Source of the DNA: Stentor roeselii
Taxonomy: Eukaryota; Ciliophora; Heterotrichea; Heterotrichida; Stentoridae
Direction of reading: 5' to 3'
NCBI GenBank assembly: GCA_006503475.1
Contig: RSEH01000001.1
Coordinates: 186,001 to 250,000, forward strand
Length of the DNA: 64,000 bases
Shown: one piece after another, positions 1-64,000 of the stretch
Position numbering within the stretch: the first letter of the stretch is position 1
Layout: each line of letters opens with the position of its first letter
Made by a program: the position numbers and the translations under genes
Notes under the pieces: generated by a model
Database searches by the model: none
What the model saw: only the letters and a program-made list of their open reading frames with translations
Told to the model about the DNA's origin: nothing

Positions 1-1536
1 AGTTCCCTGAACAATTTTTCCAGTTTCCTTACCAGGTGATGCAATTTTCGTTGAAGGTTTGATCAAATCAAAGAATTCCCTTTTAATATTCATTTCCTCC
101 TGATGTATCTTATTCCACTTAAACCTGTGATCAACTAAAAACTCATGAGCATAAAAATTCCCATAATTTCCCGCTTCCATCAAAATTTTTTCCTTTTCAT
201 TCAGATGATTTTTCTTCTCTTTTTCCAAGCTGGCCTTGAGTTCAGCAGCTAAAGTTTTAAACGACTGAAGTTCACTTTCCAGTATTTGAATTGATCCTTC
301 CTTCAAATTGATTTGATTAATAAGATGATTCTGAGTATCTGAAATTAACTTCAGCTCATTTCTTAACTGGTCAACCGCCAGGCCTTGATTCGAGTTTTGT
401 TCTTTAAGGACTCGATTTTCAGTTCTTAACTTCTGGACTTCAAAGCTGTAGCTTTCGAAATGGTCGTTGGACTTCAGTCGATCTGAGTCGATGTCGAGTT
501 CTTTTTTTAGAGCTTCAAGTTCGACTTTCTGAAGAGCGAGTTTTCGTTTTTCGTCCTCGAATTTGCTTTCGAATTCTAGTTTGAATCTTAGAAACTCTTC
601 TTTTGCGGCGAGTTGAAGCTCTTTTTCTTTGATTTCAAGAGATTTGTTTTTTTCTTCTAGGTCTTTTACACGGGATTTCCAAGTTTCTTTTAAATTTTGA
701 ACTTCTTCTTCTTCTAAGACGATTTTTCTTCGGATTTCGAGGGTGTTTTTGTTGTTTTTTTCCATGTTGAGAAGAAAATCTTGTCTTTGAGCGAATGCTT
801 TATTGTCTAGTTCAGATTCTTTTGCGCGGATCATGTCATTCAACTTTTTTTCTTTATTTTTTAAGTTTTCAAAGTCCTTTAAGTATCTTTTTTCACAGTC
901 GTCTTTGTATCTTTTGAGGAGCTCTTGGTATTTGTTTGCTTCTTCTAACTTTAAATTGACGATTTCGATTTCTCTTACACGCTTTATTTGATGATCAAGC
1001 TCGAGTTTCATTCGACTTTCGCATTCTTTTTGAATTTTTAGAAGTTTTTCATCGAATGTCGCGTCAAGGTCTGATTTTTTTCCTGCGAATTTCAAGTCCA
1101 AGTCCAAAAGTTGATTTTCAATATCAGAGACTGAGCTGCGTTCGATTGTTTGGCTTGACGAGTCTTTAAAGCTTGAATTGGAATTTGAAAGAGACTTGGT
1201 GAGAAGGTGTTCAAGGAAACTCTGTCCTGAGGTAGACTCAAGTTTGAAATAATCCGCCAGTTCCAAGCATGACAAAAGTGAAGAAACGTCTCCGCATTCA
1301 GGAATAAATACTGATAAAGTGTATTTGAAAGAGTTTCGGTCCAGGTAGTCCAGGATCAAACTGCAAACAACTCGATGGTCTAGTGATGGACTTGAAAGAT
1401 TCGAACCTTGAAGCTTTTGCAGAAGCTTCGAACGCATGTTTGCCTAAGTTTCAAGCACCTTTAAGTCGTTTTCCAGGTTCTGCTTTTTAAAAAGTCCCAA
1501 AACGTGTCCTTTGGTGATTTTGGTATTTTTTCTCAT
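1..1536 (-). CDS. OFD1-like LisH/coiled-coil protein, C-terminus beyond window
   Basis: The coding sequence is the complement of 1459-1536 joined to 1-1443, and continues past the left edge. Exon 1 gives 26 residues starting MRKNTKITKGHVLGLF. A 15-nt intron follows, then a second exon open for about 480 codons. The first 75 or so residues form an N-terminal LisH module: helices around the LLQKLQG and LDHRVVCSLILDYL segments, then KYTLSVFIPECG, which closely parallels the corresponding stretch of OFD1. The rest is almost continuous charged coiled coil, rich in Glu and Lys. OFD1 works at distal centrioles and basal bodies, so a basal-body role is inferred. The downstream ATG at 1437 would give a LisH domain lacking its first helix and has an in-frame TAG just upstream, which the intron removes. 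Other LisH centrosomal families (FOP, FOR20) are possible, but they are much shorter and less coiled. Confidence 0.72.
1444..1458 (-). other. 15-nt intron in the OFD1-like gene
   Basis: On the coding strand it reads GTGCTTGAAACTTAG. It sits in phase 0 between codons 26 and 27. Its last three bases form an in-frame TAG, so splicing is needed to join the first LisH helix to the rest of the domain. Such very short introns are known in heterotrich ciliates. Confidence 0.8.
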
Positions 1537-1574
1537 TTATTTAAACTATTTAATACTGCTTGGTTTACCATGAG

Positions 1575-2369
1575 CTAATCTTCGTCCATAGCCCTACGAA
1601 TATCATCATTTATTTGAAGATAAACACGACATTTCTTTTTGCGAATCCAATCACACTTTTTGCCGTCGCTGATATCATAAATAGTGGACTTCATATAAGC
1701 TCTTTGATGTTTCAGTTTTTCAGGTTTGAACAAGTCCTGAAAGGGTTGCTCAAGGTCATCGAATAATCGAGGGTTTTTTACGAATTTCTGAGCATATTTA
1801 AGTAAAAACACTCCACAGTCAAAAGAATTATTCTGCAGAGGAAGATTCAAGAAAAATATCGGAACATTAGGTGTTATATCAGTTTTAAACTTTTCCCTCC
1901 ATTCCAAACGAATGAAATCTTCAATATCTCTTTGTGGATCGAAAAATCTTGTATCAAGAGAGTCAAAAAAGAGAATTTTCGTTGAAGGTCTTTTTCCAGA
2001 TGCAACATTTTTTGGGTTGGTGACAATGATTAACACCCAATGTTCATTACGAGCGACAGGGATAATCCAATATCGGAATTTGAAAAGATTTATCGATTTG
2101 AACCATTTATGAACTCTTTCGAAAGACGTTTCTTTCAAAGCTGGGTAAAAAAAACTGTTAAAAGCAAAAAATTCCTTTTTTCCTTGGATCAAATGACCGA
2201 GAAAAAAATCGATAAGGTTGTCGTTCAAATATGTTCCTGGATCTAAACGGTCGTAGTCTGACTTTTTGATAGTTATCGAGTAGAGATTGCTGATGATTAC
2301 TTTGTCCTGCACTTTAATAGTTTCTGATTTCGATTCATTATCTGAGTCAAGATTTATAATTTCTTCCAT
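1575..2369 (-). CDS. Ulp1/SENP-type SUMO protease
   Basis: This 264-residue C48-family cysteine protease would cleave SUMO precursors or SUMO-protein conjugates. The catalytic set is complete: His110 in RNEHWVL, Asp136 in LFFDSLD, Gln179 in LPLQNN and Cys185 in SFDCGVF. The usual lead-in LDPGTYLNDNLIDFF is at about residues 42-56. The protein is little more than the protease domain, plus an acidic N-terminus and a basic tail, and lacks the long regulatory N-terminus of yeast Ulp1. It lies 38 bp upstream of the OFD1-like gene on the same strand. A NEDD8-specific relative (SENP8 type) is the main alternative. The family call is firm; the substrate is not. Confidence 0.92.
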   Translation of the reverse strand: MEEIINLDSDNESKSETIKVQDKVIISNLYSITIKKSDYDRLDPGTYLNDNLIDFFLGHLIQGKKEFFAFNSFFYPALKETSFERVHKWFKSINLFKFRYWIIPVARNEHWVLIIVTNPKNVASGKRPSTKILFFDSLDTRFFDPQRDIEDFIRLEWREKFKTDITPNVPIFFLNLPLQNNSFDCGVFLLKYAQKFVKNPRLFDDLEQPFQDLFKPEKLKHQRAYMKSTIYDISDGKKCDWIRKKKCRVYLQINDDIRRAMDED

Positions 2370-2431
2370 TAGGTTTATATAACATTAGGGGCTTTTCCAA
2401 ATTATCAATACTTCATAAAATCCCAACTCCT

Positions 2432-4360
2432 CTACAAACTATTAATCAAAATTCTTACATTTTCCGAGACCTTCACAGTCTCAACATCTGCAACAAACAA
2501 GTCAGGTTCCAAGATTTTTTCCCCAACATGTGAAAATCCAGCTAAAACTTCACTAATATCCTTACTCAAGATATCAGCCTGCATAGTCTTAAGTACCGCG
2601 ACTCCAACTTTAAACAAAACGATTTCCCCAAAGTAAAAATACAAATCCCAGACCCTAACAGAGACCTCTTGCGAAAGTGTCCTTGAATAAATGGTGACGA
2701 ACCATTCCATAAGAACAACCGGTAACTGAACAGCTTCTTCTTCAAACTTCTCATAAACATGAGGTAAATTTTCAATTAAAACTGAAAGAAAAAGTTCAGT
2801 TCTGCGATGAATACCTTCCTGATCAATCTTGAAAAAGGGAAGCAGGACCGGTGAGGTGATGATTTGAATGAAAAGAGAAAAAGACTGGCAAGGGTCTAAG
2901 TTGAGAAGCAGCATTCCTGCGACGTAACTCATGCCTTGGATGTACCCGATGTCCGGGCGGTAGATGCAGGCAAGTTCTAGAAGACTTCGGAGGTCTTTGC
3001 TGAGAGGACTTTCTTGTGCGAAGTACCCCAGGGTGTTAAAAGTTCGAGAAATATCCAGTCCTATCAAACGAAAACTCGTACAGATAACACCCTGCTCTTC
3101 ATTCAAGTCATTCTGGGTCTTAAGCTCCTGTAAAGAACTCACCAACTCTTCATAGTTTATTATCAAATGTCTTGTCTTACTCAAATACAACAACCACCAA
3201 ACATTTCCTCTGAACTTCGAAGGTAGTCCTTGTTTCACAAGTTCTGAAAGTTCTTTCGAATTTTGATAACGTTCCCAATTCGGCAAGATTTCATTTTCAA
3301 ATAAAACTAAAGCTTCTTGTGCACGTTTTTCTCTTATCATTCTTTTTTTCTCAGCGATTTTTTGAGATTTTACCTCTTCCTTCACTTTTTCTAAAAAAGT
3401 TCTCTCGGCAGCGGCCACCAGCTGTCGATGTAAAAAACTGATGATTGAGCTGTTTGTTCCTGAATCAGAAGACCTCTCTGTAGGTTGAATCGCGGTGAAC
3501 TTCACGAAACTCGCCAGTTCAGCGGAAAAGACTTCAGAAACTTCTCCGAAGTCTGAAGGGAAAACTCTTAAACTGAAGATTTCGCAGTTGTTGAAGTTGT
3601 TCGACATTAGCTGGCCCATGTTTCCTAGTCCGCAGGTAAGGACCTGACGTGAGTTCGTCATTAGGACTGAGTGGAAACCCCCGCAAGCCACTTGAATGGC
3701 TTTGAGACCTGAAACTTTTACTGGGACTTGAACTTCAGAGACGTTTGGAAGAGAGATCTGACCGTATGAGTTGCTTCCTAAGACGTAGATTTCGTGGTTT
3801 TCTGTTGTGAAGATTGAGTGTTGAGAACCTGAGGATATTGCGATGATCTTCTCTGGTAGGTCTAAGTCACTTGGCAGGTGGATGTGAGCCCATTTGAAGA
3901 CCTTTCCTTGACTGTTAAGTGCAAAAAAAGAAGAGCAATCAGCCGAGATCTGCACAACCGAGTCAAGCACTTCAAGTTCATTACAAGAAGATCTCACTTT
4001 ACACGACCCATCAAGTATCACAAATCCCGAAAAGTTCTGAACAACTTGTAAAACTTCACAAGACTTAGAATCACTTTTCAACTCTTTTTCTCCTTCTTTC
4101 GTGATTTTTTTTCGAGTTTTAATCAGCGGGCCATTGATTCCAAAAGTAACTCGTTCAATCAGACAATTAGAAGTCTTGCACAGTGCAGGTGGAGCATCCC
4201 AGGCGCTTCCCCATTCAAAAACTTGCGACTGTGTCCAAGCAAATGCTGCTTTTCGTTCAATGCAGAGGCCAAGACAGTCCTTCGGCAATTGCATCCGGAC
4301 AGGGACGGCGCTTGTTGTTTTTTCATTAACTTGTCCCCAGCAGTAAATCTTTTCATTCAT
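2432..4360 (-). CDS. RCC1-like repeats fused to a TBC Rab-GAP domain
   Basis: The product is 642 residues from the ATG at 4360, which begins MNEKIYCWGQ. The reading frame is open a little further upstream but without an ATG. The N-terminal half (about 1-295) carries RCC1/beta-propeller repeats with typical QVACGGFHSVLMT and CGLGNMGQL segments. A Lys/Glu-rich linker follows. A TBC domain begins near LPSKFRGNVWWLLY and keeps both catalytic fingers: Asp436/Arg439 in GLDISRTF and Gln475 in GYIQGMSY. TBC proteins speed GTP hydrolysis on Rab GTPases, so a role in membrane traffic is expected. RCC1-TBC fusions are seen in other protists; the Rab target is unknown. The start codon is 3 bp from the divergent calcineurin B start. 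Confidence 0.88.
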   Translation of the reverse strand: MNEKIYCWGQVNEKTTSAVPVRMQLPKDCLGLCIERKAAFAWTQSQVFEWGSAWDAPPALCKTSNCLIERVTFGINGPLIKTRKKITKEGEKELKSDSKSCEVLQVVQNFSGFVILDGSCKVRSSCNELEVLDSVVQISADCSSFFALNSQGKVFKWAHIHLPSDLDLPEKIIAISSGSQHSIFTTENHEIYVLGSNSYGQISLPNVSEVQVPVKVSGLKAIQVACGGFHSVLMTNSRQVLTCGLGNMGQLMSNNFNNCEIFSLRVFPSDFGEVSEVFSAELASFVKFTAIQPTERSSDSGTNSSIISFLHRQLVAAAERTFLEKVKEEVKSQKIAEKKRMIREKRAQEALVLFENEILPNWERYQNSKELSELVKQGLPSKFRGNVWWLLYLSKTRHLIINYEELVSSLQELKTQNDLNEEQGVICTSFRLIGLDISRTFNTLGYFAQESPLSKDLRSLLELACIYRPDIGYIQGMSYVAGMLLLNLDPCQSFSLFIQIITSPVLLPFFKIDQEGIHRRTELFLSVLIENLPHVYEKFEEEAVQLPVVLMEWFVTIYSRTLSQEVSVRVWDLYFYFGEIVLFKVGVAVLKTMQADILSKDISEVLAGFSHVGEKILEPDLFVADVETVKVSENVRILINSL

Positions 4361-4363
4361 AAT
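4361..4363. promoter_or_regulatory. Three-base gap between divergent start codons
   Basis: Only the bases AAT separate the ATG of the RCC1-TBC gene (4360, minus) from the ATG of calcineurin B (4364, plus). Each transcript's 5' leader and promoter must lie inside the other gene's coding sequence, unless one gene starts at a later Met. No core promoter motif can be named. Confidence 0.5.
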
Positions 4364-4900
4364 ATGGGAGGAATCAGCAGCCACTTGAAGAAAAAGGAAG
4401 AAATCGAAGAGCTGATACGCATCTCAGGCTGTAATTTTTAAGTAGTCAGTCTTTCTGAACTCAAAAAAATTTGCAAAAAATTCGATAGTCTCAGTCCTGA
4501 CCCGAAAAATTTCGTTTCTATTGACGATTTTTTGACTTTACCTGAATTGGAGAATAACCCACTTAAGGATCGCATTGCAAGACTTATGACGGTTGACATG
4601 GGAGAAATTATTGACTTTCGCTTGTTTGTTGAAACGATTTCACTTTTTAATGAAAAAGTTGAAAAAGATGAGAAATTTCGATTCTTTTTTAGACTTTATG
4701 ATGTGGATAATGATGGGTTTGTTGGAGAGTCGGAGTTGCTTTTTGTGTTTAAGACTTTAGCGGGACATGAGTATAATGATGATGAGTTGCAAGGGATTGT
4801 GGATCAGCTGATTTTTCAGTTTGACTCGGATGGGGATGGAAGGTTGAACTACTTGGAATTTGTGAATGTTTTCAGTCATCCTGAAATGGAATTTTTATAA
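4364..4900 (+). CDS. Calcineurin B-type EF-hand regulatory subunit
   Basis: The coding sequence joins 4364-4430 to 4446-4900 and gives 173 residues, close to the 170 of animal calcineurin B. The start MGGISSH provides Gly2 for N-myristoylation, as in the family. After splicing the first helix reads SGFSLSELKKICKKFD, matching the family. Two C-terminal EF-hands are canonical: DVDNDGFVGESE and DSDGDGRLNYLE. The two N-terminal hands are degenerate (for example SPDPKNFVSIDDF). The protein would bind a calcineurin A phosphatase subunit, which is not in this window. A CBL or calcineurin-B homologous protein (CHP) is possible. The stop codon lies 2 bp from the convergent stop of the MORN gene. Confidence 0.82.
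4431..4445 (+). other. 15-nt intron in calcineurin B
   Basis: It reads GTAATTTTTAAGTAG. Unspliced, the first ORF stops at once. Removing exactly 15 nt joins the two reading frames in phase and restores the first calcineurin B helix. Confidence 0.93.
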
Positions 4901-4902
4901 CA

Positions 4903-5952
4903 TTAATTAAGCCATCTGATGCGCGTTCCGTTCTTCCATTCGCCTTTTTTTTCTTTTTTACCTGGCTCTGTTAGGAAGGCCTCGCCGTGTTGCTTGCCGT
5001 TCCTCCACCCGCCTTTATAGATCTTCCCACCGGGCCAGTAGAAAGTGCCTTGGCCTTCTTTTTTGTCGTTTACGTAACAGCCTTCGTAATATCTCCCGTC
5101 TGGCCATTCAAATCTACCGAATCCGTTCATCTTGCCACCTTTCCATTGGCCTTTGAAGCTTCGGCCGTCACTCCAGATGTAATTTCCTTGTCCTTCCATT
5201 TGGCTGTTTTCAAAACTCCCTTTATACGTTGATCCATCAGGCCAGGTAATAGTTCCAGGTCCACTTTTGATTCCATCAACAAAAGTCGCTTCACAAACAG
5301 CTCCATCTTCCCAAGTTTCAATTCCAGTTCCATGTTGTTTCCCATGAAGCCAGTATCCTTTATACGAGTATTTTTTCAGACTATTGTTTAATTCACCCAT
5401 TCCCGAAAACTTTCCGTTAATAAAGTTCCCTTGATATAAGTCTCCAGTAGCTGAGATAAGCAATCCTTCTCCATCATACTTGCCTTCTTTAATACTTCCT
5501 CGAAAAAACGACTGATCTGGAATAATCAAGTCTCCAATTCCAGTAGTTTGATCATTTTCCAGATTTCCAAGAAAGACTGACCCATTCGGAAAGATTGTTT
5601 CTTGAATTTGAACAGGCTTCGGCAGGTTCTTCGTAACGAGAGGGTCAAGATTCTGAAGATGTGTAAAAATCTCTGCCGGAAGCAGAGACTGAAGATGAGA
5701 GTTCAAAGTTTCTAAAGTTTCTGCTTGGCACTTATGAGCTTGTTTTGATGTTAACTTCGCTCGAGCTTTGTAATGGGCTTTTGTTGTCAGGTATCTTCGA
5801 ACCAAGGCTTGTATGAGGACTTCTGGCTGGTCAAAAACGATTTCGACTTCTTTTGGTCCTTCAAAAACGTCTTTTTCTACCTTTAGACCTGCCTCGACGA
5901 AGGAAAATGTGGGCTGGTCTTCTAGTTTTTGAACACATGCGCAGTTTCCCAT
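4903..5952 (-). CDS. IQ-motif and MORN-repeat protein with lipid-anchor N-terminus
   Basis: This 349-residue protein begins MGNCACVQ, a strong candidate for Gly2 myristoylation plus Cys palmitoylation, so attachment to a membrane is likely. An IQ-like segment, IQALVRRYLTTKAHYK, lies at about residues 47-62 and may bind calmodulin. From about residue 118 to the end there are roughly nine MORN repeats (for example YKGSFENSQMEGQGNY and YEGCYVNDKKEGQGTF). MORN arrays bind membrane or act as scaffolds, and are abundant in ciliate cortical proteins. Specific function unknown. It faces calcineurin B tail to tail, 2 bp apart. Confidence 0.85.
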   Translation of the reverse strand: MGNCACVQKLEDQPTFSFVEAGLKVEKDVFEGPKEVEIVFDQPEVLIQALVRRYLTTKAHYKARAKLTSKQAHKCQAETLETLNSHLQSLLPAEIFTHLQNLDPLVTKNLPKPVQIQETIFPNGSVFLGNLENDQTTGIGDLIIPDQSFFRGSIKEGKYDGEGLLISATGDLYQGNFINGKFSGMGELNNSLKKYSYKGYWLHGKQHGTGIETWEDGAVCEATFVDGIKSGPGTITWPDGSTYKGSFENSQMEGQGNYIWSDGRSFKGQWKGGKMNGFGRFEWPDGRYYEGCYVNDKKEGQGTFYWPGGKIYKGGWRNGKQHGEAFLTEPGKKEKKGEWKNGTRIRWLN

Positions 5953-5979
5953 TGAGTTATTAATTGAAAGTTTATTAGA

Positions 5980-6879
5980 CTAACAGAGAACTATGCTACT
6001 TTTGAACATGTCTTTGCTGTCGAATGGTCTTCGACGTTTGGGAGATACTGGAGCCTTTTCGACTATTAAACCTTGGTACATACGGGAAAAGGAATGAGAA
6101 TCACGGAATTTTCCTTGCTTTGAGGGAGTTTGGTCGAAACTTAGAGGGTTTTTGTCGTAGTAGCTGGAGAATGAGAGAAGAAGTTTCTCTTTCTCGATGC
6201 TTAGGTCGATTTTACCTTTGTTGATAATGCATGGATTAGTCGTTTCAATAATTTTCGAGTTCTTTTCATAGCGATCTTTATTGAGCACCTTGACCTCATT
6301 CTCTTCTTTTGGTCCAGCAGGTAATGTATAAATCTGACTAGTTTTTTTCGCTTTGCTCATCTGAGTGATAACAATTTGTGGTTTCCTACTAACAGGTATC
6401 TGCCCAGTATGAATACCTTGATAAGCTTTAGAAATTCCTTTACTAACCAGTTGACTATCAGTGCTTTCAGCATTTTTTACAACCTGTTTTCCCTTCAGCA
6501 CAACTTTTTTATTAAGTTTTCCAATTTTTTCCTGTGTAGATCCCTGATTAATCATTTGAATGAGATTAGAAGCAACTTCTCCATTCCTCGCATTACGTTC
6601 ATCTCGATTAAAGGCACTTGCAGGTCTTCGAGTAGGTTCATTTGAGAATTCAGGGTTGATGGTCCTTCTGGAAGACTGGTACTCTTTCCATCTCATCGGT
6701 GACTGTTTGATTGTCTTCGCAGGTTCCTGGTCCATCAAAGCAAGTCCATTCCAAAGGGCAGATCGCTGATGGTTCACCTTTTTTGAAAGATTTCCAGTGA
6801 GTTCCTTTACAACTGGGGACTTCTTTTCCTGGGCTTTTATGCACTTCGAGATGTAGTCTTGACTGTAGCTTCTCCTCAT
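5980..6879 (-). CDS. Unknown basic, probably disordered protein
   Basis: I do not recognise this 299-residue protein. It is rich in Lys, Ser, Gln and Asn, has no hydrophobic or transmembrane segment, and shows short basic clusters such as SPKRRRPF near the C-terminus. It has several Ser-Pro and Thr-Pro sites that could be phosphorylated. It lies 27 bp upstream of the IQ/MORN gene on the same strand and 73 bp downstream of a second MORN gene. That suggests, without proving, a shared cortical or cytoskeletal setting. The ORF is long and ends cleanly, so it is probably real. Confidence 0.7.
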   Translation of the reverse strand: MRRSYSQDYISKCIKAQEKKSPVVKELTGNLSKKVNHQRSALWNGLALMDQEPAKTIKQSPMRWKEYQSSRRTINPEFSNEPTRRPASAFNRDERNARNGEVASNLIQMINQGSTQEKIGKLNKKVVLKGKQVVKNAESTDSQLVSKGISKAYQGIHTGQIPVSRKPQIVITQMSKAKKTSQIYTLPAGPKEENEVKVLNKDRYEKNSKIIETTNPCIINKGKIDLSIEKEKLLLSFSSYYDKNPLSFDQTPSKQGKFRDSHSFSRMYQGLIVEKAPVSPKRRRPFDSKDMFKSSIVLC

Positions 6880-6952
6880 TTATTAGAAGTACTTGAATCA
6901 CACAAGCGAATGGCAGATATTCCATGAATCTCTAAAGAAACAGTTAATTACT

Positions 6953-8218
6953 TTATTCTAAGTTGATTCGTTGTCCATGTCTCCAAATCTGTACTTCTTT
7001 TCTCAAGTCCTTAGTTATAAGATAAGCGATTCCATGGAGTTTGTCAAGTTCCCAATATCCAATATGCTTAGAACTATCAGGATACTTAAGCACTCCATAT
7101 CCATGCTTCATGTCATCAGCGAATTCGCCGTGAAATTCACTTCCATCGCTATTTGTAAGAATTCCTTTTCCATGGTGCATGTTGTGCTTCCACTCACCGA
7201 CGTACCTCCTCCCGTCAGGGAACATCATCGCTCCGAATCCTTCTTTTTCGTCATTTTTGTATTCACCTTCGTAGACCTTCCCGTTGTGCCAGGTGTATTT
7301 ACCCCAACCGTGGTTGTCTCCGTGTTTGAAGTTCCCGATGTAACTGCTTCCGCTCGGCCAGTTGTAGGTACCGTGGCCTGAACGGTTGTTATGTCGCCAG
7401 AAACCTGAGTAACTCTGCCCGTTGCTAGTCGTTTTTGTCCCGAAACCGTGCTTCTCGCCGTTTAGAAACTCACCTGAGTACTTTGCACCATCAGGCCAAA
7501 TCTGCACTCCGACGCCTTCAATTCGACCATCTGAAGACCACTGGCCAGTATAGACTGAGCCATCCGGAAGTTCCACAGCGTCTTTGTTGATCCAATTCGG
7601 GCAGAAGACAGTCAAAGAACGATCGAGTTCTTCTTCATAGAGGCTTGAAATTGGAAGGTTCATTGAAACAAGGCTTTGAAGGTTCTCAATGAACTTCGAC
7701 TGAAGGCGCTTCAGCATCTCTTCTTGCGATCTTGAACTGCTTAGGATCAGCTGGAAATCTAGTGTCGCCGCACATTTCACTGAACAGACGTAAAGCTCTG
7801 AACCTGAACTTCGGTCTGGAGCTACAAATAACATCATTGATTCTACTGCTTCTTTTCGGTTGCATATCGGACTGGCACATTTCTTGATATCACAATTAAA
7901 AGTGCATTCATCAGTTTCATGAACCTCAATGCGCCCAAGCCTATCAACTTTCGAGCATCCATTCCTAGCATATCGACATCTAATAAGCAAGTCCTCTAGA
8001 TTAGTTCTAATAATTCTTCCAGGTCTCTGCATTTCCGACTTATCACATCGATTAGGACAAATATACCCATTTTGCTCTAAACAAGCAGAAACACAATCAG
8101 TGCAATAAAGACTTTCACAAACCGAGCACTCTTTGGCCCCTTTGACGACTTCATGACAGATAAGACAAATGAAGGAGTGAGGCACTTTATCAACAAATCT
8201 TTCAATTTCGAATCCCAT
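6953..8218 (-). CDS. RING/TRAF-type zinc-finger and MORN-repeat protein
   Basis: In this 421-residue protein, residues about 15-60 form a RING-like finger with paired Cys (CLIC, CSVC, CTDC, CPNRC). A second Cys/His cluster (CRYARNGC, HETDECTFNC) resembles a TRAF-type zinc finger. Residues about 225-410 hold around eight MORN repeats, such as YSGEFLNGEKHGFGT and YVGEWKHNMHHGKGI. The architecture suggests a ubiquitin ligase or adaptor placed at membrane or cortex. Whether it has E3 activity is unknown. The final repeat (IWRHGQRINLE) resembles that of the nearby IQ/MORN protein, so the two may share ancestry in their C-terminal halves. It is divergent from Hsp33 with 58 bp between the starts. 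Confidence 0.83.
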   Translation of the reverse strand: MGFEIERFVDKVPHSFICLICHEVVKGAKECSVCESLYCTDCVSACLEQNGYICPNRCDKSEMQRPGRIIRTNLEDLLIRCRYARNGCSKVDRLGRIEVHETDECTFNCDIKKCASPICNRKEAVESMMLFVAPDRSSGSELYVCSVKCAATLDFQLILSSSRSQEEMLKRLQSKFIENLQSLVSMNLPISSLYEEELDRSLTVFCPNWINKDAVELPDGSVYTGQWSSDGRIEGVGVQIWPDGAKYSGEFLNGEKHGFGTKTTSNGQSYSGFWRHNNRSGHGTYNWPSGSSYIGNFKHGDNHGWGKYTWHNGKVYEGEYKNDEKEGFGAMMFPDGRRYVGEWKHNMHHGKGILTNSDGSEFHGEFADDMKHGYGVLKYPDSSKHIGYWELDKLHGIAYLITKDLRKEVQIWRHGQRINLE

Positions 8219-8276
8219 TTATGAGTCGAGTTTCAATGGCAGAGAGGTTCAAGAAAAAGGATTATTAATTGTTTTA

Positions 8277-9137
8277 ATGAGTGCTAAAGACCTAGTCGTA
8301 CACTTTTACACTAGAGCAGTGAGAGGTTGTATCAGTCAAGGTCGCAACATCACTCAGACTATTAGAACACGCAGTGAAATAGAAGATTTGAATATCTGTC
8401 GAGAAATTCATACCTCTGTTTTAAGCACCTTGCTTCAGTCAACACTTTTAAAGGGTGAAGAACGGGTTAGGACTATTTCGGAACATTCGTTTGAGTCTTT
8501 TGGGTTGCCTTTTGATGGAATTGTTTATACTGAAAAGTGGGGAACTGGGTTTGTGAGAGGTTTTGCTGATAAGTTGGAAACTGATAGTTTGAGTGATAAA
8601 AATAGTCTCATGATTGGAAGGACACTATATGGAGCAACTTCTGAATATCAGACTGTGAATAAGCTAGAAAGTCAGCAAGACGGTCTCACTGAAATCGATA
8701 TCTTGAAATATTTCGAAAATAGCGAACAAATCCCAACAAAAGTCGCTATCAAGTCCGAAGACTGGGCCGATTATGGAAAGAAATTCAATGGGATTGGCCT
8801 CTTCATTCAAACTTTACCAGGAATTGAAGAAGCTTATTTGAAGGACTTATTTTATCATATTGTTAACAAGGAACTCTTGAAGCAAATCTCTGAAAATGAA
8901 TTCAATGAAGAAGGTTTTCAGCTTTTGTTTAAAGACTTGGAGGATGAAGTAAAGTTCGAAGTTAATGAGTATGAGTTCAAATGCAATTGTAGTAAAGAAT
9001 CGATGATGGCTTTTGTGGAAAAATTAGAGATTAATGAATTACTTCAAATGAAAAATAGGAATCACCCGGTTTCATGTAGCCATTGTAATGAAACTTATGA
9101 GATTTCTGCAGCTGATATTGATTTGTTAATTAAGTAG
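8277..9137 (+). CDS. Hsp33-family redox-regulated chaperone
   Basis: This 286-residue protein has the length and layout of bacterial Hsp33 (HslO). The N-terminal domain begins at once (KDLVVHFYTRAVRG), so there is no obvious organelle presequence. The C-terminal zinc switch is complete: Cys236 and Cys238 (CNC), a 28-residue spacer, then Cys267 and Cys270 (CSHC), matching the family pattern CxC-x27-32-CxxC. In bacteria, oxidation releases zinc, unfolds this domain and activates holdase chaperoning. Hsp33 is mainly bacterial with patchy occurrence in protists and algae, so an old transfer or organelle origin is plausible. The gene looks native in base composition. Confidence 0.92.
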   Translation: MSAKDLVVHFYTRAVRGCISQGRNITQTIRTRSEIEDLNICREIHTSVLSTLLQSTLLKGEERVRTISEHSFESFGLPFDGIVYTEKWGTGFVRGFADKLETDSLSDKNSLMIGRTLYGATSEYQTVNKLESQQDGLTEIDILKYFENSEQIPTKVAIKSEDWADYGKKFNGIGLFIQTLPGIEEAYLKDLFYHIVNKELLKQISENEFNEEGFQLLFKDLEDEVKFEVNEYEFKCNCSKESMMAFVEKLEINELLQMKNRNHPVSCSHCNETYEISAADIDLLIK

Positions 9138-9465
9138 GATGAGATTTAACAATTTTAAGCTATTTGATTCTTATTTTTAATCATGAATAAATCTTTTTAA
9201 TTTATTGAAAAATATCAAGATGAGGGTTCTATTATTATACTCGAAAGTTTGTGATAAGGTTAATATAAATATTTTAGGTAATTAATTTTAAATCTAATAA
9301 AATAAATCCCTATCACCTTTTATCAAACATAACCAAATCTCTCCATTTATACTATCTTTTAAATTCAACTAAATACCCATTTTTCCTATATTTATAAAAA
9401 GAATGAAACCTAAACTCTCACCACTTAAACCCTCTACAAAAGACACCATCATTACCCGAACTCTT
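9138..9465. other. AT-rich spacer between convergent genes
   Basis: About 330 bases separate the stops of Hsp33 and the Cys-motif paralogue. I see no coding frame, repeat or RNA gene. Confidence 0.6.
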
Positions 9466-10311
9466 TTAACTAAACTCAAGATCAATAAGTTCATCCTCAA
9501 TATCTAACTGATATTGTTCAACACGTTGATTGCCCTCATCAGGATGTACAAGAAAAATCGCCTTACTATACTCTTTTAATTTACCTTCAATTTCGATTTC
9601 CAAGTCATCAAAGTAAGTGTTATACAAGTAATTCTTAAGCTTGTTCCATTTTTCAAAGCATTCAAAGTTATGCTGATTATGCACACAACACATGAACTTA
9701 AACCTGGAATTAAAACAACTCAACTGATTTTCACTAAACAGTAAATTCATAAGAACAAAAAAGCTTTTCTGCATTTTTTTATTCAAAAAGAAAGTCCGAC
9801 AAAAAGTATTATTATGACTTTTTGGAGTCCTTCCATTACTTTTTTCCTTTCTCTTCGTCTTACCATCAGTAAGTGGCGCATTAGTAGTAAGGCTGATCTT
9901 TGCATAGAACTCAGGTTGTTTCTTAAACATTTTCTTAAAAGTTTCCCAAGATTTCATCTGAACCGGGTTGTCTTCCGAGATGGCGACACAGGTTTTTCTA
10001 GGCATTGAATCAGTGAGAGCATATCTGAAAATCCTTTTAATAGACCGAATAACAAAAGTGTTGAAGAATTCTTTTTTCGGGTTTCTTGAGTTTTTCGTGT
10101 AAAATTGTTCTAAGATTAGAGTAAATCTGTTTTTTTTCCGCCCGACGAATGATCTGCCAGAAGTCGAACTGTTGCCGTTTAATAAAGAACTGTTGTTGTA
10201 AGGGTCCTCGTCACTCATGTTGAAGTGCAAGGAGCTCACTGATAAGGAATCATCGATTTCTCCTAATATATCCTCAAGAGGTTTACCTGTAAAGGATTTA
10301 TGCCTTTGCAT
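9466..10311 (-). CDS. Unknown Cys-motif protein, downstream member of a tandem pair
   Basis: This 281-residue protein is of no recognised family. It has a disordered Ser/Asn-rich N-terminus. From about residue 63 the folded part FTLILEQFYTKNSRN aligns with FTKILRDFSRSNGIP of the next gene upstream. Both share a C-terminal signature: C-x-x-R-(F/R)-x-F/N-x-x-C-C, then H, C and KW. Here it reads CFNSRFKFMCCVHNQH followed by CFEKWNKLKNYLY. The fixed Cys/His pattern could bind zinc, though that is inference. It is basic and has no membrane segment. It is 28 bp downstream of its paralogue on the same strand, so a local duplication is the simplest origin. Confidence 0.75.
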   Translation of the reverse strand: MQRHKSFTGKPLEDILGEIDDSLSVSSLHFNMSDEDPYNNSSLLNGNSSTSGRSFVGRKKNRFTLILEQFYTKNSRNPKKEFFNTFVIRSIKRIFRYALTDSMPRKTCVAISEDNPVQMKSWETFKKMFKKQPEFYAKISLTTNAPLTDGKTKRKEKSNGRTPKSHNNTFCRTFFLNKKMQKSFFVLMNLLFSENQLSCFNSRFKFMCCVHNQHNFECFEKWNKLKNYLYNTYFDDLEIEIEGKLKEYSKAIFLVHPDEGNQRVEQYQLDIEDELIDLEFS

Positions 10312-10339
10312 TAATTATAGCCATTATTAATGCAAATGA

Positions 10340-10936
10340 TTAAACTAACTCAAGCACTTCAAATATCTTTTCCTCACCTTCAGATAAATCTTGCAAAAAG
10401 TCTGAAAGAAGATATTCCTGGAAACATGTCCATTTCTGTCGACAGTCTTTACCATGAATCTCTTCTTTACAGCAAAATATGTTGAACCTCCGGCATTGGA
10501 CTGATAAATCTTGGGTGTTGAGCAAAAACTCAACTAAAACTAAAAAAACCTCCTGATGTTTTTGGTAATGAAAAAAATCTCTAATGAACTTCATCTGATA
10601 AAATCGCTTTTTCTCCTGTTTTGCCAGGTCGAAACTGTAGTGATTTAAAATTTTTACTATTTTTAACTTTATTGATACCAGGTCTGACTTTTCCATGTTC
10701 AGAGTAAATCCTACTGGTTTTAAGGTTTTTCCTTTTAGCGAAAATTTTATGGCTTTGATCAGCGCCCGCACTATAAAGATGTAAAAGTTTTCACGGTCTG
10801 CGGGGATTCCGTTGGATCTTGAGAAGTCTCGAAGAATTTTCGTGAAGTTGTGGATTGGACGGCCTATTTTGCGGTTTTTTTTACTTTCAGTGACTTTTGT
10901 TGACTCTTCTGGTTCTTTTTGATCAGAAAATTTCAT
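10340..10936 (-). CDS. Unknown Cys-motif protein, upstream member of a tandem pair
   Basis: This 198-residue paralogue of the adjacent gene lacks the long N-terminal extension. The shared core runs from FTKILRDF to CRQKWTCFQEYLL and includes CRRFNIFCCKEEIHGKDC, with the same CC...H...C...KW spacing as its neighbour. The acidic C-terminus (LSEGEEKIFEVLE) is also similar. The proteins have diverged strongly outside the Cys motif, so the duplication is not recent. The function is unknown; the fold may be helical with a small metal site. Confidence 0.75.
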   Translation of the reverse strand: MKFSDQKEPEESTKVTESKKNRKIGRPIHNFTKILRDFSRSNGIPADRENFYIFIVRALIKAIKFSLKGKTLKPVGFTLNMEKSDLVSIKLKIVKILNHYSFDLAKQEKKRFYQMKFIRDFFHYQKHQEVFLVLVEFLLNTQDLSVQCRRFNIFCCKEEIHGKDCRQKWTCFQEYLLSDFLQDLSEGEEKIFEVLELV

Positions 10937-11197
10937 TTTATAATGATTTAGAAGCAGTTGGTTTATTATTTTGATTGGTTTGAGGGTTAATGGAGGTTTT
11001 TTATTGTATTTGTCTGGAATTATGTCGGAAGCGCAGGATTTGACAGAGAAAAAGTTGTGGACGTGGTTTGTTTACTTTGAAGTGAATTTGTAGGATTTAC
11101 TAAAAAATGGAAGACCTGCTTTCGAAGGGTAACCGTTTTGTTAAACTTATAAAAAAGAGTCTTTAACCGCTTAATTCTACGAAGACTTTAACTGGTT

Positions 11198-11824
11198 TTA
11201 ATTATAAAGCAATTTAAATTTTGACCTGACAGTCTTCAGGAAAAAAGTCAGATCTTGAGTTCTATTTAAACTCACCAGAAGTTCTTCTATCCCGTTTATT
11301 AAAGGCACACAAGATATAAGAACGTAAACCTGATTTTCTCTACTGAGTTCTACGAAGTGTTTATTTTGGTTTAGTTGAGTGATGCAACTGAAGTCAAATC
11401 TGATGCAATTTTCCTTCTTTAAAATATTTAACTTCGAAGTAGTTTCAAAACAATTATAAAGGTCTTCAGAAGTAGCTATTTGTTTTTTTAAAGCAGAGAC
11501 AGTTTCGTGTAAGTTATGCACATTTGAACCCAGAAGTTGTCGGGCATCACAAAAGAATTGTTCTTGAGTAGAACTTTTATGTTGTAGACATTCAATTTCT
11601 TCATTTAAAATCTCTTTTTTCATTTCAAGTTCAGTGATTTTTTGTTCAGTGTTTTTACATCTTGTCGCGATAATTTTAAGTTTTTTTACCATTTCTTGCT
11701 GTGATATTGAAACTCGTCGTAGTGAGTCTTGCCAGATATTTTCCAGATTTTTTTTACTTTCTTCAAGTGCAGAGCTGAGAACAGAGAAATCGTATTTTTT
11801 GTAAGAAGAGACTTCGTTTTGCAT
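11198..11824 (-). CDS. Spc25-like kinetochore (Ndc80 complex) protein
   Basis: At 208 residues it matches Spc25 in length and plan. Residues about 15-125 are coiled coil, followed by a small globular C-terminal domain. That domain reads IRFDFSCITQLNQ, then VYVLISCVPLINGIEELLVS, then FFLKTVRSKF. It fits the Spc25 pattern of an F-x-F strand, a Y-V-x-x-C-x-P strand, an LNxT helix and a terminal R-x-x-F helix. Spc25 pairs with Spc24 to link microtubule-binding Ndc80/Nuf2 to the inner kinetochore. Ciliates need this only in micronuclear mitosis and meiosis. The match is from motif memory and the sequence is divergent. The gene is divergent from the next gene with 133 bp between starts. Confidence 0.68.
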   Translation of the reverse strand: MQNEVSSYKKYDFSVLSSALEESKKNLENIWQDSLRRVSISQQEMVKKLKIIATRCKNTEQKITELEMKKEILNEEIECLQHKSSTQEQFFCDARQLLGSNVHNLHETVSALKKQIATSEDLYNCFETTSKLNILKKENCIRFDFSCITQLNQNKHFVELSRENQVYVLISCVPLINGIEELLVSLNRTQDLTFFLKTVRSKFKLLYN

Positions 11825-11957
11825 GTATTATGCTGGTTATAATGAAATGGGTTTGATGTGGACTGGGATATGCAAAGATTGAATAAGGGTTAATAAGTAG
11901 GATAGCTCTTGTGATGAAAGATTTTACTGAAGTGATTAGAATGATGAAGAATATTAA

Positions 11958-12851
11958 ATGTACATCGGCCCATGGCAAGAATATAAGTTAGCTCAGGTAA
12001 TCAAAGTACAAAATGACCTTTATGAAGCTAACTCTGATCACGGCAGTTTTAAACACCCGAGGACACATGACAGTCTTAATCTTAGCAACCATTCACACGC
12101 AAGTACTCCTTCTACTCGAACTTTTTCATCTGAACCTATTCAAAGAGGGTATCCCAAGTTCGCCATCGACAGATACTATGAACAATGGAGAAAAGTAGAA
12201 CACCTTATGTCGATGCCAAATGAAATCCATAAAAAACCTCCTCTTCCTAAGATTCAAGTCCGTCAACGACAAGGCAAGTCGATTCAGGAAAAACGAGTGA
12301 ACAGAATGAGGATCTTATATGGATTTAATAAAGCTGCTGAGACTCAAAGCAACTTGGAAGACTCTCCAAAGATCAGTTTTGTGGATAAACTTAAAAATAA
12401 AGTAAAACAAAGTGACAAGGTGTTAGTTGATAGAAAAGAATTTAAAGAAGATGAAAAAAAAACTTTGAGTTTGGAGGAAGGAAATACGGGATTTAAGAGA
12501 GTTGATTCTGGAAAAGTTGAAAAATTTGAAGGAATTTCGGAGGGGAGAATTAAAAAAGTAGAGGTTAAAGAAAATCGTTCAGAAATGCCAGGGGTTAAAA
12601 TTCAGTTTGTTGAAAAAAGGTTTGTTTATGAAGAAGAAAAAAAAATTGATGGTAGAGGAAAACCTCATCTTGAAAGTGAAAAATTCACGAGTCTTGCTTG
12701 TATTAATGAACTTGACCCTCTTGAAGAAAGCATTAATCATGAAGGAGTTGATGGGTTGCTTCAGTGGGTGGAAAACTTACCTGATGAAGTTAGCTCTACT
12801 ATGAAAGACTATAGAGATCTTAGAAGTCGAGAACAAGCTATTATAATGTAA
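11958..12851 (+). CDS. Unknown protein with conserved-looking N-terminus
   Basis: I do not recognise this 297-residue protein. The N-terminus MYIGPWQEYKLAQVI looks like a short conserved motif ahead of a disordered region. The middle is basic (KIQVRQRQGKSIQEKRVNRM) and the rest is Lys/Glu-rich and probably helical or disordered. The C-terminus is acidic. There is no signal peptide or membrane segment. It begins 133 bp from the divergent Spc25-like gene, so the two may share a promoter region. The 3' third is strongly G/T-biased on the coding strand, as in many genes of this window. Confidence 0.72.
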   Translation: MYIGPWQEYKLAQVIKVQNDLYEANSDHGSFKHPRTHDSLNLSNHSHASTPSTRTFSSEPIQRGYPKFAIDRYYEQWRKVEHLMSMPNEIHKKPPLPKIQVRQRQGKSIQEKRVNRMRILYGFNKAAETQSNLEDSPKISFVDKLKNKVKQSDKVLVDRKEFKEDEKKTLSLEEGNTGFKRVDSGKVEKFEGISEGRIKKVEVKENRSEMPGVKIQFVEKRFVYEEEKKIDGRGKPHLESEKFTSLACINELDPLEESINHEGVDGLLQWVENLPDEVSSTMKDYRDLRSREQAIIM

Positions 12852-13646
12852 TACGTTTAGATAAGTCATTATTTTGACATGTTTGAGACCTTTGAAATAT
12901 GAATTTGATTAAGTTGTAAGACTTTCATATAAATTATTTTGTTAGAATGTATTAAAATCAAACTTTTTGTTAAAATTTTTTTTTAATTATTTTCAAGGTT
13001 TAAAAAACTATTTTTTGAGAATGTCATTATTCAATTCTCTAAATTATAAAGAAAACTTATTTTCAGGCAAAACACGATCAAAATAATCAAAACACTTATT
13101 CTCCATCATATCTTTTATCGTTAATACTAAATACTTATAAGAGCAATCTACGAAATCAGCTTTTATGAAATTAATACTTTAGCCCAAGGTGTTCAAAAAA
13201 ATTTTCACTCATGATAAGCAAATTCACTGTATTGAAAAGAGATCTTACCAATGTTAAAGGTGAAATAACGAAATTTTAAAATTATCTCAAATAAAAAAGT
13301 AGAGTAACAGCACTTAAAGACAAGTAACCGATTCTCAAGCTAAGCTCAACTCTAATTTTATGATCTTAAATCAAAATAGAGTATCTCTTATCAATAAGAT
13401 GTTCAGCGATTTAACAAAGTATTAAAATGTTTATACTGTTAATCAAAATCTTAAACCCCTGAAAAGTTTCTAATCTAAAACGAGAACAATCCTCATTTCG
13501 ACTAGATAATCGAAGTACCTAATAAACCATATAAATTTACCCATAATAATAAAACCCTAACCTCTTTAACCTCTCAAATAAAAATTTAAAAAATCTGTCC
13601 TTTCTCCTAAAAACACCCAAGTCAATCCTTACTAAAAAATACATAA
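12852..13646. other. AT-rich spacer between convergent genes
   Basis: Nearly 800 bases without a supported gene. Coding potential looks absent in all frames and no repeat or RNA gene was seen. The right half is C/A-rich on the plus strand, as is usual downstream of minus-strand genes here. Confidence 0.55.
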
Positions 13647-16079
13647 TTACTGATTACAAGCTAATAAATCTTTAGCCGGATGTATTTTTTTAGGCAAACT
13701 TCCTAAAGGCGCAGGCGAGAGCTGATCAAAAATAACCCTTTCCACTTCTTTCTTCAAATGAAAATTTTCCTTTTTCACCTTAACCAAGAAAATTCCTTCA
13801 ACAGGTCGATGAGAAGTGCGAACACATAAATCCCCATACAAAAGACTCTCAACTTTCCCTTCAAACAAGATCCTTTCCCTCCAGCAAGGTCCTCTTTTCT
13901 GAGTCAGGTCATAATCATCAGTGCCTTCAACATAAGGAAAATTCGGATTAAACTGAATTTTGGCTTCTTTGAATCCAGCCAAATACCCGAATTTCAAATT
14001 TTGAGTGAGTTGTTCAGATTTAAGCAAATCATTTAAACCTTGTCGCGAAATTCCTTGAATTATTTGATAACTTCCAAGATCTACTCTGAAGTTCAAATCG
14101 CCGAACAAGAACTTGAAGTCAAAAGGTTGATTAACAAAAGGTTGTGACTGGATAAAATTGATTTGCTCTCGTCTTAAACTGGAGTTTTCAGTCCCACTCG
14201 CTAGATGACAGGCCAGAAAGCAGAAACTTGAATCAAAGACTTTAAAACTAACTGCAAAGCATTTCTTGTTACTCACAACTGAAGCTTTTGAAGGCAGATG
14301 AAAAGTTTCAAAGTCAAACATGGAAACTTCTTCTATCAACCCGTCATCGACGAAGATAAAAAGACTCAAGTCTTCAGTGACAAGACTCTTAAGCACTGAG
14401 AACCCGAGCATGCTTGACCGAAGACAATCTTGAAACTCGTGCATGTCTCTCCCCTGTTGAAAAGCAAAGAAAACAAATGAAACCGGTTCAGTCGAATCAC
14501 TAATTTCCTGAAAATGCGAAAGACTTTTCTTGTCAAGGTTCCAAGTGACGATTCTAACTTTCACGTCTTTAAACTCAGAGTACTCCGACTTGCGTTTTTC
14601 AAGTTCTTCCTTCATTTTATTCACAATCTCACTTTTATTCTTTTTTCGAAGGACATGCTCGATCGAGTCCTGTTTAACCGAGTCTTCCACATTTGCATTG
14701 TAAAACCTTTCAAGAGATGTAAAGCCTTGTCTGATGAGTGCGGAAAAGCCGTGACTGTCAGTCCTGGTAATGCTAGAAATAGTAGAACCAGTTCCAGTGT
14801 ACTGAAGACTCAGCTTGTCACCATTGTCAGCCCATTGATTTTTAAAGGCTTGGGTGAAACTCGTGTTTTGAGTCATTTCAAAGTCCTTATTAACGCTTCT
14901 TAGTTGTTTTAAAAGAACGTCCCAGGCCAACTTGCCTTGAACGACGTTGGTCCTGTCAAGGCAGTCAAGGCAGTTGGTCCTTATGACACCTTTCTGGCTT
15001 TTTCCGTTAGAGCTGAAGTACCCGTAGTAATCACTGAAAAGGGAAAGTTTTTCTACTAACAGGTTAATTTTGTGGAACTTTTGACCCTTGCAGTTTGAGT
15101 GAAAGTCGAAGTAAATGTAAGCCATTCGTTCTTTGTAAGCCGGGTACAACCTGTCAAAAGCTTTTTTCCATTCTGAAGTCAGTTCGGACTCGTGTGACTT
15201 TGAGTAGGTCAAAAGGTTTATCATTGTCACATGGCCGTAGTTTAGAAGAAGGTCGTCAATGTGCTTTTGAAAGGCTTCTACACTTAACTCATGTGAACGC
15301 GTTATTGAAAGATGAGCCGTTAGACCCCGTTGTTCCCAGTATATTGGAACTGAACCGCGGATTTGAAGATAGGAAAAAGTTTGAGAGTCTATTGTGAGGA
15401 TCTGCTCGGTTTCTACAAAGTTTGCTACATGTCCAAGGTCATCGATGCCTCTACAATTGTACCTGGTACCTACACGTTCACAACTTCTTCTTGATATCAG
15501 TGAAAGGCCTACGTGTTCATCGTTAAAAATAGAAACAAAGCCTTGGATCATTGGAATAAACCAGTCTTTTTCTACACCTTGGGTTATAAGTTCTTTGTAA
15601 AGTCCGAAATTCCAGTAAAATCTTTCATCACTGTCATCGTGAATTGATTGAATTTTACTGGAATAATGAATTGGACGTGTTAGTAAATAGCTGAAAGAGT
15701 AGTAAAAACCTGAAGAAAATAACTTTTTTATGCTCATTTTTTCATTCTCTACGTTTTTCCAGTCTTCGTCTCGGGTAAATTCGATGAGCTCGACCTCGCG
15801 AATCTCAAATATTGGACTTCCATTGAGAGTGCCTTTCAAGTCTGAGTTGGTGACAACAGCTAAAAAAGTAGAAGAATTAATCGGGATGAGTCCTAGAAAA
15901 ACCTGAATATCGGTGAAAAATACTTCTTCCTCAGGCACTCCGAATGCCTGAAAACTGAAAGTTGTTGACGAAAAGATTCTATGAGTCGAGCGTTCCAACA
16001 CAAGGTAAGTTTCTTTTGCAATCCAATGTATAACGAAGTATTTGAACGAGATGTAAAGCCTCATCGATGTCTGTTCCAT
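13647..16079 (-). CDS. Synaptojanin-like protein: Sac1 phosphatase plus degenerate 5-phosphatase domain
   Basis: The product is 810 residues. Residues 1 to about 470 form a Sac1 phosphoinositide phosphatase with an intact RTNCLDCLDRTN active site (Cys370, Arg376). Residues about 506-790 form an inositol-polyphosphate 5-phosphatase fold. It keeps VTWNLD (Asn514), GDLNFRV (Asn663) and the HRPV end (His757). Three positions normally acidic or catalytic differ: FQQ instead of LQE near 541, WRERIL instead of WCDRIL at 733-738, and TSHRPV instead of SDHRPV at 755-760. The 5-phosphatase is therefore probably weak or inactive. The protein likely turns over PtdIns phosphates in endocytosis or the secretory path. 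Its start is 2 bp from the divergent secreted-protein gene. Confidence 0.9.
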   Translation of the reverse strand: MEQTSMRLYISFKYFVIHWIAKETYLVLERSTHRIFSSTTFSFQAFGVPEEEVFFTDIQVFLGLIPINSSTFLAVVTNSDLKGTLNGSPIFEIREVELIEFTRDEDWKNVENEKMSIKKLFSSGFYYSFSYLLTRPIHYSSKIQSIHDDSDERFYWNFGLYKELITQGVEKDWFIPMIQGFVSIFNDEHVGLSLISRRSCERVGTRYNCRGIDDLGHVANFVETEQILTIDSQTFSYLQIRGSVPIYWEQRGLTAHLSITRSHELSVEAFQKHIDDLLLNYGHVTMINLLTYSKSHESELTSEWKKAFDRLYPAYKERMAYIYFDFHSNCKGQKFHKINLLVEKLSLFSDYYGYFSSNGKSQKGVIRTNCLDCLDRTNVVQGKLAWDVLLKQLRSVNKDFEMTQNTSFTQAFKNQWADNGDKLSLQYTGTGSTISSITRTDSHGFSALIRQGFTSLERFYNANVEDSVKQDSIEHVLRKKNKSEIVNKMKEELEKRKSEYSEFKDVKVRIVTWNLDKKSLSHFQEISDSTEPVSFVFFAFQQGRDMHEFQDCLRSSMLGFSVLKSLVTEDLSLFIFVDDGLIEEVSMFDFETFHLPSKASVVSNKKCFAVSFKVFDSSFCFLACHLASGTENSSLRREQINFIQSQPFVNQPFDFKFLFGDLNFRVDLGSYQIIQGISRQGLNDLLKSEQLTQNLKFGYLAGFKEAKIQFNPNFPYVEGTDDYDLTQKRGPCWRERILFEGKVESLLYGDLCVRTSHRPVEGIFLVKVKKENFHLKKEVERVIFDQLSPAPLGSLPKKIHPAKDLLACNQ

Positions 16080-16081
16080 TT

Positions 16082-16666
16082 ATGTTTATTGCATCAGGTT
16101 TCAATCTAAGTCTCTCTTTATGTGTGCTAGTTTTTCATGTATCTTCAATAGAAGTGACTCTTCAAAACCTATACGATGAACTAGAAGACTCTATAGACGC
16201 TTTTAATAACTACTTAAACGGCTCTTATCAACTCGAGTCTCCATATCGCATCAAAGACCTGGTTGACCTCAGCAGGACTTATATAAAAATAAGGATCAAC
16301 CCTTGCAAGGGCAAAAGCAGTGAGTTCTGCTGTGAAGGCATGAATGAAGGCATGTGCGCTGACAACCCGGTCATATATCGAGGACCCAACTGTCCTATTG
16401 GATGGTCAAGTAATAACTACGTCGTTATCTGCAACAATCAGTTCTTTGAAACTGAAGAATGCGGGACTTTCATTGAAGTTCACAAACCAAACTCGACTTA
16501 TATCATCAATAAAATTCGCATTAGTCAACTTTATTACTCTGGGTTTAAAACTGAATCGATTTATACTCGGGAACTTGAACCTGGAAAGTATGAACTTTGG
16601 TGGGTTGAAAGGGATAGAACTGGGAGATGGCTTGTTTATGTTAAACAGTTTTATATTGCTTATTGA
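16082..16666 (+). CDS. Putative secreted Cys-rich protein
   Basis: The product is 194 residues from the ATG at 16082. An in-frame ATG at 16067 would add five residues but overlaps the divergent Sac1 start codon. The N-terminus FNLSLSLCVLVFHVSS is a hydrophobic signal-peptide-like stretch. The mature part has several Cys (NPCKG, FCCEG, MCADN, PNCPIG, VICNN, EECG) that could form disulphides, and two NxT/S sites. There is no further membrane segment. I do not recognise the family. It ends with TGA (16664-16666), which supports TGA acting as a stop in this organism. The convergent kinase stop is 11 bp away. Confidence 0.72.
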   Translation: MFIASGFNLSLSLCVLVFHVSSIEVTLQNLYDELEDSIDAFNNYLNGSYQLESPYRIKDLVDLSRTYIKIRINPCKGKSSEFCCEGMNEGMCADNPVIYRGPNCPIGWSSNNYVVICNNQFFETEECGTFIEVHKPNSTYIINKIRISQLYYSGFKTESIYTRELEPGKYELWWVERDRTGRWLVYVKQFYIAY

Positions 16667-16677
16667 TTATTTTAGAA

Positions 16678-17649
16678 TTAGTAAGGCTTGCAGTGAGAGA
16701 AAAGTTTGCAGGGTTTTTGGGGTTTTTCTAAGGAGTTGTTTTGGTGGTTTGAATTGTTTGAGGTGGTAGAGTTCCACGCTAACACAAATTCATGCTTCAA
16801 AACCTGACTAGCCGAAAGCCTAATCTCCGAGTTGCGTTCAATAAGTTTCCCAATTAAATCCTTGGCATAATCAGATAAATTCTGATCAATCTGAAGTCGA
16901 GCCGTTCTAATTTTAATTTCAATTTCCTCAGGACAACGGGCATTAAACGGTAAATGTCCAGTGAGCATCCTAAACAAGCAGACCCCAAGACTCCAAAGGT
17001 CGACCTTTTCATTATAATTCTGTTCAAACATTTCAGGTGCCATATAAGGAAGAGTTCCAAAAGGTTCCCGATCGCGACTGATGATAAACCCAGCAGAGTC
17101 AAAATCAGCCAATTTGCAAAAAATCCCTTTTTTTCCAATACTTCCAAGTAAAACATTATCAGGTTTAACATCTCGATGATAAATCCCAGATCGATGCAGG
17201 TAGTCCAAAGCATTCGCAATCTGAAAAACGACATTAGAAGCCGTTTTTTCGTTCATTTTACCAGTATTCCTTAAATAATGGCCCAGGTCTCCATGCTGAA
17301 GATACTCCAGGACCAGGTAGCTTTGAGAGTCATACGAAAAACATTGAATGAGTTTTATTATGTGAGGATGATTTAGTCGCTTTAAAATCTTGGCTTCAAG
17401 TGAAAATACTTTACTTTCAGAAGAGACTTTTTTTAATACGTAGATGTTTTGAGATGAGTTCTTTCGACACAAACGAACTTCTGATTTTGGAGTTTCGTTC
17501 AACACCCGCTCTGAGATTGTGTAAAGGCTGCTGAAAAGGTCGGAATTCGAGAAGATCAAGATGCTGTTTTTCCGGTATTGGGACAAGACGATACCTGGAC
17601 TTGAACAGATGGTTCCCATTAAAATTAATAATTCAGGAAAGACTGACAT
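16678..17649 (-). CDS. Ser/Thr protein kinase with DFD in place of DFG
   Basis: A complete kinase domain. It shows VLKKV (ATP-binding Lys), LVLEYLQHGDLGHYL (hinge), HRDVKPDNVL (catalytic loop), APEMFEQNYNEKVDLWSLG and a final R in NSEIRLSASQ. The metal-binding motif reads ADFDSAG, so the Gly of DFG is Asp; the essential first Asp is present. The start is uncertain. ATGs lie at 17649 and 17619, and the latter gives MGTICSS, a likely myristoylated and palmitoylated N-terminus. The fold resembles ULK/CAMK-type kinases, but the group is not settled. The C-terminal tail is Asn/Ser-rich. The gene is divergent from the small basic-protein gene. Confidence 0.87.
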   Translation of the reverse strand: MSVFPELLILMGTICSSPGIVLSQYRKNSILIFSNSDLFSSLYTISERVLNETPKSEVRLCRKNSSQNIYVLKKVSSESKVFSLEAKILKRLNHPHIIKLIQCFSYDSQSYLVLEYLQHGDLGHYLRNTGKMNEKTASNVVFQIANALDYLHRSGIYHRDVKPDNVLLGSIGKKGIFCKLADFDSAGFIISRDREPFGTLPYMAPEMFEQNYNEKVDLWSLGVCLFRMLTGHLPFNARCPEEIEIKIRTARLQIDQNLSDYAKDLIGKLIERNSEIRLSASQVLKHEFVLAWNSTTSNNSNHQNNSLEKPQKPCKLFSHCKPY

Positions 17650-17789
17650 TCTGATAAAGACAGAAATAAAAACATAATATTTTTCTTTTCTTGAAATCTT
17701 TGAATTTAAAAAATCTTTAAAGAAATCCTTTTCACTTTGATAGAAAATCAATTAAATCGCCTTGTTAGAAAAGTCTTCGAATAATTAAC

Positions 17790-18218
17790 ATGGCAGACGG
17801 TAAAAAGAAGTCAAACCCAACGACACGTAATCTCCAAGCAGCGAAAAGAGTTTTTATCAAGTTAAACATCGACAGCTCTAAAAGTAATCAAGACTCTTCA
17901 CCAATAAGTGTAAGGAAAAGATCTGTGGACTTAAGTTCTCCGAAACAAGTCGATTCAGCATTTGAATCTGTTCAATTCTCAAGTTTTCAGTCTCCTTCAA
18001 AGCCAGGGCCAAGAGGGAAGCCTCCTTTAAGTCCTAATATCTGCGGATTGTCAAATATTTCAGGAGTTTCCAGCATTGGCTCGAGAAATGACAGTCCTCA
18101 AAAAGTTCAGAATAAATCTGCGAAATTCAGGCAATTATCGACTGGCTTTGTTTTGACGAAGCAGAAGTTTATAGAAAAAGTGCTGGTTGAGAACAATAAG
18201 TTAGGGGTTTGTAATTAA
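17790..18218 (+). CDS. Unknown Ser/Pro-rich disordered protein
   Basis: This 142-residue protein is basic at the N-terminus (MADGKKKSNPTTRNLQAAKR) and rich in Ser, Pro and Lys. It has several Ser-Pro sites (SSPIS, LSSPK, SPSKPGP, LSPNI, DSPQK) typical of CDK or MAPK targets. There is no recognised domain, signal or membrane segment. It may be a small regulated cytoskeletal or nuclear protein, which is inference only. It is probably real given a clean start and in-frame bias. Confidence 0.62.
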   Translation: MADGKKKSNPTTRNLQAAKRVFIKLNIDSSKSNQDSSPISVRKRSVDLSSPKQVDSAFESVQFSSFQSPSKPGPRGKPPLSPNICGLSNISGVSSIGSRNDSPQKVQNKSAKFRQLSTGFVLTKQKFIEKVLVENNKLGVCN

Positions 18219-18492
18219 ATAATTAAGATATTGCTTTAAGTTGATTAAACTATTATTAATATTTGGAGGTTTAATAGGATTTTTCGAAAAGATTTGAGGA
18301 TTTCTGACTGTCAATGCATTGTCACGTGCTTTATTTCAAGGATTTTCTTTTGTTTTTAGGATTAAGGTTAGAATTGGTTTGTTGGGTCTTTATTAGTTGA
18401 TATTTGGAATTTTCAATGTTTGCTGTCAATAGAAAGTGGATATCGACTCGATAACGTTGAGCTAGAGTTGTTGTAAAAATGCCTCCATATAA

Positions 18493-19746
18493 ATGGAAAA
18501 GATCAAAAATTTCGCCTCAGGTCTTAAGTCGAAATTTATGAAGTCCGACGTAGAAAAACTTCTTTCATCAGCTATTAACTCTTCTGACCCTCCATCAATG
18601 AAGATATATTCAGATCTTGCAGAGAAGTCGCTCTGTCAAGAAGATGCAAGGATCATTCTAAAAGTCCTTCTTGAGGGTTTAGTCGCGAATAATAAAGACA
18701 TAAACCGTATAATCAAATCCCTTCTTCTCTGCGAAGCCCTATGCTCGCTTTCTTCCCCTTCCTTCATCGAGGACTTAAAAACCTGTATAAGTAAACTAAA
18801 GGCTCTGGTGGACTATTCTCCAGAAGACAAGCCATTAGAACTATCAGGGATAATAAGAGAGTCAGCGAGGAAATTAATTCATTTGCTAACCAATGAACAA
18901 GCCTTGCAAAAAGAAAGAGAAAATTCAGCAACCCAGCATTTGAAGGCCGCAGAAGAAAAGAAAGAAAGTTCAACAATACAGAAAGAAGAAGAGTATCGAC
19001 CCCCTAGCAACTGGTACGAAACAGCAAAGGTGCAAGTGTCAGAAGCGACGTCTTATCCAACCCCTGATTTTTCTAACATTGAGAAAATGCAGTTCGTTAG
19101 AAATGTTCCGGAACATAAACCGACTCAAGATATTTTTAATGGACTTCGAACGAGAGAAGAAAAAAAAATTGAGGAAATTGGAAATTCTGAGATTCAAAGC
19201 AAAGCTGATATTTTTACTACACTTAAAGCACAGAACTCTACATCGGTGCAGGGAAATCTGTTCGGGGTACCTATGAAACCGAAGTATTTGAAAATTGAGA
19301 CACAAGATGAGGCTGGAAAAGATGAGAAAAATTTGAAAAGTGAAGGGTTGTTTAATGGTCTACAGAAGAAAAAACAAGCTACTGTTGAAGCTAATGGAAA
19401 TTCAAATCAAGTCGATCCGATCAGCTTCGACCTGCTAAACCTAAAACTAAATTTTGAAGTCTCCGAGGCTCCCAAGCCAATCGAAAAACAATCAGAAAAA
19501 GTTATAAAATCTGAAAACAGTAATTCTTTCCTTGGTACGACCGAGCCGAAGGTGAAACTTGACCAAGGCCAAGTGAGTTTTGGGTACAACCACGCCTTAT
19601 TCGACGCCGAGTTTCCAGTGATCGCGAAGGAAGAGCCGAGGATTCAAAAGCAGGACTTGAAAAACTTGGAAAAAACTTTAATCAACTTGGACGACCTGGA
19701 TTTTTCTCTATCAAGGTCGAAAGCTCCGAGACGGTTGATGAATTAG
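18493..19746 (+). CDS. ENTH/VHS-like clathrin adaptor candidate
   Basis: In this 417-residue protein the first 140 or so residues are all-helical and resemble an ENTH/ANTH/VHS module: KNFASGLKSKFMKSDVEKLL, then IILKVLLEGLVANNKDINR. A long disordered tail follows and carries adaptor motifs. LINLDDLD fits the clathrin box (L-phi-x-phi-D/E), FDLLNL is similar, and several short acidic or D-x-F motifs (DIFNGL, DIFTTL, FDAEF) recall AP-2 and GGA ligands. Together these suggest an epsin- or tepsin-like endocytic adaptor. The helical domain is divergent and the call rests on layout plus motifs. Confidence 0.58.
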   Translation: MEKIKNFASGLKSKFMKSDVEKLLSSAINSSDPPSMKIYSDLAEKSLCQEDARIILKVLLEGLVANNKDINRIIKSLLLCEALCSLSSPSFIEDLKTCISKLKALVDYSPEDKPLELSGIIRESARKLIHLLTNEQALQKERENSATQHLKAAEEKKESSTIQKEEEYRPPSNWYETAKVQVSEATSYPTPDFSNIEKMQFVRNVPEHKPTQDIFNGLRTREEKKIEEIGNSEIQSKADIFTTLKAQNSTSVQGNLFGVPMKPKYLKIETQDEAGKDEKNLKSEGLFNGLQKKKQATVEANGNSNQVDPISFDLLNLKLNFEVSEAPKPIEKQSEKVIKSENSNSFLGTTEPKVKLDQGQVSFGYNHALFDAEFPVIAKEEPRIQKQDLKNLEKTLINLDDLDFSLSRSKAPRRLMN

Positions 19747-19792
19747 TTCGAGTAAATAAATAACAAAGCTTTCCGTCAGATTGAATTTATAA

Positions 19793-20683
19793 ATGGAGGA
19801 AGAAGGAAAAACAAGTAAAGGTCAGTATCCGATATTACTTACTTCTTTATCGTCGTTTTTTAGTGGAGGGATTGCAAGGTGCTTTGTGCATCCTTTGGAT
19901 ACTGTCAAGGCCAAGATACAGGTTCAGCAGATGGGTAAAAATGGAGGGTTAAGCTTGTTTCAGGCTATTAGATTTACTTTGAAAAATGAAGGATTTTCGG
20001 GACTTTATAAAGGACTTTCTGTGGCTGTCTTTGGGTCGTTGCCAGCGACTTGTTTGTATTTCACCACTTATGAGTTAGCTAAAAGTGCTTTACTAGACAA
20101 AGCAAGTCCTTTTTTAGTATATCTAATCTCAGGAGTAGCTGCAGAAGCCGTCAGCTGTTTATTTTTCGTCCCTGTAGACGTAATAAAAGAAAGACTCCAG
20201 GTTCAAGAGAACCTAAAACTTTACAAATACGAAGGCGGCCGAGACGCATTCAAAACAATCATGAAAAACGAAGGCCTTCGAGGTATTTACAAGGCATACG
20301 GTGCAACAGTAGGATCATTCGGTCCATTTTCCGCTCTTTACTTCTTATTTTACGAGAAACTAAAGGAATTCTGTGTCGGTGAACAGAAAGAAATCGGTTT
20401 TTTGGCAAGTTTGACATGTGCTTCAACTTCAGGAGCTTTGGCTTCATTTCTAACGAATCCTTTGGATATAGCGAAGGTGAGGATGCAAGTAGTACGAGCG
20501 ACAGGAAATTCTCTTTTTCCTTACAAGAACATGTTGCATGGTATTCAGTTGATCTACACGAATGAAGGGTTTAAAGCTTTGTTTCAAGGGTCTTTGGCGC
20601 GAATATTATTCCATACTCCAAACACAGCGATAGTAATGAGCCTAATGGAGTATATCAGACTGAATTTAATAGAAAGAAGCTAA
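19793..20683 (+). CDS. Mitochondrial carrier family (SLC25) protein
   Basis: This 296-residue protein has the usual three-fold structure of inner-membrane solute carriers. Each repeat carries the signature P-x-(D/E)-x-x-(K/R): HPLDTVKAKIQ, VPVDVIKERLQ and NPLDIAKVRMQ. Each also has the partner stretch (KNEGFSGLYKG, KNEGLRGIYKA, TNEGFKALFQG). Six transmembrane helices are expected. The substrate cannot be fixed. The pattern of Val-Asp and Glu-Arg at the second signature resembles S-adenosylmethionine or iron-type (mitoferrin) carriers, but this is weak. Confidence 0.93.
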   Translation: MEEEGKTSKGQYPILLTSLSSFFSGGIARCFVHPLDTVKAKIQVQQMGKNGGLSLFQAIRFTLKNEGFSGLYKGLSVAVFGSLPATCLYFTTYELAKSALLDKASPFLVYLISGVAAEAVSCLFFVPVDVIKERLQVQENLKLYKYEGGRDAFKTIMKNEGLRGIYKAYGATVGSFGPFSALYFLFYEKLKEFCVGEQKEIGFLASLTCASTSGALASFLTNPLDIAKVRMQVVRATGNSLFPYKNMLHGIQLIYTNEGFKALFQGSLARILFHTPNTAIVMSLMEYIRLNLIERS

Positions 20684-20763
20684 GAAGAGGAAAGTTGTAA
20701 TTTTAGAGATTAAATGAAGTTCTTGTTTATTCAGCATTCTCAATAAAATCAATAAAAATTTAA

Positions 20764-21234
20764 ATGGAGTCGAATTTTTCCAAAAGATTCAAGTCAAGCA
20801 TGAAAATAACTAAAAACAAGTCAATGTTTGATACTTTGGTTCCTATAAACAAGTCAATTAAACCCTCTCAGATACATGAAGACCTTAAAACAAAGGATTC
20901 TAAAGCGCTTAACAGTCTTGGGTACAATTTAAGTCTTGCTGAGGAAAATCATGAAACTTTTCACTTTTTACCTGCCATTCACTCACCTTTATCGACACAG
21001 TCGACGAGTCGAGCAGGAAATAAAAAAGAACCTCTGAGGTTTTCATATGCTGGAAGCGATTTTTCTTCTGAAGTGTTTTCGAAAAATGTGTCGCCCTTGA
21101 ATATTAGGGATAAAATCAATAGTGATATCAAGAGAATCATGCAAGGCTTTCAAAAACAAAACTTTGGAATGTCTAATGAGGGGATTTCAAAAAAGCGTTG
21201 CAAGGGGTTGAAAAGAAATAAATCGAAATATTAA
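20764..21234 (+). CDS. Unknown small basic protein
   Basis: This 156-residue protein is Lys/Ser-rich and mainly disordered in appearance, with a basic C-terminus (KKRCKGLKRNKSKY) that could serve as a nuclear signal. There is no recognised domain, signal peptide or membrane segment. It follows the SLC25 gene on the same strand by 80 bp. It is probably a real gene: clean ATG, single open frame, and G/T-rich 3' end like its neighbours. Confidence 0.6.
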   Translation: MESNFSKRFKSSMKITKNKSMFDTLVPINKSIKPSQIHEDLKTKDSKALNSLGYNLSLAEENHETFHFLPAIHSPLSTQSTSRAGNKKEPLRFSYAGSDFSSEVFSKNVSPLNIRDKINSDIKRIMQGFQKQNFGMSNEGISKKRCKGLKRNKSKY

Positions 21235-21545
21235 GTTTTTTATTTAATAATTGACGGTTTTAATTCGGATTTAATTTTAAATCGGATGAAGAACTTTGGG
21301 GTTAAGGGGCAGTAAAACTGATGGGTTTATTTTCGAGAATTTTAGGAAATAGGAAAAGTTTAAGAGATTTATGAAAGCGGCTTAGATTTAGGTGGATAGA
21401 TGAAAATTAACCTTTAAATATAAAACTCATAAGGAAACTTTATTTTTAAGAGCATTCACAATATAGAGAATGACATTTTAAATACCCTTGAAATTGCCTT
21501 AATAACAGAAATATCATAAAAGTAATCAAACACCATAAACATTAG
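21235..21545. other. Spacer between convergent genes, G/T-rich then A/C-rich
   Basis: About 310 bases. The left half is G/T-rich, as is usual just after plus-strand genes here; the right half is A/C-rich, as is usual after minus-strand genes. No coding frame or RNA gene was seen. Confidence 0.55.
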
Positions 21546-22466
21546 CTAATCCGAATCCTCACTTTCCTCACTTTCTTCTTTTCTTTTCCTTCCTCTTTTT
21601 GTCCCTTCTTCTTTCACAGTCCGTCTCTTGCGAGGACTTTCTTCATCATTAGAAGATTCCTGCCGGTCATTTTCCTTGATAAGATTTAAAGACTCCTTGA
21701 AAGCTTCATGTCTCCAATGCAGATAAAGACGATTAGCAATCTTGGCAAGCAGCACAAGCTGATAATCTTCACTATTAACAAATTCCTTATAAAAGTACTT
21801 CAAAGCCTTTAAAACATGTGGATGATTCAAAATCTCTTCATGAGGCTCATAATCGACAAACTTCTCAAAAATCTCCAACACGTCATTTTTCGTTACTTCT
21901 TCAAATCTCACCTCATTTGAAAGAAACCCGAAAAGTTTCTTTTCAATTTTTTTTACGATGGGCTAAATGTTTTTTACAAGATTTTCTAAAAATCCTGAAT
22001 CTTCAGGCAAAAAATTGCAATTTTTAGTCATTTCTTCGATTTTTTTATCGAGAAAAGAGATTTTGGACTTTTTTTCATCTTCTTTGGATTGTCTTTTTTT
22101 TGGTAAGTCGTTTTCTTGGTGCTTTGAGAAGAAGGTCAGGTTTAGGTTGTAAAGGTCTTCTCTTTGGAGTTCTCCGCAGTTGATTTTATGAGCGATGATT
22201 ATGGCTCGATGGAGAATTGCAGTTTGTTTCTTTTCACTGGGTAGTTCGACGTTGCCTTCGAAGATTTTAAGCTTTTTCTTTGGAAGATAGTGGCTGACTT
22301 GAACTTACTGAGTGTTTTCGCTGATAAAGTCAACTCGATACTGTAAATTTTCTGAATCTCTATCATTTATTTCAGTAATCTTCATAATTCTTACAATTGC
22401 GGGCCACCAAGGGTAGTTCCTCACTTTAGCCCAGACGACATCATCAACTTTTAAGGGTTTTTCCAT
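21546..22466 (-). CDS. PWWP-domain chromatin protein (LEDGF/HDGF-like)
   Basis: Three exons (complement of 22309-22466, 21978-22293 and 21546-21962) give 296 residues. The N-terminus VWAKVRNYPWWPAIVR is a PWWP domain, which reads methylated histone H3 (often H3K36me) and DNA. Splicing of the first intron restores the end of the PWWP barrel (ENTHHYLPKKKL). After a basic linker, residues about 170-240 form a helical bundle (EKKLFGFLSN, LNHPHVLKALKYFYKEF) resembling the LEDGF integrase-binding/TFIIS N-terminal-like domain. The tail is highly charged (RKRRTVKEEG, EESEESEDSD). A role in transcription elongation or chromatin is expected. It lies 16 bp downstream of the coiled-coil gene on the same strand. 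Confidence 0.82.
21963..21977 (-). other. 15-nt intron 2 of the PWWP gene
   Basis: On the coding strand it reads GTAAAAAACATTTAG. Its final TAG is the stop that would otherwise end the reading frame. Removal joins FLENL to PIVKKIEKKL in phase 0. Confidence 0.88.
22294..22308 (-). other. 15-nt intron 1 of the PWWP gene
   Basis: On the coding strand it reads GTAAGTTCAAGTCAG. Unspliced, the frame meets a TAA at once. Removal splits and restores a His codon (CA|C) and continues the PWWP domain. Confidence 0.88.
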
Positions 22467-22482
22467 AATTATAAAGTAAAAT

Positions 22483-22953
22483 TTATTTTTTTGACAGACG
22501 CTTCATTTTATTCATTAAAACCTGCAGTTTTCGTGAATCTTGTAAAAGTCCTGCTTTCAAAGGAGAGATTCGGTCCAAGTTTTTCGTAGATTTGCAAGAA
22601 TCTGAATGATTTTGAAGATTTTCCTTGTTTTTGCACAAGCTTCGAGAAGTTAAAGCATTTTTACTGAGACTTTCTCGGCTTGTTGATGAGATTTGATAAG
22701 ATCCTCGAAGAAGTTTCAGCGCTTCTTGAAGTTCGATTGTTGATTGGATCAGCTGTGAATTAGTTTTAGAAAGTTTTTCGTTTTCGGTTAGAAGAGAGTT
22801 CACCTCTGTCTTGTGCCGGTCTTCTTGTGATGTGAGTAATGAGTTCAGGTTTTTCAATTCTTTTTTTAAGATTTCGTTTTCTTCTTGAAGGATGTTGCTG
22901 AGGTTTATTAGGTCTGACTTTTTCAATGATTTTGAATATCGACGAGTGTTCAT
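22483..22953 (-). CDS. Unknown coiled-coil protein
   Basis: This 156-residue protein has residues about 10-85 as a strong coiled coil (NILQEENEILKKELKNLNSL, then LTENEKLSKTNSQLIQ). A Ser/Lys-rich tail ends in a basic KMKRLSKK. No other domain is visible. It lies 16 bp upstream of the PWWP start on the same strand. It may act in a cytoskeletal or centrosomal complex, but that is only a guess. Confidence 0.65.
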   Translation of the reverse strand: MNTRRYSKSLKKSDLINLSNILQEENEILKKELKNLNSLLTSQEDRHKTEVNSLLTENEKLSKTNSQLIQSTIELQEALKLLRGSYQISSTSRESLSKNALTSRSLCKNKENLQNHSDSCKSTKNLDRISPLKAGLLQDSRKLQVLMNKMKRLSKK

Positions 22954-23121
22954 TTTGAAATTTATGAAATGTTTAATAGGTGAATGGAAATAGGATTCGG
23001 GATATTGATTAGATTTAGGTATTAGGTTTGATTAAATATTTAATTTTTTGGGTAATTGGTTATTGAGATGTTCTATTTAAAGTTGAAAGCATATTAACTT
23101 TTCAAATTCTATCTAATCTAT

Positions 23122-24963
23122 CTATCGATTTAAAAATCTTCGAGCAAGATTCAAAAATGGACTCTCTATCAGAACTTGCAAAATCACCGACAAAGCTAAA
23201 GTAATAATTAAAAGTTCAACAAATTGATCTCTAACACTCTGCCAACTAGCCTGATGCATTTCATTTCCCATCATAAACCTTACAACTAAGATCAAAGGAT
23301 TCATCAAATACATGGTATAAGAAATCTTTGCCACAAAACTAAAAATTCTAAGTTTAAGGAAAGATCCAACAAATGCAAGATGTCCAAACAACAAAGGAAA
23401 AGCAAAAAAGCTGAACCCTAAAATAAATATTATTCTTTGAATCGCGAGCCAAAATGAATTGATATAAATTCCGAATTTTTCTTCGCCATAGATAACTAAC
23501 AAATAAGGACCGAAGGCTGAAAAAGCCAAAAAAAGGAATCCGATTAAATAAAACATCATTCGGCTGTTTGGAGAATTCACTAGAGAAATAATAATATTTT
23601 CAAATTTTTCTCCCCAGGAGTCTTTCACTGAATAAGCTTGACTTATTTTCCCTTTCTTTTGAGTAGCTTTCAAATAAACAAACCCTAAAACAACTCCTAT
23701 AATATATGCTGGAATTCTGGGTATCGGTCTTATGTATACCTTATTCGAATGTTTAAAGTTTAACAAAATTTGAACAGGATCAGGACTAAGACCATAAGTA
23801 ACTCCTAAAGCAGTAGTATAAACAACACTAAAACTCACATATCCAGCGACTAAAACATATCCCCAAGTCTTATTCCTGAAATAAGCAAGCATTACTAAAC
23901 TACAAGCAACAAAAAATTGAAAATCAACAGCAACAGTCCAAGTCCATCCTAAGTAAGCTCCTTTTTCAACTGGCAACAAATTATGAACAAAAAGCATCGC
24001 AGACCACCATGATCCTTCAAGATCACTATTGACTGCTTCAGTAATAACAAGATGACTTGATGGAGGATTGCCTCCATAAGTGTTTCTTTCAAGGCCAATC
24101 ATAAAATAAAACAATGGAGCATATCGAATGACTCTCCTCAAAAAGAACGTCGCCCAACTAAAACGACTTCCTTTGCTTTGAAGCTCTTTCAACGTAAGAA
24201 AACTCATCAAAAACCCTGAAAGGAAAAAGAAAATGTCTACTGAATGGTTCAAAGAAATCATAAAAGTGAAATATAATGATTTGTACAACTTGTTGTACTC
24301 GAAACGGTTTGATAATGCGAAGAACTGCTCGAAGAAGAAGGCGTGGAAAAAGATTATAGTCATTGACGCAAGCGACCTGATTCCATCAAGAATTCCAAGA
24401 TTTTCTGTCTGATTTCCATTCCTGAATAAGTTTCGAAAATTCACTATTATTGAAAACTCGCTTAAAAGGTGATTTTCTTTACCAAAAAGAGAGTAAAATG
24501 TTCCTAGAACTTCTAAAGACACCAGGATCAGGAAACTTATAAAGAAGAAGATTGCGACTTTTGGCTTTGGCTTGGTTTTAGACAAGTCGATCAAGTTTAA
24601 AGAGAATCCTGATGATTGGATCTTCTCGGGTAGATCGTATTTGGATGATAGGACTTTTATTATTTCTTTTTTCTCAGATGAGTCGCATTCAACAGGAAGG
24701 CAGAAACCGTAGTTTGTTGCGGGTAAAGAATAAAGTAACCAAGAAAAAGTAGCGTAAGTTCCATTTGCAGAAAGACATTCAGGGTAATCTTTTAAGTAAT
24801 CTAGTCCTTCTCCTTTCTCTCGAAAGGTGAAAGTTCTTGGAATCAAATCAGTTTTAATGATGTGAATTAGTTTCTTTTCACAGTTCTCAGCTGAGAATAT
24901 ATTTTCAGATAATATTGAAAGAAAAATAAGCCAAGCCATATTTATGAGGATTATATTTGGCAT
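23122..24963 (-). CDS. NRF-6-like membrane acyltransferase (acyltransferase-3 family)
   Basis: The product is 613 residues from the ATG at 24963. The N-terminus is a signal peptide (MAWLIFLSILSENIFSA). A lumenal NRF-type Cys domain follows (ENCEKK, YPECL, YGFCLPVEC). The remainder is a multi-pass acyltransferase-3 domain of about ten membrane helices. It begins with LGILDGIRSLASMTIIFFHA, in which GIRSLA and FHAFFF are the family's catalytic-His region. Relatives in nematodes and insects (nrf-6, nose resistant to fluoxetine) handle lipids or drugs; bacterial OafA acylates sugars. The substrate here is unknown. The architecture is complete. Confidence 0.88.
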   Translation of the reverse strand: MPNIILINMAWLIFLSILSENIFSAENCEKKLIHIIKTDLIPRTFTFREKGEGLDYLKDYPECLSANGTYATFSWLLYSLPATNYGFCLPVECDSSEKKEIIKVLSSKYDLPEKIQSSGFSLNLIDLSKTKPKPKVAIFFFISFLILVSLEVLGTFYSLFGKENHLLSEFSIIVNFRNLFRNGNQTENLGILDGIRSLASMTIIFFHAFFFEQFFALSNRFEYNKLYKSLYFTFMISLNHSVDIFFFLSGFLMSFLTLKELQSKGSRFSWATFFLRRVIRYAPLFYFMIGLERNTYGGNPPSSHLVITEAVNSDLEGSWWSAMLFVHNLLPVEKGAYLGWTWTVAVDFQFFVACSLVMLAYFRNKTWGYVLVAGYVSFSVVYTTALGVTYGLSPDPVQILLNFKHSNKVYIRPIPRIPAYIIGVVLGFVYLKATQKKGKISQAYSVKDSWGEKFENIIISLVNSPNSRMMFYLIGFLFLAFSAFGPYLLVIYGEEKFGIYINSFWLAIQRIIFILGFSFFAFPLLFGHLAFVGSFLKLRIFSFVAKISYTMYLMNPLILVVRFMMGNEMHQASWQSVRDQFVELLIITLALSVILQVLIESPFLNLARRFLNR

Positions 24964-25311
24964 CAAAAATATTTTTCGAGTGTTTTTTTAAATTTTATTA
25001 TGAGAGTTCCTTTGTATTTTTGCTTATGTTTAAAGTTTTATTATTGTTCTTAGGACTAGCTGCAGTTAAAAACTTATAATTATAAGCATAATAAATTTAG
25101 ATATTCCAATTCGAATTCAAATGTAAATTCTCATCCAAAGAATTATCTTATCTATCTTATATACAGGATCATTACCATCTAATACACAAAAATATGAAAC
25201 TATATGAATTAGTGAGTAATCCTTTGTTTTCTTTGACTTAATCAATAATCTAAAATAATTAAAAAGACAAAGAAATAAACTTAATTATTCATAACACATA
25301 TTTGATAAGAA
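24964..25311. other. AT-rich spacer
   Basis: About 350 bases upstream of the acyltransferase gene and downstream of the small ORF. No coding frame or repeat was seen. Confidence 0.5.
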
Positions 25312-25467
25312 TCAATTAATCAAGCTCATCCCTCCCTCCTTGTATCCAAAAATCCTACTCATCAATCCATCTCTCACAATCCTTGAAAAATCTCCCTCAA
25401 AAGTAGCAGCTATATCCACTTGCGCAGCATTAAAAAAAAACCGATCAAAGTCATAATTATTAACCAT
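25312..25467 (-). CDS. Possible 51-residue small protein
   Basis: A short ORF opens 5 bp after the stop of the next gene upstream. It reads MVNNYDFDRFFFNAAQ, continues through a region with DGLMSRIFGYKEGG, and ends at TGA. Composition looks protein-like and it lacks the AT-rich codons of the spacers. It may be a separate small gene, or the displaced C-terminal exon of the upstream gene. Joining the two would need removal of a length equal to 2 modulo 3, which a 15-nt intron cannot supply. Function unknown. Confidence 0.35.
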   Translation of the reverse strand: MVNNYDFDRFFFNAAQVDIAATFEGDFSRIVRDGLMSRIFGYKEGGMSLIN

Positions 25468-25472
25468 CCTCA

Positions 25473-25865
25473 CTAACGACCTTCCTTTTCTGCAAACTCC
25501 GCCGCCTTTAAATACTTATAAACAAGTATCTGCTGTGTTTGATTGACAAAAGTCTCTTTCTCAGTGAAGTACAAATAAAAAGGTACCAACACATAAACCA
25601 ACGCTAAATTCTTAAGCATCAGATCAGCTGATTTCGGAATTCCTTGTTTGTAAAAATAAGAAGTTAATCCAAAAAACATTGTAAATTTTCCTAGAACTGT
25701 TCCAAATCGACTGTAAGTCAGACTTGTGAAGACTGAAAAGTCTTCAGGATCGATATCTGAAGAGTGATAAATGAAATAGCTGCTGACTTTAGACCAGTCA
25801 TCGTTTTTTCGCTTATCAAATTTGAACATCAGTGAGGAATAAAGGAAATTTTCAGATGGGTTCAT
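25473..25865 (-). CDS. Unknown small membrane protein
   Basis: This 130-residue protein has at least one and probably two hydrophobic segments (LGKFTMFFGLTSYFY; LALVYVLVPFYLYF). The C-terminus is charged and helical (YKYLKAAEFAEKEGR). It could be a small mitochondrial inner-membrane subunit, as ciliate respiratory complexes contain many unrecognised small proteins. That is inference. It lies 16 bp downstream of the LARP7-like gene on the same strand. Confidence 0.6.
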   Translation of the reverse strand: MNPSENFLYSSLMFKFDKRKNDDWSKVSSYFIYHSSDIDPEDFSVFTSLTYSRFGTVLGKFTMFFGLTSYFYKQGIPKSADLMLKNLALVYVLVPFYLYFTEKETFVNQTQQILVYKYLKAAEFAEKEGR

Positions 25866-25881
25866 TGAAATATTAGATTTA

Positions 25882-26709
25882 TTATATTTTATTGTGTTTT
25901 AATTCGAAGGAATAGTGGACTTGCTGGCCAAGGAGAGAAGGTTGGATTCTGAGTATAGCTCTTACATCGATTTTGCTCGGGTAGATCAACTTCGCCCGGC
26001 CACTTGATTGTTTATACTCGATTTTCCAAGGCTTTATTTGCAAAAGATTATTTATCTGTGTCTTTGTAATTCTCTCAGGAATGTTTGAAGCAAGAACAAC
26101 GAATTCCTGGTCGGGCATATCAGCTTCTAAAATTTTTTTAAGTTCTGAAAATCGACTTTTATACTGAAGCCATTCGGTTTTTCTGATGATTTTTACAGAT
26201 TTTCCGATATTTTCCAGTTCTCGAGGGTCGAAGGAAGGAAAAACTTGCATGAGTCCTTCACAGCTTTCAACATCTTCGAATTCAACAAAACCGAATCCTT
26301 TCAAGATGCCAGTTTCGGGCCATTTCGGAAGACTGACGTAAGAAACCCTTCCAAAACTTCCAAAACCTTTCAAAACCCTTTCAAGATCCAAGTCATCCGG
26401 TATGTTTTCAAAGTAAACACTTCTAAAAACAGCAGATTTTCTATGATTTTCAATCATTTCCATCGAAATTTCATTACTAAGTCTCACTTTCCTATCAAAA
26501 ACCTGAAAATCACTCATTTCAACTAATGTCTTTACTAAAATTTCTTCAGAATTTGGAAATTTTTCTAAAATTTTCGCAATTTTATTGAATTTCATAAGAA
26601 AGTCTAAAGTGACTTCTTTTTCATACAAAAGTTTCAAAAGTAAGACATTGTCATTAGCAAGGTTTGGAAGACTGAAGTAAAACCTGAGAATTTCTTTTAA
26701 TTTATCCAT
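25882..26709 (-). CDS. LARP7-like La-motif RNA-binding protein (telomerase p65 / 7SK candidate)
   Basis: In this 275-residue protein, residues 1-77 form a La motif (LRFYFSLPNLANDN). Residues about 97-165 form an RRM whose key stretch YVSLPKWPETGILKGFGFVEF matches LARP7 RRM1 rather than genuine La. Next comes TEWLQYKSRFSELKK, the W-L-x-x-K linker typical of LARP7 and p65. Residues about 202-271 could be the C-terminal xRRM. LARP7 proteins bind UUU-ended Pol III RNAs. In Tetrahymena the family member p65 assembles telomerase, and in animals LARP7 holds 7SK. The start overlaps the stop of the upstream kinase by 8 bp. Confidence 0.75.
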   Translation of the reverse strand: MDKLKEILRFYFSLPNLANDNVLLLKLLYEKEVTLDFLMKFNKIAKILEKFPNSEEILVKTLVEMSDFQVFDRKVRLSNEISMEMIENHRKSAVFRSVYFENIPDDLDLERVLKGFGSFGRVSYVSLPKWPETGILKGFGFVEFEDVESCEGLMQVFPSFDPRELENIGKSVKIIRKTEWLQYKSRFSELKKILEADMPDQEFVVLASNIPERITKTQINNLLQIKPWKIEYKQSSGRAKLIYPSKIDVRAILRIQPSLLGQQVHYSFELKHNKI

Positions 26710-27793
26710 AATTATTAAGTTCTTTTTGTTGTATTTTCTTGATTTTCTTAGCGATGAGTCTTGTGCAGTCTTTAGCGTTTTTCAGCGGAGGAAGGCTCAG
26801 AAGTTGCCGAGCATTGATTCTTGTTGAAGGGTTTTTTTGAAGACAACTACTGACTAAGCATTCCAAGTTCCAACTGTATCTTGAGTTGATTTTAGGAGGT
26901 TCTTTTTCTTTGATTTCTTCCATAAGGCTGTAAATAGTGGAACTAGAGTACATGTTGCTTTTAGTCATTTCTAAAATTGTGATTCCCAAGGACCAGATAT
27001 CGCAGAGGTGGGTGTAAGGCTCTTCTCTTAAAATCTCAGGTGCGCAGTATAATGGGGAGCCCACCATGGACTCGAGTAAGTCTCGGTGCTTTGTTGAACC
27101 CATCTCGCCGAAGTCTCCGATTTTTACCAGTCCTCTCTTGTCGATAAAAATATTTGAAGGCTTTAAATCACGGTGTGACATGCTTTTTTCATGGATTTCA
27201 TTCAGCCCGTTTGCGATTTGTCGGATTAGGTGTAGAACGATTTTTTCTTTTAAAAACTTGCAGTTTTTGATGTAGTCAAGCAAGTTCATTTCCATAAATT
27301 CACTGACAATATAGAAAAATTCGTTGAAGTGAAATATTTCATAACTTCTAACAATATTATTTGCAATAACTCTGTTTGGAAACAAGAATTCATTAAGTGC
27401 TTTGTCGAAATTATTTTCTTCCTTGATTTGCTTGATTGCGAAAGTGAATCTGTCTTTTTTTGAAATGGCTGCAAAGACCTGAGATTTTGACGAAGAATGA
27501 ATAACACTCCAGGACTCGTATTTATAGTGAGGGTCAGAGATTTCCACGAATTGAGACATTATCTCCCTGACGTCTCGGGACGGGCTTAAAAGTTCTTTCA
27601 AATTTGTATCGTCGTTCAGTTGATGCTCTGAAATATTGATAAAACAAATGTTGCACCAACCGTCTTTTGAGCTTTTTTCGATGTTAAAAGGGTTTAAACA
27701 ACTGCAGTTTAGGCAGAATACTCTTCGGCAGGTCATGCATTTCACTCGTTTTCCTAGAAAAGGAATTTTTTTCTTGCAATTAAAACAACTCAT
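26702..27793 (-). CDS. Zinc-finger/protein-kinase fusion
   Basis: In this 363-residue protein, residues about 1-55 hold four CxxC pairs (CFNC, CMTC, CLNC, CNIC). These form a FYVE- or RING-like zinc finger without the basic R-K-H-H-C-R patch of true FYVE. Residues about 95-350 are a complete Ser/Thr kinase: FAIKQI, HRDLKPSNIFI, IGDFGEMG, APEILREEPYTHLCDIWSLG. The activation segment and APE motif resemble STE/NEK-type kinases. The last codons (NNYG, TAA) overlap the ATG of the LARP7-like gene. Substrate and pathway are unknown. Confidence 0.85.
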   Translation of the reverse strand: MSCFNCKKKIPFLGKRVKCMTCRRVFCLNCSCLNPFNIEKSSKDGWCNICFINISEHQLNDDTNLKELLSPSRDVREIMSQFVEISDPHYKYESWSVIHSSSKSQVFAAISKKDRFTFAIKQIKEENNFDKALNEFLFPNRVIANNIVRSYEIFHFNEFFYIVSEFMEMNLLDYIKNCKFLKEKIVLHLIRQIANGLNEIHEKSMSHRDLKPSNIFIDKRGLVKIGDFGEMGSTKHRDLLESMVGSPLYCAPEILREEPYTHLCDIWSLGITILEMTKSNMYSSSTIYSLMEEIKEKEPPKINSRYSWNLECLVSSCLQKNPSTRINARQLLSLPPLKNAKDCTRLIAKKIKKIQQKELNNYG

Positions 27794-27897
27794 TTTTATT
27801 CTAAGTCCTGTAAGTGCTTTAAGATATTCAAGAAAGTTTTACTTGAGTCTTTAATTTCCATTTAATTTAGTTCATTGGGATAAGTTAAATAAAAATT

Positions 27898-30800
27898 ATG
27901 AATAAGGGAAAACCTTTTACTTTCAAGACCTCTGATCATGAGAATGTTTCTTTGAATATTTACTCAACAATCACTCCGGAAATGGAAACTTTTGAAAAGT
28001 TATCGAAATTCAAATATGAAGACTTTCAATTTCGATGGAATTGCCTGGTTTTTCTTATTGATCTTTATAACTTTTTCTCTGTTGGATACTTCTTGGGAAT
28101 GATGAACGCTCCTGGGGAAATTTGGCTTGGGCTTGAGATAATTACTGAGTGCATCATGAGTATCGACTTTTTATTGAGAGTGTTTTTGACTAGGTCATCA
28201 AAAACCAACCAGATGTGGTTCATGCACGAATCAACAAATTTAAAGCATTGGTCATTCCTACTTCTATCATCCATTCCTTACTCCAGCCTCTTCACCCTCT
28301 CAGAGTCTCTAGACTCAAAAGCCTTATTAATCTGGAGATCATTAAAACTATTAAGATTATTTCAGTTATCCAAGTTAATCAAGAACATGGAGATGGTGAT
28401 TCCCGAGTCGAAGCTACAGTTTTTAGAGACAATCAAATCAATTCTTCTGATCTTTTTCGTGAGTCACTACTCAGGAATGCTTTACCTGTTAACCTTAAGA
28501 GAATCAGGTCATCTTCCTTCAAAAAACAGTTTCAATTTATACATCGACTCAATCCTCTGGGCTCAAGAAACCTTGACAGGCATAGTCCAAAGCACTTCTT
28601 CAATAAAAGAACAGAACATCGAGATCTTCTCACTGATCATCATGGTCGTCGGAATGATTCTCTACGGTTTTCTATTCATCAAAATCTTCACCTTCCTCGA
28701 AGACCTTTACAAAGAAGACTCTCTTTTCGAGTCCCAGAAGAAGTCAATTGAAACCTGGCTAAAAAGCCGTAAAATCAGTCAAGTTCTTCAAGAAAGAGTC
28801 TCTTCATACTTCCAGATATGCCGAGACTCATGGATTTCCAGTCCTTGCCCTGAAGACCTGCCTTTGTCACTGTTGTCTGAAATCGCAATATTCAGGAATA
28901 GGGACCTGGTCTCTAAGGTAAAGCTCTTTGAATTAGGAGAACCTTCTTTCGTCATGAGTGTCGTTCGTGCACTTGTTCAAGAATATTACTTAGAAGGCGA
29001 TTTTGTCATCAGATATGGAGACCTTGCAAGTCAGATGTACTTTATTAAGACTGGCTTGTTGGAAGTACTCGCTACTGACGGGCAAAGTCGAATCGCTTTG
29101 TTAGAAGACGGGGAATACTTCGGAGAAATCGGGATTTTAATGAAAACTTGTAGAACTGTATCGGTGAAAACTGTTGTTCCTTGTGTTTTAGCAAAAATTT
29201 CAAAGGAAAATCTTTTAAAAATACTTGAAAACTTTGAAGAACATAAAGAATTTTTATTGCAAGTCGCCAGGCAAAGGATGAAAACTTGTAAAAAGGAAGA
29301 TATTGACTTGAAATATGATTTGGTTGAAGATAATTTTTCGTCTTCTGACTCGGATGAGTCTGGTGAACTTGAATGTCCGGCTTATTATGCACCGGCTGAG
29401 CATGAGTTGAAGAAATGGTGGCTTAGGATTATCACTGTGCCCAACAGCAAGACGCAGAAAGGAATCGTTCAGTTTGAACCTTTGTCGCCGTTTTTTTATG
29501 TTTGGACTGGGGTCATGTTGGTTTGTTTTTCTGTTTATGTTTTTATTATTCCTTACTCGGTCGCGTTTCAACCTAATTTTACTGTTTTAGTTCTTGATGG
29601 AATTTCTTATGCTGTCTTTGTTTTTGATGTTTATGTCAATTATCATAGTGCGATTATTAATGAGTTCAGAATTTATGTTCATGATCGTGGAGAGATTCAT
29701 AGAAATTATATGGATCACTATTTTGTGTTTGATGCTCTTGCTATTGTACCAGCTGATTGGATTTATTGTGTATTAGAATGCAGTTCAGTCCCAAACTATA
29801 CATTAAAAGTATTACGATTTTTTAAACTAGCAAGAGTAATAAATCTCCTTAAAACAGTTAGCAAACACAGTGGAATATCCGAAAACTTGATAAAAATTTC
29901 CGTCTACATAATCTCATTTTGTGCATTAGGCCACATAACAGCCTGCTTTTTAGATCGAATCGATACTGTACACGATTCCAGTAATTACATCGAACACCTA
30001 TACTGGACATTTTCTATTTTTTCCCTTTCAAGTTTCGGAGACATTGGAGCGAAAACATTGTCAAGTAAAATAGTTTCAATATTCTTGATGGTCTTTTCAA
30101 AGCTTTTTTACGTTGTTTTATTCGCTGAATGCGTTATTTTCATTAAAGAAAACAATGGAATTTTCATCAGTTTCGTGAAAAAAATCAAAGTTTTGCAGGA
30201 ATGGGTTGAACATTCTGCACTTTCACCAGAAATTAAAGAAAAAATCAACGAATTTTATCTTTTGGAGTGGAATAAGATGAAAGGGGTCCAGGATGATGAG
30301 ATACTTGAAAAACTTCCTGAGTCTTTGTCTACTGACTTGAGACTTGAAATTTTTAGAGGGTTGATTCAAAGCAGGTTTTTTCCTAGTGAGGAAATTGGAG
30401 CGATTTTAGGAGTTATTAGGAAATGCAAGTTGAAAAATGTTACTAAAGGGATTAGTATAGTCAATCGAGGAGAAATAGGCTTAGAGATGTTTTTCATTCT
30501 AGAAGGTTCATTTTCTGTGTATTCCGAAGAGAACTTACTACTCAAACAACTGGGTCCAGGTAGTATATTCGGTGAATTAGCGATATTGGAAGATAATCCA
30601 GGCCTGAGATCAGCAACAGTAACTGCAATAACCGATTCATCATTAGCTAGCCTTTCAGTAGAAGACTACAAAGAAGTCTCCAAGTCTTACCCAGACTTTC
30701 GAGAAAAGGTGAGAAAATATACAAGAGAAAAAAGCATAGAAAGCATATCAGAGCCAATTCACATGATAAGCCTGATAAACGATGAAGATTCAATAAACAG

Positions 30801-33800
30801 CAAAAGCGAGGCAAACGGAAGAATATTCGAAAATATCGAAGACGCTCCATTCGAAAAGACAATAATATCAACAGTCTACCCTGACACCAAAGAAACATCA
30901 AATCAAATCAAATTCAAGCCTCTTGCTCTTAGAATATTCCAAAGCACTTTAAAAGACTGGATCTACTTCACAGTCCTTGTCTGGAACTTGTCCTTTATTC
31001 CTTTACAAGTCGCTTTTGAAATAAAATACTCTGCTTTGCTCATCCTAATTGAAATCCTGGTAGTCATCTTTTACATCATTATAAGTCTTTGCAACTTATT
31101 TATTCTTTCTTACGAGCAAATCAGTTCAAAAAATTCTCGAGTTTTTAACTGTATTTTTTATCTGATAATCGCAGTTCCTGTAGCGATGATTGTCGATTTA
31201 AACGATTTGAAAGGAAGTAAATTTTTGATAGTTTTTTTTTCATATTTACGACTTTTGAACTTTTTCTCAATTTTTTCATTTTTTCATGAATTAAAAGAAA
31301 AAAAGATTTTTTGGTTCTTGACGATTCAGTTCCTTGAAATTCTGACAGTGACTTTTTTGTGTTCTCATGTTGTTGCTTGCTTGTTCATAACAATAGCGAA
31401 TGGTGAGAAGAGCTCTTGGGTTGACTATGCACTTGATGATAGTGATAGTACTGTTTATATCACTGCTTTTTATTGGGCTTTTGGGACTTTGATTCATATG
31501 GTCCAAGGGGACGTCGTTAGTCAATCGGACAATGAAAAACTTTTCACTTGTTTTGTGCAAATTTTCAGTGTTTTTTTCTTTGCTGTCTTGTATGGAGGCC
31601 TCGTCGAGGTCACATCGATATTGGGAAGTAAAATGCGTGGCAAGTTTTATTCCAGTTATTTGTTTGTAATGAAATTCATTGAAAAAAAACATATTCATAG
31701 GTACAAGGGGCCACTTAATGATTACTTCAATTTTATCTGGAAGAGTCAGAAAGGAGTCTTTGATAATTCGATTTTTGAAGGGCTTCCTGAATCTTTGAAA
31801 GTTGATATTTTTGTTGGGAAATATAGAGAGGTGTTGAAAAATAGCGCAATTTTTAATTTTTCTCAAAGTTTTGATTTGCCTTTGCTGAGGTCTATGTACA
31901 GACTTATGAAATTCAGATATAGCATTATCGGCGATGTGATTTTAAGAGTAGATGACTTAACATCCGACCTATATTTTGTCTTAGAAGGAGAAGTTACTAT
32001 AATTTCCATTCAAGGTGACAATGTAATCGGAGTACTCGGTCCAGGCTCTCATTTCGGAGAAGTCACAATTCTCTTTAACACTCCAATAAAAACTGCGACA
32101 GTTGTTTCAACAAAATTTTCTTTATTATTTTATATCAGTGGTTTAGATCTGGAGGTGCTTTTAAACTCTTTTCCTGACTGGAAAGAAGACATGATAAACT
32201 TTTCACAACAGAGACTAATAAAGACCTTTGGAGCAAAAAGCCTTTATGAAGTCTCCGAGATCTGCGAATCAATCTCGAAAGTAATGACAAGTGACTTTCA
32301 ACTAAGTCGAAAATATACTCTTCAGTCAGATATGTTGATTTCTCACAAAATCGCTGATGCCAAAGCCTTAGTTTTTCATGATAAAAGACTTTCTTTGAAT
32401 TTGTTGCATCTGGTGTTGATTATTTACAGTTGTTTTATCATTCCTTTTGAACTTTCATTTTTAACAGAGTACCCTCCATGGATGCTTGCAATGGAAGTCT
32501 TTTGTTTCGTTGAAAGCTGTGTTTATCTGTTCATCCGGATGCAAAACGAGTTAAAACTAAAGATTTCAGATATCTGGGCTTATCGCAATGCATTAATTTA
32601 CGATTTATTAGCAATATCTCCATTCAACTTCATCCTTCCATTATCAGGAGTGAGATCGCCTCGAGGTTTGATAGCATTTATTGACTCCATTCGTTTATTT
32701 TCAGTATTTCGAATCCATTCCTTATTGTCAAGCCTGATGATTTACAACAAGAAGTTCTTTTTATCAATGACGATCTTCGAGACATGCCTTTACTTGTTGA
32801 TTTTTATCAATGGGGTGACCTGTGTATTTCACTTTAACTATTTTTGTTCGACATCAGATGACTATCTATCCTCTCTTTACTTTTCACTGAACATTATCAC
32901 GTTCACAGGACACACTGACGCGTTTCCATGCAGTTTAACACTGATAATCCAAGTTTGTCTTGTTGGTTTTATATCCGCGTCGTCAATTTCACTGTTTTTA
33001 GGTCTTCTTTCCTTGATTTTTTCCAGGTCGCATCTTACTGAATACCAACTTTACCTTGATTCATCTAAACATTTCAAGAAGATCTTAAAAGAATCTCCTC
33101 CTAAATCTTTACAGTATCGAATTGAATGTTATTCCAAGTTCAGTGCAGCTCTTCAGTTCAAATACGGCGAAACCATTGCTAAAGAAATTTTTTCTCATTT
33201 GCCAAGAAACCTGGTGAATGACTTGTTATATGAAAAATCTCGACACATGCTGAAAAAAGTCCCTTTTTTAAAAGAAAGTGGTTCAGATGTCCTTCTTAAA
33301 AGAATCGCTTTGAAGTTGCAGGTCGAAATTTATCTTCCCCAGGACTACCTGATTTACAAAGACGACATCGGAGAAGAAATGTATTTCATCGGAATTGGAT
33401 CAGTTAACATCATCTCTCCAGACAACTCAAAAATAATAAAATCTCTTTTTCAAGGCGATTTCTTCGGGGAAATGGCTTTAATCAACAATTCAAAAAGAAT
33501 GTGTTCAGTCGTTGCAGATACTTTATGTTTGGTTTACTCCTTGCAAAAGAAGGACTTTTATGAAATTCTTCAGAATTTACCTGAAATTCTTGCAAAACTG
33601 AAAAAACAGTCAGAACTTCGATCGAGAGAAACAACGAGTGTCAGTCATTCTGGATTTTTTCCAGGTAGTGAAGAGGAAGAACAGCGAAAACTTTTCAATC
33701 ATTTGAAGATGTACTCGCTTGTCAGCTCTTATTACAATGATTACAGCAAAACAAGGGAAAACTCGTCGTTGTTGACAGGAATGAAGAATATTAAATCGGC

Positions 33801-33981
33801 TACTGCAATTGAAAGCTTTGCGAAGGATAGGTCGGGATTCAAGATATATAAAAGAAGGCCGGGGACTAGGGGTGACGGGGAAAGAAGGAATAGTCAGACT
33901 TCACTTGGAAAAAAACTGGTTTTTGATCGGTTCTCGAGACTCAAGATGAGATGGACGGCAGGTGAAGAGGTTAAAAGTTAA
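27898..33981 (+). CDS. Giant four-module voltage-gated/cyclic-nucleotide-binding channel
   Basis: One 2027-residue chain holds four successive units, each with about six membrane helices followed by a cyclic-nucleotide-binding domain. Units begin near residues 45, 530, 1012 and 1498. The CNBDs lie near 365-445, 848-925, 1340-1425 and 1812-1895. CNBD 2 keeps the full FGELA...RSATV phosphate cassette, CNBD 1 has FGEIG...RTV, CNBD 3 has Lys for Arg, and CNBD 4 is divergent. S4-like segments are clear in units 1 and 2 (RSLKLLRLFQLSK; LKVLRFFKLARV) and weaker in 3 and 4. The pore loops differ: TLTGIVQS, SSFGDI, HMVQGDVV and FTGHTDAF. Only unit 2 resembles a K+ filter. The plan parallels the four-repeat CNGK channels of sperm. 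It is probably a ciliary or plasma-membrane cation channel. Confidence 0.9.
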   Translation: MNKGKPFTFKTSDHENVSLNIYSTITPEMETFEKLSKFKYEDFQFRWNCLVFLIDLYNFFSVGYFLGMMNAPGEIWLGLEIITECIMSIDFLLRVFLTRSSKTNQMWFMHESTNLKHWSFLLLSSIPYSSLFTLSESLDSKALLIWRSLKLLRLFQLSKLIKNMEMVIPESKLQFLETIKSILLIFFVSHYSGMLYLLTLRESGHLPSKNSFNLYIDSILWAQETLTGIVQSTSSIKEQNIEIFSLIIMVVGMILYGFLFIKIFTFLEDLYKEDSLFESQKKSIETWLKSRKISQVLQERVSSYFQICRDSWISSPCPEDLPLSLLSEIAIFRNRDLVSKVKLFELGEPSFVMSVVRALVQEYYLEGDFVIRYGDLASQMYFIKTGLLEVLATDGQSRIALLEDGEYFGEIGILMKTCRTVSVKTVVPCVLAKISKENLLKILENFEEHKEFLLQVARQRMKTCKKEDIDLKYDLVEDNFSSSDSDESGELECPAYYAPAEHELKKWWLRIITVPNSKTQKGIVQFEPLSPFFYVWTGVMLVCFSVYVFIIPYSVAFQPNFTVLVLDGISYAVFVFDVYVNYHSAIINEFRIYVHDRGEIHRNYMDHYFVFDALAIVPADWIYCVLECSSVPNYTLKVLRFFKLARVINLLKTVSKHSGISENLIKISVYIISFCALGHITACFLDRIDTVHDSSNYIEHLYWTFSIFSLSSFGDIGAKTLSSKIVSIFLMVFSKLFYVVLFAECVIFIKENNGIFISFVKKIKVLQEWVEHSALSPEIKEKINEFYLLEWNKMKGVQDDEILEKLPESLSTDLRLEIFRGLIQSRFFPSEEIGAILGVIRKCKLKNVTKGISIVNRGEIGLEMFFILEGSFSVYSEENLLLKQLGPGSIFGELAILEDNPGLRSATVTAITDSSLASLSVEDYKEVSKSYPDFREKVRKYTREKSIESISEPIHMISLINDEDSINSKSEANGRIFENIEDAPFEKTIISTVYPDTKETSNQIKFKPLALRIFQSTLKDWIYFTVLVWNLSFIPLQVAFEIKYSALLILIEILVVIFYIIISLCNLFILSYEQISSKNSRVFNCIFYLIIAVPVAMIVDLNDLKGSKFLIVFFSYLRLLNFFSIFSFFHELKEKKIFWFLTIQFLEILTVTFLCSHVVACLFITIANGEKSSWVDYALDDSDSTVYITAFYWAFGTLIHMVQGDVVSQSDNEKLFTCFVQIFSVFFFAVLYGGLVEVTSILGSKMRGKFYSSYLFVMKFIEKKHIHRYKGPLNDYFNFIWKSQKGVFDNSIFEGLPESLKVDIFVGKYREVLKNSAIFNFSQSFDLPLLRSMYRLMKFRYSIIGDVILRVDDLTSDLYFVLEGEVTIISIQGDNVIGVLGPGSHFGEVTILFNTPIKTATVVSTKFSLLFYISGLDLEVLLNSFPDWKEDMINFSQQRLIKTFGAKSLYEVSEICESISKVMTSDFQLSRKYTLQSDMLISHKIADAKALVFHDKRLSLNLLHLVLIIYSCFIIPFELSFLTEYPPWMLAMEVFCFVESCVYLFIRMQNELKLKISDIWAYRNALIYDLLAISPFNFILPLSGVRSPRGLIAFIDSIRLFSVFRIHSLLSSLMIYNKKFFLSMTIFETCLYLLIFINGVTCVFHFNYFCSTSDDYLSSLYFSLNIITFTGHTDAFPCSLTLIIQVCLVGFISASSISLFLGLLSLIFSRSHLTEYQLYLDSSKHFKKILKESPPKSLQYRIECYSKFSAALQFKYGETIAKEIFSHLPRNLVNDLLYEKSRHMLKKVPFLKESGSDVLLKRIALKLQVEIYLPQDYLIYKDDIGEEMYFIGIGSVNIISPDNSKIIKSLFQGDFFGEMALINNSKRMCSVVADTLCLVYSLQKKDFYEILQNLPEILAKLKKQSELRSRETTSVSHSGFFPGSEEEEQRKLFNHLKMYSLVSSYYNDYSKTRENSSLLTGMKNIKSATAIESFAKDRSGFKIYKRRPGTRGDGERRNSQTSLGKKLVFDRFSRLKMRWTAGEEVKS

Positions 33982-35206
33982 TTATTTCATGACTTACTAT
34001 TCGATTTTCCTCTGTAATTGCAAAAACTTCTAAATTTTCCAAGCAAAAGTCTTGAATTCTCGAACCCTCCAGATTCATCTTCTTCCATCTAAACTTAGAT
34101 CCTTTTTCGAAAGGATTTTTCCAAATCATTATCAGTTCTCCAAGAAGGTTCATCACAATAATCCTTGTCTCATCAAATATAATCATCTTTGAAACAGGAC
34201 AATTCAGTTTTACTTTATCTTCAGCTTCAATTTTAAACCTTTTCTGTCTAACAGAGTCTAAGAAATCATCGCTGGTCAGCGGTATCCTATAAAAAAAAAT
34301 TTTTTTCTCACATGCAAAGATCAACATCGAGTCACTTCCGGACTGAAACGTTTTGATCATTGGTAAACTTCGAAAACTCTTCAGATTCACCGAAAAAATC
34401 ATGAAACAAGCGTCACTGGCAAGTCTGAAAACATAAAGAAGGTAATTTTGTGTGAAAATACAGCACTTGTTATCTACCGGCTCCAAGCTGACCACCACCT
34501 CATCTTCAAGTACCTGAAAAGTCTTCCAAGTAGGAAGAAAAACAGCGGAAACAACATTGTCATTGAAAAGAACTACTAAAAAATTTTCATTATCACAAAG
34601 TTTCAGTTCATTGACTCTACTTTCACTTGAAGAAGTCAAAATGCTTTGAGTCATAAATTTTGACTTGCGAATGGAAAGATCGGCTCGAACCACTTCTCCT
34701 GAACAAGAACCGATAAATAGTGAGTCTGAATTCAAAGATGCAAGAATCATGGTGATTCTTTCGTGGAAATCGATCACTATTTCAATGCAGTTGCTTTGGT
34801 AAGGAATTATGCTGATTGAGTTGAACTTGTCTGAAACTATGCAGGCGCTTTTACCGAATGATATGAATTTTGTCTTGTTTTGAAGAAGTTTATTTCGATT
34901 TGATGAGTTTTCGGCTTCTGGGTCTAGTTGAAGTGAATCTTCTCTTTTTGAGTTGATGTTTAAAATCTTCATTGAAAGGTTTGGGAAGATTGTGTAGAGT
35001 CTGAAGATTTGGTTCTTTTTGTAGCAGTGGAGTTTTGGTGATTTCTTTGAATTTTTCTGGCGTAGATTATCGGATTGATTGGGGGAGTCAAGGTTTGGTT
35101 CTTTTAGATTTGATTGAAAAAAATAGTCTTGATTTGAGTTTTTTGGGTCATAGGCAGTTTGGTTTGAGTCAATATCTGAACTTTGAAAATTTTGTAGCTT
35201 AGACAT
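33971..35206 (-). CDS. Probable beta-propeller protein of unknown function
   Basis: In this 411-residue protein the first 110 or so residues are polar and disordered (rich in Asn, Ser, Gln). The rest alternates short hydrophobic strands with polar turns, for example SLFIGSCSGEVVRADL, FLVVLFNDNVVSAVFL and IIVMNLLGELIMIW. This recalls WD40-like propeller blades without canonical GH and WD pairs. No catalytic motif or membrane segment is visible. The stop codon lies inside the last codons of the convergent giant channel gene, an 11-bp overlap. Confidence 0.68.
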   Translation of the reverse strand: MSKLQNFQSSDIDSNQTAYDPKNSNQDYFFQSNLKEPNLDSPNQSDNLRQKNSKKSPKLHCYKKNQIFRLYTIFPNLSMKILNINSKREDSLQLDPEAENSSNRNKLLQNKTKFISFGKSACIVSDKFNSISIIPYQSNCIEIVIDFHERITMILASLNSDSLFIGSCSGEVVRADLSIRKSKFMTQSILTSSSESRVNELKLCDNENFLVVLFNDNVVSAVFLPTWKTFQVLEDEVVVSLEPVDNKCCIFTQNYLLYVFRLASDACFMIFSVNLKSFRSLPMIKTFQSGSDSMLIFACEKKIFFYRIPLTSDDFLDSVRQKRFKIEAEDKVKLNCPVSKMIIFDETRIIVMNLLGELIMIWKNPFEKGSKFRWKKMNLEGSRIQDFCLENLEVFAITEENRIVSHEIINF

Positions 35207-35329
35207 TGACTTAATTAATTTATGGAATTTTTGAAGACGTAGAAGGATTTAGATTTGTATTGGTAAGTTTTACTTCATTCATTAAATCCTTACTCCTCCC
35301 AATACTCCAATAAGAACCAATTAACATAA

Positions 35330-36607
35330 ATGGCAGAACTTCCAGCAGCTTTACTAAAAGTCCTAGACTCCCTCGAGAAAGTCCCAGAGTCCCAAGACTC
35401 CAAAAACTGCAGTTTATCTCTCCGCCAACTTCCATCCCTTCGTTCAAAAGTAGACAAAACCCACTTGAGCAGTCTTCTAAACACTTGTTATTCTTACAGC
35501 CTTCCATGGGCGGGTAGCATTTCCCAAGTTTCTTACAAATCTCCAGAAGTCGAGTTATACCTTTCAATCCTTCTGATAATGCACCTAATAAAAGAGAGCA
35601 GGTTGAAAGACTGTGAAGATCTGATCACGTCTCACTTGAACAAGCAGCACAGCCGCAACTCCCAGCCACTGATTTCCAAGCTTTTTTACTACTTAGGACT
35701 GGTCTTCGAGCTGAAAGCCGACCTGAACGTGGCAGTCTTTTTGAAGTACTACAGGACAAGTTGCTTGAAACACGATACCAGTTCTCAGTCAGTCCTCATC
35801 AATGTCATCCTTCGATTTTACCTTCTTATGAACAAGGTCAGACTCGCTAAAGAGTTCTCGGAAAAGACAGGATTTCCAGAAAATGCTGGGTACCCGGAAA
35901 TTGCGAGAAATCAGTTTTATCTTGGAAGGATCAAAGCTTTGACACTTAATTACAATGAAGCTCATAATCATTTAGTACAGGCTTCTAGAAAAGCTCCTGA
36001 AAATGGAGCGAATGGGTTTAAACTGGCTGTTGAGAAGATGAGGATTCTTGTTGAATTGCTTATGGGAACTGTTCCTGTTAGGAAAAGCTTGCTTGGGGTG
36101 GCGGGCGTTGCACCTTATGTGGATTTGATTAGAGCTGTTCAGAAAGGAGAGTTGGAGAGTTTTGAATCGGTGCTTGAGAAGAATAAGGAAGTTTTTATAC
36201 AGGATATGAATTACTCACTTGTTAGAAGGCTTAGACATATTGTCATCAAATCAGGACTTAAAAGGATTAATTTGGCTTATTCGGTTATTTCCATTCATGA
36301 TGTTGCGGCAAAACTTGGATTGAAGGAAAATGATACTGAGTTTATTGTGGCTAAAGCTATTAGGGATGGGGTTATTGAAGCATTTATTGACCATGAAAAG
36401 AAAGTCTTGAGGTCGAAAGTTCTTGAGGATGTCTACATGACTAATGAGCCTCAAGCTTTGCTTCAGAAGAGGATTGACTTCTGTATTGGACTGAGAAGTG
36501 ATACTGTCAAAGCTCTTCAATTTCCTCAAAGCAAGAATAACGTTGAAGTGAAAGAAACCACTGATGAAATTGATTTTGACTTACTTAGCGACGATGATGA
36601 TTTTTAG
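35330..36607 (+). CDS. PSMD3: 26S proteasome regulatory subunit Rpn3 (PSMD3)
   Basis: This 425-residue protein is a lid subunit of the 19S regulatory particle. Recognisable segments include the TPR-like helices around YLGRIKALTLNYNEAHNHL and QASRKAPENGA. The PCI domain includes IHDVAAKLGLKENDTEFIVA and AIRDGVIEAFIDH. The acidic tail is typical. It is somewhat shorter than human PSMD3 (about 534), mainly at the N-terminus. The gene is divergent from the propeller gene with 123 bp between. Its coding strand shows the window's strongest visible switch from C-rich to G-rich sequence. Confidence 0.96.
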   Translation: MAELPAALLKVLDSLEKVPESQDSKNCSLSLRQLPSLRSKVDKTHLSSLLNTCYSYSLPWAGSISQVSYKSPEVELYLSILLIMHLIKESRLKDCEDLITSHLNKQHSRNSQPLISKLFYYLGLVFELKADLNVAVFLKYYRTSCLKHDTSSQSVLINVILRFYLLMNKVRLAKEFSEKTGFPENAGYPEIARNQFYLGRIKALTLNYNEAHNHLVQASRKAPENGANGFKLAVEKMRILVELLMGTVPVRKSLLGVAGVAPYVDLIRAVQKGELESFESVLEKNKEVFIQDMNYSLVRRLRHIVIKSGLKRINLAYSVISIHDVAAKLGLKENDTEFIVAKAIRDGVIEAFIDHEKKVLRSKVLEDVYMTNEPQALLQKRIDFCIGLRSDTVKALQFPQSKNNVEVKETTDEIDFDLLSDDDDF

Positions 36608-36806
36608 ATAGTTTAATCTGTGGGTTAGAATCAGAATGTTTTAAGTAAACTTTGGATAAGAAAATCTTGAAATTTATGTAAAAACTGTGGTGATTGATTT
36701 AATTCGGCATGCATTATCTTTCAATCAATATTCGAGTTTTTTATTAATTTTTTGAAAAGTGAATGAAATAAATCAAAATACTAACCTCAACACTTACTCC
36801 ACATCC

Positions 36807-37592
36807 CTACACAATTTCACATCGACTCTCATCTTCCTCATCCCCCTTATCCCTGGAAGCACATCCAAAAAACGAGAAAAATCCTCCACCTTCCTCTTCA
36901 TCATCAGAGCTAACTTCCCCATCCTGTACATTGCTATCAAGTGCATTTCTCGCCAAGTCAAGAAAAGCTTCCTTAATCTCCGAATTCGTAAGTGCACTGA
37001 CCTTTCTGGACAAAAGTCCATATTTTTTTTTAAAACTTTCAACTTTCGAGTTAATTTCATGACTAGCAAGACAATCAATTTTCGTTCCAACAAGAATTTT
37101 TGCAGCTTTTCCAGATTTTTTCTTTCCAGCTTCTTTTTCTTCTCTCGTATGAATATATTCAATGACTTTACAGACTTCATCAAAACTTGCTTTGCTGGTG
37201 ACATCATAGACGTACATATATCCATGAATGATTGTTTCTTTAAAGAGAGGCTTGTCGTTGGGCTTCTTCTTTTCGGACCTTTTGTTTCCGAGGACTTGGT
37301 CGTAGTATTTGATTAAAGGGCTTTCTTCGGATTCTGAGCCTCCTACTTGAAGCATTGGATGGTTTATGGGGAACAGGTCTTCAATCTGCATCATGCAGTA
37401 TTGCTTGTGTTCTTCATCGTCTGTTATGTTTATTAGACGGCGGAATATGTTTGGCTCGTTTGTGGGCTCGTATACCCATTCGAATGAGTTGTTTACGAAA
37501 CGGTTTACTAGAGCTGATTTACCTGTGAAGGAACTTCCTAATACGCAGATTCGAATCATCTTGCCTTTGCCTTTTTCCTTTTTTGATGCCAT
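36807..37592 (-). CDS. Atypical Ras-like small GTPase with CAAX end
   Basis: In this 261-residue protein the P-loop GSSFTGKS is at residues 19-26. Later motifs are YVYDVTSKASFDEV, VGTKID in place of NKxD, and SALT. The C-terminus is CEIV, a prenylation box, after a Cys-containing acidic stretch. Two things are unusual. The DxxG/Q switch II is not recognisable. An insert of about 40 residues separates strand 3 from DVTSKAS. The core looks Ras/Rab-related, but switch II may be reshaped, so GTP hydrolysis by the usual Gln is doubtful. Membrane attachment by prenyl lipid is likely. Confidence 0.82.
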   Translation of the reverse strand: MASKKEKGKGKMIRICVLGSSFTGKSALVNRFVNNSFEWVYEPTNEPNIFRRLINITDDEEHKQYCMMQIEDLFPINHPMLQVGGSESEESPLIKYYDQVLGNKRSEKKKPNDKPLFKETIIHGYMYVYDVTSKASFDEVCKVIEYIHTREEKEAGKKKSGKAAKILVGTKIDCLASHEINSKVESFKKKYGLLSRKVSALTNSEIKEAFLDLARNALDSNVQDGEVSSDDEEEGGGFFSFFGCASRDKGDEEDESRCEIV

Positions 37593-37862
37593 TATTAAAA
37601 TTTTGTTGAGAAGGGGAAGTTTGAGAATTATCTTCTTGATGATTAGTTTTACTATTAGAAGCTTTAGTAATTCAATGTTTTATCTTTTCACATAAATATT
37701 AAAAGATCTGGTCTTTCTAAGACGTTTATTAAAAACCTCTTCAAAAAGAATAAATTTCCAATCAATCAAAAAACAATAAAATTATTCACAAGTTTCCCTT
37801 CCAAATAAATCTCACTCCTCATAAACCCAAATACCTACAAACTCTTTAAAATCCTTAATATC

Positions 37863-38759
37863 CTACAACCTGATCTCTACCTTAGCAACACCCAAGTACT
37901 TATCACTCAAGAACTTCTTCCTAGTTCCCTGCAGATTCGAGTTATGAGATTTAACCAACACAAATACCATTTCCTTAGAACAAGTCCTAACATCAGCTTC
38001 ACTAGCCTTACAAGCTTCAGCAAGTTCGCGACAAGCGAACTTAAGAATTCTCTGAGCAGCGACAATAGCCGAAACAGCTAAAACCGAAGGTCTAAACCTG
38101 ATAAATCTATAATCAACCAACGAGAGTTCCAGTGCAAATCTTGCAAAATTAAAAGAAAATTCATCAAGTTCACAAATTCTTGAAAATCTCTGCAAAAACC
38201 TGAAAGAACTTGGAACAGTCAAGTTGAAATTAAGAGCTTTTAATATAAGTCCTTCAGTTTGTAAGACCTGGTGGGTGTTATAAGCGTTGTCAGTGATATA
38301 AACGAAATCTTTTACTTCAGGAGGGTAAATTTCTTCGTATTTACAAGCGAGGAGCATGGAAGAGACTCCGACAAGTTGAAGGTTTTCTTTAGCGACTTGA
38401 GTACTTTGCAGGAATCGGTCGATTAGGTTGACTGTAAGATAAAGAGTCTCGTCGGCTAGTTTGAATTTAAAGTGAACTTCGATCAGCCAGTCGATTAACA
38501 CGCTTCGCATTCGCTCGCTTATCTTCTCTTGATGCAACATGTACCCCGCTCGAGGCATGAAAGTCTCTTCTGTGTTGTAAAGGTTCTCGAATATGTCTGA
38601 AATGTAGTCTGATACTTGAGGGTCTGTCTTTGAACTCAACTCGGATGATAGGGAATTCGTTATGTCTCTTCCAAATGAACGTGGAGGGTCTAGTGATAAG
38701 GACTTCAAACTTAATGATTGAGAAATTTCGTTCTCGCTTTGACTTTGAGGTAAATACAT
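37863..38759 (-). CDS. Mitotic (A/B-type) cyclin
   Basis: This 298-residue protein contains the diagnostic MRSVLIDWLIEVHFKFKLAD of A/B cyclins at about residues 85-104. The two cyclin folds follow, with LACKYEEIYPPEVKDFVYIT. It would bind and activate a CDK at mitosis. Near the N-terminus RSFGRDITN resembles a destruction box (RxxLxxIxN) with Gly at the Leu position, so APC/C recognition may be altered or use a different degron. The upstream region contains a G-rich tract. Confidence 0.93.
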   Translation of the reverse strand: MYLPQSQSENEISQSLSLKSLSLDPPRSFGRDITNSLSSELSSKTDPQVSDYISDIFENLYNTEETFMPRAGYMLHQEKISERMRSVLIDWLIEVHFKFKLADETLYLTVNLIDRFLQSTQVAKENLQLVGVSSMLLACKYEEIYPPEVKDFVYITDNAYNTHQVLQTEGLILKALNFNLTVPSSFRFLQRFSRICELDEFSFNFARFALELSLVDYRFIRFRPSVLAVSAIVAAQRILKFACRELAEACKASEADVRTCSKEMVFVLVKSHNSNLQGTRKKFLSDKYLGVAKVEIRL

Positions 38760-39426
38760 TTTTTGTTAGGAAGTTTAACGGAAAATGTTTAAATTTAAGA
38801 TGGAAATAATTTGAAGGTTTGGATTTTTTTTTTGTGAGTTTTTTTTTGGGGGTGGGTTGGAGGCATGGGAGGGTGTTAGATTTTATGGATGTTTTAGGAG
38901 TTGAATATTTTTTTGGGTTGGAGTTTTGAAGGATTTTAGAGATTTTGGTGGAGTTTTGTGTGGAAAAGGAGGTGATTTTTAGTTCTTTGATGGTTTGAGT
39001 AGATGAGGTTTAGATAGAAAAAGATTAATTCTTGTTATAAATTTTGGTTATTTTTCAAAAATTTTTTAGAGTTACCCTGAAGAGTAGGTAGATTTATCCT
39101 GTTAAACTCAATTTTCCTGAATTTCCTTTAAGAACTCCTTATATTTGACTAATACTCCTATCAATTAAAATAATATAACTCATAGAAACGAGTCACTACA
39201 AAACCTCACAACTTACCTCTAAACATTTTAAACTTTCATTATTTAACCTCTTGAGAAATTTAATCTAATCTTCTCTATACAAACCTGTTTAAAATCCCTC
39301 AACTCAAGAACCCTCCTTAAAAACCTTTCTTCTTCCATCCAAATAAAAACTACCAAAAAATTCTCATCAAATCCAATATTTACGATTTCCATTTAATCTC
39401 CAATAGGTAATAAAAAAATCATTTAA
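38760..39426. other. Divergent intergenic region with strong strand bias
   Basis: About 670 bases between the cyclin (minus) and an unknown plus-strand gene. From 38760 to about 39000 the plus strand is G/T-rich, and from about 39100 to 39426 it is C/A-rich. Each gene therefore has a C/A-rich leader on its own coding strand. No coding frame was seen. Confidence 0.6.
38848..38873 (+). promoter_or_regulatory. Potential G-quadruplex upstream of the cyclin gene
   Basis: Four runs of at least three G occur in 26 bases (38848-38852, 38854-38856, 38867-38869, 38871-38873) with loops of 1, 10 and 1. The site is about 90-115 bp upstream of the cyclin start. Such a tract stands out in this AT-rich sequence. 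A regulatory role is conjecture. Confidence 0.45.
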
Positions 39427-39900
39427 ATGCTTACAACAGAGAATCTCTCCACAAAACCTGACTTCTTCCCAAAGTCCAGACTAGCAATGACATCAACATC
39501 AACAAACAACATGCGACGTCCTTATTTAAATGAAATTTATTCTCTTCCATTAAGTCGAAGCGAAGACAGATCAATCAGAAATCGTTATCTTTCATCAATG
39601 ATATCAAGACTAATGACGAAAAATTTAGGAATCAAATACAAAATTGAATCTGAAACTGTTTTCGAGACTAACACCCAGAAGTTCTTTAAGTTAAGAGAAA
39701 AGAAAAGGAAAATCAAACTTAAAAGAGAAAATCCGGAAGTTGTTGATCTTTATACAGATGACCCGGAGTACTTGAAGTATGAATCAAAGGATTTTAGTCC
39801 GAATCTTGGCAGTTCGATGACTATTCAGAGATATATGGGTCAAAATGCGATGAAGAAGAGGAAACAAACTCGTTTTATGTCGAAACTTGCTCGGTTCTAG
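39427..39900 (+). CDS. Unknown basic protein
   Basis: This 157-residue protein is rich in Arg, Lys and Ser with no recognised domain. The central part (FFKLREKKRKIKLKR) is strongly basic. Two acidic spots (YTDDPEYLKYE) follow, and the C-terminus is basic (MKKRKQTRFMSKLARF). There is no signal or membrane segment. It may bind nucleic acid or a cytoskeletal partner, but this is only composition. The preceding C/A-rich leader matches other genes here. Confidence 0.6.
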   Translation: MLTTENLSTKPDFFPKSRLAMTSTSTNNMRRPYLNEIYSLPLSRSEDRSIRNRYLSSMISRLMTKNLGIKYKIESETVFETNTQKFFKLREKKRKIKLKRENPEVVDLYTDDPEYLKYESKDFSPNLGSSMTIQRYMGQNAMKKRKQTRFMSKLARF

Positions 39901-40454
39901 TGGTAATCAGGTTTTTGATTTTTTTGAGAAGACTAGAATTTTTTAGTTTTAAGAAGGTTTAGGTTTGAGAATGGGATGATTATGGTTCGAAGGTATCAGC
40001 TTGAAATTTGATTGGAATACATGAAGTTATCTGTCTTTCAAATTGAAGTAATTTTTTCGTTGATAGAGGTGAAAACTTAATTGGTTTTTAATTTGTTGGA
40101 ATTTTTTTTGTTGTAGAGTGAAGGACTATAAATTTCTTGATAAGTTTTAATTGAAGTACTGTCAAATCAGAGATTAATATGATAAATTATCTTTAGGATT
40201 GAACAACTGTAATTTAGTTTTAGATATATATTTGAAAGTAATTAAATGAAGCTATATGAGAGGTATTCTATTCAGCATTATATTTTCAAGGTTAAAGATT
40301 CCCAAATTATTTCACAATGAGTTGGATAAATTCTTGATCATTTAAGGTAGGAGAATATGTTAGAAATCTTCTATCAATATCTAAAATACCTGAAAAATCA
40401 TCTCAACCCACATCCTAAAAAAATCCTAACTATTATAAACACCAAGCAACTTCT
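39901..40454. other. Spacer between convergent genes
   Basis: About 550 bases, G/T-rich near the plus-strand gene and A/C-rich near the minus-strand gene. No gene, repeat or RNA was recognised. Confidence 0.55.
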
Positions 40455-41996
40455 CTATTCACCCTCCTTCAAAAAATCCTCTCCCAATCTGATCCCATTT
40501 TTCCTATTCTTACTGTTCCTGACCCTAAACAAAAAATTCGGAGGAGCAAGTCGCGGGTTATTTTTCTTAACATTCGCCAAATGAATATTTCCAGTTTCAC
40601 ATTTAGGCCAATAAAAATTGCTGAAATTTCTAACATTCCATCCTTTTTCATACTCCTTCCTATTTTCACTCAATCCTCTGCGATGAAGTCTCAAAGGTTT
40701 CTTCAAAGCTTCCTGAAAAAACTCAAAAACCTTTTTCGGTTCCCTTGCACTTCTCCGAGTTTTAACATCTTCAAAAGACGCAGAAATAATATCACTTCTT
40801 TCCAAGTCTCTAAAACGATCATTAAGCCAAATTGAGTCAGTTTTAAGAGTCGATGAAAAAGATTCAAAAAGTTCAGGTTTTACGAGTTTTCCAGCAAAAT
40901 TCGCAGCAGTGATTTGATAAACTTCAGCTGAAGCCGAGTTACAAACACATGAAAAGTTCCTGAAAGGAATTCCATGAATGACTTCTTCAAAGCCGATGAG
41001 TTCTTTTTCTCCTTTGATGACTAGTTCGACTTTATGAAGCCTGGAGCTTCTTTTACTTGAGAAGTTTCTGAGACCTGGAAGGTCTGAAACAGGAGTTTCT
41101 TGTTTTATTGTTCTTGAAAGGGCGAAGTTTCCTTTGCGGATGATGAAGACGTGGCTTGGCGGTTGTCCTTGTTTATAAAGAAACTGTCCTTTTGTGAATA
41201 CTTTTAACTTAAAAAAACCGAGAATTCTTTTTATTTCGTATCGACTCCATTTAACGAAAAGTGTCACTGACTGTAAAAAGTCAAACATTCTTAAAGTCCT
41301 TTCTCTTGAGACCTCTTTTATTACTTTCGCCATCACAGTACTTGAAATACTTGCAACTTGCACATCACTTTTCGCAACTGCATTCATTGTTCGACGTTTC
41401 GAAGGAAAAAGAGCCTCATGTCCAAAATCATGTCCAGGAAGAACAGTTTTAGAAAGTTCATCATTTTCATCGTTATTATTTGATTGAATGATAAATTCAA
41501 CTAGTTCTTGACTTTCATTTTCAAGAGCTTCTTGAGAAATTATTTCATTTTCCCGATTTGGCTCACTTGAAAGTTTCTGAGAAATTTCATATAAAAGCAC
41601 TGGATTGATCGTCACTGCTTTCGACCTCGGCCTGAGAAGTCTGGCAAAGTCTTCATCACTCAGTTCATCTGAAGAGTCATCTGAAGAAGAAAGCTCTGAA
41701 TCTTCTTTTTCTGTTACTTGATACAAAGCGACTTCACCTTTCAAAAGAATAAAAAACTTGTTACTTTGATCACCTTTCGCGTAAATGAACTGGTTTTTTG
41801 TAAAGACTTCTAAAGTTAAGAGGTTTGAGAACTTTTCTTGAACTTGATTCGAGTACTTTGCCCGAAGTCGAGAAAATAATGGGACTGAGTAGGTCAGGTC
41901 TAGAAGTTCTTGATTTTCGAACTCGGAACGAGAGAAAAGAGGCACTGACAGGATCTGAGCGATTCGACTTCCATTGAAAAATATATTCGAAGTCAT
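40455..41996 (-). CDS. Protein with two cyclic-nucleotide-binding domains
   Basis: This 513-residue protein has CNBD 1 beginning near residue 63 (FTKNQFIYAKGDQSNKFFIL). It is interrupted by a long acidic insert (SSDDSSDELSDEDFARLL) before its FGHEALF cassette. CNBD 2 begins near residue 268 (FTKGQFLYKQGQPPSHVFII) and has another insert, then GFEEVIHG in place of the phosphate cassette. Neither domain has a clean FGE...RxA motif, so cyclic nucleotide binding may be lost or altered. The C-terminus is basic. It is not a channel (no membrane helices) and not a PKA regulatory subunit of standard form. It lies 19 bp downstream of the 64-residue gene on the same strand. Confidence 0.83.
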   Translation of the reverse strand: MTSNIFFNGSRIAQILSVPLFSRSEFENQELLDLTYSVPLFSRLRAKYSNQVQEKFSNLLTLEVFTKNQFIYAKGDQSNKFFILLKGEVALYQVTEKEDSELSSSDDSSDELSDEDFARLLRPRSKAVTINPVLLYEISQKLSSEPNRENEIISQEALENESQELVEFIIQSNNNDENDELSKTVLPGHDFGHEALFPSKRRTMNAVAKSDVQVASISSTVMAKVIKEVSRERTLRMFDFLQSVTLFVKWSRYEIKRILGFFKLKVFTKGQFLYKQGQPPSHVFIIRKGNFALSRTIKQETPVSDLPGLRNFSSKRSSRLHKVELVIKGEKELIGFEEVIHGIPFRNFSCVCNSASAEVYQITAANFAGKLVKPELFESFSSTLKTDSIWLNDRFRDLERSDIISASFEDVKTRRSAREPKKVFEFFQEALKKPLRLHRRGLSENRKEYEKGWNVRNFSNFYWPKCETGNIHLANVKKNNPRLAPPNFLFRVRNSKNRKNGIRLGEDFLKEGE

Positions 41997-42015
41997 TTAT
42001 TAGAGAGTCATTTAA

Positions 42016-42210
42016 TTAAGGGCTACTGGATAGGAGGGAAAGGTCTGATAAGGAATTTACCTCTGGGGCTTCGTGGGCGAATATGTACTCGGCTTTTTCG
42101 CTGGATGGCATTGGGTTGATTACTACTGTATCGATTATTAAGGCTTCTCCGAGGTCGTCTTCTGTGTCGAGTAGCGGGTTGCTTAGTGATAAACAGCAGC
42201 TGGTTCCCAT
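42016..42210 (-). CDS. Small protein with dual lipid-anchor start
   Basis: This 64-residue ORF begins MGTSCCLSLSNPLLD. Gly2 with Cys5-Cys6 is a typical myristoylation/palmitoylation signal. The rest is acidic and polar with no domain. It may be a small membrane-tethered adaptor. It opens 19 bp upstream of the CNBD protein on the same strand. Support is the clean lipidation motif and codon bias unlike the AT-rich spacer upstream. Small size keeps confidence moderate. Confidence 0.55.
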   Translation of the reverse strand: MGTSCCLSLSNPLLDTEDDLGEALIIDTVVINPMPSSEKAEYIFAHEAPEVNSLSDLSLLSSSP

Positions 42211-43395
42211 TTATTATGATTAGAATGTTTTATGCTTGGAATGGATTTGATTATTTTATTGTATTTACTGAGTCTTAAAGTCTCTTGAAACTCTTTAAAT
42301 TGATATAGACTTGCATTTCAAACTAATAATCAAATTATTGAAAGAATTAGTCTTTAACTCTTAATGATTTTAAAAATATCAAAGATTACCTTAAAATTAT
42401 TTAATTATCTTTGCTAAAAGAATAGCAAATTTTTTTGAGATGTTGATTTAATATAGTTGTTAATTTATTCAACTATTTTGAACCATATATATAATAAATA
42501 AAACCTAAAATCTGACATTAGAGTTTTCTAATCATTTCTACCAGGAATCAAACTTAATAATCAAAGATAAATTGATAGTAGTCAAATTATTTATTAATTT
42601 TACCTGGTATATCGATTTTTTTGAATCAAGTCTCTTTGAAAATCTAATAAAATAATGATTTGAATATGATGTCTATTAAGTTTTTAGTTATGAATATAAT
42701 CCTTCTCATTTTTTTTATGGTTCATCATATCTAAGTTATGAAATCTAAGCTTAAATTTAATGTTGATAGTTAATAATTACATCCTGATATACTTATATGG
42801 TCAGATTAGCTTGATTAAATTATTCTATATTAGTACTCTAGTGCATTAAAAATTTTTAACATAGATTTGATTATTAAAAAATTATAAAGAAATCAAATAA
42901 GGATAAAAAAATATAGAAGCTAATATAAGCATTCTTTTTTTATAAGGTCAACATATATAAATAAGATTCAATTGATATATGAAGATTTAATATATTTATA
43001 TATAAGTTTGTAAATATATCTTTGTTCATCGATAAAATAATTCTGAGTTGAACAACTTGAGTGATTTATATCACTAAAAATTAATCTTTCAAATTGATAA
43101 ATTAAAGCTAGTTGTTTAATTCATATGAATATGATACATAATACCATTTAATATTCTGATATAATAAATAATATGCACCTTAAGGTTTATTTGATTAGGA
43201 TATGGTATAAAACTACATGATAATAAAAAATACATAAATATCATATCTCTAATAATTTATAATCTCCTATGAAAAACAAAATTTAAAAAATCCTCAAAAA
43301 CCTGAACTCAGCCATTTATTCTACATAATTCTCTAAAATGTAATAAAAATTGATATAATCACCCGGACATTCATAATCCTTTAAAATTAATAAAC
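42211..43395. other. Long AT-rich non-coding stretch
   Basis: About 1.2 kb of very AT-rich sequence with frequent stops in all frames. No repeat family, RNA gene or degraded ORF was recognised. It marks the left edge of the gene-poor island that runs to about 54.6 kb. Confidence 0.6.
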
Positions 43396-44188
43396 ATGGA
43401 ATGCAATCATCCAGAATGCAGCAAATCTGTATACAGCATCTGCAAAACCTGCACCCCAAGCGAAGCCCACTTCTGTAAAAGCCATGGTGTGGCACATTCC
43501 AGTGAATTCGAGCATATAGTTGAAAAAATAAACAGAAGATTCAAACGCATTATGATAAAAGCTGAACTAAAAAAGTGCATTTCAAGGATACTTGAAGAAA
43601 CTCATCAAATTATATCAGAGATCAAGAGAATATCTAAAGAAGTGATAAATGAGTTGAGAAAAACAAGTCAAAATTTAAGAAAACTTAGATTAAGTGTTAA
43701 TTAGCTTCAACAAGAAAATTTATTCAAATGTGATGAAAGAAATGGCAGAAATCAAGTTCGAAAATAATTGTGATCTTAATGCTACTGGTAAGATTTACTT
43801 AGAGTTTAATAAATCTACTCTTAACGATAAAATAATAATTATTAAAGAAACTTGGAGTTCATTCACTTTGACTGATAAAATCGATAATTTAATGTTATCG
43901 AATGACAGACGATTTTTATTTATATGTATCTTTGATTTAGGTAAAAAAAATCAGATTGTATATTTAAAAAGACAGTAAATTCAATGAAGTACATAAAAAT
44001 TCCAAAGAAAATAGATACCAAAAAAAATCAAGCGGTTCAGTAGAGACATTTGAAGCTTTAAAAGTTTGGAATGTACAAACTCAAATTATTGAAATGATGG
44101 GTCAAGATGATTGGAGTAAAAATGATGGAATTCATGCGAAAAAATGGAAGGATCGATACTCTGAATGTATTAACAAAAGATGGGGGTA
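43396..44188 (+). pseudogene. Broken B-box-like/coiled-coil/WD40 gene
   Basis: An ORF of 102 codons (43396-43704) starts MECNHPECSKSVYSICKTC and continues as a Cys/His zinc finger (HFCKSHGVAH) and a coiled coil (KKCISRILEETHQIISEIKR). It meets a TAG. The next frame (from about 43694 to 43978) carries on with plausible sequence (MAEIKFENNCDLNATGKIYL), and a third stretch near 44026-44188 holds a WD-like EALKVWNVQTQIIE. The order matches the larger gene at 50843. At least two frame breaks with no 15-nt intron solution point to a decayed family copy. Product function unknown. Confidence 0.6.
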
Positions 44189-44827
44189 GGATAGATAAGA
44201 TTAGCTTAGAAATAATAATGAATATTGTTGGTGGCTGTCTTTGTTGATTATAATTTTCACTGTTTCGAGTATAAAACTAACTGTACCTGACTTTTACTTA
44301 ATTTTATTTCTTTTCATACCGAAAGCGAACAAGATAGAATAAAGTTTCTGATATTAAGATAGTAGAACTGAGAAAGACTCTTATAAATAAGAAAAAAATC
44401 GTTTTTAATAACGAAATTACCTGCGAAGATTACAAGGGCCAAGATCTGAGAAGAACCTTCTATCGATCAATAAAGATTATATTTTCAATGAATTTCATAT
44501 CTATACCATAACTACCAGATTCTGGTCCAAGTTGTTAATATTCAAGTAGTATTAGTAAATAAATTATGGAACAAGATAAAAAATTTAATAGTCTTGGCCA
44601 TCTAGATATTAGGTAATAATCTAATATTTATTTCATATGAAATGAATACAACATAAGTAAACATAGGAATTAATCGATTACTCACTAATTAAAATTCATT
44701 TGCATACTAATGATGAATTAATAAGTAAGTATAATAGCTATCTAAATTCAATAACTAAAATGATTTAAAAATCCACAGTTGAAGCATATTCATCATTAAA
44801 AATTTTAATTCTCTAAATTCATAAACC
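44189..44827. other. AT-rich spacer
   Basis: About 640 bases between the broken gene and the kinase stop. I see no gene or repeat. Confidence 0.55.
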
Positions 44828-47197
44828 TTAACTATTATTCAATAAACTCTCTAACCTCGAAACAATATCATAAAAATCAAGTCTATTTCCCGGATTTTCT
44901 TCACAACACCTAGCAACCAAATCCTTCAAATCATTTGAATATTCTCCTTGAATCAAATCAACATTAAGTCTATCAATAATTTGTTTATTTAGCTTTTCAA
45001 TGTAAATCTGTCTTTCTAGAGGTTCCGCAAAAATTTCCCACAAAACAATAGAGTAAGAAAAGACATCGCAAGCGGTAGTATAAAATTTTCCAGATTTAAC
45101 CTCAGGGGCCATCCATCCAAAAGTTCCAACTCGATTAGTCATTCGGTTGATGCCTTCTATTCGAGATAAGCCGAAATCAGTTATCTTTACAATTGGTTCT
45201 TCATTTATATTCAAAACTTGCTTGCTGATGAGAATGTTCTCACTTTTAAGGTCTCGATGAAGAATTGGTGGACTTTGGCTATGCATAAAAAGCATGGCTT
45301 TAGCGATGTCTAAAGCGATTTTGAGTTTTGATCTGGAAGAGATTTTGTTGTAGAAAAGAAATTTGTCTAAAGATCCTTCTTTGCAGTATTCGTATATGAG
45401 ATTTAGTTGATCGTATTCATCATAGAAGTAACCTAAAAATTTTACGATATTAGGATGTTGTAATCTGGAATTTGATAAAATTTCTCGCTCTAAATATTTT
45501 TTATCAACAAAATTATTAATAAAAACCTTTACTGCTACTTCTTCGTTATTTAAAATTCCTTTAAGAACCTTAGAAGTCGATCCAGATCCCAGCTCATCTT
45601 CAGAGATAATGATTTGAGCTGGATCGATTTTCATCTCTTCTAATTTTCCAGCATGTATAGAATCTCTATGAATGCAAATTTCTAGAGTTAGAGGAACTGA
45701 AACTTGAAAATCAATAAAAGGAAACCTATTGTAAATTGTTTGAAGTTTCCTTGAAAAGATAATTCTTGCACTAATTAAGTTATTTTTAAATTCACCTAAG
45801 TTTATAATATTTTTCATTAAGTAAGAGTAAATAATTAGTATTTCATTCACAACAGATTCAGTAATATTACCAAAAAAATTTAAAACTTCTTTTTGACTTA
45901 ATACTTTCGATAAAAACCTTATCAAATGACCCAAATACTTTAAAATCATCTCAGAATACTCATTAAAACAATCCAATTTCCAACAAGTTCCAATATCCAC
46001 ATTAAAACTCCCAATTAATTCATACTTATCCCTCAAAATCCCCAAATAACTCTCCAGAAAATTATCCTGTCCAACAAATTTTCTATAAAACTTCTCAATT
46101 TTCTGTTTAATCTCTAAAAATTTCTCTCTATAAGCTAAAGTATTTACTTTCAGCGAATAAGAATGAATAAGCCAAACAGCCTTCAAAGCTTTTTCCTGAG
46201 AATCAATTTTTTTCTTTACAAGACATCCAAAAAACTTAGAAAAACTTGCCGGGTCTGCAGTTTTTTCCAGAAGTTTCTGAAAATATCTGGGATTAGGAAC
46301 ATCTCTCGAGTTTAAAATAGAAGAAATTAAAGAATCAGTTGATTTATTTAAAAATTCAGTGATTTTCGAGAATTGCTGAGGAACTGATGTGAAAACTTGT
46401 TTAATTGCATCAAGACTTCCTCTAAGCATCGGGTCGATAATAAAGCAAAGTTTGAAAACTCTTCGAAAAATCGGATTTTGCTCGTTTTCAACAAGTGCTT
46501 GTTTTTCATCGTCGAATTTATCTAAAGTCTCTGAAGGGTGAAGGATTTTAAATAAAATACATCCTAAGCTCCAGATGTCGACTGCTGGGCTGATGTTGTA
46601 TCCGTGCTTTATTAGTTCTGGGGCCTTGAAATGTTTGTTTTGAATTGAAATACGTTTTTTCAGCTTTGATGCTTCAAGGTTAAGATCTTCTAGATTAAGA
46701 GAGTTTTCGAATCCGATGATTTTTAACTTCAGGTCTTTGTTTATGAAGATTGTTTCGAGATTTAAACAAGAGTGAATCAGTTGTTTTTCATGGACTTGCT
46801 TTAGAAGGGTTATTAAAGGAATGATTAAACTTTGGGGATCTATTGATACTTTTTGCTTTAAGTAAGAAGATAGGGGCAGAAAGTCTTTTAAGGTGTAGAT
46901 TAGGAAGTGCTTGTTGTTTAGTTCGACTTTTTCTAGGATTTGAAGAGAAATCTTTTGCTTTTCGTTTATTTGGGTTAGGATTTTTATTTCTTTTTCTATG
47001 GATTTTTCGGGAGATTTTGTGTTGTAGAGTTTTACTAGGTAGAAAGTTTCACGCTTCTTGTAGATGTAGTTTATCAGGTTTGGCGTTGATGGAAGGTTTT
47101 GGTGGAATTCTAGAGTATGATCTCTTGTAGTTAGACACATGCTTGCATTAATCAAGCTCCATGAATTTCTGTTTTCCATATATATAATGTTCTTCAT
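44828..47197 (-). CDS. Tandem pseudokinase and TKL-type protein kinase
   Basis: The product is 789 residues from the ATG at 47197; a second ATG at 47179 gives MENRNSW. The N-terminal half is kinase-like but lacks key residues. The catalytic loop is HSCLNLETIFI instead of HRDLKxxNxL and the DFG site reads IIGFENS, yet APELIKHGYNISPAVDIWSLG is normal, so it is a pseudokinase. The C-terminal half is complete: GSGSTSKVLKG, VAVKVF, HRDLKSENILI, ITDFGLSR, GWMAPEVKSGKFYTTACDVFSYS. This resembles TKL kinases (Raf/MLK type). The layout echoes the regulatory pairing in JAK kinases, though unrelated in origin. Confidence 0.87.
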   Translation of the reverse strand: MKNIIYMENRNSWSLINASMCLTTRDHTLEFHQNLPSTPNLINYIYKKRETFYLVKLYNTKSPEKSIEKEIKILTQINEKQKISLQILEKVELNNKHFLIYTLKDFLPLSSYLKQKVSIDPQSLIIPLITLLKQVHEKQLIHSCLNLETIFINKDLKLKIIGFENSLNLEDLNLEASKLKKRISIQNKHFKAPELIKHGYNISPAVDIWSLGCILFKILHPSETLDKFDDEKQALVENEQNPIFRRVFKLCFIIDPMLRGSLDAIKQVFTSVPQQFSKITEFLNKSTDSLISSILNSRDVPNPRYFQKLLEKTADPASFSKFFGCLVKKKIDSQEKALKAVWLIHSYSLKVNTLAYREKFLEIKQKIEKFYRKFVGQDNFLESYLGILRDKYELIGSFNVDIGTCWKLDCFNEYSEMILKYLGHLIRFLSKVLSQKEVLNFFGNITESVVNEILIIYSYLMKNIINLGEFKNNLISARIIFSRKLQTIYNRFPFIDFQVSVPLTLEICIHRDSIHAGKLEEMKIDPAQIIISEDELGSGSTSKVLKGILNNEEVAVKVFINNFVDKKYLEREILSNSRLQHPNIVKFLGYFYDEYDQLNLIYEYCKEGSLDKFLFYNKISSRSKLKIALDIAKAMLFMHSQSPPILHRDLKSENILISKQVLNINEEPIVKITDFGLSRIEGINRMTNRVGTFGWMAPEVKSGKFYTTACDVFSYSIVLWEIFAEPLERQIYIEKLNKQIIDRLNVDLIQGEYSNDLKDLVARCCEENPGNRLDFYDIVSRLESLLNNS

Positions 47198-48741
47198 TTC
47201 TAAAATATAGATGATTCTAAAATACTGATTCAATAAATCAAATAAAACTTTAGGATAGATGATTATACAAACTGATGTTCATAAATATCTAATTACTTAA
47301 ATTTCAGGTCTATCATTTAAATCAGAAGTATTCTTAAGTAAATTGAAATCCTAAAAATTTCCACAAAGACTTAACAATTCACCTATCGACAGAAGTGGGA
47401 AATAACTGAATTCATTCACAGTAAACATTATTCTTCATTAATAAATTCAAAGACTTAAGTTTCTAAGGTTAACCAGGAACTAAATGATTCCCTAAAAATA
47501 AAAGACACAAATCACATTAAAGATTCAATTCTTTTTCTGTAATTATAATTATCAGACTTAAATAATCAGTGTTTTGAACAAAATTATCGATTCATCAATG
47601 CTTAATTAACATAAATATAGATGAAAACTCACATATACTCTGAGGACTCGGAATAGAATATTTGTCTTTGTCAGCTTTCAGGATATTGGAAATATTAAGT
47701 GAATTATATGTTTTAAAAGATTTTGAATTATTTCGATTGGTGCTATATTTGGTAAACTTTCAAGTGTCGAGGTGACATAAGGTTAGAATCTTCACATAAT
47801 AAATATAAATCAGGATAAATTTAGAAGATTATCAATTGTTTATTATAAGTTGATCTTTTGAAACATTAATCAATTATTTTACTTTGTGTGATTTACTTTC
47901 TAATATTTGTATAAATGGATTAATTAGCCTAACTTGAATACTAGAAATAATCTGTTTTATTTATTAATCTTGATTTGAACACTATCAAGATTAGATATAA
48001 CGGAAGAATCATTCTAAGGTTGATTAACTATTCAACAGCTCAATTTCTTCAATGAGTTTTTTTTATAATAAGAATTGACTTATAAGCTCAGCCATTCATA
48101 TATTCAATTTCAAATAATAAAAAAATTCAAATCTTTAAATAAATTTTGAATGAATTATAAAGATTTGAGTGAAAAAAATTGTTTATATAATCTATCGCTA
48201 CTCCAAGTTTAATTATTTATGTGAAAGTTTGTGAAATATGTCAATTAGGGAATTAATGTAAAATTTGTTTCGAGACTCAATTTTATGAAAGATGAATTTT
48301 TCCAATATGTGAAATTTTTACAAAAAGTAAATCAGTGCATCTCTCAAGCCTGAAAAAGAAGAAAATTTCGCCTATAAACTGAATATAGTATGCCTTTCAA
48401 GGTATTTAATCGGTTTTATATTGGTAAGATAGGCCTGACTTAGAAATTTTCATATCTAATTTACTAGAGAATCCTCTTTAATCATAAACTGTGTTCTACA
48501 CTTCAACATTTCCTGATTATGATACTCTGAAATAAGTGCTTTTCTTCAAAATATTATAATTTCAGTAATCTAGCCTGCTATAATAAGTTAATCATACTTA
48601 GCTCATAATTTAATTCAAAGTAGATTAAGCTGAATAGTTAAACAATTCAACTTGAATAATCTCAGCATGAGATTATTTAACCTTTCAAATTTATACCCAC
48701 TCGATGAATAAATAATCCTCTTATTACTTAAGGACTTAATA
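47198..48741. other. Long AT-rich non-coding stretch
   Basis: About 1.5 kb upstream of both the kinase (minus) and the first E2-like gene (plus). All frames are closed often. The last 130 bases (from about 48614) are homologous to the leader of the second E2-like gene. No other feature was recognised. Confidence 0.58.
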
Positions 48742-49227
48742 ATGGCAGTATATAGAAGAATCGATAAAGAGTTCAAAGATTTCCAACAAAACATGCCATC
48801 AATCGTCCATTCTCTAGTAAAAGCCGATCTTATGAACTGGATGATCACATTAAAAGGCCCTGATTCAAGCCCATATGAAGGAGGTTTTTTCAAGATCTTA
48901 GTAACATTCAAAAATGAATACCCTTTTAAAGCACCTACTTTCAGAATCATTACCAAAATTTTTCATCCAAATATCTTGCCTGAAGGTTTATTTTGTAGAT
49001 GTTGCGGGCAGTGCTCAGAGAAAAACTGGCATCCTGCTTTAACTATATACAAAATTATGTTCATGATTCATGATTTACTTGAAAGATATGATGATAAATG
49101 CGATCTCGTTGTTGGAAGATTAAGAGATTTCGAAGAAGATAAAATGAGATTTTATAGCATTGCAAGAGATTTTACTTTGATTTATGCGGGAGAGGTTCAG
49201 GATGATCAGGGTTTTAAGATGGATTAA
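48742..49227 (+). CDS. Divergent E2 ubiquitin-conjugating enzyme-like protein, copy 1
   Basis: This 161-residue protein has a UBC fold. The beta-sheet is WMITLKGPDSSPYEGGFFKI, with YPFKAPTFRIITKIFHPN next. HPN is at 75-77 and the predicted catalytic Cys85 is in EGLFC, eight residues after the Asn as in classic E2s. Immediately after it lies a Cys cluster (RCCGQC) with about three extra residues before the W-P-A-L motif (WHPALTI). Normal E2s have LDIL here. Ubiquitin or a ubiquitin-like modifier is a possible substrate, but the active-site loop is unusual. The N-terminal helix is short. It is paired with a paralogue at 50106. Confidence 0.8.
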   Translation: MAVYRRIDKEFKDFQQNMPSIVHSLVKADLMNWMITLKGPDSSPYEGGFFKILVTFKNEYPFKAPTFRIITKIFHPNILPEGLFCRCCGQCSEKNWHPALTIYKIMFMIHDLLERYDDKCDLVVGRLRDFEEDKMRFYSIARDFTLIYAGEVQDDQGFKMD

Positions 49228-50105
49228 AGTTTATGTGGGAGATATAGTAAATAAGTGCATGGTTTTAAGAATTTTAGAAAAAAATTATTGTGAATGTTTT
49301 TTTTATAGACTTATCATCGAATTTGATAAATAAGATTTTTGTTAGAATTAAATAACATTTTCCAAAAACATTGATGTTTGCAAATCTACTCACTTTTGTA
49401 TTTCAAAATAATTATTAAGAATACTTAGTATTCACATTCTCCTCCTTGATTTTAATACTTTTTTGCCACTAGAGGGATAGCATGAGATATATACTAAACT
49501 TCTAAAAAGATCAATGTTTATATCAAATCAGCGAAAATTAGTTCATAGATATTGTTCAATAGAGTGATACGTTGTAGACTTTTATATCTTATTATCTGGC
49601 TTCTCATTAATAATTAATCTCAAACTTTTTATAAAAATATTCAATTTTTATCAATAGTATATACAAAATACGTTTTCTACCTCAATACATACTAAACTCT
49701 CATCAATATTTATTTATTTTGTTTTGATATAGTGGTGAGATTAGATGCCAAGTATTAAAGATAATGAAATAAGATCGAATAATTATGATCATTTCCTTAT
49801 CATTTTTCCCATATCTTTAAATTTTTTTGTTATACTTATAATCCATATTTCGATTCTAAGAGATAAACCAACTATAAAATTATTAATTTTAAAGGATAGC
49901 TAGTAGTAATTAAATAATCGATAATTCTTTGATGTATTAAAAGTGATCGATAAAAAGTTCTTATTATTCAAAGTAGATCAAGCGAATTCTTTACACGATT
50001 TAAACTTTAAAGATCTCAACATAAAATTATCAAACATTCGTATAATCCTCTCTAATAATTAACATATTCCAATCACTCTTCATCTTAGAACCTTAATATT
50101 AAATA
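49228..50105. other. AT-rich spacer between the E2-like pair
   Basis: About 880 bases. The last 140 are homologous to the leader of copy 1. The rest shows no gene. Confidence 0.55.
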
Positions 50106-50582
50106 ATGACTTCAAGAGCTTTATTAAGAGTCGAAAAAGAGTTCAACGAATTCAAGAAAAACATGCCGTCAATCGTCCAATCTTTAGAAAAAATTGACGA
50201 TTTAAGCTGGATAGTCACATTGAAAGGTCCTGAGTCAAGTCCATACCAAGGAGGCTTTTTCAAGATCTTAGTGGAATTCAGCAATGCATACCCTTTTAAT
50301 CCTCCTAATTTCAGAATTATTTCAAAGATTCTTCATCTAAACATCTCTCAAAGAGGTACTATTTGTGAATGTTGCTGGGAAATTAGAAGTGAATGGAGTC
50401 CTACTTATACAGTAATCAAAAAAATTTTCATTATTCATGAAGTGCTTGAGTCCTACAAATATGATTGTGGGCTGGATGTTGATAGATTTGGGAATTTTCG
50501 AGAAGATAAAATGAAGTTTTATAATATGATTAGAGAATATACTCTGAAGTATGAGGAAGGGGATGATTATTATCGGATATAG
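50106..50582 (+). CDS. Divergent E2 ubiquitin-conjugating enzyme-like protein, copy 2
   Basis: This 158-residue paralogue of the gene at 48742 shares the KNMPSIV...L start, TLKGPESSPYQGGFFKILV and YPFNPPNFRII. Here the HPN tripeptide is HLN (77-79) while the Asn is kept. The predicted catalytic Cys87 is in RGTIC, again followed by a Cys pair (ECC) and a WSPT motif. The Pro-to-Leu change in HPN could weaken activity. Conservation of the post-active-site Cys pair in both copies argues for a kept function. There is no hint of a frame break. Confidence 0.78.
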   Translation: MTSRALLRVEKEFNEFKKNMPSIVQSLEKIDDLSWIVTLKGPESSPYQGGFFKILVEFSNAYPFNPPNFRIISKILHLNISQRGTICECCWEIRSEWSPTYTVIKKIFIIHEVLESYKYDCGLDVDRFGNFREDKMKFYNMIREYTLKYEEGDDYYRI

Positions 50583-50842
50583 GACATTATGCAATAGTTA
50601 GGAGCTAATTTTAGTTATTAATTGAAATGTTTTAGGAGTTTATTAGAAAAGAAACTTTGTTAAAAGAATGTTTGAAGAAACTTAGATTTCAAGAGTATTT
50701 AAATGGATATTTATTTAAATATTTTGAATAATCTTCAATTTTAAGAGTTAGGAAAAAACTTAGATTTTTAGTGGATTTCATATACTATCAGACATATAAA
50801 AAGCTAACAACCCAATTAATTAACCAAAACATTCCAATAAAG

Positions 50843-52908
50843 ATGAACTGTTCACAATGTAACCAAGGCGCTGCCTTCCTTTGTCTCTACTGCTCAAATA
50901 TAAAACTCTGTTTATTTCACTTCGCGGACCATTTAGCCCGAAACGAGAGCCATAAATTCAAAAAGTTGACATCATCCTTAGAAGATCCAGAAAGATCAAT
51001 ATTAAACAAAGAGCTCTCAAAAAGACTCTCTCTTCTCAAATCTCTAAAAGACTCTCTAACAACCGAGACCTCAAAAGTAATAAAAACAATATGCGACTTC
51101 AGCATATCACAGATAAACACCATAAATAACTACATCCAATACTACAGAAGTTTACAGAAAAAAACTGAATTCATCTCAAAAGAACTCGAAGAAATAAGAA
51201 ATATTTTAAATACTAATTTGAAAACTCATCCTCTAAACTTAAACAACTTGACAGAAGAGGTAAAAAAGTTTTACTCTCATCAATTCCTAACTTTAGACCA
51301 TGACCTAAAAAAACAGTCAATTTTGATTGAAAAGAAATTCCTTCAGAATCATTCAGGATCTTTGTTGTGTCTGGATATTTCCAATGATGGAAGCAAAGCG
51401 ATTACAGGATCTTCTGATACAACTTTAAGGATTTGGGATGTTTTTAATAAGGTGCAAATCGCTTGCTTGACTGGACATAAAGCTTCTGTTTCGTGTGTTA
51501 CTCTTAGTCGTGACTAGTCGTTAGCTATCAGCGGGTCTCATGATAAAAGTATCAGGATCTGGGATCTTAAAAAGTTGAGTCTGAAAAAAGTATCAAGGCG
51601 ACATTTAGGACCTGTTTCTTTTGTCAAGTTTACCAAAGATGAAGATTTTATCATTACTGGATCTTTTTTAAAAGAAATTTTTATTTGGGGGTCTGCGATG
51701 GATGAATTGATAGAAAAAATTTCATTGAATGAAATTATTGTTTCGGAATTTGTTAGTCCTAAAATGAGTTGATTATTGGCACAAGAATGAATCTGTATAA
51801 ATATAATTTGGAAACTTTTAGTATTGATTACTCATTTAAAGCTCATGATGATGCAATTGGATCCATAGTTACAACTGAAAGTAATAAGTTTATTATTTCT
51901 GGTTCTAAAGATTGCCTGATAAAGGTTTGGGATAATGTTTCAATGAAACTCTATTCTTGTCTAGGAGGCCACAGTGATGAAATAATTTCTATATCTGTGA
52001 CCTCAGATGATGCAAAACTTGTTTCTAGTTCACAAGACATGTCAATTATTCTCTGGCACCTTGAATCAGGGTCAATTATTCACAAGTTTACGAATAACCT
52101 AGGCAGGGTTTGGGAAGTTCAAACTAAAAACGATTTAATATTATCAGTATCAGAAGAAGGTAGAATTGGAGTTTCTAAAATTTCTACGAAAAAATTTGAA
52201 TATTTCATCTCAGTTCGAAGTTTTACTGCCGAGTCTCAAAGCCTTAAAGGTCAATTAGTTGCTTTTGGAAGATTCAATGATGTTATTATTTGGGACTTTC
52301 TTAATGACCATGAAACAGTACTTAAAGGTCATAGTTTTATTGTTAGCAGTTTGTGTTTATCATCCAATAAGAAATTCTTGATAAGTTGCTCATTTGGTCA
52401 GAAAAATAATGTGATCCTTTGGGATCTTACACAAAACAATAACTCTTATTCACTAAACGGCCATCACAGTTCAGTGTTATGTGTTGACATTTCAGAAAAC
52501 GAAAGCTTCGCCTTAACAGGAGATGATTTAGGGTATCTAATAATTTGGAACATCACAAATTTTAGCCAAGAGTGCATATTTCAAGGGCACACTGAAAAAG
52601 TGACTACTGTGAAAATATCTCATAACCAATGCTTTGCTGCATCAGCTGGAAATGATAAAACTGTAATCATTTGGAATATTCGAACGAAAAATCTATATAC
52701 TTGCTTTTATGGACATCAATTACATATCGAGAAGGTTTTCTTTACGGAAGATGATAAATTTATTGTTTCTATCGCGAAATTCGAAGGGTTTATCATCTGG
52801 AGTCTTGATGAAAAAAATATGAAACATTTCTTTCAGAATTTAGATGAGTCAAAAGAATGGCTGGCTTCGAATAAAGATTTGAAGAAAATAATAGAAAGGT
52901 TTGTTTAG
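50843..52908 (+). pseudogene. B-box-like/coiled-coil/WD40 gene with two disruptions
   Basis: From the ATG at 50843 (MNCSQCNQGAAFLCLYCSN) a zinc finger and coiled coil lead into WD40 repeats (LRIWDVFNK, IRIWDLKK, IKVWDN, IILWHLES, VIIWDFLN, VILWDLTQ, LIIWNITN, VIIWNIRT). The frame has a TAG at 51515-51517, exactly where a residue is needed in a blade. A one-base frame change follows near 51764-51771, after which 379 codons are open to 52908. Apart from these two lesions the protein would be about 688 residues. A recent pseudogene, an assembly error or recoding are all possible. A 15-nt GT..AG spanning the TAG exists but would shorten the blade. Confidence 0.6.
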
Positions 52909-54591
52909 AATATTATTTTATTAGTTGAAATTAGGGATTTAGGGTTCGAATAGGTCATCAATATTTATTAGAAATCCATGTCCAAATATCTAACCTAAAA
53001 CCCCATTCGTTACAAACGCATTCTCTGTTGATTTTTTAAACATCTTGTATTTTTTTTCTTGATGAAACACTAACTCAAGCTCCAATTTATTTATATTTAG
53101 ATTTCAAATGGATACTACCTAAATCTTGCAAGATTTTGATGAGTTAAATGCGATCTACTTATGAATACGATCATGCCTAAATCTCAAGTACTTATCTACT
53201 TTATTTAACTATCTGAAACTTCCACACCTGAATAAAATTTAAAATAACAAAACTAAATCCTTGCACTGTTTCAGATCATTTATTAAAATATCTTTATAAT
53301 AAATGGAAAACAAGTTGCGAAAAATAAGTGCTTTTTGAGAGTTGAGTACCATTTCCAAGTGCCTAACAACAAGTAAAAAAATGAAAAAATAATAAAGTAA
53401 GAAGACCCATTCCAAGATGCACATTTGATACAAGTAAAGCTTTACTAAGCGAAATTTCTAGTTTTTTAAGATAATCGAAATCATCTGCAAGTTCATTATT
53501 TAATCGCATCAAAGACTAAGTTCGACAGAATAATCCTCGGCATCATTTTTATTTTGGAAAATTTTGCATTACTGATCGTTAAGATGATGGATTCTTGATC
53601 ATGGACTTTATCATGAGATTCATAATGATGCTTATATGGTTTTATGATAAGTTTCATTATCATAACCCTAACCAAGTGAGTACTTCGCATGACTGAGCTT
53701 CTTATTGATGTTACTGGTAAATATAATATTGCAACTTTATATGCTATTTGAGGTTCAAATGAATATGAAACTAATCAGTTTTCGAATGAAGAATATAATC
53801 ATCTAATTATTTAATTGAGTCATAGTCATCCTGTCGTAATCCTCGAACTCCCTCTTAAACATGATTCCCACTATGAAAGCAAAATTATCTAAAACCGAAG
53901 TTTTATCTTAAAACTCATGATTCAATACTTTCTCGATCAAGTCCTTAAATCATCTAATCACAGAAAACTGACTTCATCATTAACTACAAGCTTGACGCGC
54001 TGATCTATACTTGCATCGTTTTAATTTCATGAGTAACAGACTGCTAATATGGAAGAGATTCACACGAATCATCAATTTTTCAATATTTTTCTTTGTTCCT
54101 TAGGTCTTTCCGCGGTCTTTTATTTTGACAAGTTTATGGCAGTAATTCGATGACTTGAATCAAGAATAAATCAACCCTCACAGACTTAAATCAAAATATT
54201 GAGAAAGGTTGAACCATGTGACTACCACTGCCATTAAAACTTCTTCTGTTTCTTTACAACTCAACCTTCCCTGGGTTTCAAAATGCCTAAGAGTAAAGAT
54301 TTAATTGCAAGGCCTCCTTAACTTAAGCCTTTTTCCTGGCGATATTATCTCTGGTCTGGAAGAGTTCAAGCCTTGAAAAGTCGTTTAAAGTACCAGAAAT
54401 CTTTGCGATGAATAATATTTTCTAATAGACTAACAACTTTAAACCACGATGAAATCTCTACAGTGAAGATAACTTCAAGAAATATAGTTAACTTAAAAGA
54501 ACTATAAAAAGATAAGTTTTAAAAAGCAAAAGATTATTTCCATTATGATAAATTAATTATTTATTGAATATAATCAGGTAACCTAACGGAA
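52909..54591. other. Long non-coding stretch
   Basis: About 1.7 kb without a supported gene. Parts (53480-53760 and 53980-54420) are less AT-rich than other spacers and may be decayed coding sequence, but no family can be named. No tRNA-like or repeat structure was confirmed. Confidence 0.5.
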
Positions 54592-55506
54592 ATGAAGAAT
54601 TTTATCAGACTAGATAATCTTTACTCTCTCGCAGAAAGTCCTCCTCCATCACTACAAAGATACAGTGAAAACCTTTTTTCATCCTTAAACACTTCAGGTT
54701 ACTATGTGAAGACCGGCATTTCAGTGATCAATGACAAAAAAAGGTCACTTTTAAAAGTACCTAAAAGCCTAATGAAAAAACACCATCACCTAGAAACTCT
54801 TGAAAACCTTCAAAAATCTTTCGAAACTCCAGTCATGGTAAGTCCAATTCAAATCACAACACCCAAACCGCCAACTTCCTCGAAACTCGACCCGAAAAGT
54901 TCATCGACTTGCAAGTCAGCCCGAATGACAATAATCTCTTCAAACCGATATCGAGAAAACCCCAACAAGGAAAACTTGAAAACCGCCTTAGAAGCCATTT
55001 CGAAACTTCCTCCTATTCAAAAAGAACTCAAAAAAGAACAATTAAAACAAGATAGTCCGAAAAAATCTGATATTGAAAAATTGATTGAAAGTCAAACTTC
55101 TGGAAATTCTTCGAAATTTCATCAAAAATTAACGAAAATGAAAAATCTTGAACGTTTAAAAATTGATTCGAGTTTTGATAAGGAACGGGTTGATGATAAA
55201 AGTCAGAACTCTGATCCGAGTCCTGTACGTAAAGTTAAGAAAAGTAGCCCTGAACGACGGGGAAATTCTCAGAGGTTTTTGAAGTGTAAAAAGAAAAAGG
55301 AAAGTTTTTTGAGCTTGTTGAAAAAAATACAGAATTCTAGAGAAGCTGTTACGCAGCAGAGTCCTAGTTCTTCCTCAGATGACTGTGAAGACTATCCAAA
55401 GAACTTCGACTACCAACAAGAATCCCTAAGAATCCTCAAAAACACTTCAACCTTCGCCACTAAAATAATGAAAAACATCCGTCAAGCCCGTCATAAAAAC
55501 TTTTAA
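54592..55506 (+). CDS. Unknown Ser/Lys-rich disordered protein
   Basis: I do not recognise this 304-residue protein. It is rich in Ser, Lys and Pro with many Ser-Pro/Thr-Pro sites (AESPPPS, ITTPKPP, QDSPKK, DPSPVR, KSSPERR). It has basic clusters that may give nuclear localisation (KKSSPERRGNSQRFLKCKKK). There is no domain or membrane segment. It lies 14 bp upstream of the methyltransferase gene on the same strand, so the two transcripts are tightly packed. Composition is normal for the window. Confidence 0.65.
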   Translation: MKNFIRLDNLYSLAESPPPSLQRYSENLFSSLNTSGYYVKTGISVINDKKRSLLKVPKSLMKKHHHLETLENLQKSFETPVMVSPIQITTPKPPTSSKLDPKSSSTCKSARMTIISSNRYRENPNKENLKTALEAISKLPPIQKELKKEQLKQDSPKKSDIEKLIESQTSGNSSKFHQKLTKMKNLERLKIDSSFDKERVDDKSQNSDPSPVRKVKKSSPERRGNSQRFLKCKKKKESFLSLLKKIQNSREAVTQQSPSSSSDDCEDYPKNFDYQQESLRILKNTSTFATKIMKNIRQARHKNF

Positions 55507-55520
55507 CTAAATAATAAACA

Positions 55521-56030
55521 ATGGAAAACATTCTTCCCTTCGCTGAAATGCCTCCAGAAGAAGGACTCTGGGACACGGGAGGGATTTTGAGTCCATTTCA
55601 GCCAACTTTAAATGAAAACCTGATCCAAGTATTCACAAAGATTGCCCTGGGCACTGAAGACATCCTAATCGACCTGGGCTGTGGCGACGGGAGGGTCTTG
55701 TTATCAGCAGCTTTCATGCAATGCAAACTCGCAATCGGATATGAGTTGAATTCTGAACTTATTCAAATTGCGCGAAAAAACATTGATGAACTTGGACTTG
55801 AAGAAAGTGTAAAAATTTTCAATTGTGACTTTTTAGATGCGGAGTTGTTGGATGTTACGGTTATTTATATTTATCTTTTACCTGAAGCGATTAAAAAAAT
55901 TGAGGGAATGCTGGTTAAAGCTTTTAGTTTGAAAACTCGAGTTATTGTTTCTTTGCACTTTCCTATTCCTTGGTGGCAAGGGGAGAATTTTCAGGGTTAT
56001 TTTATCTATTATAATAGAAATTTATCCTAA
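55521..56030 (+). CDS. SAM-dependent methyltransferase, FAM173/ATPSCKMT-like
   Basis: This 169-residue protein has a class I methyltransferase fold with motif I LIDLGCGDGRVLLSAAF. The acidic end of strand 2 (YELNSELIQIARKN) and FNCDFLD follow. The stretch AIGYELNSELI strongly recalls the FAM173 family (ATPSCKMT, ANTKMT), which trimethylates Lys in mitochondrial ATP synthase subunit c and the ADP/ATP carrier. It lacks the membrane helix of those enzymes. The substrate is inferred only from resemblance. Confidence 0.72.
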   Translation: MENILPFAEMPPEEGLWDTGGILSPFQPTLNENLIQVFTKIALGTEDILIDLGCGDGRVLLSAAFMQCKLAIGYELNSELIQIARKNIDELGLEESVKIFNCDFLDAELLDVTVIYIYLLPEAIKKIEGMLVKAFSLKTRVIVSLHFPIPWWQGENFQGYFIYYNRNLS

Positions 56031-56039
56031 GTGAATTTT

Positions 56040-56333
56040 CTACTTGTTTAAGGTTATTTTATATGAGTCCCTCACTCTTTCTAAGTTATGTGCGGAGAGT
56101 TCTTGTCGAACCCGTGCAAGAGGAGTATCTCTCATCCTTTTTCGATAATCTCCAAAAACAACATTCATAAGATGTCTTTTCGATACATAACTCACCTTAT
56201 TTCCCTGTAGTTTATCAATGACTTTTTTCGAATCCTTAACCTGTTCCGAATTCGGGTTTCCACTAAGAAGTCCAAGTACAAGTTGTCCAACACACCACTC
56301 GATTTCATCCTGAAAAGAGACCTCCTCTTCCAT
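56040..56333 (-). CDS. UPF0488-like (C8orf33-type) small protein
   Basis: In this 97-residue protein the pattern EIEWCVGQLVLGL, then KVIDKLQGNKVSYVSKRHLM, then NVVFGDYRKRMRD follows the conserved block of UPF0488/C8orf33, an animal family of uncertain function. The family match is from memory of the W-C-x-x-Q-L-x-L-G-L and FGDYR motifs. The stop is 9 bp from the convergent methyltransferase stop, and the start lies 18 bp downstream of the VPS45 stop. Confidence 0.58.
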   Translation of the reverse strand: MEEEVSFQDEIEWCVGQLVLGLLSGNPNSEQVKDSKKVIDKLQGNKVSYVSKRHLMNVVFGDYRKRMRDTPLARVRQELSAHNLERVRDSYKITLNK

Positions 56334-56351
56334 TTATAACAAAAACCTTAC

Positions 56352-58076
56352 CTATCTCAAGTTGAGTTGTGAGACTTCCGCAAGAAAACTGACCGAATTA
56401 TGAACAAAGTTGCTTCCAAGTAAAACCGTAGTTTCACCTCCCGCTCGATTAATCATAGCAACTTCTTTAGCCTCTTCATAAGTCGTCCCTCCGACAACAA
56501 ACACAAAAAGCGTAGAAAGATTTTCTCGTGAGTTAAACGGTGCAGTTGCAGGGAACTCATTTTCCTTCAGCCTCTTGTTAACCACCTGGTCGATGACAGT
56601 TGATAAGTAGCTCTGATGCTGAATAAACACATTCGGCACATCTTTCATGACCATCTTGAAGTTATACCTTGCACGAGCAATCAAATTTTTATTATGAAAC
56701 AAGTCACATGACCTCTTCGACCCCCCCGCGTATTTCAAAACCGCTTCGAGCAAGTCCAATTCACTTTCTTTCACCCCTGAATCCCTAAGTCCATTCAGCA
56801 ACTGAGCTGATTTCGGGTCACCTTCATATCTAAGCCCGAAAAGAATCACAAGTTTTAATTTATCCATCTGGTTATACCTTCCATCCTTTAAAATTTCATT
56901 GATTTTCCTAAACTGCTCATTTTTATTCTCATTACAAGCAATGTCCTGTTCGATTTCACTGACATCTAAAAGTATTCTTTTCTTGATTTTTAAGTCGATT
57001 TCTGAAGTAAGAGAAACATGTTTACTTACATTTCCAGCAACTCTGCTGAATTCTGGGTAGTCCTTTACGAACTTTTTCATATCTTCAATACTTTCCACGT
57101 CTTGACCGAATTTCTGATTGTTGTGGAATTCGTTGACGAGGTCCTTTACGCCTTGTGCCAGGTCTCCAAAGTTGGCGAACATGAACTCTTTGAAGAACTC
57201 GTCTTGAACACAGGTAAGAGGCACTTCACGGTCAGGGCCTGAGTACTGTTTAAGCTGAACTTTATTATTTTCAATTCCGAGTAACTCATGAAGCATTGCT
57301 TGATAAGTCCATTGATGCAGCAAAGGCGTCACTGGGTCTTCCCGACGGTCAACAATGAGTAAAACTGAACTTTGGTCTACATTGTCGATCGTGTTTTTAT
57401 GCCCTGTAGTCGACCTTCCTGCATAACTCGTCATCAGGTCAGGGTCTTCTCGCAGTAGTTGATGGACTTGAAAGGCTAACTCTTGACATCTTTTTGAAGA
57501 CTTCTGGTAACGAATCACTGGAAATTTTCGCATTGTCAATAAAGAAGCGAATACTCGCTCGGATAACTTGTTGAGAAGAGATCGCTCTTTGTCCCCCCAG
57601 ACACCTTCGCTTGAAAGACTTACAACGTTTGGAATGTTTAAAGTGAACAGGTCGTGGTTAAGAGGAGTGATATCTGAAAATATTTCAATCACTGAAGAAA
57701 TTACTTCAGACCTGTCAGCTTCTGCAAGTTCTTTTAAAGTGGATTCTGAGGTTTTATTAGTGAAGTAAATGAAGAACTTTTCGTATTTCGGGTAGTCTAA
57801 AGCCCGCTTTAGGATTGAAATATTTTCAGGAGAGGGTCGAATTATTAGAAGACCTTTTAAATGTGATAAACGGTCTGAACCTCGAGGAATTTCAAGTTTT
57901 TCAATGGTTTCGATGAGGAACACGTCTTTTTGCAAGACTTCACTTTGAGAGATGACGAGAGAGACTGTCGAGAGGGTGTCTTGGTCGACCACTAAAGCTT
58001 TCATCTCATTATGGTCTTCTAAAATTCTATCAAAGTAGTCCCTGATGACGTGAATAAAGCTCAGTCTAGGTTCCAT
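56352..58076 (-). CDS. VPS45: VPS45-like Sec1/Munc18 protein
   Basis: The full length is 574 residues. The N-terminus resembles VPS45: ALVVDQDTLSTVSLVISQSE, then EVLQKDVFLIE and GLLIIRPSPENI. The mid-region RREDPVTPLLHQWTYQAMLHELLG is a hallmark of the SM family and of VPS45 in particular. VPS45 controls SNARE assembly at trans-Golgi and endosomes with syntaxin-16/Tlg2. No domain is missing. It starts 22 bp downstream of the four-helix membrane protein's stop on the same strand. Confidence 0.93.
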   Translation of the reverse strand: MEPRLSFIHVIRDYFDRILEDHNEMKALVVDQDTLSTVSLVISQSEVLQKDVFLIETIEKLEIPRGSDRLSHLKGLLIIRPSPENISILKRALDYPKYEKFFIYFTNKTSESTLKELAEADRSEVISSVIEIFSDITPLNHDLFTLNIPNVVSLSSEGVWGDKERSLLNKLSERVFASLLTMRKFPVIRYQKSSKRCQELAFQVHQLLREDPDLMTSYAGRSTTGHKNTIDNVDQSSVLLIVDRREDPVTPLLHQWTYQAMLHELLGIENNKVQLKQYSGPDREVPLTCVQDEFFKEFMFANFGDLAQGVKDLVNEFHNNQKFGQDVESIEDMKKFVKDYPEFSRVAGNVSKHVSLTSEIDLKIKKRILLDVSEIEQDIACNENKNEQFRKINEILKDGRYNQMDKLKLVILFGLRYEGDPKSAQLLNGLRDSGVKESELDLLEAVLKYAGGSKRSCDLFHNKNLIARARYNFKMVMKDVPNVFIQHQSYLSTVIDQVVNKRLKENEFPATAPFNSRENLSTLFVFVVGGTTYEEAKEVAMINRAGGETTVLLGSNFVHNSVSFLAEVSQLNLR

Positions 58077-58098
58077 TGAATTATTCTAATATTGACTA

Positions 58099-58641
58099 CT
58101 AGTCCATAATCTTGCCTTCAATCACAATGAAAGTGTTCCCGTCTAAAATATGCGAATAAGCGCTCCAAATCACCCAAGCCACATAAAAAAACATCATCCG
58201 GGTCACAAAGATATAAACAATCATCGGATATGACACGAACCCTCTGTTAAACTCAATCGCTTCATAAACCGTCCAAATTAATATCTGCAAAATGAACTCT
58301 AATTGCTTGTAAATCGAGTAGTCAAAAAGGTACTTTGGCTTCAGGATTAACACTGATTTCACCGAGTTGAAAGCGAAGACTATTGACAAAGCACCTGTGA
58401 AAAAAGACAGCAAGACTAAAAAATCTTGAATGCTCTGAGATCCCATGTACAAAAGGATTGTGTACTGTGCGAATCTCACGAAATTCACGAAACCTGCGAA
58501 GAAGTCTAACACTGAAATGACTAAAATACTGTTTCTTAGTGAAAACCCGAACATTGTTGTCAAGGGTCTTATGTCAGTGTAAAAAAAACTACGCTTGTCG
58601 ATTTTCTTACTTTTTTTTAACTCTTTTTCCATATTTATCAT
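58099..58641 (-). CDS. Unknown four-helix membrane protein
   Basis: This 180-residue protein has four hydrophobic segments: ILVISVLDFFAGFVNFVRF, FLVLLSFFTGALSIVFAF, QLEFILQILIWTVYEAIEF and MIVYIFVTRMMFFYVAWVIW. The N-terminus is short and basic. The layout is tetraspan-like but lacks Cys motifs of animal tetraspanins. No family is recognised. The start (58641, or the Met at 58632) is 13 bp from the divergent signal-peptide gene. Confidence 0.72.
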   Translation of the reverse strand: MINMEKELKKSKKIDKRSFFYTDIRPLTTMFGFSLRNSILVISVLDFFAGFVNFVRFAQYTILLYMGSQSIQDFLVLLSFFTGALSIVFAFNSVKSVLILKPKYLFDYSIYKQLEFILQILIWTVYEAIEFNRGFVSYPMIVYIFVTRMMFFYVAWVIWSAYSHILDGNTFIVIEGKIMD

Positions 58642-58654
58642 CGAGATGTTATAA

Positions 58655-58974
58655 ATGAATTTTATTCTCAGTTGTTTATTCTTTCTGGCTAGTGCTCAGT
58701 CTCCTGCCGTTTCAAGTAATCTTTGATCAGAGGTTTCTTGCGAATTAGTGATGATGAGACTGGAAATGACTCAGGCGGGCTTGATGATACTCGTAAAGTT
58801 CTGATTATATTTGGTTTGAATGTGTTCTTTTGCTTTTTCTGTTGTGGGGTACTTCAATGGTCTCTAGACCTAAGCAAGAAATTCAACGGAATCCTTCAAA
58901 GTCTAAGAAAAAACTACAAAATGATCGAAGAACTTCGCCGTCTAAGAAGCCTATCTGAATCCCCATCAGCTTAG
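58655..58974 (+). CDS. Small type I membrane protein with an odd intron
   Basis: Exon 1 (58655-58715) encodes MNFILSCLFFLASAQSPAVS, a clear signal peptide. Exon 2 runs to 58974 and encodes an acidic lumenal part (DDETGNDSGGLDD), a membrane helix (VLIIFGLNVFFCFFCCGVLQ) and a basic/helical tail ending SLSESPSA. The frames differ by 2 modulo 3. A 15-nt GT..AG exists at 58716-58730, but it breaks the frame. GTAATCTTTGATCAGAG (58716-58732, 17 nt) keeps it, giving about 100 residues. Exon 2 has no early ATG of its own, so exon 1 is needed. A sequence error remains possible. Function unknown. It ends 8 bp before NDUFA9. Confidence 0.55.
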
Positions 58975-58982
58975 TAATAAAA

Positions 58983-60053
58983 ATGTTGAACGTGATATCA
59001 AGATCTCTGAGTCGCAAGCTTCTCCAAATAAACGAGCCAGAGTCCAGTTCAAAGTTGCGAGTCGTAATATTCGGAGGTTCATCTCAACTAAGTCCTGCAA
59101 TCGGCTGGCGTTTAGGATCCTTAGGAGCCCAGCTTTCATTTCCGACAAGAACCTCTTCAAAATGGATCGACTACCTAAAAAACACTGCAGCTTACAAAAA
59201 CGTTGCAATTCCTCAGTTCATCGACTACAACGCTCCAGGGGTCATCGACCGTTTAATCGAAACAGCGAACGTCGTGATCTGTATCATCGGGTCAAGTCAA
59301 CACTTAAAGGACTACGACTTTATCTACGACGGGAACGTGAAAATCCCTAAACTAATCGCAGAAGCAGTTGAAAGAAATCCGGACGTTCAAAGATTTATTC
59401 ATTTTTCAGCCGTCGGCGCTGATCCCAACAGTCCTTCCACGAGACTTCGCACTAAGTGGATCGGAGAACAAGAAGTAAGAAACGCTTGTCCTGATGCAAC
59501 TATTTTTAGACCTACTCTGATTTTTGGAGAACTTGACAAGTTCGTCACGAGGATCGCCTTGACTCACAGAATGCTTGGATGGATGCCTGTCATCGGCGAC
59601 GCTAGTGAAAAGAGACAACCGATCTTTCATGATGATGTCGCTTTGGCCACTATGAATGCTTTAAGACTTCCTGAAAGTATTGGAAAGACTTATGAACTTG
59701 GAGGACCTCAAGTTTATACTCAGAAGGAAATCTTAGAAATTATTTTCAATAAGATTGGATTTCCTCCAAATCTTAAGTCTTTCAGGTTTAATCAAGCTCA
59801 TCGATTTATGACATGGATGCCTCATGCTCATGGACTTTCAAGGCATATGACACTTGATATGGTTCAGGAGTCGCAGATGGATCTTGTTGTTAGTCCTCAG
59901 GCTCTGGGAATTGAGAAGTTGTTTGTGAGGCCTTTGTCTTTTCCACAGAATTTGATGAGGATTCTTACGGATTATCAGGCTAAGGCTGACTTGACTATTG
60001 AGGAAACTGAACATGGATTTAATGGAGGAAATGATAGGTATTTTAATCCTTAG
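58983..60053 (+). CDS. NDUFA9: NDUFA9-like complex I subunit
   Basis: This 356-residue protein belongs to the extended SDR family. A basic N-terminus (LNVISRSLSRKLLQ) suits mitochondrial import. The NAD(P)-binding motif reads VVIFGGSSQLSPAIGWRLGS, and later IHFSAVGADPNSPSTRLRTK and FRPTLIFGELDKF match the NDUFA9 (39 kDa) type. It is a matrix-arm subunit of respiratory complex I that stabilises the junction with the membrane arm. Confidence 0.93.
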   Translation: MLNVISRSLSRKLLQINEPESSSKLRVVIFGGSSQLSPAIGWRLGSLGAQLSFPTRTSSKWIDYLKNTAAYKNVAIPQFIDYNAPGVIDRLIETANVVICIIGSSQHLKDYDFIYDGNVKIPKLIAEAVERNPDVQRFIHFSAVGADPNSPSTRLRTKWIGEQEVRNACPDATIFRPTLIFGELDKFVTRIALTHRMLGWMPVIGDASEKRQPIFHDDVALATMNALRLPESIGKTYELGGPQVYTQKEILEIIFNKIGFPPNLKSFRFNQAHRFMTWMPHAHGLSRHMTLDMVQESQMDLVVSPQALGIEKLFVRPLSFPQNLMRILTDYQAKADLTIEETEHGFNGGNDRYFNP

Positions 60054-60758
60054 ATAAGGAATAGTTACAACAAGGTTAATTTTTTTATGGGTTAGTTGAT
60101 TTTGAATAGATTTAGAGTTAGGAGTTTTTTTAGAGATTTGATGGTAGGAGATATGTTTGAACTTAGAAGGATGATTCTGGGATCGCTTGATAAGATATTC
60201 ATTGATATCAATCTATTTTAATATCATTAAGAATGGTTTTAAAATAACTTTTAGATTAGAGATCTAAGTAGACAAGGTTATTCTAGGATTGAAGGATATT
60301 TTTAAGAGCATTATAACTTTATTGGAAACTTACTTATTTAAAAGCTCAGTTATTTTAGGGTCATTTTATATTTAGACATATCCTGAGCAGTTTAGACTAA
60401 TTAAATCACTGAAATCACCTCGATAAAGCCCTAAGATAATAAATTATTACTATGAATAAATTACTTACCCATAAGATTTACTTTATCCGGTTTTAACTCT
60501 AACACCAATCACAATACAATAAAGAAAACTCAACCAACTAAAGAAAATCACAACCCATAATAATCATTACTTCAACTAAACCATCCTTAAACATTTTCTG
60601 AATCCCAATTAAACTCTAATACCAACAAAAATCCAATAAAAAACCTCAAAAAGTAACTAAAATCACTACCCCAAATAACTCATCAATCCTCCTAAATCAA
60701 TCAAAAACACATCATAAACTAAACCAATTCATCTATTTTCATCCACCAACTAATAGAA
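60054..60758. other. Spacer with G/T-rich then C/A-rich halves
   Basis: About 700 bases. The first half after NDUFA9 is G/T-rich; the last 300 before the CEP70-like start is C/A-rich and nearly G-free. No gene was seen. Confidence 0.58.
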
Positions 60759-62132
60759 ATGGACGACTCCGATAACTACTCCGTAGAAGACAATTCCGAA
60801 GACGACAAAGACAAATCCGACTACACCTCATCTCCAAACAAAGGAGTAACATCATCCGTACAAGAGTTTTTAAAGCAATCAAACGAAATCCAAGAAGAAA
60901 TTCGTAAGCTTTCAGAGCTTTGTCAGCAAATCTCTCCAAAAAAAGACAGCTTTATCGAAGAAGCTCCAAGAGAAAAAGAAGATTTCGAAGGTGACCATGT
61001 AGTATGGGAGCAAATAAACAACCTTTTAACAACTCACGGTTTTGCGCCTTTAACAATAAATCAAGACGATTACGACCAGGACTACCCGGACCCGTCTTCA
61101 GCTCAAGACACTTTAGTCGAGTTGATCACTGAGTATTCAAACTTATCAAGAAACTTCGAAGAACTCAACAGTTCCTATAAAGAACTTGAAGAAGAATACA
61201 AGGCAAAATGTCTTCAAGCAGAAAAAAATAAAGGAATAGAAGAAAAAATCAGAAATCTTGATAAAATCAACAGACAATTACAAGAAAAACTTGCAAAACA
61301 ACAGGAAAATTTCAAGTCTCGAGAAGAAAAAGTAGTGAATCAGAAAATTAAGACTTTTGGAGAAAGACCTGTTAGTATCTTTAAAGCTTTTATGGATCAA
61401 GATTATAACCCTCTTCGTGATAATGATGCGAAAATCATGGCGATTATTCAGAATTATGAGGAACAAGTTCAGAAACTCTTACAAGACCTTCAAAGCTCAA
61501 GAAGAGAAGTAGAAGGTCTTAACTCATCTTTCAAGAAACTCAAAGAAAAAAGTGTTGAAAATGACCAGTCCTACCAAAGACCCCGCATTCAAAAAGACGA
61601 TGAATCACAAGAAAAATTAAAAGTCCTTCAAAACGTGGTAAGTCAATTAAGTCTTAAGTCTTACCTCGAAATTCCCAACGCTTTACATAAAATACAACAA
61701 GTCATGATGACCCTTCCTGGAATTGATAAGTTTGTAAAGCAGATCTGTGAAGAAATCATGATTTCTCCAGGGTCAAGACTTGAAGAAGTAATTGAAAGTT
61801 TGAAGGAACTAAAAAGGAAAGTTATTCAAGGTGAAAAATTCAGAAATAATGTATTTGACCAGTTAAATGCATCAAGTGAAAATGAAGTTTTAGATAAAAT
61901 CAAAGGGTTTATGTATTTTTGTAAACTTTTTGAAATACGACCTAGGGAAGATGTGATTGCTTCTGTTGAAAGTATTTTTTTCTTTGTGCATGAAATTAAG
62001 ATGTTTTTGGCTGTAAGGAGTATTTAGTTTTCTAGGAAGTCGCTTGGATTGCAGAGTGACTGCGGGGTTAAAGTCGTTTTAGAAGAAGTGATGAAAAATA
62101 TCCAACCTGACGTGGTAGGGTATTATAGATAA
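60759..62132 (+). CDS. CEP70-like centrosomal coiled-coil protein
   Basis: The coding sequence joins 60759-62012 to 62028-62132 and gives 452 residues. WEQINNLLTTHGFAPLTI near residue 83 matches CEP70's conserved start of its coiled coil. Coiled coil runs from about 125 to 195 and 225 to 265. RPVSIFKAFMDQDYNPLRDN at about 203-222 and the C-terminal FCKLFEIRPREDVIAS match further CEP70 blocks. The second exon (FSRKSLGLQSDCGVKVVLEEVMKNI) fits the family's C-terminal repeat, which supports the intron. CEP70 organises microtubules at centrosomes; a basal-body role is inferred. The acidic N-terminus is C/A-rich at the DNA level. Confidence 0.75.
62013..62027 (+). other. 15-nt intron in the CEP70-like gene
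   Basis: It reads GTAAGGAGTATTTAG. Its last three bases form the stop that would end the shorter 422-codon frame. Splicing in phase 0 adds 34 residues that look like CEP70 sequence. Confidence 0.85.
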
Positions 62133-62179
62133 TTTAATCTTGGGTAATTCAGGAACTTTTTGAATTTGGGAATGATATA

Positions 62180-63799
62180 ATGGAAGATGATGATGGAATC
62201 ACTGAGGATAGAAAAGATTTAACTGTTCTCAATAATGCTGATTTTAGTGAATTTTCTTATCAGATGAAGGAAAAAGCTTTGAAAATTATGAAAAATTCTT
62301 TAAAGTACTTTAAATTTGTGGCTCATACTTCAGAAATTACGAAAATCTTAATTGACATTGAAAAAAAAAAGTTGTTTTCAAGTTCTCGAGATGGTTGTAT
62401 TATCTTATGGGATCTTTCTACCCATTCACAAGAGAAAACGATTCTTAAAGGGAATAAGGCGATACTTGACATGCAACTTACTAAAGACAATCGCTTTCTG
62501 GTTATAACTAGAGAGAAGGACCTGCTGAATATCATCGATCTCGACTCCCATGATCATCTAATGAAAGTAATCCAAGGCTCAGAAGGAACGACTTTGGCAA
62601 GATTTTCTAAATGCACAAAGTTTCTTGCTTGTTTGGTCGAATCAGAGAAAATTGTGATTTGGGACTTTGAAAAACAAGAGCAAATCAAAATGTTTCTTAT
62701 TGAAAAAGAAACTTTTCAAACTTTCAACTTTACTGTTGACTTGAAAAATCTGCTTGTTTTGAATGAAAGATCAGAAATTTTTTATTTTTCACTGGAGGGT
62801 GAAGGAAGAAGGTGCCAGAGGTACCCAGGTGTCAATTGTTTTGCGACTGGGAATATTAGTGGAAAAGTTGCTACTGCATGTAGTGAAGGAAGTGTTTTTA
62901 TTTATTTGGATGAGAAAGTTACGATGTGTGAAGCTGCTCACTTAAGCTTTATTGCTTTTCTTGAATTTAACTATTGTGATGAATATTTGATTAGCTCGTC
63001 TTATGATAAAACTGTTAAAATCCATATGGCTTCATTTCCAATGCAAACTATCAAGGTTATAAAATGCCATTCAACTGCGCTGACTCTCGCCTTTCCGAAA
63101 GATTTATCAACGATATATATGGGATACAAAGTAAACCTAGGCCAAAATACAATCAATAAGTTCCTAATAAAAGAAGATAGTTTTGTTGGAGGATTCGATG
63201 GACATTCAAGTTCTCTTTCAAAGATGATATTTTATCGAGATTTTTCTAAAGTTTTAACAGATGCTGGTGACGGGGGTCTGAGATTGTGGGACCTTGACTT
63301 AAAAATTCAATTGAAGCTCATTGACGTAAAACTAGGATTTCGAGACTATTCTTTAAGTTTCAATGAAAAAATGATTGCTTTTAGTGCACAAAGCAAAATG
63401 TTTGTTTGGGATATTGATGAAAATAAAATCATTTTTAGTATTGATTTTGATGACTTTTCTATTGTTTCTGTGTTTTTCATTTGCTTTGATAAGTTTATTG
63501 TTGTTCATACAAGTAATATTCTTTCTTTTATACTTGTAGATACTCAAAAAATAATCAGGAGAGTCAAGTATAATAGAATTTGGTTAACTTCTGTACTTAA
63601 AGTTAATGAAAAGTTATTCGTTCAGAATTTTGGAAAAAAGATTTTTAAAGTCTGGGGTGTGAATGAAGAAAAGCAAAATAAGTATGTTGAATTTAATAAT
63701 TCTTCTTCGGATATCGTTTCAGGAACTTTATCTAAATCAAAAAGTTACTTGGTGCTGACTAATCTTGTTTATCACTGCTATGTCCTAAAACATCATTAA
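62180..63799 (+). CDS. WD40-repeat protein
   Basis: This 539-residue protein starts with an acidic segment (MEDDDGITEDRKDL). Repeats are recognisable: LFSSSRDGCIILWDLSTHS, KIVIWDFEKQEQ, LISSSYDKTVKIHMAS, LTDAGDGGLRLWDLDLK and MFVWDIDENK. A few further blades are degenerate, and two propellers of seven are possible. No other domain is seen. Scaffold roles (ciliary, mRNA or ubiquitin) are all possible. It is intact, unlike the related-looking broken gene at 50843. Confidence 0.8.
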   Translation: MEDDDGITEDRKDLTVLNNADFSEFSYQMKEKALKIMKNSLKYFKFVAHTSEITKILIDIEKKKLFSSSRDGCIILWDLSTHSQEKTILKGNKAILDMQLTKDNRFLVITREKDLLNIIDLDSHDHLMKVIQGSEGTTLARFSKCTKFLACLVESEKIVIWDFEKQEQIKMFLIEKETFQTFNFTVDLKNLLVLNERSEIFYFSLEGEGRRCQRYPGVNCFATGNISGKVATACSEGSVFIYLDEKVTMCEAAHLSFIAFLEFNYCDEYLISSSYDKTVKIHMASFPMQTIKVIKCHSTALTLAFPKDLSTIYMGYKVNLGQNTINKFLIKEDSFVGGFDGHSSSLSKMIFYRDFSKVLTDAGDGGLRLWDLDLKIQLKLIDVKLGFRDYSLSFNEKMIAFSAQSKMFVWDIDENKIIFSIDFDDFSIVSVFFICFDKFIVVHTSNILSFILVDTQKIIRRVKYNRIWLTSVLKVNEKLFVQNFGKKIFKVWGVNEEKQNKYVEFNNSSSDIVSGTLSKSKSYLVLTNLVYHCYVLKHH

Positions 63800-63859
63800 A
63801 CATAAAATTCTAAATTCTAAAAAACACTCTAAAAATCCATAAAACCTCGAACATCCAAA

Positions 63860-63890
63860 ATCCATCCATCATCCATCATCCATAATCCAT
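63860..63890 (+). repeat. Short ATCC/ATC microsatellite
   Basis: Imperfect copies of ATCC and ATC make up most of this 31-base run. It lies in the C/A-rich leader of the gene at 63933. Confidence 0.6.
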
Positions 63891-63932
63891 CTCCCAGACC
63901 TTCCTAAACCCCTTCCAACCTCCATTCAATAA

Positions 63933-64000
63933 ATGTCCAAAGATCACTACCTAGCAACAAAAGTGACTCCAATCCTCGAGCCACTTCTGACAGACCTGTA
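63933..64000 (+). CDS. N-terminus of a DPY30-motif protein, cut by the right edge
   Basis: The first 22 codons read MSKDHYLATKVTPILEPLLT and continue as D-L. The Y-L-x-x-x-V-x-P-I-L-x-x-L-L pattern is the start of a DPY30/RII-like dimerisation motif. It is found in ciliary DPY30-domain proteins and at the N-terminus of some adenylate kinases. The rest is outside the window. Confidence 0.6.
   Translation, partial: MSKDHYLATKVTPILEPLLTDL

Follow-up and report, generated by a model that had tools for sequence, protein, structure and literature searches.

What kind of ion channel is built when four channel repeats, each followed by a cyclic-nucleotide-binding domain (CNBD), are joined in one polypeptide with four unlike pore loops? 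The question is raised by a single open reading frame within the window, a stretch of 64,000 nucleotides that was analysed as a whole. The frame occupies positions 27898..33981 of the forward strand, on which all features described below also lie, and encodes a chain of 2027 amino acids that open reading frame, Pfam, and codon analysis together identify as a four-repeat CNBD channel.

The open reading frame and its four repeats

An earlier sequence-only reading had described an open reading frame of about 6 kb at this position, and its limits are confirmed: the start codon is an ATG at 27898 and the stop codon a TAA at 33979-33981. Given the base composition of the window, the log10 probability of an open frame this long is about -65. 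In a codon model trained on the 14 other open reading frames of the window, the channel frame has the top score in all 19 segments of 600 nt. The open frame and the even codon bias speak against two genes read as one, and that reading was rejected. No paralogue of the four-repeat channel was found elsewhere in the window (tblastn, E<=0.01).

The genetic code and the possibility of introns also bear on the limits of the frame. Translation with table 6 would lengthen the frame to 34356, running over a convergent neighbour, and was rejected; table 4 leaves the channel frame unchanged. The stop codons of the 15 long open reading frames (TAA in eight, TAG in seven, and TGA in none) fit, but do not establish, the stop codon usage of 60/31/9% reported for Stentor coeruleus (PMC6879139). 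The introns of Blepharisma are described as tiny, mostly 15-16 bp (PMC9942806). Counts of GTA..TAG lengths in this DNA have no clear peak at 15-16 nt; a first scoring scan gave one candidate overall, of 17 nt, and a second gave seven, including one of 16 nt and none of 15 nt. Assignment of the DNA to a ciliate is accordingly weak.

The same reading had proposed four channel units in one chain, each followed by a CNBD, and this architecture is upheld by Pfam, phmmer, and codon evidence. When the whole chain is scanned with Pfam (threshold E<=1, single stretches included), Ion_trans is matched by four stretches (E 8.1e-21) and cNMP_binding by four stretches (E 2e-67). When the repeats are scanned singly (E<=0.01), cNMP_binding is matched by all four and Ion_trans by two, R2 and R3, with no Ion_trans match in R1 or R4. 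The channel domains of R1 and R4 are assigned because the whole-chain Pfam scan finds them and the phmmer alignments run through the pore, and for R1 also because of a predicted model.

Repeat R1 (27979..29376, aa 28-493; phmmer and model) comprises a 6TM domain, a pore loop, a C-linker, and a CNBD, and its phmmer matches include 5v4s, which we take to be LliK (2.1e-30), and SthK (2.1e-29). R2 (29461..30792, aa 522-965; phmmer and Pfam) matches 5v4s (1.5e-31) and KCNH2 (1.9e-29), and singly matches Ion_trans (5.1e-8) in addition to cNMP_binding. R3 (30910..32289, aa 1005-1464; phmmer, Pfam, and model) matches SthK (1.1e-23), and singly Ion_trans (1.8e-8) together with cNMP_binding. R4 (32350..33645, aa 1485-1916; phmmer) matches SthK (1.8e-30) in an alignment spanning the region from before S4 to the CNBD. 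NCBIfam yields weak matches only, over the CNBDs and all far under the cut-offs. The S6 and C-linker are still alignable in all repeats (phmmer and homologue alignment), and the chain has the features that define the CNBD-channel superfamily, a 6TM domain with a pore loop and, after S6, a C-linker and CNBD. By analogy with the architecture of the family, the four repeats would be expected to fold round one central pore.

Structure predictions for the single repeats R1 and R3 point to the same family. In both models (pTM 0.50), the chain leaves a pore helix and loses its helical form at the filter; the best Foldseek match of R1 is HCN3, and the best matches of R3 are CNG chains. Query-normalised TM-scores are only 0.37-0.53 among the 50 matches listed per model, with an rmsd of 10-20 A; the family assignment agrees nonetheless. 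The Foldseek E-values are not independent of phmmer, because the sequence letters also enter them.

Pore loops, voltage sensors, and ligand sites

The four loop strings reported previously (TLTGIVQS, SSFGDI, HMVQGDVV, and FTGHTDAF) are all present and unlike one another. In all four repeats the pore loop aligns in register and free of gaps with solved bacterial channels (two to three alignments listed for each). The filters so located are GIVQST in R1 (28579..28596, aa 228-233), LSSFGD in R2 (30025..30042, aa 710-715), HMVQGD in R3 (31495..31512, aa 1200-1205), and FTGHTD in R4 (32902..32919, aa 1669-1674). Across the six filter positions, [TS][VIT]G[YF]GD is found in 54 of 54 bacterial homologues versus none of the four repeats. 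The suggestion that one loop, that of R2, resembles a K+ filter is generous, since LSSFGD lacks both the Thr and the first Gly and no repeat has the consensus. At the GYG position the triplets are VQS (R1), SFG (R2), VQG (R3), and GHT (R4); the first Gly of GYG is kept in R4 only and the second in R2 and R3 only, and the filter Asp is present in R2, R3, and R4. The innermost filter position holds Gly in R1, Leu in R2, His in R3, and Phe in R4, and the latter three residues could plug the pore. A Ser in place of the first Gly of GYG, the change seen in R2, abolishes K+ selectivity in weaver GIRK2. Judged from sequence, the lack of a canonical K+ signature in all four loops argues that other ions probably pass, or, less likely, that central conduction has been lost.

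The S4 segments are also unequal, an asymmetry that the sequence-only reading did not describe. S4 has four Lys or Arg residues in R1 (28330..28377), in a pattern R-K-R-Q-K at every third position, and five in R2 (29800..29853); only one is found in R3 (31234..31287), and two, with one Asp, in R4 (32674..32730). The number of charges is therefore 4-5 in R1 and R2 and 1-2 in R3 and R4.

The FGE of the phosphate cassette is invariant in all four CNBDs. FGE and the ligand Arg are both kept in R1 (CNBD 28981..29232, cassette 29119-29166), R2 (CNBD 30433..30684, cassette 30568-30621), and R4 (CNBD 33331..33576, cassette 33463-33513); Lys replaces the Arg in R3 (CNBD 31930..32166, cassette 32053-32103). 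The cassettes are thus unequal, as had been claimed. With FGE invariant and the S6 and C-linker alignable, channel and ligand functions are arguably kept.

Gating and ion passage

The preferred reading, given a probability of about one half, is that of a complete four-repeat CNBD channel that is gated by cyclic nucleotides and passes cations without K+ selectivity through an asymmetric filter. Cytosolic cyclic nucleotide would bind the CNBDs with the ligand Arg (R1, R2, and R4), and the C-linkers, as elsewhere in the family, would then pull the S6 gate open. The four unlike loops would form the filter, and since VQS, SFG, VQG, and GHT stand in place of GYG, the pore should not select K+. It should instead pass Na+ and probably Ca2+, which would depolarise the cell or let Ca2+ in. 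Voltage sensing, if any, would fall to R1 and R2, where the S4 charges are kept, and R3 and R4 would be nearly mute. The loss of the Arg from the R3 CNBD and the lack of an Ion_trans match in R1 and R4 when scanned singly weigh against this reading.

A more specific and rather unlikely proposal is a new filter chemistry, in which the loops of opposite repeats are alike, R1 (IVQS) resembling R3 (MVQG) and R2 (SSFG) resembling R4 (TGHT), so that Gln and aromatic residues would alternate round the ring at the Tyr position and give a two-fold rather than four-fold pore selective for Na+ or Ca2+; R1 and R2 would be voltage-sensing, R3 and R4 voltage-mute, and the R3 CNBD retired. The P-loop alone favours 13|24 in 83% of column bootstraps, a pairing examined after the letters had been seen; the CNBD favours 14|23 (85%), and the VSD leans to 12|34 (60%). 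In a tree of the four repeats and 27 bacterial rows, the best topology groups R1, R2, and R3 (95/92), with R4 outside. Trees constrained to R1+R3 (p-AU 0.207), to R2+R4 (0.116), or to all four repeats together (0.269) are not rejected. Several groupings are left acceptable because the repeats are so divergent, with end branches of 4.0-6.8 changes per column.

The main alternative is that the filter departures have left the central pore dead. The precedent is HCNL1 of zebrafish, which also has a CNBD and changes in its filter and S4, but consists of a single repeat. Filter changes are reported to make the canonical HCNL1 pore non-functional, with protons passing through the VSD, and a missing Arg probably disables its CNBD (PMC10651576). 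A chain of this kind would still sense voltage or cyclic nucleotide, and would signal by a change of shape or leak ions or protons through the charge-poor S4 domains of R3 and R4. The alteration of all four filters, the replacement of the filter Thr by large side chains in R2-R4, and the single S4 charge in R3 and two in R4 are in keeping with this; yet the pore loop, S6, and C-linker align in every repeat, the filter Asp persists in three, and three of the four CNBDs keep the ligand Arg, and a dead pore is considered unlikely. Another alternative is a channel that conducts but opens in response to pH, to voltage, or to an intrinsic ligand rather than to cyclic nucleotide, in the manner of DrCNGK or KCNH. 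For DrCNGK, which has four CNBDs, internal pH is described as the gating signal (PMC4749565), the binding of cyclic nucleotides to the CNBDs of KCNH is weak (PMC7576140), and the four and five S4 charges of R1 and R2 would suit voltage gating; however, FGE in four of four cassettes and the ligand Arg in three speak against this possibility, which is quite doubtful.

A CNGK-like channel that still prefers K+ in spite of a degenerate filter would account for the four-repeat 6TM-CNBD layout shared with CNGK (PMC7576140, PMC4749565) and for the FGD kept in R2. It is nevertheless very improbable: no repeat has TxG(Y/F)G, neither Gly of GYG is held in more than two repeats, and the pores of CNGK are reported to carry GYG or GFG (PMC4749565). 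Least probable of all is a decaying gene with pores eroded under relaxed constraint. The great divergence of the repeats and of all their filters could be taken in its favour, but 2027 codons remain open with even codon bias, and motifs beyond the filter survive.

Known relatives and significance

The CNGK channels, which have four repeats and occur in the sperm of sea urchin and zebrafish, are reported from metazoans and choanoflagellates (PMC7576140, PMC4749565) and share with this chain, on their published description, four 6TM-CNBD repeats per polypeptide. Their CNBDs are likewise unequal; repeat 2 of DrCNGK is reported to have lost the conserved Arg. A difference is that CNBD3 is reported to open ApCNGK, and in the present chain the third CNBD is the one without Arg (PMC7576140, PMC4749565). 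Their GYG or GFG pores also set them apart, with such a filter in none of the four repeats here. Tandem 6TM-CNBD channels with specialised repeats, as here, are known from protists, with two repeats rather than four (PMC7576140). SthK and 5v4s, the top solved sequence matches with the pore loop in register, are bacterial K+ channels with single-repeat subunits and GYG filters, in contrast to the four repeats without GYG found here. Cav, Nav, and NALCN channels have four domains without CNBDs, whereas every repeat here has one. HCN and KCNH channels combine a G(Y/F)G filter with single-repeat subunits, and neither is seen in this chain.

Filters that do not select K+, as proposed here, occur in CNBD channels of plants (CNGCs) and animals (CNG channels), both of which are single-repeat tetramers, in contrast to the four repeats per chain here. 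The GQN, GQG, and GQS types of plant CNGC have Gln at the Tyr position (cf. VQS in R1 and VQG in R3); the chain differs from the plant type (a single repeat with a GQN, GQG, GQS, or AND triplet) in its four repeats and its VQS, SFG, VQG, and GHT. The animal CNG filter T-I-G-E is described as non-selective and Ca2+-permeable (PMC12375067). The filter motif is generally conserved, and significant departures from TVGY/FG are rare, according to the survey of Pozdnyakov and colleagues, which found no tandem CNBD channels in ciliates (PMC7576140). No report of a four-repeat CNBD channel in ciliates was found in the open-access literature searched, that survey included. Viral contigs gave no orthologues, whether scanned with the whole protein or with the alignment of the repeats, and the 18 loci from the genome-contig scan are bacterial.

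The known CNBD channels with four repeats are K+ channels and come from animals and choanoflagellates (PMC7576140). A four-repeat member without the canonical filter suggests a wider origin or spread of the architecture and its release from selectivity for K+. Each repeat is present once per chain, and the filter quarters, voltage sensors, and CNBDs are therefore separately addressable without subunit mixing. A cyclic-GMP-linked light response has been reported in Stentor (PMC4588039); should this DNA come from a heterotrich ciliate, the channel would be no more than a candidate for a part in that response.

The four-repeat chain and its surroundings

The channel ORF (27898-33981, + strand) runs for 2027 codons from ATG to TAA with zero internal stops, a length of open frame with a chance of about 10^-65 at the composition of the window. 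When the ORF is cut into 600-nt segments, its own frame has the top codon score in all 19 of them, under a codon model trained on 14 other ORFs of the window. Whole-chain Pfam, at a threshold of E<=1, finds four Ion_trans and four cNMP_binding stretches; together with the unbroken frame, these bear out the sequence-only reading of one ORF with four units, each having a CNBD. The repeats, with boundaries set by the analyst on the + strand product, are R1 (aa 28-493), R2 (aa 522-965), R3 (aa 1005-1464), and R4 (aa 1485-1916). In local alignments with slightly different boundaries, mutual identity is 22-28%, and the scores of all six pairs lie 21-33 SD above 100 shuffles. When repeats are scanned singly, the CNBD is matched in all four (E 1.2e-12 to 2.1e-18) and Ion_trans, at E<=0.01, in R2 and R3 only; with no such match in R1 or R4, their channel domain rests on whole-chain Pfam and on alignments to solved channels.

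The best solved match of every repeat (phmmer) is a CNBD channel: 5v4s for R1 (E 2.1e-30) and R2 (E 1.5e-31), and SthK for R3 (E 1.1e-23) and R4 (E 1.8e-30). The 5v4s entry, titled a prokaryotic cyclic nucleotide-gated channel, is presumably LliK. The pore loop is gap-free in these alignments (two or three displayed per repeat). AlphaFold2 models, made for R1 and R3 only (14 and 13 rows; mean pLDDT 76.9 and 74.2; pTM 0.50), reproduce the transmembrane helices, the C-linker helices, and the CNBD strands, and in the pore region a helix gives way to a non-helical stretch at the filter. The 50 Foldseek PDB matches listed for each are all HCN, CNG, KCNH, plant AKT1/SKOR/GORK, or bacterial CNBD channels, with lowest E-values, which partly use sequence letters, of 1.0e-21 (R1) and 7.1e-18 (R3). 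Query-normalised TM-scores of 0.37-0.53 and rmsd of 10-20 A among the matches listed indicate that the family is recognised and that domain orientation in the models is unreliable.

Several other features of the window were recorded. A convergent ORF (33971-35206, - strand), lacking a Pfam match at E<=0.001, overlaps the 3' end of the channel ORF with its own by 11 bases (33971-33981). A second cyclic-nucleotide-binding protein (40455-41996, - strand; 513 aa) lies 6.5 kb from the channel, with three CNBD stretches and no further Pfam match at E<=0.001, and a 789-aa protein (44828-47197, - strand) has two protein-kinase stretches (Pfam). Two same-frame ORFs (4903-6879, - strand), have a single TAG between them, 27 bases before the following ATG, and are either tightly packed genes or a read-through pair; adjoining ORFs at 50843-51517 and 51787-52908 (+ strand), both with WD40 matches, perhaps belong to a single gene that an intron or a frameshift divides. 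Among 15 long ORFs, the stop is TAA in 8, TAG in 7, and TGA in none, which fits, and does not prove, stop usage like that of Stentor coeruleus, where UGA reportedly makes up about 9% of stops (PMC6879139). Scans of the window for 15-16 nt introns, tRNAs (ARAGORN), and Rfam matches at gathering score were negative.

The pore filter

Bacterial relatives came from a genome-contig scan (18 loci) and two phylum searches with a cut-off of E<=1e-30, one matching 59/296 genomes (30 loci returned) and the other 16/395 (16 loci returned). Sixty-one of the 64 loci matched the L001 channel (tblastn, 1e-15); subtracting three duplicates and four short or partly unread sequences leaves 54 distinct proteins, recognised by sequence match. 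At the filter, all 54 fit the pattern [TS][VIT]G[YF]GD (TVGYGD 26, TIGYGD 22, TVGFGD 3, and TIGFGD, TTGYGD, and SVGYGD 1 each). In the same alignment columns, the repeats of the + strand ORF read GIVQST (R1), LSSFGD (R2), HMVQGD (R3), and FTGHTD (R4). The canonical filter thus occurs in 0/4 repeats versus 54/54 bacterial proteins, a set mostly fetched with canonical queries that shows the bacterial norm, not eukaryotic limits. That the four loops are unlike is upheld; the claim that one resembles a K+ filter goes somewhat too far, as R2 too departs from the consensus. From R1 to R4, the rings are Gly/Leu/His/Phe at the Thr position, Ile/Ser/Met/Thr at Val, Val/Ser/Val/Gly at the first Gly, Gln/Phe/Gln/His at Tyr, Ser/Gly/Gly/Thr at the second Gly, and Thr/Asp/Asp/Asp at Asp.

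In one survey, significant filter departures in eukaryotic CNBD/Kv-like channels are called rare, animal CNG (TIGE) being the exception among clades, with plant CNGC mentioned alongside; the same survey reports no tandem channels found in ciliates (PMC7576140). Four-repeat architecture is already known from CNGK, the CNBD K+ channels of sperm and choanoflagellates, whereas a pore of this kind is not. Because the GYG/GFG pore, a defining CNGK feature, proved absent, the channel is not classed as CNGK. Searches of the open-access literature showed, among the papers listed, no report of such a ciliate channel; in subscription papers or protein databases, an annotated orthologue may well exist.

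Relationships among the repeats

In the best IQ-TREE tree, built from R1-R4 and half of the bacterial set (27 of 54 proteins), R1, R2, and R3 group together (95/92) and R4 falls among bacterial rows; the program warns that sequence composition is uneven and that branches are long, at 4.0-6.8 changes per column. A constraint uniting all four repeats is not rejected (p-AU 0.269). Of the six possible pairs, R2+R3 appears in the tree, weakly supported (85/40); the other five all escape rejection (p-AU 0.116-0.414). In the P-loop, examined after its letters were known, likeness is greatest between opposite repeats (13|24, 83% of bootstraps); other domains disagree with this pairing.

Ligand sites and the proposed pore

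S4 strings chosen by the analyst contain four (R1), five (R2), one (R3), and two (R4) K/R residues. The cassette FGE is unchanged in all four repeats. R3 has Lys where R1, R2, and R4 keep the residue that we take to be the ligand-binding Arg of the phosphate cassette, so the CNBDs are indeed unequal there, as first proposed. This Arg is described as crucial to cyclic-nucleotide binding, and ApCNGK, a CNGK channel, as opened by a single cGMP at its third CNBD (PMC4749565). Here, in contrast, the third CNBD is the one without Arg, and the ApCNGK division of labour is therefore not simply transferable.

Altered filters have two known outcomes in CNBD channels. Animal CNG channels, with a non-GYG filter, are non-selective and often Ca2+-permeable (PMC12375067), and the AND or GQ-type triplets of plant CNGC are thought to confer some Ca2+ selectivity (PMC7830781); zebrafish HCNL1 has a dead pore (PMC10651576). 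The strongest argument for a dead central pore is the presence, at the inner end of the filter, of three large side chains (Leu, His, and Phe). HCNL1, however, has also lost its CNBD Arg, whereas the present channel keeps it in three of four repeats, and for this reason a conducting pore seems likelier. The pore loop, S6, C-linker, and cassette, still alignable in all repeats, argue for a ligand-controlled channel still at work; the residues changed in every repeat are precisely those conferring K+ selectivity. The chain would then form a cyclic-nucleotide-gated cation channel with an asymmetric filter, non-K+-selective and perhaps Ca2+-permeable, as other CNBD channels with non-GYG filters often are.
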